In this document: in pieces, positions 1 to 43,014 of the stretch
How positions within the stretch are numbered: the first letter of the stretch is position 1
Layout of the letters: the number at the start of each line of letters is the position of its first letter
Assembly (NCBI RefSeq): GCF_010672455.1
Contig: NZ_JAAHGO010000075.1
Location: forward strand, 1 to 43,014
Source of the DNA: Okeania sp. SIO2C9
Lineage (GTDB): Bacteria; Cyanobacteriota; Cyanobacteriia; Cyanobacteriales; Microcoleaceae
Direction of reading: 5' to 3'
Length of the DNA stretch: 43,014 bases
The notes under the pieces: generated by a model
What the model was told of the DNA's origin: nothing
Database searches by the model: none
Seen by the model: the letters and a program-made list of their open reading frames with translations, nothing else
Program-made: the position numbers and the translations under genes

Positions 1-359
1 TTTTACCTGTTCAAGTAAACTTGATGGTAGCAGTTTTCCTCAAAGTGGAAACCAGTAATTAAACCTATCATTTGCTGTTGTTTCACTTACTCCGAATTGG
101 ATACCCAACAATTGAAATGTTGTCAATTGTCGCAAGTATATTAAAGTTAATAATATTTGTTCCCCAGAGTGATAGCTTTGTATTACGACCCCCTCCTTTT
201 TTTATAATTCTTTTTTTCCTGGATTCTCCTTCTAATTGGGTTTGAGTGTGTAGGGCGATCGCTTGCTTTATTAGTTGTTTTAACTGGTCATAATGCACGA
301 CCTACTAATCGTTGTGCTTCTTGGGGATGTTTCTCGATATATTCTGATAATGAATCCAT
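1..359 (-). pseudogene. Decayed IS transposase N-terminal part, cut by window edge
   Basis: Joining reading frames on the minus strand gives a transposase-like N-terminus. It starts at the ATG at 359 (MDSLSEYIEKHPQEAQRLVG), continues as HYDQLKQLIKQ, then GGGRNTKLSL, then LTTFQLLGIQFGVSETTAND and LLPSSLLEQVK. The last parts look like the helix-turn-helix and following region of DDE transposases common in cyanobacterial IS elements (IS5-like group). Several frameshifts and an in-frame stop separate the pieces, so it is not functional. The catalytic half would lie beyond the window start. Family assignment rests on remembered sequence pattern and is inference. Confidence 0.6.
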
Positions 360-425
360 ATTCTTAACCTTTACGAAAGTTGATTGAGTATTATTTTACC
401 AGATTTTATTTATATTTCGGAGAGG

Positions 426-862
426 TCTATTATATAAAATCCGCTTTTCAAATCCTTATAAGTTCAAAACTTGCATTTCAATAATTACAGTTTTGTTTCC
501 AGTAACCTTGGCTTTAACATCTAAATAAGTATCTTTTAATCCTCGAATTTTAGGTACGAGATAGGGATTGAGAATTTGTAGGTCTTTGATAGTAGGATGA
601 CTGTCATAGAGGATGCTATTTAAGAAACTAATTAAAATGTCTGGTAGTCCTGCATGGTAATGGTGAAGATATATCTTTTTTAATTTCTCCCGCACTCCCC
701 ATCCCCCCATCCCCCCATCTCCCCATCTCCCCATCTCCCCATCTCCCGCACTCCCCACACACTCTCTACCATTACTATGCACCACCACCAAATGTCTTTA
801 CTTTGTTGGGAACCAAATATTTTCTTGAAGGCAAAATCTGTTTTGGGATTAATAAAAATCAT
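426..862 (-). pseudogene. Rpn family PD-(D/E)XK nuclease gene, disrupted by a MITE
   Basis: The N-terminal part begins at 862 with MIFINPKTDFAFKKIFGSQ. The rest reads DILISFLNSILYDSHPTIKD, then YLVPKIRGLKDTYLDVKAK and NKTVIIEMQV. This is typical of the Rpn (recombination-promoting nuclease / PD-(D/E)XK transposase-like) family; the D of YLDVKAK and the E/Q of EMQV match its active-site region. A 147-bp element plus an 8-bp duplication (155 bp, a frameshift) splits the gene after codon SKD. Removing it restores SKD-ILISFLN in frame. A second lesion is a stop at 456-458, after which GFEKRILYN still reads on, and the gene then breaks off. Confidence 0.85.
643..789. mobile_element. 147-bp MITE with 22-bp TIRs and 8-bp TSD
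   Basis: The ends at 643-664 and 768-789 are imperfect inverted repeats matching at 18 of 22 positions, with shared core TGCATRGTAATGGT. The element is flanked by the perfect direct repeat AAATGTCT at 635-642 and 790-797. Excising the element and one copy restores the Rpn reading frame. The interior is a low-complexity array of about seven GGGGAGAT/GGGGGGAT-like units. It encodes no transposase, so it would need one supplied in trans. Confidence 0.88.
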
Positions 863-971
863 TTTTATAATCTCAAAGTAAGTTTGGTAAAAGGAAGGCA
901 GAAGGTAGAAGGAAATATTGGTTCAAAGGGAGAAAGTTTTTTTATCAAACTATTATCCGGATATGATATAA

Positions 972-1045
972 GTCGAAGGAAAAGTTAGGGCATATCAAAA
1001 GCCTAAAACTCAGACAATGCCAGATTTTTCCTTCTTCCTTATATG
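972..1045. repeat. Interspersed repeat related to 13136-13215
   Basis: A stretch beginning AGTCGAAGGAAAAGTTA and running through AAAACTCAGACAA to TTTTCCTTCTTCCTT is recognisably similar to 13139-13210 (AGTCGAAGGAAAGGTTA, AAAATCAGACAAAG, CTTTTCCTTCTTTCTCC). The copy near 13.1 kb lies inside an element with 10-bp inverted ends; here no clear ends remain. The spacer 863-1130 around it holds no convincing gene. Confidence 0.5.
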
Positions 1046-1129
1046 GTAGATAACTAACTAATTTCCTAGATAACCAAACACCTTTTCCCTTATTACTTCT
1101 TTTTTCTTCCTTCTACTATACTAAGCCAG

Positions 1130-1352
1130 TTAAGAGTTTAATTTGTCTAAATAAAAGTATGCTTCGCGAAATATTTGACCATAAGTTTCTGTAATTTCGG
1201 CAAAAGTATTTAATGACTCCAGTACATATTTAGAATTACCTGCGAGTCGATGACGCAATGCTTCATCTGTCAATAAAGATTTCAAAACATTTGCTAATTC
1301 TTCTGGGCGATCGGGAGTATAGAATAAACCATTAATATTTGGTTTTACCTGT
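1130..1352 (-). pseudogene. Detached duplicate of the GT4 C-terminus
   Basis: The minus strand reads VKPNINGLFYTPDRPEELAN, then LLTDEALRHRLAGNSKYVLE and YGQIFREAYFYLDKLNS and a stop at 1130-1132. It nearly duplicates the end of the large glycosyltransferase encoded just to its right (1600-1815), with about ten substitutions over some 72 residues. Nothing upstream of this tail is present; it stops where a copy of the 252-bp repeat begins at 1361. It is either the remnant of a second glycosyltransferase gene or a tail duplication. Confidence 0.85.
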
Positions 1353-1360
1353 ACATATTT

Positions 1361-1556
1361 AGGGCTTACCGATCTAATCTAAAAGCATTGACATATAAAT
1401 ACTTTAGCCTTTTTGTGGTCGAAAAAATTTACTGGTATCACATCTAAAACGCTCAAAAAGTTAATATTTTAGGCGCATAGTTTGGCAGAAAAATCATTCT
1501 TACAATTCTTACTCCTACCTCCTCTAAATTTCCATTTTTCCTGTCTCCTGTCTCCT
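1361..1556. repeat. 252-bp TIR repeat, copy 1 (right end lost)
   Basis: It begins AGGGCTTACC and runs through GCATTGACATATAAATACTT, the TCATTCTTACAATTCTTACT block and CTGTCTCCTGTCTCC. The same order is found at 13444-13695 and 15715-15966. The terminal CGCAAACCCT of the other copies is missing, because the sequence passes directly into the 3' end of the giant glycosyltransferase gene. That gene's stop codon (1555-1557) appears to lie inside the repeat. Confidence 0.8.
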
Positions 1557-4500
1557 ACTCCTTAATCCGTAAATCTGTGCCATAATCTCTGTGTGCTAAT
1601 TTGTCTAAAGAAAAGTATGCTTCGCGGAAGATTTGACCATAATTTTCTGTCATTTCTGTAAAGGTATTTAATGACTCCAGTACATATTTAGAATTACCTG
1701 CGAGTCGATAACGTAATGCTTCATCTGTCAATAAAGATGTCAAAACATTTGCTAATTCTTCTGGGTTATCGGGAGTATAGAATAAACCGTTAATATTTGG
1801 TTTTACTTGTTCAACTATGCCAAATACTGGAGTAGTAATTATGGGTAAATCATAAGCCATTGCTTCTAATATGACTCTAGGAAAACTCTCGACGCGAGAA
1901 GTACAAACAAATATATCTGCTGCCAAATAATATTTTGCTGTTTCTGGAGTTTCTTTTACTATTTCTACTCGCTGTTGAATTTCTTCTGGTAACTCAGTCA
2001 AAAGTTCGTGTAATTTTAAACTGTAAAGATTTGGGCGATCGCCTACTAAAAAACATTTAATTTTTTGACTTTCTGTTTCAGGAATAAATGATAATGCTTT
2101 TACTAAATCCTGTTGACCTTTCCTTTCACAAACAGTACCTAATAATAGAATGACAATTTCATCATTTTTTACTTCTAAAGCTGACCTTACCGATTGTTTT
2201 GACCATTTCTGAGATGCAGATTTTAATAACTGTAAATCTAAGCCATTATGTACCACAGTAAAGTTGTGATGACTATTCAAAGGTAAGTATCTATTTCGAG
2301 TAGCATCAGCAACAAAAATTACTCGATAAGGATAGCGGAAACATTCTAATGCTCTAGCAGCTATTTCTGTGCCAAACCGATTAAAATAAGTTTGCCAGGG
2401 TTCACTTTCATGTACATTCCAGACACTGGGAATATTTAACATTTGAGCGATATCTACCATGAAAAAGTTTTCTAAAGTATTGATATACATAACATCAATA
2501 TTTAGCTCTTTTATTTCTTTGGCAAAACTAGCTAATGCTTCATCATAAATATTTCTTTGATAAATATGTTCTAGTGGATTATCTAGAACAACAACCTGAA
2601 TATTATGCTGTTGATAAATTTCTCTCAATTCTCCATCATTGACAGAAAAAATTATTGGTTCAACAATTCCATCATCTGCCAATTTTAGGGCAATTTCTAA
2701 TTGATGAAGTGGCGCACCAGTCAAATCTAGGGAATTACTACACATCAATAATTTAATTCTGGGAAAAATGTCTTTCATCTCAGCGAGTAAGTTTTCCTCA
2801 CTATAATTAACCAGTTCGTTTATTGGTGGTTGATTTGGAGAATTTGTCTCTAGTGCCGGATTATTTATTTGTAATTCTTGCTGAGACTCATTAACTTTTG
2901 CCTGACTATTTATTTGTGGTTGATTTGGAAAATTTGTCTCTAGTGCCGGATTATTTATTTGTGATTCTTGCTGAGACTCATCAATTTTTGTCTGACTATT
3001 TATTGGTGGTTTATTTGGGAAGTTTCCAACTTTTGCTGGATTATTTATTTGTGATTTTTGCTGAGACTGATTAACTTTTGCCTGACTATTTATTGGTGGT
3101 TGATTTGGAGAGTTTATCTCTAGTGCTGGATTATTTATTTCTGGTTTATTTGGATAACTTCCAACTTTTGTTGAATTATTTATTTGTGATTCTTGCTGAG
3201 ACTCATCAATTTTTGTCTGACTATTTATTGGTGGTTTATTTGGGAAGTTTCCAACTTTTGCTGGATTATTTATTTGTGATTTTTGCTGAGACTGATTAAC
3301 TTTTGCCTGACTATTTATTTGTGGTTGATTTGGATAACTTCCCACTTTTGCCTGAATATTTATTTGTGGTTGATTTGGGAAATTTCCCACTTTTGCCGGA
3401 TTATTTATTTGTGATTCTAACTGAGACTCATCCACTTTTGCCCGACTATTTATTTCTAGTTCATTTTGAGAATTTCCCACTTTTGCCGGATTATTTATTT
3501 GTGGTTGATTTGGAGAATTTGCCTCTAGTACTGAATTATTTATTTGTGATTCTGGCTGAGACTCATTAACTTTTGCCTGACTATTTATTGATGGTTGATT
3601 TGGATAACTTCCCACTTTTGCTGAATTATTTATTTGTGATTCTGGCTGAGACTCATTAACTTTTGCCCGACTATTTATTTCTAGTTCATTTGGAGAATTT
3701 GCCTCTAGTTTCGGATTATTTATTTGTGATTCTGGCTGAGACTCATCAACTTTTGCCTGACTATTTATTTCTAGTTCATTTGGAGAATTTGCCTCTAGTT
3801 TCGGATTATTTATTTCTGGTTTATATAGAGAGTTATCAACATTTTCCAGAATATTTATTTGTGATTTTTTCTGAGACTCATCAACTCCTTCCCTCTTCCT
3901 TCTTCCTTCTTCCTTCCCAATAAAATTTATTTGTGGTTCATTTTCAGAATTTGCCTCTAGTACCGGATTATTTATTTGTAATTCTTGCTGAGACTCATCA
4001 ACTTTTGCCGGACTATTTATTTCTAGTTCATTTTCAGAATTTACCTCTAGTGCTGGATTATTTATTTCTGGTTTATATAGAGAGTTATCAACATTTTCCA
4101 GAATATTTAGATCTGATTCTTTCTGAGACTCATCAACTCCTTCCCTCTTCCTTCTTACTTCTTCCTTCCCAATAAAATTTATTTGTGGTTCATTTGAAGA
4201 ATTATCAAATTCCTTCTTCCCTCTTCCTTCTTCCCTCTTCCTTCTTCCCTCTTCCTTCTTCCCTCTTCCTTCTTCCTTCCCAATAAAATATCGCCTTGGT
4301 TTAATTTCAAATAATTCACTTTCGAGAGAAAAATGAGGACTATAAAACCTATCTACCATCTGAGAATATTTCTGACGATAATTTGCTTCTTCCTGGGGAT
4401 TATCAGAATAACCGCGACTCGTTCCTTCCTTATGAATTAATTCAGCATCAGGACAATAAACTGAACGATAACCCTTTTCCAAAAGTCGATAACCATAGTC

Positions 4501-7500
4501 AGCATCATTATAAGCAACAGCAAAATTTGACTCATCAAAACCACCCAAATCTAAAAATAATTGCCGAGAAGTTAACATACAAGCAGCAGTTACTGCTGAA
4601 TAATTTCTTGACACAGAAGCTTGAGAAAGATAACCCCTATTTTCACTATGTAATAACTTAAAAGCATGACCAGCTAAACCATGATGTAAACCATGAATTA
4701 CACCTGCGTGTTGAATCCTTTTATCGGGATAAATTAACTTAGCACCCACTGCACCAACACCAGGGAACTGTGCATAACCAATCATTTGACTTAACCACTG
4801 GGGAGAAATAATTTCTGTGTCGTTATTTAAAAATAGAATATATTCACTATCAACCTGTTCTACAGCACGATTATTAATTGCAGCAAAATTAAATTTACCC
4901 CCACTGTTAGGAATAGAAATAACCGATATATTTGCCGACCCAGAAAATGAATTTTTCAGATTTGCCAAATATTCTAAAGTCTCAGACTCATCACTTTCAT
5001 TATCAATGACAAATATTTGATAATTCTGGTAAGTTGTCTTTTTCAAAGACTCAATACAACACTTCAATAACTTGACTTGATTTTTAGTCGGAATAATAAT
5101 ACTTACCGAAGTACCTTCGTCCGGAAAAGTAGCCTTAAAAATCCCCAAATTTTCTCGCATTGCCCAATCTGGTTGATAAACATCTCCCTCCACATCACGA
5201 CGTTTTAAACTTTCTTGAACCGCTCTTTGACCTGCTAGAAAACTCTTCGGTTTTTCCCCACCAGAAATAGCAGTAGAACCCGGAGAAGTTCGCCAATGAT
5301 ATAACACCAAAGGTAAATGCCCAACTTCACGAGAAATTTCCGTTGCTCTTAAAGCAAAATCATAATCTTGAGAACCTTCAAAACCAACTCTTAAACCTCC
5401 AACTCTGTCAAAAATTTCCTTTCTAACTACACACAAATGACCCATATACATATAAGAAAGTAACAGCTCTGGAGAATATTCCGGTTTAAATTGAGGGTCG
5501 AATCTTTTCCCTTCCACATTAATTTTGTCGTCGTCCGAATAGAGAAAATCTGTTTCTGGATTTTGACTTAAATATAAAGCCACTTCTCCCAAAGCATCAG
5601 GGGTAAGTTCATCATCATTATCTAAAAAGAGAATAAAATCTCCCGTGGCAAGTTCAGCAGCAGAATTCGTCGCAGCACTAATATTTCCATTCTCAGAACG
5701 GAATATTAATTTAATCCGGGAATCTGTCTCAGCTATTTCCGTCAGAAATTCCCGAATATTTGGATTACTACTACAATCATCCGCTATACAAAATTCCCAA
5801 TTTTGGTACACTTGGTTTAGTACACTGGCGATTGCCTTGTCTAAAAATTCCATCGGTGGGTTATAAACTGGCATAACCACAGAAATTTTAGGTAAAGTTA
5901 CCTGGCAACTCTCTAACCGAGAAGTTAAATATTGAACCGAGTGATCGCCCCAGTTATTTACAGCCAACCAAGCATCATAAACATCCACAGTTTCTGGCAC
6001 GACAAACCCAGGGGGTGGTAATAATTCCCCTTCTTGCCATTGTTGCTGTCGATATATCTGTAATATTTGTCTAGCAATATTTGGTAACTCTGAGGGTAGG
6101 GGGATGATGCGACCTAACCTTTGTTTCCTTTCCGCAGTCCGTTTCCCAATAGCTTTGGCAAACTTAGATAATTTCTCCAATTTATCCTTAGCTTTCTCCC
6201 AGAAACTATAACGTCTTAGTTTTAAAACTTCAGAGCAAGGGAAACCGACTATTTCCCCATTTTCCAAATGTGCTTCTAAACTAATTTGCCATTTTCCCGG
6301 TGGAAGTTCCACCGTTGCTTCAAACCCACTATCTGAACTTCCGACTAAGTCAGGAAAAACCTCACCCACATCCTTTCGACGCAAACCATAAGCGCAGTCT
6401 ACAGAAATATCCCCACATTTGAGAACTAACTTTGTGATTTTCTGTTCTGGATGACAACACCAACCCGCAAATAAAATTACCCCCTCCCGTTGTTGCCAAT
6501 TTGTAGGTGCATCAAAATTTGCCTCAACTGTAGATACCGATATTGGATAGGAAGCAAATTTATGCCATCTTCCTTTTTTATCCTGAGCTTCCAGAATTAA
6601 TTGATAATTTCCTGGGGAGAGTTGTAAGGGGATTTGGAAACCAGAATTTTTAGCAGCGGAAATATCTGGAAATTTTTGGGCGACATCTAGTCGTTCAATA
6701 TGATAATTGCCTACAAAAATTTCTTCTCCCACTCTGGCACGAATAGCTTCAATATCCAGACCAGTATTGCGAAAACACCAACCCACTATTTCTATTTGAG
6801 AACTAGCAAAATTCCAAGTAGGGGCGATTCGTGAATCCCCCGGAGAGTCGATAGAGAAAATGAGGCGCATTTGCAACCCACTCAGTTTCCGTTTTAACCC
6901 AGACCATTTTTCTCGCAACTTCCAGAACTTGGAAGACTTCATAGCCGAAATTTCTGCCTTGAGTGTTTCGTTTTCATAGTGTTGAGTTATTAATTGGTCT
7001 TGAGTTTGCCCCAAAATTGTCTGAGTTTCCCCCAAGATTGTCTGAGTTTTTCCCAATTCAGCTTGAGTTTGTTCCAGGGTGATTTGAGTTTTTCCCAATT
7101 CAGCTTGAGTTTGTTTGAGGGTGCTTTGAGTTTGCCCTAAATCTGTTTCTAATATTCCTATTTTGTTCTGAGACTCGGCTAATTTTATTTGAGTGCCATC
7201 TAATTTTTGTTGAGTTTGCCCGAACTCTGTTTCTAACTGTTGAATTTTGGTTTGAGACTCGACTAATTTTATTTGAGTAGCATCTAATTTCTGTTGAGTT
7301 TGCCCGAATTCTGTTTCTAACTGTTGAATTTTGGTTTGAGACTCAGATAATTTTATTTGAGTGCCATCTAATTTTTGTTGAGTTTGTCCGTATTCTGTTT
7401 CTAACTGTTGAAGTTTGGTTTGATAAGCTTGTAATTTAATTAAATTACCATCTAGTTGTTGTTGAGTTTGACCTAATTCTGTTTCTAATATTCCTATTTT

Positions 7501-8925
7501 TTTCTGAGATTCTTGTAACCTAATTTTGTTTCTATCTAGCTCGACTAAATTTTGCCCTAATTCTGTTTCCAGTCCTAGTAACTTTTTCTGAGATTCAGTT
7601 AGTTTTATCTGAGTACCATCGAGTTGAACTAAAGTCTTACCTAGTTCTGTTTCTAGACTTAATATTTTTGCTAAAGCTTCTTGAAATCTTGTTGCTGAGT
7701 TACTGAGTTGTGCTTGAGTTTGTCCTAGAGTTATTTCTAATCTAATGACTTTCTTTTGAGAATCATCTAGTTTAGTTTTGGCACTTTCAAATTGCGCTTG
7801 AGTCTGTCCTAGTTTTCTCTCTAATATGGCAACTTTGGTTTGAGATTCTTGTAATTTTGTTGCTTTGCCGTCGAGTAGGGCTTGGGTTTCTCCTATTTCT
7901 GTTTCTAATGCTTCTAATTTTTTAGCAGATTCTTTGAGCTTAATTTCTCTACTATCAAGTTGTTGCTGAGTTTCACCCAGTTCTTTTTCTAGACTATCTA
8001 CTTTTTGCTGTGCTTCTCTAAAAAAATCTTGCCTTTTTTTGACATCTGTTTCTAACAGATTAATTTGTTTTTCTAAACCTCGAATATTCAACCAATCCTG
8101 AAATTCCCAGAATTGGCAATCATTCTGGATATTTTTGATTAATTCTGATCCTGTACGGGCGAATCGCGATTCGCCCCTACCACCTAAACCTATTTTTTCT
8201 AGTTGTTGATAAACCTCTAATGTTTCTGGGAAATATTTTTCTATGAGGTTAGGTCTACTGGTTTTAATAATATCCTTTACTAATAAAGACTCCTCAAAAT
8301 TACCAGGGGGAGGTGTTGGTAAGTCTACTAAGAATTTATCGTTAACTGCTTGAATAAAACCTTCAGGATTTTTACCAATACTATCAACCTTTGCTATTAA
8401 ACATTGCTGAGAAAAATTTTGATAAAAATCTAAGATTCTTTGATTAGAATTCAGCCACATTTTCACAGCTATTTCTGGCTGTTCCGATAATTTTTCATCA
8501 GTAGCTCGTCGATAAAGTGAGTCTGCTACTTCCCACGGCGAACGATAGACAAAAATAAACTTTGCATCTGGTAATAAGTCTAACCAAAAGTTTAAAAATA
8601 ATGTTGTTCTTGGGTCTTTCCATCCCCAAAATTCTTGAATTTCTTCACGGTTTTTAATTAATCGTTTAGCTGCTTTTAAATATTGTTTCTTGACGGGAAT
8701 TTCTGTAATTTCTACATTACTTCCTAAATCATCCAAACCTTGAGAACCTAATATTCCTTTTTGCAGTTCCACAAATTCAATATCTTCAAAATGCCCCCTA
8801 ACATTTCCATATTCCGGCCCCACTAAATTTTCTCCAATATTTACCCCTACACTCTGAAATAAAGAAGCTGTTAAAGAGGTTCCCGAACGGTGCATTCCTG
8901 TAATAATAAAAACTGTTGATTTCAT
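1555..8925 (-). CDS. Giant sulfotransferase / coiled-coil / GT2-GT2 / GT4 fusion (2456 aa)
   Basis: The protein probably builds and modifies a cell-surface polysaccharide in the cytoplasm. Residues 1-240 are a sulfotransferase-like domain with the PAPS 5'-phosphate loop GMHRSGTS (10-17) and a 3'-phosphate region FIFVYRSPWEVADS. Residues about 283-655 are coiled coil with 28-residue repeats. About 695-905 hold two beta-sandwich modules sharing GWC, R-x-DV and FPD/SGF motifs. About 1010-1250 is GT2 (VVMPVYNPP, DNDDE) and 1270-1530 a second GT2 (SIIIPTKN, LNNDTE, HAG). About 1541-2045 is a low-complexity Q/N/S-rich linker, and 2050-2450 a GT4 (HNGLD, ESFPRVILEAMA). AAGGAG lies about 10 bases before the ATG. 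It follows the methyltransferase and Wzt/Wzm genes on the same strand. The last codon and stop seem to come from an inserted repeat. The domain calls are secure; the sugar and acceptor are unknown. Confidence 0.92.
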   Translation of the reverse strand: MKSTVFIITGMHRSGTSLTASLFQSVGVNIGENLVGPEYGNVRGHFEDIEFVELQKGILGSQGLDDLGSNVEITEIPVKKQYLKAAKRLIKNREEIQEFWGWKDPRTTLFLNFWLDLLPDAKFIFVYRSPWEVADSLYRRATDEKLSEQPEIAVKMWLNSNQRILDFYQNFSQQCLIAKVDSIGKNPEGFIQAVNDKFLVDLPTPPPGNFEESLLVKDIIKTSRPNLIEKYFPETLEVYQQLEKIGLGGRGESRFARTGSELIKNIQNDCQFWEFQDWLNIRGLEKQINLLETDVKKRQDFFREAQQKVDSLEKELGETQQQLDSREIKLKESAKKLEALETEIGETQALLDGKATKLQESQTKVAILERKLGQTQAQFESAKTKLDDSQKKVIRLEITLGQTQAQLSNSATRFQEALAKILSLETELGKTLVQLDGTQIKLTESQKKLLGLETELGQNLVELDRNKIRLQESQKKIGILETELGQTQQQLDGNLIKLQAYQTKLQQLETEYGQTQQKLDGTQIKLSESQTKIQQLETEFGQTQQKLDATQIKLVESQTKIQQLETEFGQTQQKLDGTQIKLAESQNKIGILETDLGQTQSTLKQTQAELGKTQITLEQTQAELGKTQTILGETQTILGQTQDQLITQHYENETLKAEISAMKSSKFWKLREKWSGLKRKLSGLQMRLIFSIDSPGDSRIAPTWNFASSQIEIVGWCFRNTGLDIEAIRARVGEEIFVGNYHIERLDVAQKFPDISAAKNSGFQIPLQLSPGNYQLILEAQDKKGRWHKFASYPISVSTVEANFDAPTNWQQREGVILFAGWCCHPEQKITKLVLKCGDISVDCAYGLRRKDVGEVFPDLVGSSDSGFEATVELPPGKWQISLEAHLENGEIVGFPCSEVLKLRRYSFWEKAKDKLEKLSKFAKAIGKRTAERKQRLGRIIPLPSELPNIARQILQIYRQQQWQEGELLPPPGFVVPETVDVYDAWLAVNNWGDHSVQYLTSRLESCQVTLPKISVVMPVYNPPMEFLDKAIASVLNQVYQNWEFCIADDCSSNPNIREFLTEIAETDSRIKLIFRSENGNISAATNSAAELATGDFILFLDNDDELTPDALGEVALYLSQNPETDFLYSDDDKINVEGKRFDPQFKPEYSPELLLSYMYMGHLCVVRKEIFDRVGGLRVGFEGSQDYDFALRATEISREVGHLPLVLYHWRTSPGSTAISGGEKPKSFLAGQRAVQESLKRRDVEGDVYQPDWAMRENLGIFKATFPDEGTSVSIIIPTKNQVKLLKCCIESLKKTTYQNYQIFVIDNESDESETLEYLANLKNSFSGSANISVISIPNSGGKFNFAAINNRAVEQVDSEYILFLNNDTEIISPQWLSQMIGYAQFPGVGAVGAKLIYPDKRIQHAGVIHGLHHGLAGHAFKLLHSENRGYLSQASVSRNYSAVTAACMLTSRQLFLDLGGFDESNFAVAYNDADYGYRLLEKGYRSVYCPDAELIHKEGTSRGYSDNPQEEANYRQKYSQMVDRFYSPHFSLESELFEIKPRRYFIGKEEGRGKKEEGRRKREEGRGKKEFDNSSNEPQINFIGKEEVRRKREGVDESQKESDLNILENVDNSLYKPEINNPALEVNSENELEINSPAKVDESQQELQINNPVLEANSENEPQINFIGKEEGRRKREGVDESQKKSQINILENVDNSLYKPEINNPKLEANSPNELEINSQAKVDESQPESQINNPKLEANSPNELEINSRAKVNESQPESQINNSAKVGSYPNQPSINSQAKVNESQPESQINNSVLEANSPNQPQINNPAKVGNSQNELEINSRAKVDESQLESQINNPAKVGNFPNQPQINIQAKVGSYPNQPQINSQAKVNQSQQKSQINNPAKVGNFPNKPPINSQTKIDESQQESQINNSTKVGSYPNKPEINNPALEINSPNQPPINSQAKVNQSQQKSQINNPAKVGNFPNKPPINSQTKIDESQQESQINNPALETNFPNQPQINSQAKVNESQQELQINNPALETNSPNQPPINELVNYSEENLLAEMKDIFPRIKLLMCSNSLDLTGAPLHQLEIALKLADDGIVEPIIFSVNDGELREIYQQHNIQVVVLDNPLEHIYQRNIYDEALASFAKEIKELNIDVMYINTLENFFMVDIAQMLNIPSVWNVHESEPWQTYFNRFGTEIAARALECFRYPYRVIFVADATRNRYLPLNSHHNFTVVHNGLDLQLLKSASQKWSKQSVRSALEVKNDEIVILLLGTVCERKGQQDLVKALSFIPETESQKIKCFLVGDRPNLYSLKLHELLTELPEEIQQRVEIVKETPETAKYYLAADIFVCTSRVESFPRVILEAMAYDLPIITTPVFGIVEQVKPNINGLFYTPDNPEELANVLTSLLTDEALRYRLAGNSKYVLESLNTFTEMTENYGQIFREAYFSLDKLAHRDYGTDLRIKE
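2815..4130 (-). repeat. 45-bp coding repeats (15-residue Q/N-rich units)
   Basis: Within the giant gene the linker is a chain of 15-residue units alternating between forms like AKVGNFPNQPQINSQ and AKVNESQQESQINNP, with variants carrying ALEANSPN or LEINS. Dozens of copies with few differences indicate recent expansion by slippage or recombination. The units join the second GT2 to the GT4. Because they lack stops in other frames, the opposite strand shows spurious long open frames. Confidence 0.9.
4200..4285. repeat. GAAGGAAGAGG-type STRR inside the coding region
   Basis: A purine-rich run of CTTCCCTCTTCCTTCTT-type units encodes GKEEGRGKKEEGRRKREEGR in frame. Similar short tracts lie in this gene at about 3890-3915 and 4140-4165, and in the methyltransferase gene at about 10430-10490 and 11817-11852. 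Related purine/pyrimidine tracts occur between genes (about 890-910, 1030-1110, 13200), so a spacer-type repeat seems to have entered coding sequence without breaking the frame. Confidence 0.75.
6960..8075 (-). repeat. 84-bp repeats coding a coiled coil
   Basis: Units of exactly 84 bp, seen for example starting at 7181, 7265 and 7349, encode 28 residues (four heptads) of the type LETEFGQTQQKLDGTQIKL then SESQTKIQQ. Units further out are more diverged but keep the LETELG-Q-Q spacing. Near 7020-7130 the unit shortens to LGKTQ/TLEQTQAE motifs of about 14 residues. Confidence 0.88.
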
Positions 8926-8954
8926 CTAATTTTTCTCCTTATATTCAGCAAAGT

Positions 8955-9066
8955 TGTAAGTATTCAGTGGTCAGCTATCAGTTATGAGTTATTAAGTTAT
9001 TATCGCACCTTTGTAAGCATTCAGCAGTCAGCTATCAGCTATGAGTTATTAAGTTATTATCGCACC
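8955..9066. repeat. 57-bp tandem direct repeat, two units
   Basis: Two adjacent units, at 8955-9011 and 9012-9066, both begin TGTAAG and end TTATTATCGCACC, with a few mismatches. They contain the TCAGCTATCAG-type sequence often found between genes in cyanobacteria. They lie just upstream of the giant glycosyltransferase start. Only two units without spacers are present, so this is not a CRISPR. Confidence 0.85.
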
Positions 9067-9131
9067 GAAGTCCGAATTAGTCTCCAAAGAGTGAAATATG
9101 TTTACTTCCGCATTTCGTACCGAAAGAAAGT

Positions 9132-9612
9132 AGAAGTTAAAAGTCTAGCATTTAAAAGCGAGTGTGTAATTCTGAGGTTTCCTCAGAATGTAAGACACAC
9201 TCAAGATAGTCAATCATTTTTGATTTGTAATTGTTTTAGACTTTTGTAATTGGTCAGTTATTTCCGCCATCCTGCACTAGGGATATTCTGTCTGTAATTA
9301 CAGCATTTAATTTGACAAATAATTCCCCAAAATACTGAGGCATTTCTACTTCTATTACTGCATATAATTTCATCTAATGTTTATCCTGATGTTAAGCAAA
9401 ATTTGCAAAATTCCAAGACACCATTACCTCCTGCTCTAGTGCTAGGGATATTCTGTCTGTAATTACAGCATTTAATTTGAAAACTACTTCTCCAGAATAC
9501 CGAGGAATTTCTACTTATACTACTCCATATAATTTCATCTAATTTTTCTCCTGATATTAAACAAAATTGGCAAAATTTCCAGATACCATTACTTTTTGTT
9601 CTGCTGCTAGTG
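9132..9612 (-). pseudogene. Array of decayed methyltransferase 3' ends
   Basis: Downstream of the double methyltransferase, several partial copies of its last residues follow on the same strand. One at 9392-9539 starts with a start codon, has one stop, and ends LEQEVMVSWNFANFA (true gene: PEQEVIVSWNFANFA). Another at 9558-9612 ends EQKVMVSGNFANFV. A third, at 9254-9373, is a 39-codon open frame (MKLYAVIEVEMPQYFG to SLVQDGGNN). The leading ATG-AAA with upstream AGGA(G) resembles the start of the giant glycosyltransferase gene. The array seems to come from recombination between gene ends and gene starts. Confidence 0.8.
9159..9209. mobile_element. 51-bp palindromic insertion with GG-TTT-CC loop
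   Basis: The hairpin has arms GAGTGTGT and ACACACTC outside and ATTCTGAGG and CCTCAGAAT inside, with a TTT loop. The neighbouring duplicate 439 bp away reads ATTTAAAAG directly joined to TCAATCATTT. Here the 51 bp lie exactly between these two halves, so the hairpin is an insertion or was lost cleanly from the other copy. It could also act as a terminator or RNA-processing stem in the minus-strand transcript. Confidence 0.8.
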
Positions 9613-9692
9613 CCGCTACCCGGAAGTTAAAAGTCATCCATTTAAAAGTCAATCATTTTTGATTTGTAATTGTTTGAGGATTTTGTAACTGG

Positions 9693-9812
9693 TCAGTTAT
9701 TTTCCCCATCCTGCACTAGGGATATTCTGTTTGTAATTACAGCATTTAATTTGACAAATAATTCCCCAAAATACTGAGGCATTTCTACTTCTATTACTGC
9801 ATATAATTTCAT
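9693..9812 (-). pseudogene. 39-codon start/tail fusion frame, second copy
   Basis: This reads MKLYAVIEVEMPQYFGELF through NAVITNRISLVQDGENN and a stop. It is an almost exact copy of 9254-9373, displaced by 439 bp. AGGATAAACATTAG stands before the ATG, so translation is possible. The sequence corresponds to the penultimate part of the methyltransferase C-terminal domain with a new start attached and a different end. It is most likely a remnant, though both copies remain open. Confidence 0.6.
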
Positions 9813-9830
9813 CTAATGTTTATCCTGATG

Positions 9831-12626
9831 TTAAGCAAAATTTGCAAAATTCCAAGATACTATTACTTCTTGTTCTGGTACTAGGGATATTCTGTCTGTA
9901 ATTACAGCATTTAACCTAACAACTACTTCCCCAAAATACTGAGGAATTTCTACTTCTACTACCGCATAATTAGTTTTGCCAAATATATGATTTTGATTAA
10001 AGGGAATAGTTTTTTGTACTAATATTTTTCCATCCTCACTTTTAAGAATCTCAATTTCACATTCTATAGAATAAGCAGCAATAGGTTCTATTTGTGGAAA
10101 AACTCGAAATCTTTTTTGACCTTCAATTTTAAATTTAATTTCAGTCTGACATTTATCACTACCTGGTAGAATTTTTTCAACAAATTTCCAAGTTTCTTCA
10201 CCATCAAATAAAGGTAGTTCCTCAACTTCTGTTTTTACTTCCCTCTTTGTTTGGCTATCAGACAATATTTTATCCGACAAATTTTTAGTTTCTTCATTAT
10301 TAGATATGAGTATTTTTTCCACTTCTATCTTTTTTCCTATTATTTCTTCCTCTTCTATCTTTTTTCCTATTATTTCTTCCTCTGCATTTCCAACTTCTTC
10401 CTTGATAACTTCTGACTTATGAAAAACTTCTTCCTTCTTCCTTCTTCCCTCTTCCTTCTTCCCTCTTCCTTCTTCCTTCTTCCTACTTAGAGGTTGAACA
10501 ACTAAACCACCAGAAATTGGCTTTTGTAAAATATATAAATCTTGCCCATTTGCCATAGTACTTTGAGGAAACCTTTTAATATGTTTGAACATAGAAAATA
10601 TTTCTTGGTAAGCTCCTGGAGTATGTACTGCTGCAACAGTATGTTGACCTTGACCGTCCGTTTCTCCTTGATGGTCTAGATACAAAAATAATCCCTCTTC
10701 TCCAATACTATACATTTCAGCTTGATGAGTATTTCCAGTGCGAAAAATATCATAAATTATTGGAAAAAATTGAGGTCCGTGAAGTGTCATAAATAATATT
10801 CCACCAGGGCGTAATACTCGATAAATATCCCAGGCCCAAAGATGTTGTAAATCTAAACGTAGGTGAGTGAATACTGAGACAGCATTAACTAGGTCAAATT
10901 GATTATTTTCAAAAGGTAATGGAGGTTGAATATTGTTATGTTTGACTGTGGCAAATTTGATATTCTCTTTACACCATTCAGTACATTCGGCAAAAACGTC
11001 ACAACCAAATAGTTTTTGATTGGGCAAAAGTTCTGGTTTAAATGCCATTAAATAACGCCCTACTCCACAGCCAAAATCTAGAATATTCTCAAATTGATGA
11101 AAATCAAATCCTGCTTTTTGCAGATAATTTTTTACTGTATATTTGAGGTCATCAAATGAACTAAGAAAAGCTTTAACACTGGAGTTGCCACTAATTCTGA
11201 GTAACAGATGGTTTGGTGGTAATAAGACGATGGAATTAACTGGAAAAATATTAACGACTCGCTCTAAATGGAAATTATTAATAATTTTGACCAATATCGT
11301 GCCATCTGGGGATAAATATTCACTGTTAATGGTGCATGACCATTGATATTCTTGGGTTTTACTTTCGTATTTTGGCAAACAGCTTTTTACTTTTATTCCA
11401 TTTACTAAAACAGCTACTTCTTCTACTTTTTCTTCAGGATTAATATTTGCTGCCCATCCTTCTATATAAATGTCTCCTGTGGATGTAACTTCGATACTTC
11501 TACAACCACCATCAGGATGACAATAAAAGTTTAATAATTTATCTCTTTGTTCCTCAACTTCTTCCTTTTTAACTTCTCCCTTTCCAACTTCTCCCTTTAC
11601 AACTTCTGAATTTTGACTTTTGACTTTTGAATTGATAGCTTCTCCCTTTCCAACTTCTTCCTTTCCAACTTCTGAATTTTGACTTTTGACTTTTGAATTG
11701 ATAGCTTCTCCCTTTCCAACTTCTTCCTTTCCAACTTCTGAATTTTGACTTTTGACTTTTGAATTGATAAAAACTTCTTCCTTTATTACTTTTGAATTTT
11801 GACTTTTGATTTTATAACTTCTTCCTTCTTCCTTCTTCCTTCTTCCTTCTTTATTCCACAGAATATATAGATCGTGGTATCCACAAAGACCTTTTTTAAT
11901 CCGATGCCATTTTGCTTTTCCCTTAGTTGCTTGGTGAATAATTTTACCTACCCATTTTTCTCCTACATAAGTAACTCCATAATCTTCAGTTTTGAGAAAA
12001 AGACTTTCACTTTCTGGAGTAAAGTAAATTTCTTCTGCATCTGTTTCTGTGTCTATAGTCATTAAAGATAAATCATGGGTACTAAAGATTAATATGCCCT
12101 TTTCTGTTAATAAACTATATAACTTTTCTAACCACCCACTAAAAGTTTTTTGGGGAGTATGACTAAAAAATGAACAGGCAAAAATGCAGTCAAATATTTG
12201 ATTTAGTTGATAATCTTCAGGATGATTAGTTGAAACTATCCCCTCTACTCCAAGTAATTTTTTTTGAAACTCTACTGCTTGAGGATAAATATCAGAAATC
12301 CAAATTTTATGAACTGGTATTTCCTGAACTAAAAATCTACTAAAACGCCCATAACCACTGGCGAAATCTAGAAAAGAAGAGATATTTTCAAAGCCATCAA
12401 AATGCCATTCTACAATTTGTTTAACTGCATCTAATATTCTTTTACCATTAGAAAAATATCGTAGTAGTGCTTCATCAATATTTCCTTCAGTATTTTTCAA
12501 AGCATAGAGATACATTTCATCTTGTGGATGAATATTTATCCTTATTTCTTGAGGTTTTCTAGTTTGGTCTTGAATAAATGTATCTATAATTAGCTTATTA
12601 TCTATTTCATTTTTTTCAGGATTCAT
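9831..12626 (-). CDS. Double SAM-dependent methyltransferase (931 aa)
   Basis: It probably methylates sugars of the exported polysaccharide. Residues 1-260 are a class I methyltransferase with motif I LDFASGYGR (86-94) and the later strand GILIFSTH. About 265-365 is a linker with 22-residue repeats (SKVKSQNSEVGKEEVGKGEA type). About 375-465 is a beta-rich module containing EGWA. About 500-700 is a second methyltransferase with LDFGCGVGRY near 515 and LRPGGILFMTLHG. A K/E-rich linker (about 712-800) leads to a C-terminal beta-rich domain. It lies between wzt and the giant glycosyltransferase on the same strand. No strong Shine-Dalgarno precedes the ATG. Domain calls are firm; substrates are unknown. 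Confidence 0.9.
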   Translation of the reverse strand: MNPEKNEIDNKLIIDTFIQDQTRKPQEIRINIHPQDEMYLYALKNTEGNIDEALLRYFSNGKRILDAVKQIVEWHFDGFENISSFLDFASGYGRFSRFLVQEIPVHKIWISDIYPQAVEFQKKLLGVEGIVSTNHPEDYQLNQIFDCIFACSFFSHTPQKTFSGWLEKLYSLLTEKGILIFSTHDLSLMTIDTETDAEEIYFTPESESLFLKTEDYGVTYVGEKWVGKIIHQATKGKAKWHRIKKGLCGYHDLYILWNKEGRRKKEEGRSYKIKSQNSKVIKEEVFINSKVKSQNSEVGKEEVGKGEAINSKVKSQNSEVGKEEVGKGEAINSKVKSQNSEVVKGEVGKGEVKKEEVEEQRDKLLNFYCHPDGGCRSIEVTSTGDIYIEGWAANINPEEKVEEVAVLVNGIKVKSCLPKYESKTQEYQWSCTINSEYLSPDGTILVKIINNFHLERVVNIFPVNSIVLLPPNHLLLRISGNSSVKAFLSSFDDLKYTVKNYLQKAGFDFHQFENILDFGCGVGRYLMAFKPELLPNQKLFGCDVFAECTEWCKENIKFATVKHNNIQPPLPFENNQFDLVNAVSVFTHLRLDLQHLWAWDIYRVLRPGGILFMTLHGPQFFPIIYDIFRTGNTHQAEMYSIGEEGLFLYLDHQGETDGQGQHTVAAVHTPGAYQEIFSMFKHIKRFPQSTMANGQDLYILQKPISGGLVVQPLSRKKEEGRGKKEEGRRKKEEVFHKSEVIKEEVGNAEEEIIGKKIEEEEIIGKKIEVEKILISNNEETKNLSDKILSDSQTKREVKTEVEELPLFDGEETWKFVEKILPGSDKCQTEIKFKIEGQKRFRVFPQIEPIAAYSIECEIEILKSEDGKILVQKTIPFNQNHIFGKTNYAVVEVEIPQYFGEVVVRLNAVITDRISLVPEQEVIVSWNFANFA
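11565..11775 (-). repeat. 66-bp coding repeats in methyltransferase linker
   Basis: Three nearly identical units of 66 bp (for example with ATTGATAGCT at 11631 and 11697) encode 22 residues each: SKVKSQNSEVGKEEVGKGEA then IN. The sequence is built from the AAAAGTCAAAAGTCAAAATTC motif, which otherwise behaves as an intergenic short repeat in cyanobacteria, plus GGAAGAAG-type units. It is a flexible charged linker between the first methyltransferase and the next module. Confidence 0.85.
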
Positions 12627-13131
12627 ATTTTTAAATAGGTGTTAGGTTTTAGGAAAAGTAAAAATAAAGAAGGAAGTTATGCTTAAGGAAAAATGTAAGC
12701 ATTAGGAATAGCTGACTGCTAATAGCTGAATACTTACAGAAAAATTGCATGAGAATAGTCTTCTACGCGCCACTTCGTGTCTTATAATTCCAAACAATTT
12801 TAAGCACTTCCTTTGACCAGAAAATTAGATTTCAAGCTTCTCCTTGTAAAGAGGATAAAAAAAGGAAATTCAGTATTCTAAGCCTTCTGCTTTCCTAGGT
12901 CATGCTGCGCAAACAGTATGATTTACTGTTAACTGACAACTGATAACTGAAATGACGGTGGGGTATTAAATCCGCAAAATAAAACAGAAAAAAAATTAAT
13001 AATTTTACTGTAATTCAATACGCTTCAGAGCAGACAAAAATTTATCTGATAGAAAACGTAAAAATCAGCTTTTGTACATCACATATTTGCTAAAAAAATT
13101 CTTAACTGAACCGTATTGTACTGTATTAATT

Positions 13132-13349
13132 TTATAGCAGTCGAAGGAAAGGTTAAAACAGTTCAAAAGTTTAAAAATCAGACAAAGTAAGACTTTTCCT
13201 TCTTTCTCCTTCCTTCTGATATACATAAGCATAAGAATAGTATTTTTGATTTAACTTATAACAGTTTTCACCAAGGTAGAGTACAGAACTTCTGCCTTCT
13301 ACATTGAAGCCAAAATACCTGCATTTTATGTTAATGGAAACTGCTATAA
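13132..13349. mobile_element. MITE-like element with TTATAGCAGT ends
   Basis: A perfect 10-bp inverted repeat, TTATAGCAGT at 13132-13141 and ACTGCTATAA at 13340-13349, bounds 218 bp without a gene. Its left half resembles 972-1045. No target duplication is obvious. The rest of the spacer 12627-14023 holds the 252-bp repeat copy 2 and otherwise AT-rich sequence; I see no gene there. Confidence 0.6.
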
Positions 13350-13443
13350 TTTACGGCTATAATTAAAAGTATTTACATTTACTTTAAAATTAATTTTATT
13401 TATTTCTCCTTCAATAGCTACGTTCAACAATTAATTATTAATT

Positions 13444-13695
13444 AGGGCTTGCTGATTAAATATAAAAGCATTGACATATAAAGACAAGTGCCTTTTTGAG
13501 GTCGAAAAAAGTGCCTGGTTTTCAGCTCTTCATGCTCAAAAACGAGCGTATTTTAGGCAAAAGTTGGACAGAGAAATCATTCTTACAATTCTTACTCCTA
13601 CCTACTCTAAATTCCCATTTCTCCTGTCTCCTGTCTCTTGTCTCCTGTCTCCTGTTTCCTACCCTCACCCATAAGACTAGTGAAGCGCAAACCCT
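13444..13695. repeat. 252-bp TIR repeat, copy 2
   Basis: It begins AGGGCTTGCTGATT and ends GCGCAAACCCT, which are near-complementary ends (AGGGCTTGC and AGGGTTTGC). It is flanked on both sides by AATTATTAATT. The interior carries ATTCTTACAATTCTTACTCC and a run of CCTGTCT heptamers near the right end. It has exactly the same length as copy 3. It encodes no protein, so it is MITE-like. Confidence 0.85.
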
Positions 13696-14023
13696 AATTA
13701 TTAATTATTACCTCTCCTTGAAAAGAAGAGGATTGACTAATCATGAAAATTTTTTCTTGTTTCTCCTTTAAATAAGAGACTTTAAACCTTAATTATTCGG
13801 TAAAATTTTTCCCACAACTATTAGCATTAATATACTTGTATTCCTGCTAACTCCAAACTCCTGTGAGTTCCTCTATAGACAGAAACTCTACCTAACTCCT
13901 TTTCTTCTGAATTATATAGCGTTTCTAAGTAAGGGTGAGGTACACTCTTGTCCTAACTTCACTATTGCTTGTTGCCTGTTGCCTAAAACAAATAGATTTT
14001 GTACCTAACCAGCATGATAATTA

Positions 14024-15403
14024 CTATATAAATGTCATATTTTTAATCTTTAAACTAGGTTCTATTAAAAAATCAACTACTCCCGTACCACATGAATCAC
14101 TACAATGCTGCACTCTAAACATAGCAATATCAATACAACGAGATAAATAAGTTAGATGGTCGCCTGCCATACCAACAACTCCAGCATTTAAAAAATATAC
14201 CCCAGGATTGAGCAAACATTGAAACTTAAATTTCACTATAACTTTCTGCTGTGCTTCTACATATTCTACTGATTTAGTATAACCATGTAACGATGCTCCA
14301 CCTAAGTCAAATCCACTCAGAGTTTTAATCAACATTCCAAACCTAACTTTAGATGTAGAGTTAATAAATTTTACTGTATAAGTATAGTAATATTCTCGGC
14401 GATTAATTAAATGATTTACTCTCTTACCATCCAAAGTAATAATATGAGGGTCAATAATTTCCGCCCCTTTATTAGGATAATGTATCGTATTTGAAGGTAT
14501 CATTTCCGGGTCATAAATTTCTTCATATTCTGTTGATTCTGAAATTTTATTTTCACTACTTTGTTCTGATTGAGATGATTTTTCATCTGTTTCTTCATCA
14601 TCCAAGAAATCCTTAACTGTCAAATTAGGAATCTGACGAATTTCTTCCCTAATTGATGGAATTTTATCAGGAAAAGCATAAATTAATTTCTGATATTTAG
14701 ATACCACATATTTAGGAGCATGATAAAGTAACATTTCACCATGATCCATCAAAATTGCTGAATCACAAAGTTGTACAACTGTTGAAGCAGCATGAGATAC
14801 AAATAAAATTGTTCCTCCCCTTTCTTGAATATCTTGAATACGAGCAAAACACTTTCTCTGAAATGCTTCATCTCCCACCGAAAGTGCTTCATCAACTACT
14901 AAAATATCTGGGTCAACACTTGTTGCTACAGCAAATCCCAACCTAATAAACATTCCACTAGAATAAGTTTTTACAGGCTCGTCAATAAAATCTCCAATGT
15001 CAGCAAAACCAGCAATTTTATCAAATTTTTCTTCTATTTCTGATGGTTTTAATCCTAATAATTGACCGTTAAAAAAAACATTTTGCCTACCTGTAAACTC
15101 TGGATTAAATCCACTCCCAAGTTCCAAAAGTGCAGAAACTCTACCTTGAACTTTTACCCTACCTGTTGTCGGTGTAAGAGTACCAACAATTATTTGTAGA
15201 AGAGTACTTTTTCCCGAACCATTCCGCCCCACAATTCCTAAAGTATGCCCTCTTTCTATTTCTATATTTATATTTTGCACTGCCCAAAATTCATCAGCAC
15301 GACTTTTTCCTGGGAATAGAATTTCTTTTAAACGGTCTACCGGATGCCGATATCGTTTAAAGCATTTAGAAACATTTTGCAGTGAAATTACAGTTTCAGC
15401 CAT
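14024..15403 (-). CDS. wzt: Polysaccharide ABC exporter ATPase, Wzt type
   Basis: This is the ATPase subunit of an ABC-2 exporter that moves a finished glycan across the inner membrane. Its 459 residues contain Walker A GRNGSGKST (59-67), signature YSSGM (147-151), Walker B ILVVDE (167-172) and switch-region FVSHA. After residue about 300 comes a Wzt C-terminal beta-sandwich domain (IHYPNKGAEI, NRREYYYTYTVKF, LNPGVYFLNAGV). In characterised systems that domain recognises the chain-terminating modification of the glycan. It follows the permease gene and precedes the methyltransferase on the same strand. The length is normal for ATPases with the substrate-binding extension. The call is firm; the gene symbol follows the family name. 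Confidence 0.93.
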   Translation of the reverse strand: MAETVISLQNVSKCFKRYRHPVDRLKEILFPGKSRADEFWAVQNINIEIERGHTLGIVGRNGSGKSTLLQIIVGTLTPTTGRVKVQGRVSALLELGSGFNPEFTGRQNVFFNGQLLGLKPSEIEEKFDKIAGFADIGDFIDEPVKTYSSGMFIRLGFAVATSVDPDILVVDEALSVGDEAFQRKCFARIQDIQERGGTILFVSHAASTVVQLCDSAILMDHGEMLLYHAPKYVVSKYQKLIYAFPDKIPSIREEIRQIPNLTVKDFLDDEETDEKSSQSEQSSENKISESTEYEEIYDPEMIPSNTIHYPNKGAEIIDPHIITLDGKRVNHLINRREYYYTYTVKFINSTSKVRFGMLIKTLSGFDLGGASLHGYTKSVEYVEAQQKVIVKFKFQCLLNPGVYFLNAGVVGMAGDHLTYLSRCIDIAMFRVQHCSDSCGTGVVDFLIEPSLKIKNMTFI

Positions 15404-15714
15404 TAATTTTCTGGGAAATATTAATCTTTATTGATAAATGTTTGCTACAAATACCTAAGGTATTTCTTAGGAGTCAGGAGTTAGGAGTTAGGAGTTAAGA
15501 TTCAGAATGAATAGCTTCAATACCAGTTTTTAGGTCATAAATTCTCTTTTTTATCAAAGGGATATCTCCTTTTTTTTGATTTATTTATTCTTTAAATTTA
15601 AATAAGAGGAAGAGACTTTAAGACTTCATTATTCTGTCTTCAGAGAGTATTCATTATTGAAAAAGTATTAGTGAGCATTACTATCTATTTTTATAGATTA
15701 AGGTGTTTTTATTT

Positions 15715-15966
15715 AGGGCTTGCTGATTAAATCTAAAAACTTTTACATATAAATACTTTAGCCTTTTTTTTGTCTAAAAAAGTACCTGTTTTTCAGCTCT
15801 TCACACTCAAAAAGTTAGTATTTTAGGCGCATAGTTGGGCAGAAAAATCATTCTTACAATTCTTACTCCTACCTCTTCTAAATTCCTATTTCTCCTGTCT
15901 CCTGTCTCCTGTCTCTTGTATCCTGTCTCCTACAAAGAGCAAAAAGACTTTCCATACGCAAACCCT
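15715..15966. repeat. 252-bp TIR repeat, copy 3
   Basis: It begins AGGGCTTGCTGATT and ends CGCAAACCCT, and is flanked by ATTT on both sides. It ends two bases before the stop codon region of the permease gene (TAA complement at 15969-15971), so it sits in the wzm-wzt spacer. The CCTGTCT heptamer run lies at its right end, as in copy 2. The rest of the spacer (15404-15714) is AT-rich with an AGGAGTTAGG-type short repeat near 15475 and no gene. Confidence 0.85.
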
Positions 15967-15968
15967 AT

Positions 15969-16865
15969 TTATAAAACATCTGCAAAAGCAGGACGTAATT
16001 TTATGTAAACCCACAAACCAAAATAAAATATTAATACAGACATCAAAGCAGCAATTCCTAACTCTCCCCAATGTTTAATTCCTCCTACTAAAACCAGGTC
16101 TCTATATACTTCAGCGATCGCTGTTAAAGGATTACACCAAAATACCCATATTCGCCAATTTTCAGGAATTACAGATGCCGGATATACTATTGGCGTAACG
16201 TAAAACCAAAGATTTAAAATTACTCCTAAAGTCTGAGGAATATCCCGTAAAAATACTGTTAATCCTGCGGTAAAATAACCTAAACCTGCCGTTAATAAAA
16301 GCTGCGGTAAAAATACTATTGGTAATAGCCATAATGTCTGATGGAGTACCCCAGATGATATACATACCATTCCTGTTAAAACTATTAATCCAAATGTACT
16401 TTCTATAAAAGTTGAAAAAACCGGAACTAACGGTAATAAACTAAGGGGAAATACTACTTTTTTTACTAAATTGGGCTGTCCAATCACACATCCAGAAGCT
16501 TGAGTTAATCCATTAGTAAAAGCCAGCCAAGGAATTAACCCAGCAAATAACCATAATCCAAAAGTAACCTTACTATCTTCAGGTAGCCCTTCTAGGTTAA
16601 GCTTGACTTTAAGAATAATTGAGAAGACGTAGGTATAAATTAAAAGTTGGGATAGTTGATTAAGTAACGGCCATAAATTACCCAGAATTGAGCCTTTATA
16701 TCTAGCTTCTAAATCTCTTCGTACTAACGTTAATAGTAGGTTCAGATTTACCAACCAATAAGTATTTACCACGGTTCGCCACCTACTAACCCTGCCAGTT
16801 TTGCGGACAATTCCTTTCATAGTCCTACTATTTTCCGTTTTTTCCTCTACACCACACTCAAGCAA
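15969..16865 (-). CDS. wzm: Polysaccharide ABC exporter permease, Wzm type
   Basis: This is the membrane subunit of the ABC-2 polysaccharide exporter, partner of the ATPase encoded next. The 298-residue frame shows LVRRDLEARYKGSILGNLWP, the amphipathic N-terminal segment typical of Wzm/TagG permeases. About six hydrophobic helices follow (for example LLIYTYVFSIIL, WLFAGLIPWLAF, TFGLIVLTGMVC, LLLTAGLGYFTA and IFYFGLWVYI). LRDIPQTLGVILNLWFYVTP is the conserved region before the last helices. The true start may be the internal ATG (MKGIVRKTG, residue 16), since the first 15 residues are not family-like. It is the first gene of the minus-strand cluster. Confidence 0.93.
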   Translation of the reverse strand: MLECGVEEKTENSRTMKGIVRKTGRVSRWRTVVNTYWLVNLNLLLTLVRRDLEARYKGSILGNLWPLLNQLSQLLIYTYVFSIILKVKLNLEGLPEDSKVTFGLWLFAGLIPWLAFTNGLTQASGCVIGQPNLVKKVVFPLSLLPLVPVFSTFIESTFGLIVLTGMVCISSGVLHQTLWLLPIVFLPQLLLTAGLGYFTAGLTVFLRDIPQTLGVILNLWFYVTPIVYPASVIPENWRIWVFWCNPLTAIAEVYRDLVLVGGIKHWGELGIAALMSVLIFYFGLWVYIKLRPAFADVL

Positions 16866-17055
16866 AATTGCCCATATTTAAGTGTATATAATTTACTATT
16901 TCCATCTACCAAACAATCAGCAGTTTAATTACTTTTTGCTAGTAGACGGCTACAGTTTTTGAGATTATATCAGGGCATTGCTCAAAATACTCTCTACAAA
17001 TTAAAGTTATTACAATATATATGTGGTATACTTAAATGTTTCAGCTAATAAAAAA

Positions 17056-17637
17056 CTAAGAAAGTAATGGTTCAATTGCTTGCTGAATAGCCTTTAACTG
17101 CTCATCATCGTAGCCCCAACGTTCTAGAAACTGCTTGTAATTTCCCTGACCAGTAGTTGTACTTTGATATAGCTCCTCAATTTCACCTTTTAAGCTGGGA
17201 ATATCCACACTTTTAATTAGTCTAGTGGTTCGCGATCGCACTGTTTCTGATTGGGAAGCTGTATCCTGGTCTTGATTTCTTTGATGATGGACTACCATTG
17301 CCGAACACATAGCCAAATTTTTGACTAATAATTCTGTCACTGTTTTTGGAGATGATTCCAGAGATCTAAATATTGATGGTGAGGGGTTATCCGCTAAAGG
17401 TCTAGAGTCTGTAAGATATGCAACGAAAAATCCTCTAGCACCATTTTTACTTTTGACTAAATCTCCAATTAATGATTCTATTTCGGCTGCCGATATCTGG
17501 CCTTTTTCCATCTCAGTCATTATTTCTTGGGTCAAGGCGATCGCTTCTTCAAATGTGATATTTTCTTTTACGGACAATGATGTTGATTTCATAGCTTGGG
17601 ACATTTTCTTAAATATACTTTCTAGTATGATAAACAT
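17056..17637 (-). CDS. Conserved cyanobacterial protein of unknown function
   Basis: The frame has 193 residues, mainly helical. Two blocks stand out: EEAIALTQEIMTEMEKGQIS with SKNGARGFFVAYLTDSRPLA in the first half, and LVKNLAMCSAMVVHHQRNQD in the middle, with FLERWGYDDEQLKAIQQA at the end. I recognise this pattern from conserved hypothetical proteins of cyanobacteria but know no function. The ATG at residue 16 (MKSTSLSV) is an equally good start. There is no signal peptide or membrane segment. It stands alone, divergent from the tnpB remnant. Confidence 0.75.
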   Translation of the reverse strand: MFIILESIFKKMSQAMKSTSLSVKENITFEEAIALTQEIMTEMEKGQISAAEIESLIGDLVKSKNGARGFFVAYLTDSRPLADNPSPSIFRSLESSPKTVTELLVKNLAMCSAMVVHHQRNQDQDTASQSETVRSRTTRLIKSVDIPSLKGEIEELYQSTTTGQGNYKQFLERWGYDDEQLKAIQQAIEPLLS

Positions 17638-18843
17638 TGTACATAAATATAGTCTAAAGGCCTGATATTTAATGCTACAATTAAATTGGCTAATAATTCC
17701 AGACTAAATAATCATAAAAAATCCTAAATTATCGAATATTAATATAATCTAACCCCCCTTGATTTATGAGATTAGTTGAGAGACATATTATTCAAAAAAA
17801 ACATCGGTTTTATCTGGAAATTGACCGACTATGTCTCTTGTCGAAAAATCTCTATAATTATGCTAATTATTTGGTTCGTAAGTCTTTCATATTTGAAAAT
17901 ACTTATCTTGACTATTACGATCTGCAAAAAACACTCTCTACCCAATCAGATTATCAAGCAATGCCAGCCAAAGTATCTCAACAAATCTTGATGATACTAG
18001 ATAGAAACTGGAAAAGCTTTTTAGCAGCGAACAAAATTTATCAACAGAACCCATCAAAGTTTAAATCTCATCCTCGTCTTCCTAGATATAAAAATAAAGT
18101 AACGGGAAGAAATATTGTAGTTTATACAACACAAGCTATCAGCAAGAGGCAATTAAAGCAAGGAATTATTAATCCCAGTAAAACAGGGATCTATCTAAAA
18201 ACATTAGTACCTACTTCACAAATTAAACAAATTCGTCTCGTCCCTAGACTTAATCATTATGTAATAGAGGTCATTTATGAAGCTACTCAAAAACAATACG
18301 AGTTAGAAAAAAATCGTTGTGCCAGTATTGATATAGGATTAAACAACTTAGCTACATTAACCTTTAATAAGCGCCGGAATCAAACCAATCTTGATAAATG
18401 GCAGACCGTTAAAATCTATAAATCAATACTATAATAAAGTCAAAAGCTTCCTGCAATCTCAACTCCGGGAAAATCAATCAAGTAAGAGGCTGAAAAAACT
18501 TTGTAATCAAAGAGAATTTAAAATCAATGATTATCTTCATAAATCATCTCGTTTGATTATTGATACTCTAACTAATCAGAAAATAGGAACATTGATAATA
18601 GGGCACAATGAAGACTGGAAGCAGAAGATAAATCTAGGGAAGAAAAATAATCAAAATTTTGTATCTGTACCCTATAACAAGTTAATAGAAATGTTATCTT
18701 ATAAAGCCAAGATGGTAGGGATAGATGTAATAATTACAGAAGAATCTTATACCTCAAAAGCAAGTTTTATAGATAATGATATTCTTCCTGTATACAGAAA
18801 AGGTCAGAAAAATCAAGTCACTTTCTCAGGAAAAAGAGTAAAG

Positions 18844-18893
18844 CGATGCAGCGCGGTCTTGGGGGTTTCCCCCATGAGCGACTGCATCAAGAC
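18844..18893. mobile_element. 50-bp palindromic repeat inside tnpB
   Basis: The outer arms GATGCAG and CTGCATC enclose an inner stem GGGGG-TTT-CCCCC. AAAG occurs on both sides (18840-18843 and 18894-18897), a possible short target duplication. The element separates SGKRVKR from GLYRTAN, which are contiguous in this tnpB family. I recognise the sequence as one of the palindromic repeats widespread in filamentous cyanobacteria. Confidence 0.82.
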
Positions 18894-19003
18894 AAAGAGG
18901 TTTGTATCGTACCGCCAACAAAGGATTAATTAATGCTGATGTTAATGGTTCTTTGAACATTATGAGAAAAGCAGTCCCAAATGTTTTTGACTATGGGATA
19001 GAG

Positions 19004-19047
19004 AAGCCAGTACGCCCTTGCGGGTTTCCCGACTTGAAGCAACTGGC
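19004..19047. mobile_element. 44-bp palindromic repeat near the tnpB end
   Basis: The outer arms GCCAGT (19006-19011) and ACTGGC (19042-19047) enclose an inner CGGG-TTT-CCCG. It interrupts the tnpB C-terminus between GIE and GVVVH, and it differs in sequence from the hairpin 110 bp upstream but shares its design. Like the others it has no coding capacity. Confidence 0.78.
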
Positions 19048-19139
19048 GTGGTGTTGTAGTTCACGAGCGTCAGGATAACACCTGCAAAATAAGGATATGT
19101 CTTATGTGACTATATTTTTATCAAAGTGTTGCGAGAAGA

Positions 19140-19169
19140 CCCGCGCTTTCCTGCAAGGAAGCGTCGGGA
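19140..19169. other. IS end hairpin (CCCGCGCT/AGCGTCGGG type)
   Basis: CCCGCGCTTTCC and GGAAGCGTCGGG form a stem with loop TGCAA. The same CCCGCGCT and AGCGTCGGGA pieces recur at 20429-20460 at the end of the intact tnpB. It is probably an end structure of an IS200/IS605-type element: the right end of the broken copy or the left end of the intact one. CACACAATGTGT at 19197-19208 is another small palindrome before the intact gene. Confidence 0.55.
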
Positions 19170-19240
19170 TGAATCGCAATCAATGTTGATATTTCACACA
19201 CAATGTGTTAAACTCTCAAAAGTAAATTAACTAGCAGTAG

Positions 19241-20446
19241 ATGGTGGAGAAAGCATACAAATTTAGGCTCTATCCAACACCAGAACAGGAAAACTTGTTG
19301 CGGAGAACTTTAGGCTGTGTGCGACTAATCTACAATAAAGCCTTGGCAGCCAGAACTCAAGCTTGGTATCAGAAACAGGAGCGTGTAGGATACAAGCAAA
19401 CTTCGGCCATGCTTACCAATTGGAAGAAACAGGAGGATTTAGACTTCCTGAGTAAAGTAAGCAGCGTACCATTACAGCAAAGTCTGAGACATTTACAAGC
19501 AGCTTTCACTAACTTTTTTGGTGGACGGACTAAATATCCTAACTTTAAGAAAAAACGGAATGGTGGTAGTGCTGAATTCACAAAGTCCGCATTTAAGTGG
19601 AAAGATGGTCAAGTATATCTAGCTAAATGTAGTGAACCATTACCGATTAGATGGAGTAGACAACTACCACCAGATTGTGTGCCAACTACAATCACAGTTA
19701 AACTTGATCCCTCTGGTAGATGGTCTGTGTCTTTGAGGGTCAATGACACTAGAAATTTAAAACTTACACCGGTACTCAAACAAATAGGTATTGACTTAGG
19801 AATTACCAGTTTAGTTACTACCAGTGACGGAGAAAAAATTGCTAACCCAAAGAATATAAACAAATTACACAAAAAATTGAGATTGGCCGGGAAGTCTCTG
19901 TCAAGAAAAACTAAGGGTTCTAATAATTATCAAAAGGCTAGGTTGATTTTAGCCAGGATACACGCAAAAATTAAAGATTCAAGGCTTGACTATACTCATA
20001 AACTAACTACTCAATTAATCAGAGAAAATCAAACTGTTGTAGTTGAGGAAATAGCCGTAAAAAATATGGTCAAGAATCACAAATTAGCTAGAGCAATAAG
20101 TGATGCCAACTGGTCTGAGTTAGTCAGACAGTTGGAATACAAGGCTGAATGGTATGGACGGGAATTAGTCAAGATTGACAGGTATTTTCCCAGTTCTAAG
20201 CGTTGTTCTAATTGTGGTCATGTAGTTGAGAAATTACCTCTAAATATTAGAGAGTGGGATTGCCCAGAATGTGCAGCTCACCATGATCGAGATATTAACG
20301 CTAGTATAAATATTTTGGCTGCGGGACTCGCAGTGTCAGTCTGTGGAGCGACTGTAAGACCATCTGGGAGCAAGTCTCGGAGGGCGGGTGCTAAGAAACA
20401 GAAAATCTCTAACAGTGATGCTAGGGAATCCCGCGCTGTCTCGTGA
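19241..20446 (+). CDS. tnpB: TnpB, IS200/IS605-type RNA-guided nuclease (401 aa)
   Basis: The frame is complete and keeps all key residues. After the N-terminal KFRLYPTPEQENLLRRTLG come RuvC-I GIDLG (Asp185), RuvC-II VVVEE (Glu269), a four-cysteine zinc ribbon CSNCG and CPEC (322, 325, 341, 344) and RuvC-III HDRDINAS (Asp351). Characterised TnpB proteins use an RNA from the element's right end to cut DNA at the donor site. No tnpA is nearby, so this is a solo-tnpB element that would need help to move. The stop codon lies in the loop of a terminal hairpin. It sits just before ruvB, 67 bp away. Confidence 0.93.
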   Translation: MVEKAYKFRLYPTPEQENLLRRTLGCVRLIYNKALAARTQAWYQKQERVGYKQTSAMLTNWKKQEDLDFLSKVSSVPLQQSLRHLQAAFTNFFGGRTKYPNFKKKRNGGSAEFTKSAFKWKDGQVYLAKCSEPLPIRWSRQLPPDCVPTTITVKLDPSGRWSVSLRVNDTRNLKLTPVLKQIGIDLGITSLVTTSDGEKIANPKNINKLHKKLRLAGKSLSRKTKGSNNYQKARLILARIHAKIKDSRLDYTHKLTTQLIRENQTVVVEEIAVKNMVKNHKLARAISDANWSELVRQLEYKAEWYGRELVKIDRYFPSSKRCSNCGHVVEKLPLNIREWDCPECAAHHDRDINASINILAAGLAVSVCGATVRPSGSKSRRAGAKKQKISNSDARESRAVS

Positions 20447-20465
20447 GAGCAGCGTCGGGAGGATG
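20290..20465 (+). ncRNA. Possible omega RNA (reRNA) of the tnpB element
   Basis: TnpB guide RNAs are known to overlap the 3' end of tnpB and end at the right end of the element. Here the hairpin 20429-20460 (TCCCGCGCTGTCTC with GAGCAGCGTCGGGA) spans the stop codon and is followed by GGATGTCAAG, a plausible right end. The limits are approximate: the 5' boundary is a guess and the guide would begin after the right end, near 20465-20470. No direct sequence proof is available. Confidence 0.4.
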
Positions 20466-20513
20466 TCAAGAACTATGATAGTCAATAAATAACTTAGCTC
20501 TCATTTCCTAGTT

Positions 20514-21668
20514 ATGGCCATAATATCTTCCAAAAAACAATCTCCACAACCAGAAAGGCCAGATGAAAACATTTTCTTAGCCTCAGAAAGTAAAAGTTCA
20601 TATAAAACCAAAAAATCAAAATCCAAAACTGAAACAGACGAAATAGAAGCTTTATTAGAAGCAGAGGCAACTGCTGAAGACAAAAATAATAGTACAAATG
20701 AAGAAAAAATCAGACCCCAAAAGTTAGCGGAATATATCGGACAAAAAGACCTCAAAGAAGTATTAAATATTGCGATTTCGGCGGCCAAATCGAGAAAAGA
20801 ACCTTTAGACCATCTGCTACTTTATGGCCCTCCAGGGTTGGGGAAAACTACCATGTCTCTAATATTGGCAGCAGAAATGGAAGTAAACTGTAAAATTACT
20901 ACTGCTCCTGCCATTGAAAAACCTAGAGATATAGTTGGTTTGCTAGTAGGTCTACAAAAAGGGGATGTTCTGTTTATAGATGAAATTCATCGCCTTTCCA
21001 AAATGACAGAAGAAATTCTATATCCGGCGATGGAAGATTTTCGGCTAGATATTACAGTCGGGCAAGGAAAAACATCTAAGACTAGGAGTATTCCTCTCAA
21101 ACCTTTTACTTTAGTTGGAGCAACTACTAGGGTTGGTTCTCTAACTTCTCCTCTGCGCGATCGCTTCGGAATTATTCAGAGGTTACGTTTTTATGAGGTT
21201 GATGAACTGAGTCTAATTATTATCCGAGCAGCAAAACTTTTAAATACAGCTATTACAGAGGATGGTGCTGAAGAAGTTGCCCGTCGTTCCCGGGGTACGC
21301 CTCGAATTGCTAATCGTTTACTTCGACGGGTGAGAGATTATTCGGAAGTGAAAAAGTTGACCCCTGTGAATGCTGAGGTAGCAAGTGAAGCGTTAGAGTT
21401 GTTTAATGTTGACCCTCTAGGTTTAGATTGGACAGACCGTAATTTATTGAGGACGATGATTGAAAATTATAATGGTGGGCCTGCTGGTTTAGAGACAATG
21501 GCAGCAGCGACTGGGGAGGATGCTCAAACTATTGAGGAGGTTTATGAGCCATATTTGATGCAGATTGGGTTTATGCAGCGCACTCCTCGTGGTCGGGTTG
21601 TGACTTCTGCAGGTTGGAGGCATTTGGGTTTTAGTCCTCCCGATGAACAGTTGAGTTTGAAGTTGTAG
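20514..21668 (+). CDS. ruvB: Holliday junction branch migration helicase RuvB
   Basis: RuvB forms the hexameric ATPase motor that, with RuvA, drives branch migration of Holliday junctions during recombination and repair. The 384 residues show Walker A GPPGLGKT (105-112), Walker B DEIH (156-159), sensor GATTR (202-206), the arginine-finger region PLRDRFG, and the C-terminal winged helix ([13 protein letters not shown]). The first about 65 residues are a charged low-complexity extension ([13 protein letters not shown]), so the protein is longer than the usual 330-350. The AAA core begins at [11 protein letters not shown]. The adjacent tnpB element may affect its promoter. Confidence 0.97.
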
Positions 21669-21882
21669 AGAAATAGAGATTTTTATAGATATGTTTATAA
21701 TCTAGATTTACTATTAATTTTGACTGGGAAAGCTAATTCTTGCGGAGGTTATAGTGAATCTATAAAATAAATACATTTGGATACACTAAAATTCAGTGAA
21801 ATATATGTGAAAAGCTTGTTAAGCCTTAATTTACAAAGAGTTGTGTCATTATAATTTTTAGTAATTTTCTAATCCCTTAAAG

Positions 21883-22929
21883 ATGTACATACTCCATCTT
21901 TCAGATCTTGACTTTGGTAATCTGGATAAAGCTAAACTCTGGTCTAACCAATTAGCTGAAGATTTAAAAAATGAACTTAATATTCCAAGTCTTAATGCCC
22001 TTATTCTCTCTGGCGACATTGCTAATAAATCTACTCCAGATGAGTATGAAACTGCACAAGAGTTTCTGGATAATCTTTGCCAAGATTTTCCTCTACAGCC
22101 AGAGCAAATAATTATTGTTCCTGGCAATCATGACCTCAATTGGCAAAAGTCAAAACAAGCTTATACCCCTGTCCGACGGGAAGATTATGATGGTCCAATC
22201 ATTAACGAAAATGGCAAGAAAAAACCAGACCATAATTATGCCATTGATAATGATAGTTCATATGTCGAAAAACAAGATGAAAACAAGTATAAAGAACGTT
22301 TTCTTTACTTCAGCAACTTTTATAAATCCATCAAAACAAAACCATATCCTTTAGAGTACAAACAACAGTACATTTTTGATTACTTTCCAGACAAAAAGTT
22401 ACTAATTTTGGGTTTAAACTCTGCGTGGCAATTAGATCACCACTACAGAGATCGTGCCAGCATCAATATGAATGCTCTGACTAACGCACTTGCAGAAATT
22501 CGTCGCAACTCCGAATATAAAAACTGTCTTAAAATTGCTGTTTGGCATCATCCTCTTGACAGTGCTGGTAGTGACAGAATCACCGACCAAGGTTTTATGC
22601 AACAATTAGCTGTCTCTGGTTTCCGCCTGTTTCTGCATGGTCATATTCATAAAGCTGAAACCAGCCTCTATCGCTATGATATAAGTCAAAATGGGCGAAA
22701 ATTAGATCGGATTTGTGCTGGGACTTTTGGCGCACCCACAAGAGAATTAGTTCCTGGTTATCCTTGGCAGTACAATCTACTCAAATTAGAAGGTAATCAA
22801 CTAACTGTTGAAACCCGCCGTCGTGAAGAAGAGAATGGAGTTTGGAAACCTGATGCATGCTGGAGTCAGGGTGCTGGAAAAGATCCATTGGGTCGATATT
22901 TTATTGAGTTAGTAGATGACCCAAAGTAA
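21883..22929 (+). CDS. Calcineurin-like metallophosphoesterase with altered motif I
   Basis: The 348-residue protein has the family's metal-binding motifs in order: SGDIAN (Asp45), PGNHD (Asn82/His83), WHHP (about 222-225) and HGHIH (about 252-256). Motif I, normally D-x-H, reads LSDLDFGN, with Asp10 in place of the histidine. This should change the metal site or its preference, though a carboxylate could still bind. There is no signal peptide, so it is cytoplasmic. Two-metal phosphoesterases of this kind act on phosphodiesters, nucleotides or nucleic acids; the substrate is unknown. The next gene begins inside its 3' end (ATG at 22916), suggesting translational coupling. Confidence 0.88.
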   Translation: MYILHLSDLDFGNLDKAKLWSNQLAEDLKNELNIPSLNALILSGDIANKSTPDEYETAQEFLDNLCQDFPLQPEQIIIVPGNHDLNWQKSKQAYTPVRREDYDGPIINENGKKKPDHNYAIDNDSSYVEKQDENKYKERFLYFSNFYKSIKTKPYPLEYKQQYIFDYFPDKKLLILGLNSAWQLDHHYRDRASINMNALTNALAEIRRNSEYKNCLKIAVWHHPLDSAGSDRITDQGFMQQLAVSGFRLFLHGHIHKAETSLYRYDISQNGRKLDRICAGTFGAPTRELVPGYPWQYNLLKLEGNQLTVETRRREEENGVWKPDACWSQGAGKDPLGRYFIELVDDPK

Positions 22930-23852
22930 AAAGCCCTCAATCTATTCAAAACCGAATTACAATTCCAAGACAAGATGAGGGCAATATATTAACAATACCA
23001 AAAATTCATCTTATTCTTCACTATTTAGATCATTATGTACTGCAATTAGGAGGATATAACAGTAGTTTCAAACAAACAAGGTCGGTAATATTGCAAGAGT
23101 GCGAGATGGCTACTTGTCTAGCGGTACTTTTTGCAGATAAAATCTATGTTCCAGCAGTATCTTATTATCAATCTCCTATCTGTCGCCAAGTAATAGATTA
23201 TTATCAAGACATATTTGATCTAGGAATAATTTCAATTATAACTGATGCCTATTCCTTAGAGGAATTTCAAGATAATAGACTCCGAGAATATAAACTAGAT
23301 AGCAAAGAATACGCTCTTTACAAAAAAATATTAGATATTCAAAAAAATCCGCCAAGTATTTATTCTTGCCTAGAAAATACCACTTTAGTTTTATACGAAA
23401 AATGGGAACAATTTATTAAAGAAACTGATATTATTAAAATTTTTGTCAAAAAATCCCCCAAGGAATTTATTACTGAAAATTTGAGTCATAATATAGAAAC
23501 ATTAATATATCGACTTGAAAATCAGGCATTCATTGTTAAAAATGTATATCCTCTATTGTTTAATGAGCCTCACATCGGTACGTCTAACTTATTATTAAAA
23601 ATGATATGTGAACTTTTTTTTGAGTGGTTTACAAAAAAGCTGAACTCTGGGTTAGTAACTGATTTAGTTTATCTTAATCAACTTTCTATCAAGTCATGTG
23701 GAACTGATTTACCCTATAAAACTTTATATAAGAAGCTTAATCTAGAACATCCACACCTTTTAAATGAAATAAATATTTCTCAACCTCGTGAACTTCTCAT
23801 ATTGAAGAAAGATACTGAATGGAATAAGGTGATGTCTAATATTATGGCTTAA
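22916..23852 (+). CDS. Unknown protein overlapping the phosphoesterase; apparent +1 frame change
   Basis: From TTG 23091 or ATG 23106 the frame gives about 250 residues (CLAVLFADKIYVPAVSYYQS, ICRQVIDYYQDIFDLGIISI). The same frame stays open and protein-like upstream to 22920 (TIPKIHLILHYLDHYVLQLG), with no ATG. ATG 22916, overlapping the previous gene's end, starts MTQSKKPSIYS in another frame that stops at 22976-22978. Removing one A from the A5 run at 22928-22932 joins them as MTQSKSPQSIQNRITIPRQD. This could be a sequencing slip, a mutation, or real slippage. I do not recognise the family. There is no signal peptide and no clear membrane segment. Confidence 0.7.
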
Positions 23853-23920
23853 TAAATTTTATAAAATTACAGTACAGTTATATATGCTTCTAAAAATCAT
23901 ACTAAAGCTATAGACAATTT

Positions 23921-24048
23921 GGCGTTGCACAATTAGGAATGACGAAATTTGAAAGTAGATATTTTTGGATAATTCTTTCCTAAATATATTTAATATATTT
24001 ACAGTTGAAAATCTATTATCATTCTTGAATCTGCAAATGTGCAACTCC
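23921..24048. mobile_element. GGCGTTGCAC MITE, copy 1 (128 bp)
   Basis: It begins GGCGTTGCACA and ends TGTGCAACTCC, with GAATGA and TCATTC repeated inside the ends. It is flanked by GACAATTT and GACAACTT, an 8-bp duplication with one mismatch. A second member lies at 42306-42446 with a perfect duplication. It sits between two convergent genes and could supply a transcription stop for both. Confidence 0.85.
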
Positions 24049-24071
24049 GACAACTTAATATTCAAATCTGA

Positions 24072-24995
24072 TTAATTTTGTTTTTGTAAAGACAGTAAAG
24101 GTGGAGCTTCAGCTAGAGTAATTGTTTGTTTTTCTCCTATATTTTTTTTTCTCCACATTGAAGTACAAATTTCTTTACTTATTTCTATAAAACCACCCCA
24201 AGTATTAGCAAATTCTACAAGTTTTTTGAATACATTTTTCGATTCTAACGTCTTAGAAAAGTGAGCTGTATATATATAGTTTCCACTCTCTGAAATTATT
24301 TCATAAAATCCACAGCATTTCAGCTTTTCTTTGAGCAAGTACATCTCCTCTGTTTCTAATTCTAAATAGTTTTTATGGTTTAGATAAGAGGGTATTTTGA
24401 GATGAATATCAGCTACTCTGTGAGTATCTAGTGAAATATTTATTTTTTGAGAATCAGATTCACTTAATGGCAGGTCAAAAATTAGAAAAGATTCGTTATT
24501 AAAAGGAAAATGCTTTAAACCCTGTTTTGTAACTGGTTTAAAGATAAATCTTCGATCATCCTTATAACTATAAACTTCTGTTTCTACATAACCGTCAGCT
24601 TTTGGATGAGCTTGAATAATTTTTGCTGCTTCTTTGCTACATTTAGTTACTAAATCAAAAAGTTCTTTCGTGCGATATTTTTTTTTGATATCAATGCAGT
24701 ATTCAAGTGTAAAATGGTATTTATATTTTTCGGGTTTAATTTTGGCAAAGTTATCAAATTCAAAACCTATTTCAAGCAATGAATTAGTTAAAAATTTATC
24801 TATAATTGTTAAATCAATATGAGACTCTAATATAATAAATTGGGATGCTTTTATTCTCTTAAAGCCGAGTATTTCTCTTATAGCATCAGTTAATATTCCA
24901 ACTTTTTCAGGATATTCTATGGCTTGGATCAGAAGTATTTTAATGATTTGATTATTCAAATGTTCAAAAGGCTTTCTTTGAAAAGATAAAGGCAA
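24072..24995 (-). CDS. Protein of unknown function (307 aa)
   Basis: I do not recognise this family. The frame is long and codon use is like that of its neighbours. It is lysine- and isoleucine-rich, with no signal peptide or membrane helix. Visible blocks are LLIQAIEYPEKVGILTDAIR near the start, KAAKIIQAHPKADGYVETEV-like sequence in the middle (CSKEAAKIIQAHPKADGY), and YIYTAHFSKTLESKNVFKKL followed by VEFANTWGGF near the end. It is preceded 46 bp upstream by a 47-codon frame on the same strand and is convergent with the phosphoesterase pair. Its place beside unknown genes and mobile elements suggests an accessory function. Confidence 0.7.
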   Translation of the reverse strand: MPLSFQRKPFEHLNNQIIKILLIQAIEYPEKVGILTDAIREILGFKRIKASQFIILESHIDLTIIDKFLTNSLLEIGFEFDNFAKIKPEKYKYHFTLEYCIDIKKKYRTKELFDLVTKCSKEAAKIIQAHPKADGYVETEVYSYKDDRRFIFKPVTKQGLKHFPFNNESFLIFDLPLSESDSQKINISLDTHRVADIHLKIPSYLNHKNYLELETEEMYLLKEKLKCCGFYEIISESGNYIYTAHFSKTLESKNVFKKLVEFANTWGGFIEISKEICTSMWRKKNIGEKQTITLAEAPPLLSLQKQN

Positions 24996-25040
24996 ATTAT
25001 GGGAAGGAATAATATATTTTTGTAACCTATAACAAAACTG

Positions 25041-25184
25041 TTATACTGTTGAATTTATTTCTTTTTTATCTAATAAAATCCAATGTTCATCTTCCCATTG
25101 AGATAATATCTTTCTTAAAGATACTGCTTTTGATTCATTGTTTAAATCCCTAATTAAATCTTCTATCAATGGAGATAAATTCAT
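25041..25184 (-). CDS. Small protein (47 aa), unknown
   Basis: The frame starts MNLSPLIEDLIRDLNNESKA, continues VSLRKILSQWEDEHWILLDK and ends KEINSTV. Its composition is ordinary, it is predicted to be helical and acidic, and it looks like a real small protein rather than chance. It ends 45 bp before the ATG of the 307-residue gene, so the two probably share a transcript. No convincing Shine-Dalgarno is present. It may be a small partner or antitoxin-like protein; that is only a guess from size and position. Confidence 0.5.
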   Translation of the reverse strand: MNLSPLIEDLIRDLNNESKAVSLRKILSQWEDEHWILLDKKEINSTV

Positions 25185-25246
25185 ATTATTAGAGGAAATC
25201 TTGTTAACTTTATACTATTTTTTGGAGGTGTCTAATGATTCTATCA

Positions 25247-25804
25247 TTACCTTTTCCCTTTCTTTTTTGGCTTTCTCTTTTTGACTTTTGATTTTTTATT
25301 CTTGAATCTCGCTCTCTGTTCAACCACTTCAGGAGGAGGACCGTAATCCCCATCCGAAAAATATACTCGCTCTACTATATGTTGTGGTTCTACTTCAATC
25401 CACAGACGAGCCCCACCAGCTTGACTTTTATTAGGGTCATGAGGTTGATAAACTATTTCGCAAGGTCCATGAATTTTCAGAGCATGACAATAACCCTTTT
25501 TATCTCCCACTTTCACTGCAACTGCTGGATGAGAAGTTTGATTGTCTCGGTTGTAGTCAATAGTCTTTCGTAGAACATGAATAAAGGTATTGCCTGTACG
25601 TTTATTCTTGTTCCAAGTTCCTTGAGGACCACGACGACCGGGTTTAATTTCTGGCATTCCCCGATGGTTGAGAGGAATCATCCAAAGTCTTTTTCGCTTA
25701 TGAGCACCAATAACTCGATCTTGGTTCAGTAACTCTCGCAACCTACCAGTAGAAATATTGAGTAAAAAAGCAGCTTCTGTAGTAGTAACTAAAGAGACAT
25801 TCAT
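25247..25804 (-). CDS. HTH-containing conserved protein (185 aa)
   Basis: The N-terminus VTTTEAAFLLNISTGRLREL LN is a MerR/excisionase-like helix-turn-helix in which the recognition helix follows NISTGRL. A proline/glycine-rich stretch follows (GMPEIKPGRRGPQGTWNKN), then a compact region with HPAVAVKVGDKKGYCHALKI and PCEIVYQPHDPNKSQAGGAR. The C-terminus is a very basic tail (KNKKSKVKKRKPKKKGKR). It is probably a DNA-binding protein, but no target is evident. The start ATG at 25804 fits the HTH being N-terminal. Confidence 0.75.
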   Translation of the reverse strand: MNVSLVTTTEAAFLLNISTGRLRELLNQDRVIGAHKRKRLWMIPLNHRGMPEIKPGRRGPQGTWNKNKRTGNTFIHVLRKTIDYNRDNQTSHPAVAVKVGDKKGYCHALKIHGPCEIVYQPHDPNKSQAGGARLWIEVEPQHIVERVYFSDGDYGPPPEVVEQRARFKNKKSKVKKRKPKKKGKR

Positions 25805-26190
25805 AACTACAACGTTGGGGTTTTTAGATATTAGATAATTAAGTATAACTGTGAAAATGCAAAAAGCACTGTCTTAGTTTATGTCAAAAAAGACTCCCGT
25901 TAAATTTCAAAACCAAAGAATATCCACAAAAATTAACGGCGTTTGATTTAATGGCTGAGTTTCAAAGAAATAGATTAAAGCAATATGACTTAGACTGAAT
26001 TTTCCTAGTCTCTAATTGCAAAACAAAAATTAGTAATATGATTTTAAGTTAATTTCCTTTGATTTATGGCTTTTTTCATTAGCCTAATTAATAGATTAAC
26101 TTGTCAAGTTAGACACATCGTTTAATTATTTATTTTAAATTATCTCATAACAAGTATGGTATAACAGAAACTACAATTTAGTCAAAAATC
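25805..26190. other. 386-bp AT-rich divergent spacer
   Basis: This lies between the divergent HTH gene and the FMN reductase gene and must hold both promoters. I see a loose inverted repeat CCGTTAA (25898 region) with TTAACGG about 40 bp on, and a possible -10 region TATGGTATAACAG shortly before 26191. No gene or RNA is recognisable. Confidence 0.4.
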
Positions 26191-26736
26191 ATGGTAAAAA
26201 TCGTGGGAATTGGAGGTAGTTTGCGGTCTACTTCCTATAGTCAGCAAGCTCTAGAAATAGCAATTCAGAAAGTAGAAGCTCTCGGTGTAGAGGTGAATAT
26301 ATTGGATTTACGATCGCTCAATCTACCTTTTTGTAATGGTGAGGATGATTATTTAGAATATCCAGATGTAGAGCGACTCCGAGAAGCGGTTAAGCAGGCT
26401 GATGGTCTAATTTTGGCCACACCTGAATATCATGGTAGTGTTAGTGGTGTCATTAAAAATGCCCTTGACTTGATGAGTTTTGAACATTTGGATGGAAAGG
26501 TCGCAGGTTTAATTAGTGTTTTGGGAGGTCAATCAAATAGTAATGCGCTGAATCATTTACGGTTAATTCTGCGATGGGTTCATGCTTGGGTTATTCCGGA
26601 ACAAATTGCGATTGGTCAAGCTTGGAATGCTTTTTCTAGTGATGGTAAATTATTGAATGAAAAAATATCGGAACGTTTTGATAAATTTGCTCAAAGTTTA
26701 GTTGAGAATACTTGTAAAATTAGAGGTTGCAGTTAG
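26191..26736 (+). CDS. NADPH-dependent FMN reductase family protein
   Basis: This is a flavodoxin-fold oxidoreductase of the NADPH-dependent FMN / azobenzene reductase group, reducing FMN, quinones or similar acceptors in the cytoplasm. The 181 residues start with GIGGSLRSTSYS, the FMN phosphate-binding loop, and contain ATPEYHGSVSGVIKNALDLM, the second flavin-contact motif, and VLGGQSNSNALNHLR. The length is normal. It has its own promoter region and no evident operon partner. The physiological acceptor cannot be read from the sequence. Confidence 0.9.
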   Translation: MVKIVGIGGSLRSTSYSQQALEIAIQKVEALGVEVNILDLRSLNLPFCNGEDDYLEYPDVERLREAVKQADGLILATPEYHGSVSGVIKNALDLMSFEHLDGKVAGLISVLGGQSNSNALNHLRLILRWVHAWVIPEQIAIGQAWNAFSSDGKLLNEKISERFDKFAQSLVENTCKIRGCS

Positions 26737-26933
26737 TTTTGCTTGTTAAAAACCTATTCAAATTATCTTGAATGGTACAATTAAATTGTTGACTACTACT
26801 TTGCATAACTATTGATTACTAAAAGTCTTCCTTTACAACTGTTGTGAAAAAAACTATCCTGCCAGATTAACCTTCTTTAAAAAATAAAATTTCTTCTTTC
26901 TTCCTAATTTCAAGTTATCTCTTTATATACCTA

Positions 26934-27965
26934 GTGAATCAACTTGCAAATAAAAATTGGACACCACTACATGACCAACTACATAAAACATTACGTCAAC
27001 GAAAATTATTACCAGAAAACCAAAGAATATTAATCGCAGTATCTGGTGGTCAAGATTCCATAACTCTGACTAAATTACTGTTAGATTTACAATCAAAATG
27101 GGGTTGGTATTTAGCAATAGCTCATTGTGACCATAGATGGCGACCAGACTCAGAAGCTAATGCTAATTATGTGAAAAAATTAGCAACAAATTGGCAACTG
27201 CCATTCTTTTTAGCAGTAGCGGACCAAGTTTATCAAAGTGAAGCAGAAGCTAGAAAATGGCGTTATCAAACATTAAGTAAAATCGCTTTAGAGTCGAATT
27301 GTCCATACATCGTAACTGGCCATACAGCAAGCGATCGCGCAGAAACTCTCCTATACAATTTAATTCGTGGTAGTGGTACTGATGGACTACAAGCTTTGAC
27401 TTGGCAACGTCCTCTGACAGAAAATTCCTCTTTATTACTCATACGTCCTTTATTAGAAATTACTCGTAGTCAAACAGGCGACTTTTGTCAAAAGCAAAAA
27501 ATTGGTATTTGGGAAGATTCTACAAACCAAGACTTACGTTATGCTCGAAATCGTATCCGCCTCGAATTATTTCCTATGCTACGCCAGTTTAATCCTCAAG
27601 CTGAACTAGCACTGGCACAAACCGCAGAAATACTAAGCGCAGAAGTAGATTATCTTGAAAATGAGACAGAAAAGCTATTGGAGAAAGTGACAAAGATAGA
27701 TACAGATATAGATAATCTGAATATTTCTGAACTTGAGTCTCAACAGGTCAAATATATTAACCGTTTAGTATTACGCGAAGTTCCTCTAGCATTACAAAGA
27801 AGAGTAATAAGACGTATTTTACAAAAAGTTTTACCTATTCATCCTAATTTCAGTCATATTGAAAAGCTAACAAATCTAATTGATGCTCCTAACCGTTCTC
27901 AAACAGACCCATTTCCTGGTGGAGCGATCGCCAAAGTCCGACATCCTTGGATTTTATTAGTGTAA
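26934..27965 (+). CDS. tilS: tRNA(Ile)-lysidine synthase TilS
   Basis: TilS attaches lysine to C34 of the CAU-anticodon tRNA(Ile) using ATP, so that AUA codons are read as isoleucine; it is essential. The PP-loop motif SGGQDS is at residues 37-42, followed by AHCDHRWRPDSEANA, VTGHTASDRAETLLYNLIRG and DSTNQDLRYARNRIRLELFP, all typical. The start is GTG at 26934. The C-terminal region (AIAKVRHPWILLV) is short, as is common in cyanobacteria, so the protein is 343 residues instead of about 430 in Escherichia coli. Confidence 0.96.
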   Translation: MNQLANKNWTPLHDQLHKTLRQRKLLPENQRILIAVSGGQDSITLTKLLLDLQSKWGWYLAIAHCDHRWRPDSEANANYVKKLATNWQLPFFLAVADQVYQSEAEARKWRYQTLSKIALESNCPYIVTGHTASDRAETLLYNLIRGSGTDGLQALTWQRPLTENSSLLLIRPLLEITRSQTGDFCQKQKIGIWEDSTNQDLRYARNRIRLELFPMLRQFNPQAELALAQTAEILSAEVDYLENETEKLLEKVTKIDTDIDNLNISELESQQVKYINRLVLREVPLALQRRVIRRILQKVLPIHPNFSHIEKLTNLIDAPNRSQTDPFPGGAIAKVRHPWILLV

Positions 27966-27973
27966 AATACCTA

Positions 27974-28914
27974 GTGTGTTTGATCAATTAAAAATTTGAC
28001 ATTGAGAGTATAGTATGCTTATGGTTAAGCGTGCAGAATCAAAAAAAATCAGAGCTTCTCTAACATGACTAAACGCTATGGTTTACGGGATTACCAGTGG
28101 GAAAGGATCAAAAACCTACTACCAGGACGTGAAGGAACTGGTTGATGGCCAGCAAAAGACAATCGTCTATTTGTGGAAGCAGTTTGATATCGGTATAGAG
28201 CTGGAATTCCCTGGAGAGACTTACCAGAACGATTCGGAGATTTTCGTATTGTCCATACTCGTTTTAGTCGTTGGTGCATTTCAGGGATATGGGAAAGGGT
28301 ATTTCAAACTTTAGCTGAGGATGCGGATAATGAATATGCCATGATCGACGCAACTATTATTCGTGCTCATCAACATAGTGCAGAAGCGAAAAACAGCAGC
28401 CCTGAACAGGAAGATATTGGTCATAGTCAGGGAGGATTAACCACCAAAATACATGGAGTAGTAGATGCCCTGGGTAATCCCACCCATTTTTTTTAACTAC
28501 TCCTCAAACTTCAATCTTGGAAGGAGCAGATGTTTTGTGACCGATGGTAGAAGCGAAGCAGTATTGGGGGATAAAGCTTACGATGCTCAGGATCGGGTGA
28601 TTATGCCTTTGACCCACAGAGGAATAGAGGTAGTGATTACCCCGAAAAAAAACCGCGCGTCAACTCCGTAACTACGATGAGATATTGTACAAAGCACGTC
28701 TTTGAATTGAAAATTTCTTTGCCAAACTCAAACAGTATCGAGCGTTGGCGGATCATAGCGGTAGCTATATCGCCACAAGGTATGATCAGCGTTCCGTAAA
28801 CTTTCTGGGAGGAATTCCTACCGGTAGCCTCAGTTATTTTATTGGCATAGCGATCGCCATCGACTGATAACATACAATACCCATTTTGTCAACCTCCTTA
28901 ATTGATGACACCCC
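27974..28914 (+). mobile_element. Degenerate IS5-type insertion sequence
   Basis: The left end GTGTGTTTGATCAATTAA (27974 onward) and the right end TTAATTGATGACACCCC are imperfect inverted repeats. CTA occurs on both outer sides (27971-27973 region and after 28914), consistent with the short YTAR-type targets of some IS5 subgroups. The transposase inside is broken. The right end lies about 75 bp from the hmpF 3' end. End positions are accurate to a few bases. Confidence 0.7.
28065..28868 (+). pseudogene. IS5 family transposase, multiply inactivated
   Basis: Joined frames give MTKRYGLRDYQWERIKNLLP, then YRAGIPWRDLPERFGDF, HTRFSRWCISGIWERVFQTL, DNEYAMIDATIIRAHQHSAE with the catalytic Asp, GGLTTKIHGVVDALGNP, LGDKAYDAQDRVIMPL with the second Asp, and IENFFAKLKQYRA-like sequence with the final Glu region. 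Two in-frame TGA codons occur near 28143 and 28184, then frameshifts near 28490 and 28660. It matches the IS5 (IS427-like) group closely in layout. Confidence 0.88.
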
Positions 28915-28988
28915 CTAAGTTTAATTACGTCATTCTTACATTCTCAAACTTGTTGATCGTCAAAACTTTACTTCTGCCTTTACCTATA

Positions 28989-30728
28989 TTATTCCAGTTG
29001 ACCAATTATATTTTGAAGAACTTGCTGTAACTGCTCAACCTGTGTCCCTATACCCTGTACTTGATTTACTCCTCCTACTACTTCTTCTAGTTGCTGTCTG
29101 ACTTGTTCAAGATAATCTTGCATAGGTAATAAGACTTCTTGATAAATAGCTTCATTTCCTCCTTGTGAATTTGCCTTCTGCTTTTCCTGTAAACTCAACT
29201 CTAGTTGTTCAATTTCATTTTTTTTCGCTTCTTGTTGCTGAGTCTTACTATTAATAATTTCTTCTTTTTGGGCAATATCTGTTTGTATTTGTTGAATTTC
29301 AGCTTCTAAACTTTGTAAATTCTCTGTCAGCTGCTGCCTTTGAGCATCAACCTGTGATAACGTAGGCTTTAAATCTATCTTATCATGCTGTTGTTGGCCA
29401 GAAGAATTACCCAATCTGCGCCAGAGAATCTCTTGATGCTGACTTAATATTTCTTGTCTTTCCTTAAGATTTCTTTGCGAACCCATTAAAGATTCATTTA
29501 ACATTTTGTAACAGTCTTGTTCATCTGAAAGCTCTGACTCTAAGCTAATTCTGTCATATTCAGTAGCTTGATCTATTCTTCTTTGCAAAGCATCCATTTC
29601 TTGCTGCTGTAATGCTAATTCTTCTTCCTGGTCTTTAACAAAACTCATGTCTCTTTGCAAGTCTTGTTGTAAACTTTGAACCAGTTGCTCTAACTCATTA
29701 AGAGAAATTTTTTCCAGAGCTTCAACATCTACTTTGTGAGAAATACCATCATTTTCCAATGCTGTTGCTAGATGACTCAGTTGCTCATACAGTTGTGTCT
29801 GTATCTCTATTTGACTATTCAATACTTGACGATACTCTTGCTTACTTGCCAATAAAGTTTGTTGTGACCTCCATTCCGAAATCGATTCAGCTAAAGACTC
29901 CCGGTCTTGTCGCCATTCTACCCATTGATTTTGGACATGACTAACCAACCTTTCTATATCTTCCTGTTGTTCTTCGCTAGAATTAGTATTTGACAGTTCT
30001 TTCCACCTTTGTCCATGTTGCTCTATACTTTCCTGTTGAGAACTAACTATTTCTAAAGACTGACTTAACTTTTCTCCCAAAAGATTTGTCGGAGCGATCA
30101 CCTCATTCAACCAAGTCAGTAAATCTCGAATATACTGAGATTGGTCTTCATCTAAAACTGCCCCTTGAGACAATTGCCCCTTATTTTGGTTAAACTCTTC
30201 TTGTTGTCTATGTAATTCTAAACGAGCGACTTCTAAATCTTCTCGGTTTTTTTCTATCTGTTTCTGAAGTTGCTGAGATGCTTCTTGAGCTTGACTAATT
30301 TCCTGACGTTGTTGCTCCAATCTATCAATTTCGGCTTGTAGTTCTTCAAGCTGTTCTTCCTTAGCTTGCAATTCCATTTCTCTACGATTCAACTCTTGGG
30401 CCTGAAAAGTTAGAGAAGCTTTCCATTGCTCAATTTCCTCCCATTGTGTTTTAGATTTTTCTTGAGAGCGAGAGAAATTTTGCAGAATTTTCACCAACTG
30501 ACGGGCAGCATCTTGAATTTGCTGGACCTGCTTACTATTGTTCAAATCTACTAAAACTAATGAACCAGGAGAAAATTCCTTAGCTTCATCAGCTGGAATA
30601 ACTTCTTCCCCAGGTACAGCCACCCAATTATGTTCACCACGCTGAGAGGCTAGTAGCTTCAAATCAGTTTTACCCCCACCTAGACCAAAACCACTTGGTC
30701 TTTTTTGTACTTCTGCTAAATACAGCAC
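28989..30728 (-). CDS. hmpF: HmpF, pilus motility taxis coiled-coil protein
   Basis: HmpF is a cytoplasmic coiled-coil protein needed for type IV pilus-driven gliding in filamentous cyanobacteria (named in Nostoc punctiforme). The conserved N-terminal domain reads MLYLAEVQKR, LKLLASQRGEHNWVAVPGEE and GSLVLVDLNNSKQVQQIQ. From about residue 95 to the end almost everything is Q/E-rich heptad coiled coil with a break around 205-225 (LTWLNEVIAPTNLLGEKL). The 579-residue length is typical. It is divergent from the taxis operon across a 964-bp spacer, which supports the assignment. Confidence is high from the N-terminal motif and context. Confidence 0.92.
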   Translation of the reverse strand: MLYLAEVQKRPSGFGLGGGKTDLKLLASQRGEHNWVAVPGEEVIPADEAKEFSPGSLVLVDLNNSKQVQQIQDAARQLVKILQNFSRSQEKSKTQWEEIEQWKASLTFQAQELNRREMELQAKEEQLEELQAEIDRLEQQRQEISQAQEASQQLQKQIEKNREDLEVARLELHRQQEEFNQNKGQLSQGAVLDEDQSQYIRDLLTWLNEVIAPTNLLGEKLSQSLEIVSSQQESIEQHGQRWKELSNTNSSEEQQEDIERLVSHVQNQWVEWRQDRESLAESISEWRSQQTLLASKQEYRQVLNSQIEIQTQLYEQLSHLATALENDGISHKVDVEALEKISLNELEQLVQSLQQDLQRDMSFVKDQEEELALQQQEMDALQRRIDQATEYDRISLESELSDEQDCYKMLNESLMGSQRNLKERQEILSQHQEILWRRLGNSSGQQQHDKIDLKPTLSQVDAQRQQLTENLQSLEAEIQQIQTDIAQKEEIINSKTQQQEAKKNEIEQLELSLQEKQKANSQGGNEAIYQEVLLPMQDYLEQVRQQLEEVVGGVNQVQGIGTQVEQLQQVLQNIIGQLE

Positions 30729-31692
30729 ACTGTTATCCTCTTGAGGTTTCTATGCTAAAAGCTTGATTTTTGTAGTTTTTTATGTTAGCAGTAAAGCAAA
30801 GACCATTACTATACTGCCTTGTTGAATTTAAGAAATATTAATTTTTTTTAACTTAAGTGAGTTCTGGGATAAGTTTTACAACCATATAAATTTATCGTAG
30901 TATCCAAATAGTGCCTTACTTTAATCAATATATAATATATTTAAGTTCAGATAGTTAAGATACAATTATCTTAAGCTTATAGGCAACCCAATACTGTAGT
31001 CAATATACTTTTAACTGAATTTTTTTTTTCACAATTTAGTTTAATAGTTTAATTATGACTTATATTATAATATTATATTATTGATAATTGTATTTTTTAA
31101 ATTTAATAGTCAATATTTTTATTATTTTTTGTGGCTATATAAAAAACCTAATTTAGTAATATAAATCATATCAACTATATCTTCAATTAAATTTTGCTTT
31201 GTTTAGATTCTATCTAATGTGAGGAATCAAAGTATAATTAAAGCAAGGCATATAACTCCAACTTGTCAGATTTTTAAATAATCGGTAGGTAATTTTAAGT
31301 TGGCCATGACTTACTTGAAAAATTAAGGATTATCAAAAATCATGTTCCATAATTATAAATATGTAGTTTGTTTACTTTTAAAAACAACTGTAGAATTAAC
31401 ATAAAGCGTAGCAATACAATAGAGATGTTAGCTAGATCTATTTTAGAAATTATAAAATTTAATAGTTCTCTGGTACTAATGCACAAATGCCTTATGATAT
31501 TTAGACATCTGCGCTTGAAACATAAGTAGTCAAGTCAGAGTATAGTTTAAATTCTTTTCTCCAAGATAAAATTAACTCTCTTAGGGCATATTTTCATTGA
31601 TTATAATACTTGCTTATTTTTGAAAAAATGAGAGGGTATGTTAATCTTCTCGAGATATATAAATTGTTCATCAAAAGTTATATACAAGCTGC
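30729..31692. promoter_or_regulatory. 964-bp divergent spacer, hmpF / taxis operon
   Basis: This very AT-rich region holds no recognisable gene, MITE or tRNA. It must contain the promoters for hmpF and the PATAN-REC gene. Its unusual length suggests long leaders or several promoters. In Nostoc the corresponding genes are under hormogonium sigma factors; I cannot identify a specific motif here. Confidence 0.55.
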
Positions 31693-32892
31693 ATGCAGGG
31701 AAATTTGAGTGAAATTGATATCCGCAGCATCCTGCAACTTATAGAGTTAGGTCAGCGAACTGGTGAACTGTTTGTGGAATCTTACAGCTCACCAGTTAAC
31801 AATAATGTTGCCAAACCCCAACACCACTTCCCCACAGAACCATCTTGGTTTGTATTCTTTCTCAATGGTCAAATTATCTATGCCACCCAAAGTGCGGGTA
31901 GCTTATCTCGTTTAAGAGACTATTTACGTCGCTACAAAGCAGATAAAGAGATTGACAATATTAAAGTTCCTTCTTTTGCCTCTGTTCATGCACCTGAATA
32001 TGGATATTTATGGGCAATGCTTGAAAAAGGAATTCTTACACCAGCTCAGGGACGTGGAATTATACATAATATGGTTCGTGAAACTCTCTTTAATTTACTA
32101 AGTCTTCGCCGAGGATCATTTATCTTCGATCTTAGTCCAGCTCTCACACCTCAGTTAACAACCTTTGAAATCAGCTCATTGTTGGCCAAAATCATGAAGC
32201 AGATACAAGAGTGGAATCAGTTTTCTCCATATATTCAGTCTGCTGAACAGTGTCCAGTCATTTCAGATCCAGCTCAGTTACAGAAAACATTACAACCCCA
32301 TATATATAATAGATTAAAAAATTGGTCAGATGGCCAGACATCCATGCAGCAAATTGCTAGATATCTAAACAGAGATGTATTAACAGTAGCTAAGGCCATT
32401 TATCCATTTGTGCAAAAAGGGATAGTGCAACTAATCGATCAAAAACCAAAGCCATTACAACCAGAAACAAGAATTCAGAAAGTGGTGTGTATTGATGATG
32501 ATGTAATTATTCGGGAAAAGGTTGAATCAATTCTCAATCAGAATGGTTATAAAGCAAGTAGCTTAAGCGATCCTCTCAAAGCATTAGGTGAAGTATTTCT
32601 GATGAAGCCAGACTTAATTCTATGCGACATTGCTATGCCTGAACTAGATGGCTATGAAATTTGTGCAATGCTACGTAACTCTACAGCATTTCGCCAAACA
32701 CCGATTATTATGCTCACTGGTATAGAAGGGTTTATAGACCGGGTTAAGGCCAGAATAGTTGGAGCTACGCACTACTTGACCAAGCCTTTTGGAGAAAGTG
32801 AATTACTAATGTTGGTAGAACAGTACATTGGACCAGGAATAGCCATAAACTATCAAGTTGACAAAACTTTTTCAAAATTTCAAAATACTTAA
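31693..32892 (+). CDS. pilG: PATAN-domain response regulator, PilG/HmpA/PatA type
   Basis: This is the first gene of a Pil-Chp-like chemotaxis cluster governing type IV pilus motility. Residues 1 to about 180 form the PATAN (DUF4388) domain, starting MQGNLSEIDIRSILQLIELG with LFFLNG-type FVFFLNGQIIYA and GSFIFD. The middle (200-250) looks winged-helix-like (YLNRDVLTVAKAIYPFVQKG). The C-terminal receiver has acidic pocket DDD (268-270), phosphoacceptor Asp312 in LILCDIAMPELDG, the conserved Thr in MLTG and Lys364 in LTKPFG. So it should be phosphorylated by the CheA protein encoded last. The family is called PilG in Synechocystis and HmpA in Nostoc. Confidence 0.92.
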   Translation: MQGNLSEIDIRSILQLIELGQRTGELFVESYSSPVNNNVAKPQHHFPTEPSWFVFFLNGQIIYATQSAGSLSRLRDYLRRYKADKEIDNIKVPSFASVHAPEYGYLWAMLEKGILTPAQGRGIIHNMVRETLFNLLSLRRGSFIFDLSPALTPQLTTFEISSLLAKIMKQIQEWNQFSPYIQSAEQCPVISDPAQLQKTLQPHIYNRLKNWSDGQTSMQQIARYLNRDVLTVAKAIYPFVQKGIVQLIDQKPKPLQPETRIQKVVCIDDDVIIREKVESILNQNGYKASSLSDPLKALGEVFLMKPDLILCDIAMPELDGYEICAMLRNSTAFRQTPIIMLTGIEGFIDRVKARIVGATHYLTKPFGESELLMLVEQYIGPGIAINYQVDKTFSKFQNT

Positions 32893-33537
32893 TCCATAAT
32901 CAGAAAATCAAAGCAATAATTTGTTCAAGATTAGAGTTAGGACAATATTTTTGACAAAAGTTACATTTAATTTGACTTTTGACTTAAAGACAAAAACAAG
33001 AAAATTTGAGACCTTATAGATATACACATATTTTATAGAAGATTGTCAAGAGGAAATATAATATCATTTGAAATACTATTGGCTACCATCTAAATTTTAG
33101 TCAGCGGGCCAAAAAGCTTGATACTGGAACTTAATACAGACAAAGTTTCTGGGTCAACTATATTGCATTAAGCTAAAGAGAATAATAATTAATTGTCCAC
33201 TATTAAGTTGTCAAATTAAAGTAATAAATAGATAGTATGCAATAAAATATGTATTGAATTTATACATAACTATCATGGCTAAATATACACCGATCTAGGT
33301 AATTATTATAGCAAAAAACTCACTTATTAAGTAGATAAAACCACTTAATAAAGACCAATACTGTGATCATAAATCAGATTTACCAGAAAGTTAAATCTTG
33401 AAGCAATATAGATATTTATTGCTGGTTCTAAATCTAAATTAATTGAGCTAGGGCAAAAAGCCAATCTAGAAAATGTTAATAAATATATATGTTTTAATTA
33501 TCAATAAATCCAAACCAAAGCTATCAGGTAGAAAAAA
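32893..33537. other. 645-bp spacer inside the taxis cluster
   Basis: There is no open frame of note, no repeat family seen elsewhere and no clear terminator in this AT-rich stretch. A gap this size inside an otherwise compact operon suggests that a separate promoter drives the CheY-CheW-MCP-CheA genes. Confidence 0.5.
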
Positions 33538-33903
33538 ATGAGTAAAGTTCTAGTTGTAGAAGATAGCGTTACCCAAAGAGAAATGATTTCCCAACTTCTC
33601 AAAAATAGTGGATTAGCAGTTACTGTAGCTAATGATGGAGTAGAAGCTTTGGGACGACTTAAGAATACTAAACCAGATATAGTGGTACTAGATATTGTGA
33701 TGCCAAGAATGAATGGCTATGAAGTTTGTCGGAGGATTAAATCCGATCCTAAAACTAAGAATATTCCAGTAGTTATGTGTTCTTCTAAGGGAGAAGAATT
33801 TGACCGTTACTGGGGCTTAAAGCAAGGTGCAGATGCTTACATTGCTAAACCATTTCAGCCCACAGAACTGGTAGGAACAGTTAAACAATTGTTAAGAAGA
33901 TAG
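33538..33903 (+). CDS. pilH: CheY-like response regulator, PilH/HmpB type
   Basis: This single-domain receiver of 121 residues is probably a diffusible output or phosphate sink for the PilL-type CheA kinase. It has the acidic pair EDS (8-10), phosphoacceptor Asp52 in VVLDIVMPRMNGYEVC, conserved Ser in MCSSKG and Lys104 in IAKPFQP. The gene ends 4 bp before the CheW frame starts, so the two are co-translated. The name follows the order of the Synechocystis pilG-pilH-pilI-pilJ cluster. Confidence 0.94.
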   Translation: MSKVLVVEDSVTQREMISQLLKNSGLAVTVANDGVEALGRLKNTKPDIVVLDIVMPRMNGYEVCRRIKSDPKTKNIPVVMCSSKGEEFDRYWGLKQGADAYIAKPFQPTELVGTVKQLLRR

Positions 33904-33907
33904 GAAA

Positions 33908-34438
33908 TTGTTCAAAACTATGGTTGGCAATCAAGACTTTTTACCAGGCCAAGGTACGGGGATTCAAGAACTAGAAAATCCTGAAGGTGAACTTCATCTG
34001 CGATTTTATCTACCTTCAGGCAATGAGTTCGCTTTACCAGCAATGGATATTCGAGAGGTTATCTCTCAATCTCCAGAAGGTATTACAGTAATTCCAAATG
34101 TTTCTCCTTTACTTTTAGGTACGATAAATTTAAGGGGACGAGTAATTTGGGTAGCCGATCTAGGTCAATTCCTCGGAGATCAAGTCCCAATCAATGCAGA
34201 TAAATCTGAGATTCCTGTCATTGCAGTAGAAGACCAAGACACTATATTAGGATTAGCAGTTGAAAGAATTGTGGAAATGGAGTGGCTTGACGAAAAGAAA
34301 CTAAAAATGTCCACAAATATTGCAGATGGTATGGCTCCCTTCTTAAAAGGAGAGTGGATTTTTGATGAAAAGGGAGAACAGGTTTTAAGATTACTGGATC
34401 AAGAAGCAATTATTCGTTCGGCTCGATGGGCAGCCTAA
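33908..34438 (+). CDS. pilI: CheW-like adaptor, PilI/HmpC type
   Basis: This adaptor couples the chemoreceptor to the CheA kinase. The 176 residues form one CheW domain: LRFYLPSGNEFALPAMDIRE, VIPNVSPLLLGTINLRGRVI with the receptor-contact NLRG, then GLAVERIVEMEWL and FLKGEWIFDEKG. It starts 4 bp after the CheY gene stop. An internal ATG four codons in is an alternative start. The domain and context leave little doubt. Confidence 0.94.
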   Translation: MFKTMVGNQDFLPGQGTGIQELENPEGELHLRFYLPSGNEFALPAMDIREVISQSPEGITVIPNVSPLLLGTINLRGRVIWVADLGQFLGDQVPINADKSEIPVIAVEDQDTILGLAVERIVEMEWLDEKKLKMSTNIADGMAPFLKGEWIFDEKGEQVLRLLDQEAIIRSARWAA

Positions 34439-34584
34439 ATAAAAGTCAAAATTGGTAAGTCAACATAATTGTTTGATTGAGTTGTTTATATATGAAAATT
34501 TCTGACTGAGGCTGATTCCCAATTCCGTCAACAATAAAATTAAAAAACTAAAAAATAATAAAATTATATTGAGAGAGGGACAGC

Positions 34585-37500
34585 ATGACATCATCCAGCA
34601 CAGACTTTTTACAAGATTATCAAAAAGTAGAAGATGCCTACAGTCAGGGTAATTATGAAGAAGCAGCAGCTTTAGTTTATAACTTAATTCAGGATTATCC
34701 AGAAGACCCTAGTGCTCGTCTTCTTTGTGGTCATATATATTGTTATGGACTCCATCAATATGATGTGGCAACAGAACAATATCATTCGGTTTTAGACCTA
34801 ACTGACGACCCAGATTTTATTAATTATGCTCAACAAGGTATAAGTGATAGCGAACAATTTATTACAAATAATCCCGCTGCTAGTGAATCGGAAGAATTTC
34901 TAGAAGGTATTAAGTTTGAGAAAAATCTGGATGAAGTGGCTATGGAAGAAGAGATTTATAACTCTCAAGAATCTATAGCAGACAAAGAATTATTTCTGGA
35001 TGAAAACGGCCTAGAATTAGATGCAAAAGACTTGGAAAATATTACGGAAAAAGAACTATTTCTGGATGAAAATAACGATGAATTAATAACAGAAAATTTT
35101 GACTTTGATCAATTTGATAAATTAGATTTAGAAGATATAGATGATTTAGAACTGACAGATGAAGAAAATAACCCTTTTAGCACAAATGGTAATCCTAGTA
35201 ATGGAAAAGATGAATATTTAGAAGATATAGATGATTTTACAAAATATGGAGAACCTTTTGGTAAAAATGACCAAAAACCAGAATATCAGTTACCTATAGA
35301 AAATAATAAAGATACCAAAAATTTGCTAAATGATGCTGTTTTAAATAGTAGTGATAGCCGAGAAAATATATCTGAAAAAATTTCAGACTTTAGTTTGAAT
35401 GAAGACTTAGATGAAATTTGGAACAAGCAGCAAGAAGAAGTAGCAGAAGATGACAGAACAAAGTATGAAGATATAAAAAATAATTCAGATGTAGAAATAG
35501 ACCATCGAATAGAAGACTTAGACTTAGATGAACTTAATGATGATTTTGAGAACGTAATAGATGAAATTTTAGATAGTTCAGAAGGGATGATTACTGGACA
35601 AACAAATAACATAAAAAGCAGTAATTCTCATTTACGAATAACTCCAGAAACGGAAGATAAAAACCATAACCGTAATTTTTCAAGTTTAGATCAAGCTACT
35701 TTGTTGACGGGAAATAATAATAGTTTCGGATGGGAAGAAACTGAAGATATTAGTGAAATAAGTGGAATAAGTGAAATAAGTGATGGAATAGATGAATTAG
35801 AAGACGGATTATATAATCAATGGAATAATATAAAAGATGTAGGTACAGGATCAACAGAAAAACTGGATAGTTTTGAGATCAATGAATTTGATGAAGCAGC
35901 ATTCAGCGAAGCTTTTGATATAGATGAAGAAGGAAATACTAAAGGCAGAAAAGCAAATGGTTTTCTAGAAGATGATGAATTTGGTGATTTTGAAGAGTAT
36001 GGGTCTCTAACTGATGAGATGGAAATGCCGACCGATATGACAGCTCCCGATATGAGTACTGCAGCATCTAATATAGAAGCAATGGACACAGGAATGGTTG
36101 TAGGTGCTACAACAGGAGCCTTGTTTGACAACAGAACTGATCCTAGCGCAATTGATAATGAAGAAACTATCCCCATAGATAATCAACTTCCAACTTTTAG
36201 TAAAATCAAAGGAGAGGCAGTAGATACAAGTGTAATGGTTGAACAAGGTGGGTTGGCATTCTGGGAAAATGCTTCCCTATCTACAAAACAACTATACACA
36301 GCCATAGGAACAGGATTAGTATCCTTAATTGCAGTAGCTCTTGTCAGTAATGTTGTTTCCTACAGAGCGTATCAAGAGCAAAAAACAGAAGTAATTTCTT
36401 ATTTGCGTGGTACTGGTTGGATTATGACAGGTATCGCAGGAATCAGTAGCTTTTTAACTGCTTATGGTCTTGGTAGTCTCACAACAAAGCAAATAGAAAG
36501 AGCTAACAAAGATTTACATACTCAATTCGATATTATTGCTGACGGGAACTTAAAAGCTAGAGCAACGGTTTATTCAGAAGATGAATTTGGTAAACTTGCT
36601 GCCAAGTTTAACCATATGGCTAAGGTTATTCAGGCAACTTACACTGATGCTCAAAGGAAGGCAGAAGAAAATGAACAAGCCAAAGAAGATTTACAAAGGC
36701 AGGTGATTCGTTTACTGGATGATGTGGAAGGGGCAGCTCGTGGAGATTTAACTGTTAGTGCAGAAGTTACAGCTGATGTGTTGGGAGCAGTAGCAGATTC
36801 GTTTAATTTAACAATTCAAAATTTGCGGGAAATTGTACATCAGGTAAAAGAAGCTGCTCAGAAGGTGAGTAGGGGTTCTATGGATAGTGCGACTTTTGCT
36901 CAGGGTTTGTCTACGGATGCTTTGCGACAAGCAGAAGAGTTGGCAGCGACTCTACAGTCTGTGCAAGTAATGACCGATGCTATTCAAAGGGTGGCTGAAA
37001 ATGCTCGTGAAACTGAAGATGTAGCAAGGTCGGCAGCAGCTTTAGCTTTGAAAGGAGGGGAAACAGTAGACCGTACTGTAGCTGGTATTTTGCAAATCAG
37101 AGAAGGTGTGGCAGATGCAACTCGAAGAGTTAAGCGTTTATCAGAGTTTACCCAGGAAATCTCTAAGATTGTAGGTTCAATTTCTAGTATTGCCTCTCGC
37201 ACAAATCTGTTGGCATTGAATGCCAGTATTGAAGCAGCTAGAGCAGGAGAAGCAGGGAAAGGATTTGCAGTAGTAGCAGATGAAGTCCGACAGTTAGCGG
37301 ATAAGTCAGCTAAGGAATCTAAGAACATCGAACATACAGTGATGCAAATCCAAACTGAAACAGGAGGGGTGATGACTGGAATGGAAGAAGCAACTCAGCA
37401 CGTTATTAAAGGAACGGAGTTGGCAGAAGAAGCAAAGCAGTCTCTGGAAGATATTGTTCAAGTTACAACCAGAATTGATGTGTTAGTACGTTCTATCGCT

Positions 37501-37689
37501 GCAGATACTGTAGAACAAAATGAAGTAGCTCAATCAGTATCAAAGGTTATGCAGGCAGTAGAATTGACTGCTCAAGAAACTTCTCAAGAATCTCAACGAG
37601 TTTATAGCTCCCTACAAAATTTAGTGGGTGTTGCTCGAGATTTATTGACTTCAGTAGAGCGTTTCCGAGTAGATCCAGCAGAGCAATAA
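34585..37689 (+). CDS. pilJ: Methyl-accepting chemoreceptor, PilJ/HmpD type (1034 aa)
   Basis: This is the transducer of the pilus taxis cluster. Residues 1-100 are TPR-like ([30 protein letters not shown]). About 105-520 is a very acidic low-complexity region with repeats such as KELFLDEN and LEDIDD. Two hydrophobic segments follow (about 569-592 and 608-632, [18 protein letters not shown] and [19 protein letters not shown]). HAMP-like sequences come next ([20 protein letters not shown], and [17 protein letters not shown]). The signalling domain carries [20 protein letters not shown] and [15 protein letters not shown]. Only about 15-20 residues separate the two helices, so there is almost no extracytoplasmic sensor; sensing is likely cytoplasmic or through partners. 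Confidence 0.94.
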
Positions 37690-37807
37690 AGTCAAAATAT
37701 TAATGAACGTATGTGAACAAATAAATTATCAGCATATTTTTCAATCGATGCAAAACAAAAGTTAGTAGTTGAAAAAATATCCCGTTGAATCCAGAGCTAT
37801 AAAAAAT

Positions 37808-40800
37808 ATGCAAACAGAACAAACACAAAAAATTATGGGCTATTTTATTGAGGAGGCCAAAGACCACTTCAATACTATAGAACATGGAATATTAAACTTA
37901 CCAAATACTATAGCAGATCAAGAACTATTAAGCGAATTATTTAGAGCAGCTCATTCTCTTAAAGGTGGGGCTGCTATGTTAGGAATTAATAGTGTACGAA
38001 ATATTGCTCATAGATTAGAAGATAGCTTTAAAATCCTCAGAGAAACTTCCATTGAAGTAGATAATAAATTAGAATCTTTATTTTTAAGTGTTTTAGATAC
38101 TTTACAAGAGTTATTAGAACAACTTTCCAACTCTGGTTTAACAGAAAAGGAAGAAAAAACTAAACTAGAGAAATTAGAACCACTATTTCAAGAGTTAGAA
38201 GAACACCTAGATGATTTAGCAGGAGAAACTCAGGGAATAATTGTAGGAAAAATTCCAGAATTAAGTGATGATAAACAAAGTTTTTTCATGGCAGAAGTAT
38301 CAGAAAAAATGCGAGAAATGTTGCTTTTATTCAAGCAACATGATGATGCCAGTACAAGGAATAAATTGAAAAATATATGTGATTTTTTAGCAGCTCAGGG
38401 CAGACAAGAAAATGTGTCATCAAATTGGTTAGAATTAATAGAGGCGATCAAAAAAGCGATCGCTAATACCGAAAATACATACTATACTCTTGCTCATAAC
38501 ATAATTAAAAATTTGAAACAAGCTCAAGAATTAATTATAGATAATCGAGAGCAAGAAATAGTGATAGATGAAAATTTAAAAATTTTAACGAAAAACGCAG
38601 AATATCTAAACAAAAATATAGGTGAAATAGATATGTTAAATGAAATAAACAATCAACAAAACCAAACTAACATTAATGAGGGAATAAACAACAAAAATGA
38701 TATATTAACTAAAAAAAGAGAGTCTATAAATGACTGGTTTAATAGCTTAGAAGCTACGGATATAGATAATAATAACTATGACTTAATAGGAGATAAACAA
38801 GAATTAAGGCAAGGACCAGAAGTTGGAGTAACAGAACTAAATAGTTTAGCAGATTTATTTGAAGGAGAAACACCAGAACTAGATTATAGTTGGGAAGAAG
38901 AAGAAATACTAGATAAAGGTAATCTGGAAGCAGGGGAGTTACAAATATCTGAAATTGAGAGCGATGATTCTGGTGATTTGTCTGACTTATTATTTGATGT
39001 TAATGAAGTTGTACAATCATCCAAAATTAAAAATCACAATGCATTTAAATTTTTAACTCCAGTAGACGAAGATTTGTCAGATTTGTTTAATAACAGTAAA
39101 GAAAATACACTACAAAATAAGAGTAATGTTAACAAGCAAAATACTAACTTACAAATAGATAATAGTCAAGCAAAACATACAGAAGATTTGGATGACCTAT
39201 TCAATGCTATAAATCAGGGAGATTTAGCAGAGTTAGAAAATATCAAAAACCATGAAAATGACTGGGACTTACAAGTTAATTTACCAAAAAATAATCCGCA
39301 AAAAAATATCAAATCAATCCCTAAAAATATCAACCCAAAATATGAGGTAGATGAAGACTTTAGTGATTTATTGGCAATCCAAGATGAAGGAAAAAAAATT
39401 AAAAATGATGTAAAAGTAGAAAATAATCAAAGCCAAATTCAAACTCAAAATGATTTAAACTCAAAAGTAGCCGATTTAGAAGCACTGTTTGAAGATTTAG
39501 ACACAGTAAATGAACAACAAGAAAATCAAATAGAATCAGATGATTTGACATCCAGTTTTTCTCAACTATTTGATCGAGAAGATGTAGATTTGTCAGACTC
39601 ACAAAAATCAATCAATGTGGAGCAGGTAAACTGGGAAGATGATAACAATGATTTAAATAGTTTATTCGACGATCCAAACCTAGATTTTATTAACTTAGAT
39701 TCTAATGAATCATTAGAGAATTTAATAGAAAGCAATAATGAACCTCAAGAAAATTCAGAACTTTCAGTAAATCTAGAAGATTTGTGGCCTACGGTGGAAA
39801 ACCCTGAAACTGTAGATGATGCAGACTTAAATCAGTTGTTAGATGATGTAGTGAGTGAAACAACTTCTATAGAGTCAGAAAAAAATCAACAATTAACAGC
39901 TAAAAATCAAATAGAATCAGAAGAATATGAATTTATTGAATTAGAAGCAATACTAAATGGAGAAAAATTACATAATTATAATATTTTTGTACAACTAGAA
40001 AAACTATTAAATGCTACAGAAATTAATTCAAAGCTCACATCAAATACAGCCGTTGTAGAAAATACTCCTGCCCATGAAACTGCCAGTATAACAACAAAAC
40101 TACCAGAAGAAGATCCGTTTAGTGACTTAGATAAATTATTAGAAACTCCTAGTATAGATACTTATAAATCTAGTGGAGCTTCTACTACTAATACTCCTCG
40201 CCGAAATAGACGCCCTCCAGAACAAACAGTCAAAGTACCTGCAAAGCAACTAGATAATCTCAGTAACTTAGTAGGTGAATTAGTAGTCAATCGTAATAGT
40301 TTAGAACAAGGTCAAGAACGAATGCGCCAGTTTCTAGATAACCTGCTCCATCAGGTAATGCTACTCAGTGATGCTGGACAACGAATGCACGACTTATATG
40401 AAAAAACACTTTTAGAAAGAGCAATTTGGGACAGTCGTCAAGGACATCATTCTACTACTTCAGTGCCCGAAAGTACGGTGGCAAAAGTAGCAGAAAAAGG
40501 GTTTAAAGACTCTCTCGACCTTGACCGGGTAGAAAATTTCACTCCTTTCCATTTATTAGCTCAGGAAACCATAGAATATATTGTCCGAGTACGAGAGTCC
40601 TCTTCTGATATCGAATTTCTGGTTGATGACGCAGAACAAGTAACCCGTCAGCTACGACAAGTGACAACTCAATTGCAAGAAGGGTTAACTAGGTCGAGGA
40701 TGATACCCTTTTCTCAGACGGTACAACTATTACCTCGTGCTGTAAGAGACATTTCGATGGAATGTGGCAAAGAGGTGGATTTACAGGTAGAAGGGAAAGA

Positions 40801-42190
40801 AACCTTGATTGATAAAATGATTCAGGATAAGCTTTCTGACCCAATGAAACATCTAATTAATAACGCCATAACTCATGGAGTTGAAACGCCTCAACAACGT
40901 CTAGCAGCAGGTAAGTCTCGTCAAGGTAAAATCACAATTCGTGCTTTTCACCAAGGTAATCAAACGGTGATTTCGGTGGCAGATGATGGAGCGGGAATTA
41001 ATCCCGAAAAAGTCAAGAAGAAAGCGATCGAAAAAGGTGTAATTACTCAACAACAAGCTCAGGGGATGTCTAACATTGATGTTTATGATTTGCTCTTTCA
41101 TCCGGGTTTTAGTACAAAAGATAAGGCTGATAATTTTTCAGGTCGTGGGGTAGGGTTAGATGTAGTGAAAACTAATTTAACTGAAATTCGAGGTACTATT
41201 TCTATTGACTCGACCATTGGTAAGGGTACAATGTTTACAATTCGCTTACCTCTGACTTTGAGTATCTCGAAAGCATTATGTTGTATTAGCGATCGCTCCT
41301 GGATTGCTTTTCCTATGGATGGGGTAGAAGATATGATTAAAGTGTCTAAGGAGGATGTAAAAATAGGAGAAAACGAGGAAAACTATATAGAATGGCGTGG
41401 CTCAAAGCTGCCTTTCCGTCACTTACGAGAGTTACTGGTTTATAATCGTCATCTCCGTCGCGGTAATGTATATGGTATGAATGCTGAGGAAGATATGATT
41501 TCAATTGTTGTTTTGCGCTCTGCTTCTGCTGGCATATTTTTGGCGGTGCAAGTCGATCAAGTTTTAGAACAACAGAAGGAAATTGTAATTAAACAACTAG
41601 AGGGTCCTATACCTAAACCTGTAGGTATTGCTGGAGCAACAGTTTTAGGGGATGGTAATATTGTCGCGATCGCAGATGTCATTGAATTAATTAACCTCGC
41701 AACAGGAAGACTACGGCGAGATGAGGGTAATATGTGGTCATCTAGCGAAGAAGATGAGGCATCTTTGCCTATGCACCAAAAGAGTGAGTTAACAGTATTA
41801 ATTGTTGATGACTCAATTACAGTCCGTGAATTGTTATCAATGACATTTAGTAAAGCTGGTTACCGAGTTGAGCAGGCAAGGGATGGTAAGGATGCCTGGG
41901 AAAAAATGCGTGCAGGTTTACCGTGTGATTTGGTATTCTGTGATATTGAAATGCCTCGGATGGATGGCTTCGAGTTATTATCTCGGATGCAAAAAGATTC
42001 TCATTTGAATACTTTACCTGTGGCGATGTTGACATCTCGTGGTGCAAAAAAACACATGGAAATGGCATTTGAGTTGGGTGCAAAGGGTTACTTTACCAAA
42101 CCATATATCGAAGATAAGCTATTAGAAGGGGCGATTAGTATACTAGAAGGTAAAGCTGTTGGAGATATATTTAGCGGTGGTGGTCATTGA
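37808..42190 (+). CDS. pilL: CheA-type hybrid histidine kinase, PilL/HmpE (1460 aa)
   Basis: This is the histidine kinase of the pilus taxis cluster. From the ATG at 37808 (family-like MQTEQTQKIMGYFIEEAKDH), the Hpt domain comes first with His49 in RAAHSLKGGAAML. A TTG 13 codons upstream is possible but less likely. About residues 200-790 is an acidic low-complexity region with repeated D/E-L-x-x-L-F motifs. The dimerisation helix follows (VPAKQLDNLSNLVGELVVNR). The ATPase domain has MKHLINNAITHG near 1013, DDGAGINPEK near 1058 and FSGRGVGLDVVK near 1111. Then come a CheW-like domain (about 1154-1295) and a C-terminal receiver with LIVDDS near 1331 and CDIEMPRMDG near 1377. Confidence 0.94.
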   Translation: MQTEQTQKIMGYFIEEAKDHFNTIEHGILNLPNTIADQELLSELFRAAHSLKGGAAMLGINSVRNIAHRLEDSFKILRETSIEVDNKLESLFLSVLDTLQELLEQLSNSGLTEKEEKTKLEKLEPLFQELEEHLDDLAGETQGIIVGKIPELSDDKQSFFMAEVSEKMREMLLLFKQHDDASTRNKLKNICDFLAAQGRQENVSSNWLELIEAIKKAIANTENTYYTLAHNIIKNLKQAQELIIDNREQEIVIDENLKILTKNAEYLNKNIGEIDMLNEINNQQNQTNINEGINNKNDILTKKRESINDWFNSLEATDIDNNNYDLIGDKQELRQGPEVGVTELNSLADLFEGETPELDYSWEEEEILDKGNLEAGELQISEIESDDSGDLSDLLFDVNEVVQSSKIKNHNAFKFLTPVDEDLSDLFNNSKENTLQNKSNVNKQNTNLQIDNSQAKHTEDLDDLFNAINQGDLAELENIKNHENDWDLQVNLPKNNPQKNIKSIPKNINPKYEVDEDFSDLLAIQDEGKKIKNDVKVENNQSQIQTQNDLNSKVADLEALFEDLDTVNEQQENQIESDDLTSSFSQLFDREDVDLSDSQKSINVEQVNWEDDNNDLNSLFDDPNLDFINLDSNESLENLIESNNEPQENSELSVNLEDLWPTVENPETVDDADLNQLLDDVVSETTSIESEKNQQLTAKNQIESEEYEFIELEAILNGEKLHNYNIFVQLEKLLNATEINSKLTSNTAVVENTPAHETASITTKLPEEDPFSDLDKLLETPSIDTYKSSGASTTNTPRRNRRPPEQTVKVPAKQLDNLSNLVGELVVNRNSLEQGQERMRQFLDNLLHQVMLLSDAGQRMHDLYEKTLLERAIWDSRQGHHSTTSVPESTVAKVAEKGFKDSLDLDRVENFTPFHLLAQETIEYIVRVRESSSDIEFLVDDAEQVTRQLRQVTTQLQEGLTRSRMIPFSQTVQLLPRAVRDISMECGKEVDLQVEGKETLIDKMIQDKLSDPMKHLINNAITHGVETPQQRLAAGKSRQGKITIRAFHQGNQTVISVADDGAGINPEKVKKKAIEKGVITQQQAQGMSNIDVYDLLFHPGFSTKDKADNFSGRGVGLDVVKTNLTEIRGTISIDSTIGKGTMFTIRLPLTLSISKALCCISDRSWIAFPMDGVEDMIKVSKEDVKIGENEENYIEWRGSKLPFRHLRELLVYNRHLRRGNVYGMNAEEDMISIVVLRSASAGIFLAVQVDQVLEQQKEIVIKQLEGPIPKPVGIAGATVLGDGNIVAIADVIELINLATGRLRRDEGNMWSSSEEDEASLPMHQKSELTVLIVDDSITVRELLSMTFSKAGYRVEQARDGKDAWEKMRAGLPCDLVFCDIEMPRMDGFELLSRMQKDSHLNTLPVAMLTSRGAKKHMEMAFELGAKGYFTKPYIEDKLLEGAISILEGKAVGDIFSGGGH
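38840..40135 (+). repeat. Repeated D/E-L-x-x-L-F peptide motifs in the CheA linker
   Basis: In the acidic linker of the kinase about ten short hydrophobic motifs recur in a disordered background: LADLFEGE, DLSDLLFD, DLSDLFNN, DLDDLFNA, DFSDLLAI, DLEALFED, SFSQLFDR, DLNSLFDD, NLEDLWPT and DLNQLLDD. The DNA is not a tandem copy, so the motif itself seems maintained. Confidence 0.65.
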
Positions 42191-42305
42191 TTTTAACATG
42201 AGGGGCAACAGTTCATTAATTGATAATGGATAATGGATAATTGATAATTACCTCGGGTTTTAACCGCTACGGAATTGAATATCAGGAGATATTATTTCTT
42301 TTCTT

Positions 42306-42446
42306 GGCGTTGCACAGTGACGAATGATTCTAGATTTTGGATGCCTGAATTTGGAATTGGGGAATTACTAAAATGATTAGTTAATGGTTTTTTTAGTCAA
42401 AGTCCGAGCCAATTTTTTGCAGCATCATTCCATAATGTGCAACCCC
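42306..42446. mobile_element. GGCGTTGCAC MITE, copy 2 (141 bp)
   Basis: It begins GGCGTTGCACA and ends TGTGCAACCCC, with GAATGATT and AGCATCATTC inside. It is flanked by a perfect 8-bp duplication, CTTTTCTT at 42298-42305 and 42447-42454. It shares ends and internal layout with 23921-24048 but has a different middle. It contains no gene. Confidence 0.88.
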
Positions 42447-42466
42447 CTTTTCTTGGTCGATTGGAT

Positions 42467-42487
42467 ATGGTGAGGAGACCTCGCCAT
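42467..42487. repeat. 21-bp palindrome
   Basis: ATGG-T-GAGG, AGA, CCTC-G-CCAT forms a near-perfect hairpin right of the MITE. The following CCTAACGGACTGCTCCGCAA stretch looks like common cyanobacterial intergenic repeat material. There is no gene around it. Confidence 0.5.
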
Positions 42488-42556
42488 CCCATCCTAACGG
42501 ACTGCTCCGCAAACGACCGCTTTTTTCCCCTATCCAAGGGGAGGCTTCAAGGCGCG

Positions 42557-42887
<331 letters not shown>

Positions 42888-43014
42888 TAATATCATGTTC
42901 GGATGATCACTTATAATAAAGCCAGAATCATTACAGTAGAAGTCTTCAAATTTTATGGCCCAAAAGATGGCGATCGCCAACTACCTCTATGTTCTGACGA
43001 TCGCTTATAACTGA

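Follow-up and report, generated by a model that had tools for sequence, protein, structure and literature searches.

The window analysed here, a stretch of 43,014 nucleotides from Okeania sp. SIO2C9, contains, according to ORF calls and translation, a minus-strand open reading frame of 2456 residues. The original prediction had located this gene correctly (1555-8925), and its strand is the minus one, the translated plus-strand frame at 1555-8925 having stops throughout. The combination of a sulfotransferase-like domain, a coiled coil, two β-sandwiches, two GT2 domains and a GT4 domain in one chain was borne out by the ORF, the Pfam matches and the AlphaFold2 model. Upstream of this giant gene lie genes for Wzm and for a Wzt with a Wzt_C domain of the cap-binding type (Table 1).

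Table 1. Features of the giant gene and its neighbours in the window
Feature	Coordinates	Strand	Basis or remark
Whole ORF, sulfotransferase-coil-β-sandwiches-GT2-GT2-GT4	1555..8925	-	2456 aa
GT4 domain, residues 2057-2416	1678..2757	-	Pfam
Variable linker, residues 1536-2050, 15-residue repeats	2776..4320	-	repeat analysis
GT2 domain b, residues 1274-1503, NNDT at 1367	4417..5106	-	Pfam PF13641
GT2 domain a, residues 1015-1175, DNDD at 1102	5401..5883	-	Pfam
Second β-sandwich, ~residues 801-904	6214..6525	-	AlphaFold2 model, Foldseek
First β-sandwich, ~residues 704-797	6535..6816	-	AlphaFold2 model, Foldseek
Basic Trp-rich helix KSSKFWKLREKW..., ~residues 661-690, conserved coil end	6856..6945	-	alignment, AlphaFold2 model
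Coiled coil R282 to W668, 55 heptads in 28-residue units	6922..8082	-	heptad analysis
Sulfotransferase domain, residues 1-250	8176..8925	-	Pfam, alignment, fold
Methyltransferase neighbour, two methyltransferase stretches, 931 aa	9831..12626	-	upstream, same direction
Wzt-type ATPase with Wzt_C domain	14024..15403	-	PF14524, E 7.1e-25
Wzm-type permease	15969..16865	-	ABC2_membrane

The N-terminal region matched the Pfam family Sulfotransfer_3 at residues 7-196 (E 4.1e-8; 34.2 bits versus a cut-off of 27), and all 21 Foldseek matches with E ≤ 0.001 were sulfotransferases. The HRSGTS loop (H12 to S17), R128 and S136 were invariant in 31 aligned rows, and we take these conserved residues to form the 5'- and 3'-phosphate loops. 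A score above the cut-off, a sulfotransferase fold and conserved phosphate loops thus mark the domain as a member of Sulfotransfer_3, and PAPS binding, on which the original prediction had made its ruler-and-cap idea depend, is predicted from the invariant loop residues and the fold. From its sequence we regard the domain as a putative, presumably active PAPS-dependent sulfotransferase.

In the C-terminal part, Glycos_transf_2 matched two stretches, the best at residues 1015-1175, and the second GT2 domain was best matched by PF13641; Glycos_transf_1 matched residues 2246-2412, and the best solved relative of the GT4 domain by sequence is Alr3699 (4xso). The remnant of a second GT4 end lies at 1136..1354 (minus strand) and shares 88% identity with residues 2372-2444. 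The β-sandwiches stand in tandem in the AlphaFold2 model. A carbohydrate-binding identity was discarded for them, since Foldseek returned a large number of generic Ig/FnIII matches, their TM values being low (0.17-0.26 by query among the matches listed), and the model is taken to indicate their fold class alone. A second repeat region, absent from the original prediction, occupies residues 1536-2050; its 15-residue units are rich in N, Q, S and P, and its DNA carries in-frame heptanucleotide repeats.

The coiled coil spans 387 residues and is built, as had been proposed, of 28-residue units of four heptads. A single heptad phase holds I, L, V, M, F, Y or W at 53 of 55 positions (0.96), versus a maximum of 0.473 in any phase of 2000 shuffles. 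At about 1 nm per heptad, its span is estimated at ~55 nm, and at 22-65 nm across the family. The helix that ends the coil is conserved, basic and Trp-rich, and a contact with the membrane is possible there. Neither for the window's protein nor across a set of 15 did the 18-mer after the coil exceed shuffles in hydrophobic moment, and an amphipathic helix is therefore not claimed at that site.

A survey of repeat number in relatives, which the original prediction had suggested setting against glycan length, confirmed that coil length does vary. Among 59 sources (the window and L071-L128), of which seven were unmeasurable (L078, L079, L080 and L103-L106), the distance from R to W in the 52 measured orthologues ranged from 155 to 456 residues, and in 50 of them it equalled 1 mod 7. 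The two exceptions are L100, which breaks the register, and L102, which deviates across an undetermined residue (X) in the coil. The conforming lengths take 14 distinct values, from 155 to 456, that occupy all four mod 28 classes. Parsimony on a weakly resolved tree, built without L097 (short sulfotransferase stretch) and counted without L102, gave 22 length changes and 15 changes of mod 28 class but a single change of mod 7 class. The second linker, used as a control, showed no mod 7 class like that of the coil (24 values, excluding the window's own, ~535 by the block limits used, and that of L100, 33, where the GT4 is cut). Any continuous coil should keep its register in sevens, and slippage between DNA repeats could account for part of the pattern, the coil DNA consisting of 84-bp repeats that are 86% alike, with 21- and 42-bp sub-repeats. 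The lengths also recur: 33 of the 52 orthologues have a coil of 204 or 211 residues. In six pairs of Planktothrix and Microcoleus-like proteins, both with coils of 211 residues, the coils are 16-17% identical and the sulfotransferases 56-57%, and over the 14 compared pairs of equal length coil identity is 16-28%. Because lengths recur while the coil sequences have diverged, these data suggest selection on coil length. Among close Okeania strains the length differs, from 351 to 456 residues.

The central gene segment was matched in 57 of 61 family genomes and in all 52 good ones. Of the 35 orthologue loci fetched initially, 23 have the identical block order within one ORF; the remaining 12 are split, cut at contig ends, or without a full block in that ORF. 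The contigs that carry the orthologues L096 and L098 measure 5.5 and 6.4 Mb, and the fused form is also present in Aphanothece (L055). The giant gene is conserved in filamentous cyanobacteria and is not a local fusion. In other cyanobacteria the sulfotransferase-coil module is often free-standing after Wzt, like WbdD: in a sample of 20 outside-family loci (one of which, L180, is a second copy inside the family), a Wzt match lay within the stretch in 12, the coil end was measurable in 14, and 11 of these 14 proteins terminate at most 28 residues past the W. The mod 7 rule was not extended outside the family, since just 8 of 15 lengths fit it, with anchors picked by eye (the chance of at least 8 at 1/7 each is 4e-4); these lengths exclude the unmeasurable L166, L175, L179, L180, L181 and L182, and the pairs L057 with L172 and L069 with L168 were each counted once. 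L179 and L182 have a GT domain immediately after the sulfotransferase. The Planktothrix second copy L180 (1603 aa) contains sulfotransferase, GT2, GT2 and GT4 domains but almost no coil, so these domains can co-occur without the rod; no Wzt match was found in the 8.5 kb fetched for it.

A Wzt match adjoins the gene at 29 of the 35 orthologue loci, the other six being contig ends or fragments, and the Wzt C-domain region was present in all 30 Wzts of a chosen, aligned set. An invariant Arg within an L.R..D stretch is common to these 30 cyanobacterial proteins. A reading of the Wzt pocket for sulfate versus methyl was abandoned, the phmmer match of the C-domain to full-length PDB Wzt not being significant (i-Evalue 1e+02). 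The methyltransferase is a separate gene in Okeania, Trichodesmium and Microcoleus-like genomes, a C-terminal domain in L096, the one Planktothrix protein scanned, and fused N-terminally of the sulfotransferase in L163 and L165 (2 of the 20 outside-family loci).

In Klebsiella pneumoniae O12, the terminator glycosyltransferase of WbbB adds Kdo. In the locus described here, an extended coiled coil bears a modifying enzyme at its N-terminal, distal end and is followed in the chain by GT modules that are putatively the polymerase. Wzm is accompanied by a Wzt whose C-terminal domain is of the kind that goes along with capped glycans, among which methyl caps are known (PMC9445017). This layout resembles that of known systems. 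K. pneumoniae O7 ORF6 (methyltransferase-kinase, Ig-like CBM, coiled coil, GT2-GT2), from a wzm/wzt cluster, likewise combines in one chain an N-terminal modifying enzyme with a coil and a C-terminal pair of GT2 modules, and has an Ig-like module, there after the kinase domain and here as two sandwiches after the coil; its terminator is a methyltransferase-kinase, whereas the present chain has a sulfotransferase and an additional GT4 (PMC11231755). In O12 WbbB, polymerase, terminator and coil ruler also share one polypeptide, but the terminator is a glycosyltransferase and the GT families differ (PMC11231755). In Escherichia coli O9a, too, export is of the ABC type and the WbdD terminator is borne on a coil, which was shown to control chain length through its own length; WbdD differs in being a kinase-methyltransferase, in having its polymerase, WbdA, as a separate protein, and in a spacing of ~20 nm versus the estimates given above (PMC3482155, PMC5082667). 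The stand-alone sulfotransferase-coil modules after Wzt resemble WbdD. The Synechocystis xss (synechan) proteins XssA and XssE are, like the domain considered here, cyanobacterial sulfotransferases of a surface-polysaccharide locus, but they belong to a Wzx/Wzy pathway and are described as separate genes, with no coil mentioned in the excerpt available (PMC8205485). No sulfotransferase terminator was described in the title or abstract start of the literature matches listed. By analogy, the terminator/coil-ruler/polymerase design matches a known kind, the variant being a sulfotransferase as putative terminator. The comparison with WbdD made in the original prediction is partly supported by the exporter genes, by the single register of the coil in 50 of 52 relatives, by the sulfotransferase standing at the coil end where terminators sit, and by the module occurring alone after Wzt elsewhere.

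From the domain order and its conservation, the neighbouring genes, the fold and conserved PAPS loop of the sulfotransferase and the continuous heptad register, we infer, with moderate confidence, a single-chain assembler that elongates an ABC-exported glycan and caps it with sulfate as soon as the chain extends to the distal coil end. The GT2-GT2-GT4 part, held near the membrane, would elongate a lipid-linked glycan, and a rigid oligomeric coiled coil of 55 heptads would carry the sulfotransferase at its far end. Once the non-reducing end was long enough to reach the enzyme, its terminal sugar would be sulfated, which would both stop growth and create a tag for the Wzt C-terminal domain, and the tagged glycan would be exported through Wzm/Wzt. 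In some lineages a methyltransferase would probably act jointly with the sulfotransferase, and it could be the cap enzyme at many loci; sulfation is favoured over methylation as the cap because the methyltransferase, though usually near, changes place between genera. In Aeromonas salmonicida, a sulfotransferase-domain gene lies between wzt and wbbB and the O antigen has no known sulfate (PMC4483657), a case that was weighed against the sulfate-cap reading.

An unlikely alternative, though the strongest one, is that the sulfotransferase decorates internal repeat units, the coil only keeping the enzyme near the polymer and any cap coming from another enzyme or being absent. In line with it, sulfotransferase genes are many in both Wzx/Wzy- and ABC-type clusters of cyanobacteria, and a sulfated capsule of A. 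platensis may stem from an ABC-type cluster, according to Maeda et al. (PMC8205485); moreover, a possible methyl-cap methyltransferase is often nearby, and the coil-poor L180 fits enzymes without need of a rod. Nevertheless, a modifier acting within the chain requires no distal position on a register-keeping rod, and no methyltransferase was found in the neighbouring ORFs scanned at L057 (2), L069 (2), L167 (1), L177 (3) and L178 (2); two of all these ORFs gave no family. The related proposal of a methyltransferase terminator, with an N-terminal domain that plays a minor part or is inactive, overlaps in part with internal decoration and appears quite improbable: methyl caps have precedent (PMC9445017) and the methyltransferase is fused ahead of the sulfotransferase in L163 and L165, but its place shifts among separate gene, C terminus (L096) and N terminus (L163, L165), while the sulfotransferase-coil pair is kept in 52 measured family members and 14 of 20 outside-family loci, and all 31 aligned rows agree in the PAPS loop.

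It is also improbable, if less so than a methyltransferase terminator, that the sulfate cap is real and the coil a mere oligomerisation scaffold whose length drifts with its tandem repeats, without influence on that of the glycan chain. The likeness of the 84-bp repeats, the sub-repeats of 21 and 42 bp, which could slip by seven-codon steps, and the length differences among close Okeania strains all agree with such drift; that 33 of 52 orthologues share one of two lengths, 204 or 211 residues, despite coil identities of 16-28% in the equal-length pairs compared, looks instead like length selection, and the design resembles proven rulers. An assembly chimera or chance fusion deserves practically no weight: long repeats do hamper assembly of the region, but the architecture is repeated in 23 loci of separate genomes, in addition to the wide recovery of the central segment, the Aphanothece form and the megabase contigs of L096 and L098.

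If the sulfate-capping assembler proposed here is correct, a termination chemistry would be added to a polysaccharide pathway, and the finding would provide a clue to surface-glycan sizing in filamentous cyanobacteria (Okeania, Trichodesmium, Microcoleus-like and Planktothrix). That sulfate is a further kind of glycan cap, next to Kdo and to methyl or methyl-phosphate groups, which cyanobacteria would add to ABC-exported polysaccharides by way of coil rulers of 22 to 65 heptads, and that glycan length would differ by exact heptad steps between strains of one genus, is advanced more tentatively and may well prove wrong. By our estimate, the longest coils would span some three times the WbdD spacing, and the natural series of coil lengths, with the register kept in nearly all members, suits a test of the ruler model by strain comparison.

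At the position and length proposed by the original prediction, the main gene encodes a single chain of 2456 residues, and Pfam bore out its sulfotransferase (Sulfotransfer_3), two GT2 domains and one GT4 domain. By sequence comparison, the solved structures nearest to the first GT2 and to the GT4 were chondroitin synthase and Alr3699, respectively. In the sulfotransferase domain, H12 to S17, which belong to the phosphate loop, as well as R128 and S136 are invariant across 31 aligned rows. Residues 1-300 were modelled with AlphaFold2 (mean pLDDT 78.5, pTM 0.81), and all 21 Foldseek matches of this model at E<=0.001 were sulfotransferases, headed by olefin-synthase and curacin sulfotransferase domains and tyrosylprotein sulfotransferases. 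The TM-scores of these matches, normalized by query length, were moderate at 0.32-0.53, and a handful of nucleotide kinases ranked lower.

The coil of the main protein runs from R282 (in DWLNIRGLEK) to W668 (in KSSKFWKL). Hydrophobic residues occupy 53 of 55 positions in one heptad phase and just 16 of 55 in the partner phase, which is mostly Thr or Ser; for a coil of this length the core is polar. Because Leu in the partner phase recurs every fourth heptad, the unit is of 28 residues, in agreement with the four-heptad units that had been proposed. In a test of amphipathicity, the hydrophobic moment of the helix after the coil was no higher than in shuffled sequences, which counts against an amphipathic helix there.

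A survey of relatives covered the window and 58 loci of the family Microcoleaceae (L071-L128), and coil length ranged from 155 to 456 in the 52 coils that could be measured. The R-to-W distance was 1 modulo 7 in 50 of these 52, and the conforming coils took 14 distinct values (155 to 456), so that at least 13 length changes preserved the modulo-7 class. The exceptions were L100 (186), where the phase is weaker in the final third of the coil, and L102 (321), with an X within the coil. Since all four classes modulo 28 were present, the length steps were not solely whole 28-residue repeats. Parsimony on a sulfotransferase-domain tree of 51 rows gave 22 length changes, 15 modulo-28 class changes and one modulo-7 change, counts that are rough because just 11 of 48 inner branches are strongly supported. 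The 24 values of the second linker ranged from 36 to 655 residues, its 15 distinct lengths being spread over six modulo-7 classes. Among 14 pairs of coils, each of length 211, the ungapped identities, which compensating heptad indels could depress, were 16-17% in six Planktothrix versus Microcoleus-like pairs (sulfotransferase, 56-57%) and 25-28% in eight pairs involving the family loci L098 or L099 (sulfotransferase, 49-58%). PMC5082667 treats a coil that keeps its length without keeping its sequence as a spacer, and puts a heptad at about 1 nm and the WbdD spacing at about 20 nm, as against an estimated 55 nm or so for the main protein and 22-65 nm for the family.

A 337-residue central segment (residues 661-997, the coil end and the sandwiches), used as conservation query, matched in 57 of the 61 family genomes and in 52 of the 52 good ones, usually once per genome and as two pieces in three genomes. 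Sulfotransferase, sandwiches, GT2, GT2 and GT4 all lie within a single ORF at 23 of the 35 loci fetched first, the main gene being split or cut at the remainder; a Wzt match adjoins it at 29 of the 35, and each of the six loci that lack one is a contig end or a fragment. The gene order in Okeania, Trichodesmium and Microcoleus-like genomes ('Microcoleus-like' being a working label for a genus of the family, code g11, and its neighbours) is Wzm, Wzt, methyltransferase(s) and main gene, and in Planktothrix Wzt is followed directly by the main gene. L096, the sole Planktothrix protein scanned, has a C-terminal methyltransferase domain, and an extension of similar size at that terminus is found in L090-L096, L098 and L099. 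Outside the family, Aphanothece hegewaldii (L055) has the identical fused architecture downstream of Wzm and Wzt. The Microcoleus-like loci match only the first domain of the two-methyltransferase protein of the window.

Across the phylum, the sulfotransferase domain was found at E<=1e-30 in 37 of 386 evenly sampled genomes, twelve of them in the family. Twenty loci were fetched, 19 from other families and L180, a second copy in Planktothrix. A Wzt match lay within the stretch at 12 of the 20 (on the opposite strand in L174), a count that leaves out a weak partial match at the stretch edge of L164. The coil end could be measured in 14 proteins, of which 11 stop no more than 28 residues past W and three continue into GT domains; the distance was 1 modulo 7 in seven of the 14, and also in L055. 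A methyltransferase lies N-terminal to the sulfotransferase at 2 of the 20 loci, L171 has a C-methyltransferase close by and L179 a methyltransferase domain. The ORFs scanned downstream of the sulfotransferase-coil gene at L057 and L069 encode glycosyltransferases (one below the cut-off), those at L177 and L178 either glycosyltransferases or proteins without a family match, and that at L167 a pyruvate-formate-lyase-like protein; no methyltransferase was present among the ORFs scanned at these loci.

The genome of the window and its relatives also hold a second kind of sulfotransferase-coil protein, of 700-915 aa (L129-L132), with no KSSKFW helix in the printed stretches and no Wzt match within those fetched; the neighbours scanned included GT61 and FkbM types at L129 and GT types at L130 and L132.

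Neither palindromic element of the main gene is present in L071, its orthologue in SIO1I7. Genome-wide, the pattern GGGGCGAATNNNNATTCGCCC gave 63 forward and 71 reverse matches, many sites being matched on both strands, and its reversed control none. The GT2-GT4 linker measures 145 to 655 residues in four Okeania relatives, 104 and 192 in two Trichodesmium and 33-99 in the remaining relatives measured, and its stretch has protein-level matches at 12 further places in the genome.

Coordinates of the features in the window and at related loci
Feature	Coordinates	Strand	Remark
Main gene	1555-8925	minus	
Coil	6922-8082		
Palindromic element, in frame	8152-8181		short, interspersed; GRGESRFART, just ahead of coil
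Second palindromic element, in frame	6817-6840		imperfect; GDSRIAPT, ahead of sandwiches
GT2-GT4 linker	2776-4320		translated heptanucleotide repeats (with 4210-4281)
GT4-end remnant	1136-1354		just downstream of main gene; 88% identical
Comparable GT4-end remnant, SIO3B5	L075:465-764		downstream
Two-methyltransferase protein	9831-12626		linkers rich in repeats; C-terminal part (about 773-931) without listed Pfam match
Two overlapping ORFs	17766-18933		222 and 180 aa; presumably a broken TnpB-type transposase
Adjoining ORF	19241-20446		looks like an intact transposase of that type
Planktothrix second copy	L180:315-5126		1603 aa
Second-kind protein	L129:6986-9733		
Second-kind protein	L130:3389-5638		
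Second-kind protein	L131:2903-5011		
Second-kind protein	L132:2720-4822		

The chief alternative for the main protein is sulfation along the glycan chain instead of at its end, and Maeda et al. thought chain sulfation possible for an ABC-type cluster in A. platensis (PMC8205485). Compared with known coil-ruler systems, the main protein has counterparts of their parts by sequence, a sulfotransferase replacing the methyltransferase, kinase or cap glycosyltransferase, and these counterparts would make a sulfate cap added at a coil-set distance the most likely reading. A Wzt with a cap-binding domain recognizes the capped non-reducing end (PMC9445017). The rod is not always present alongside the enzymes, since L180 has sulfotransferase, GT2, GT2 and GT4 with a coil that is all but missing, the stretch fetched there giving no match to Wzt, and in L179 and L182 the sulfotransferase is followed immediately by a GT domain.

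Sulfotransferase genes had already been noticed in cyanobacterial ABC-type polysaccharide clusters (PMC8205485). No published experiments on these proteins were found in the literature searched, and a sulfotransferase as coil-borne terminator was not described in the titles and abstract openings of the matches listed. The new part would be the sulfotransferase as terminator within a coil-ruler kind of system.
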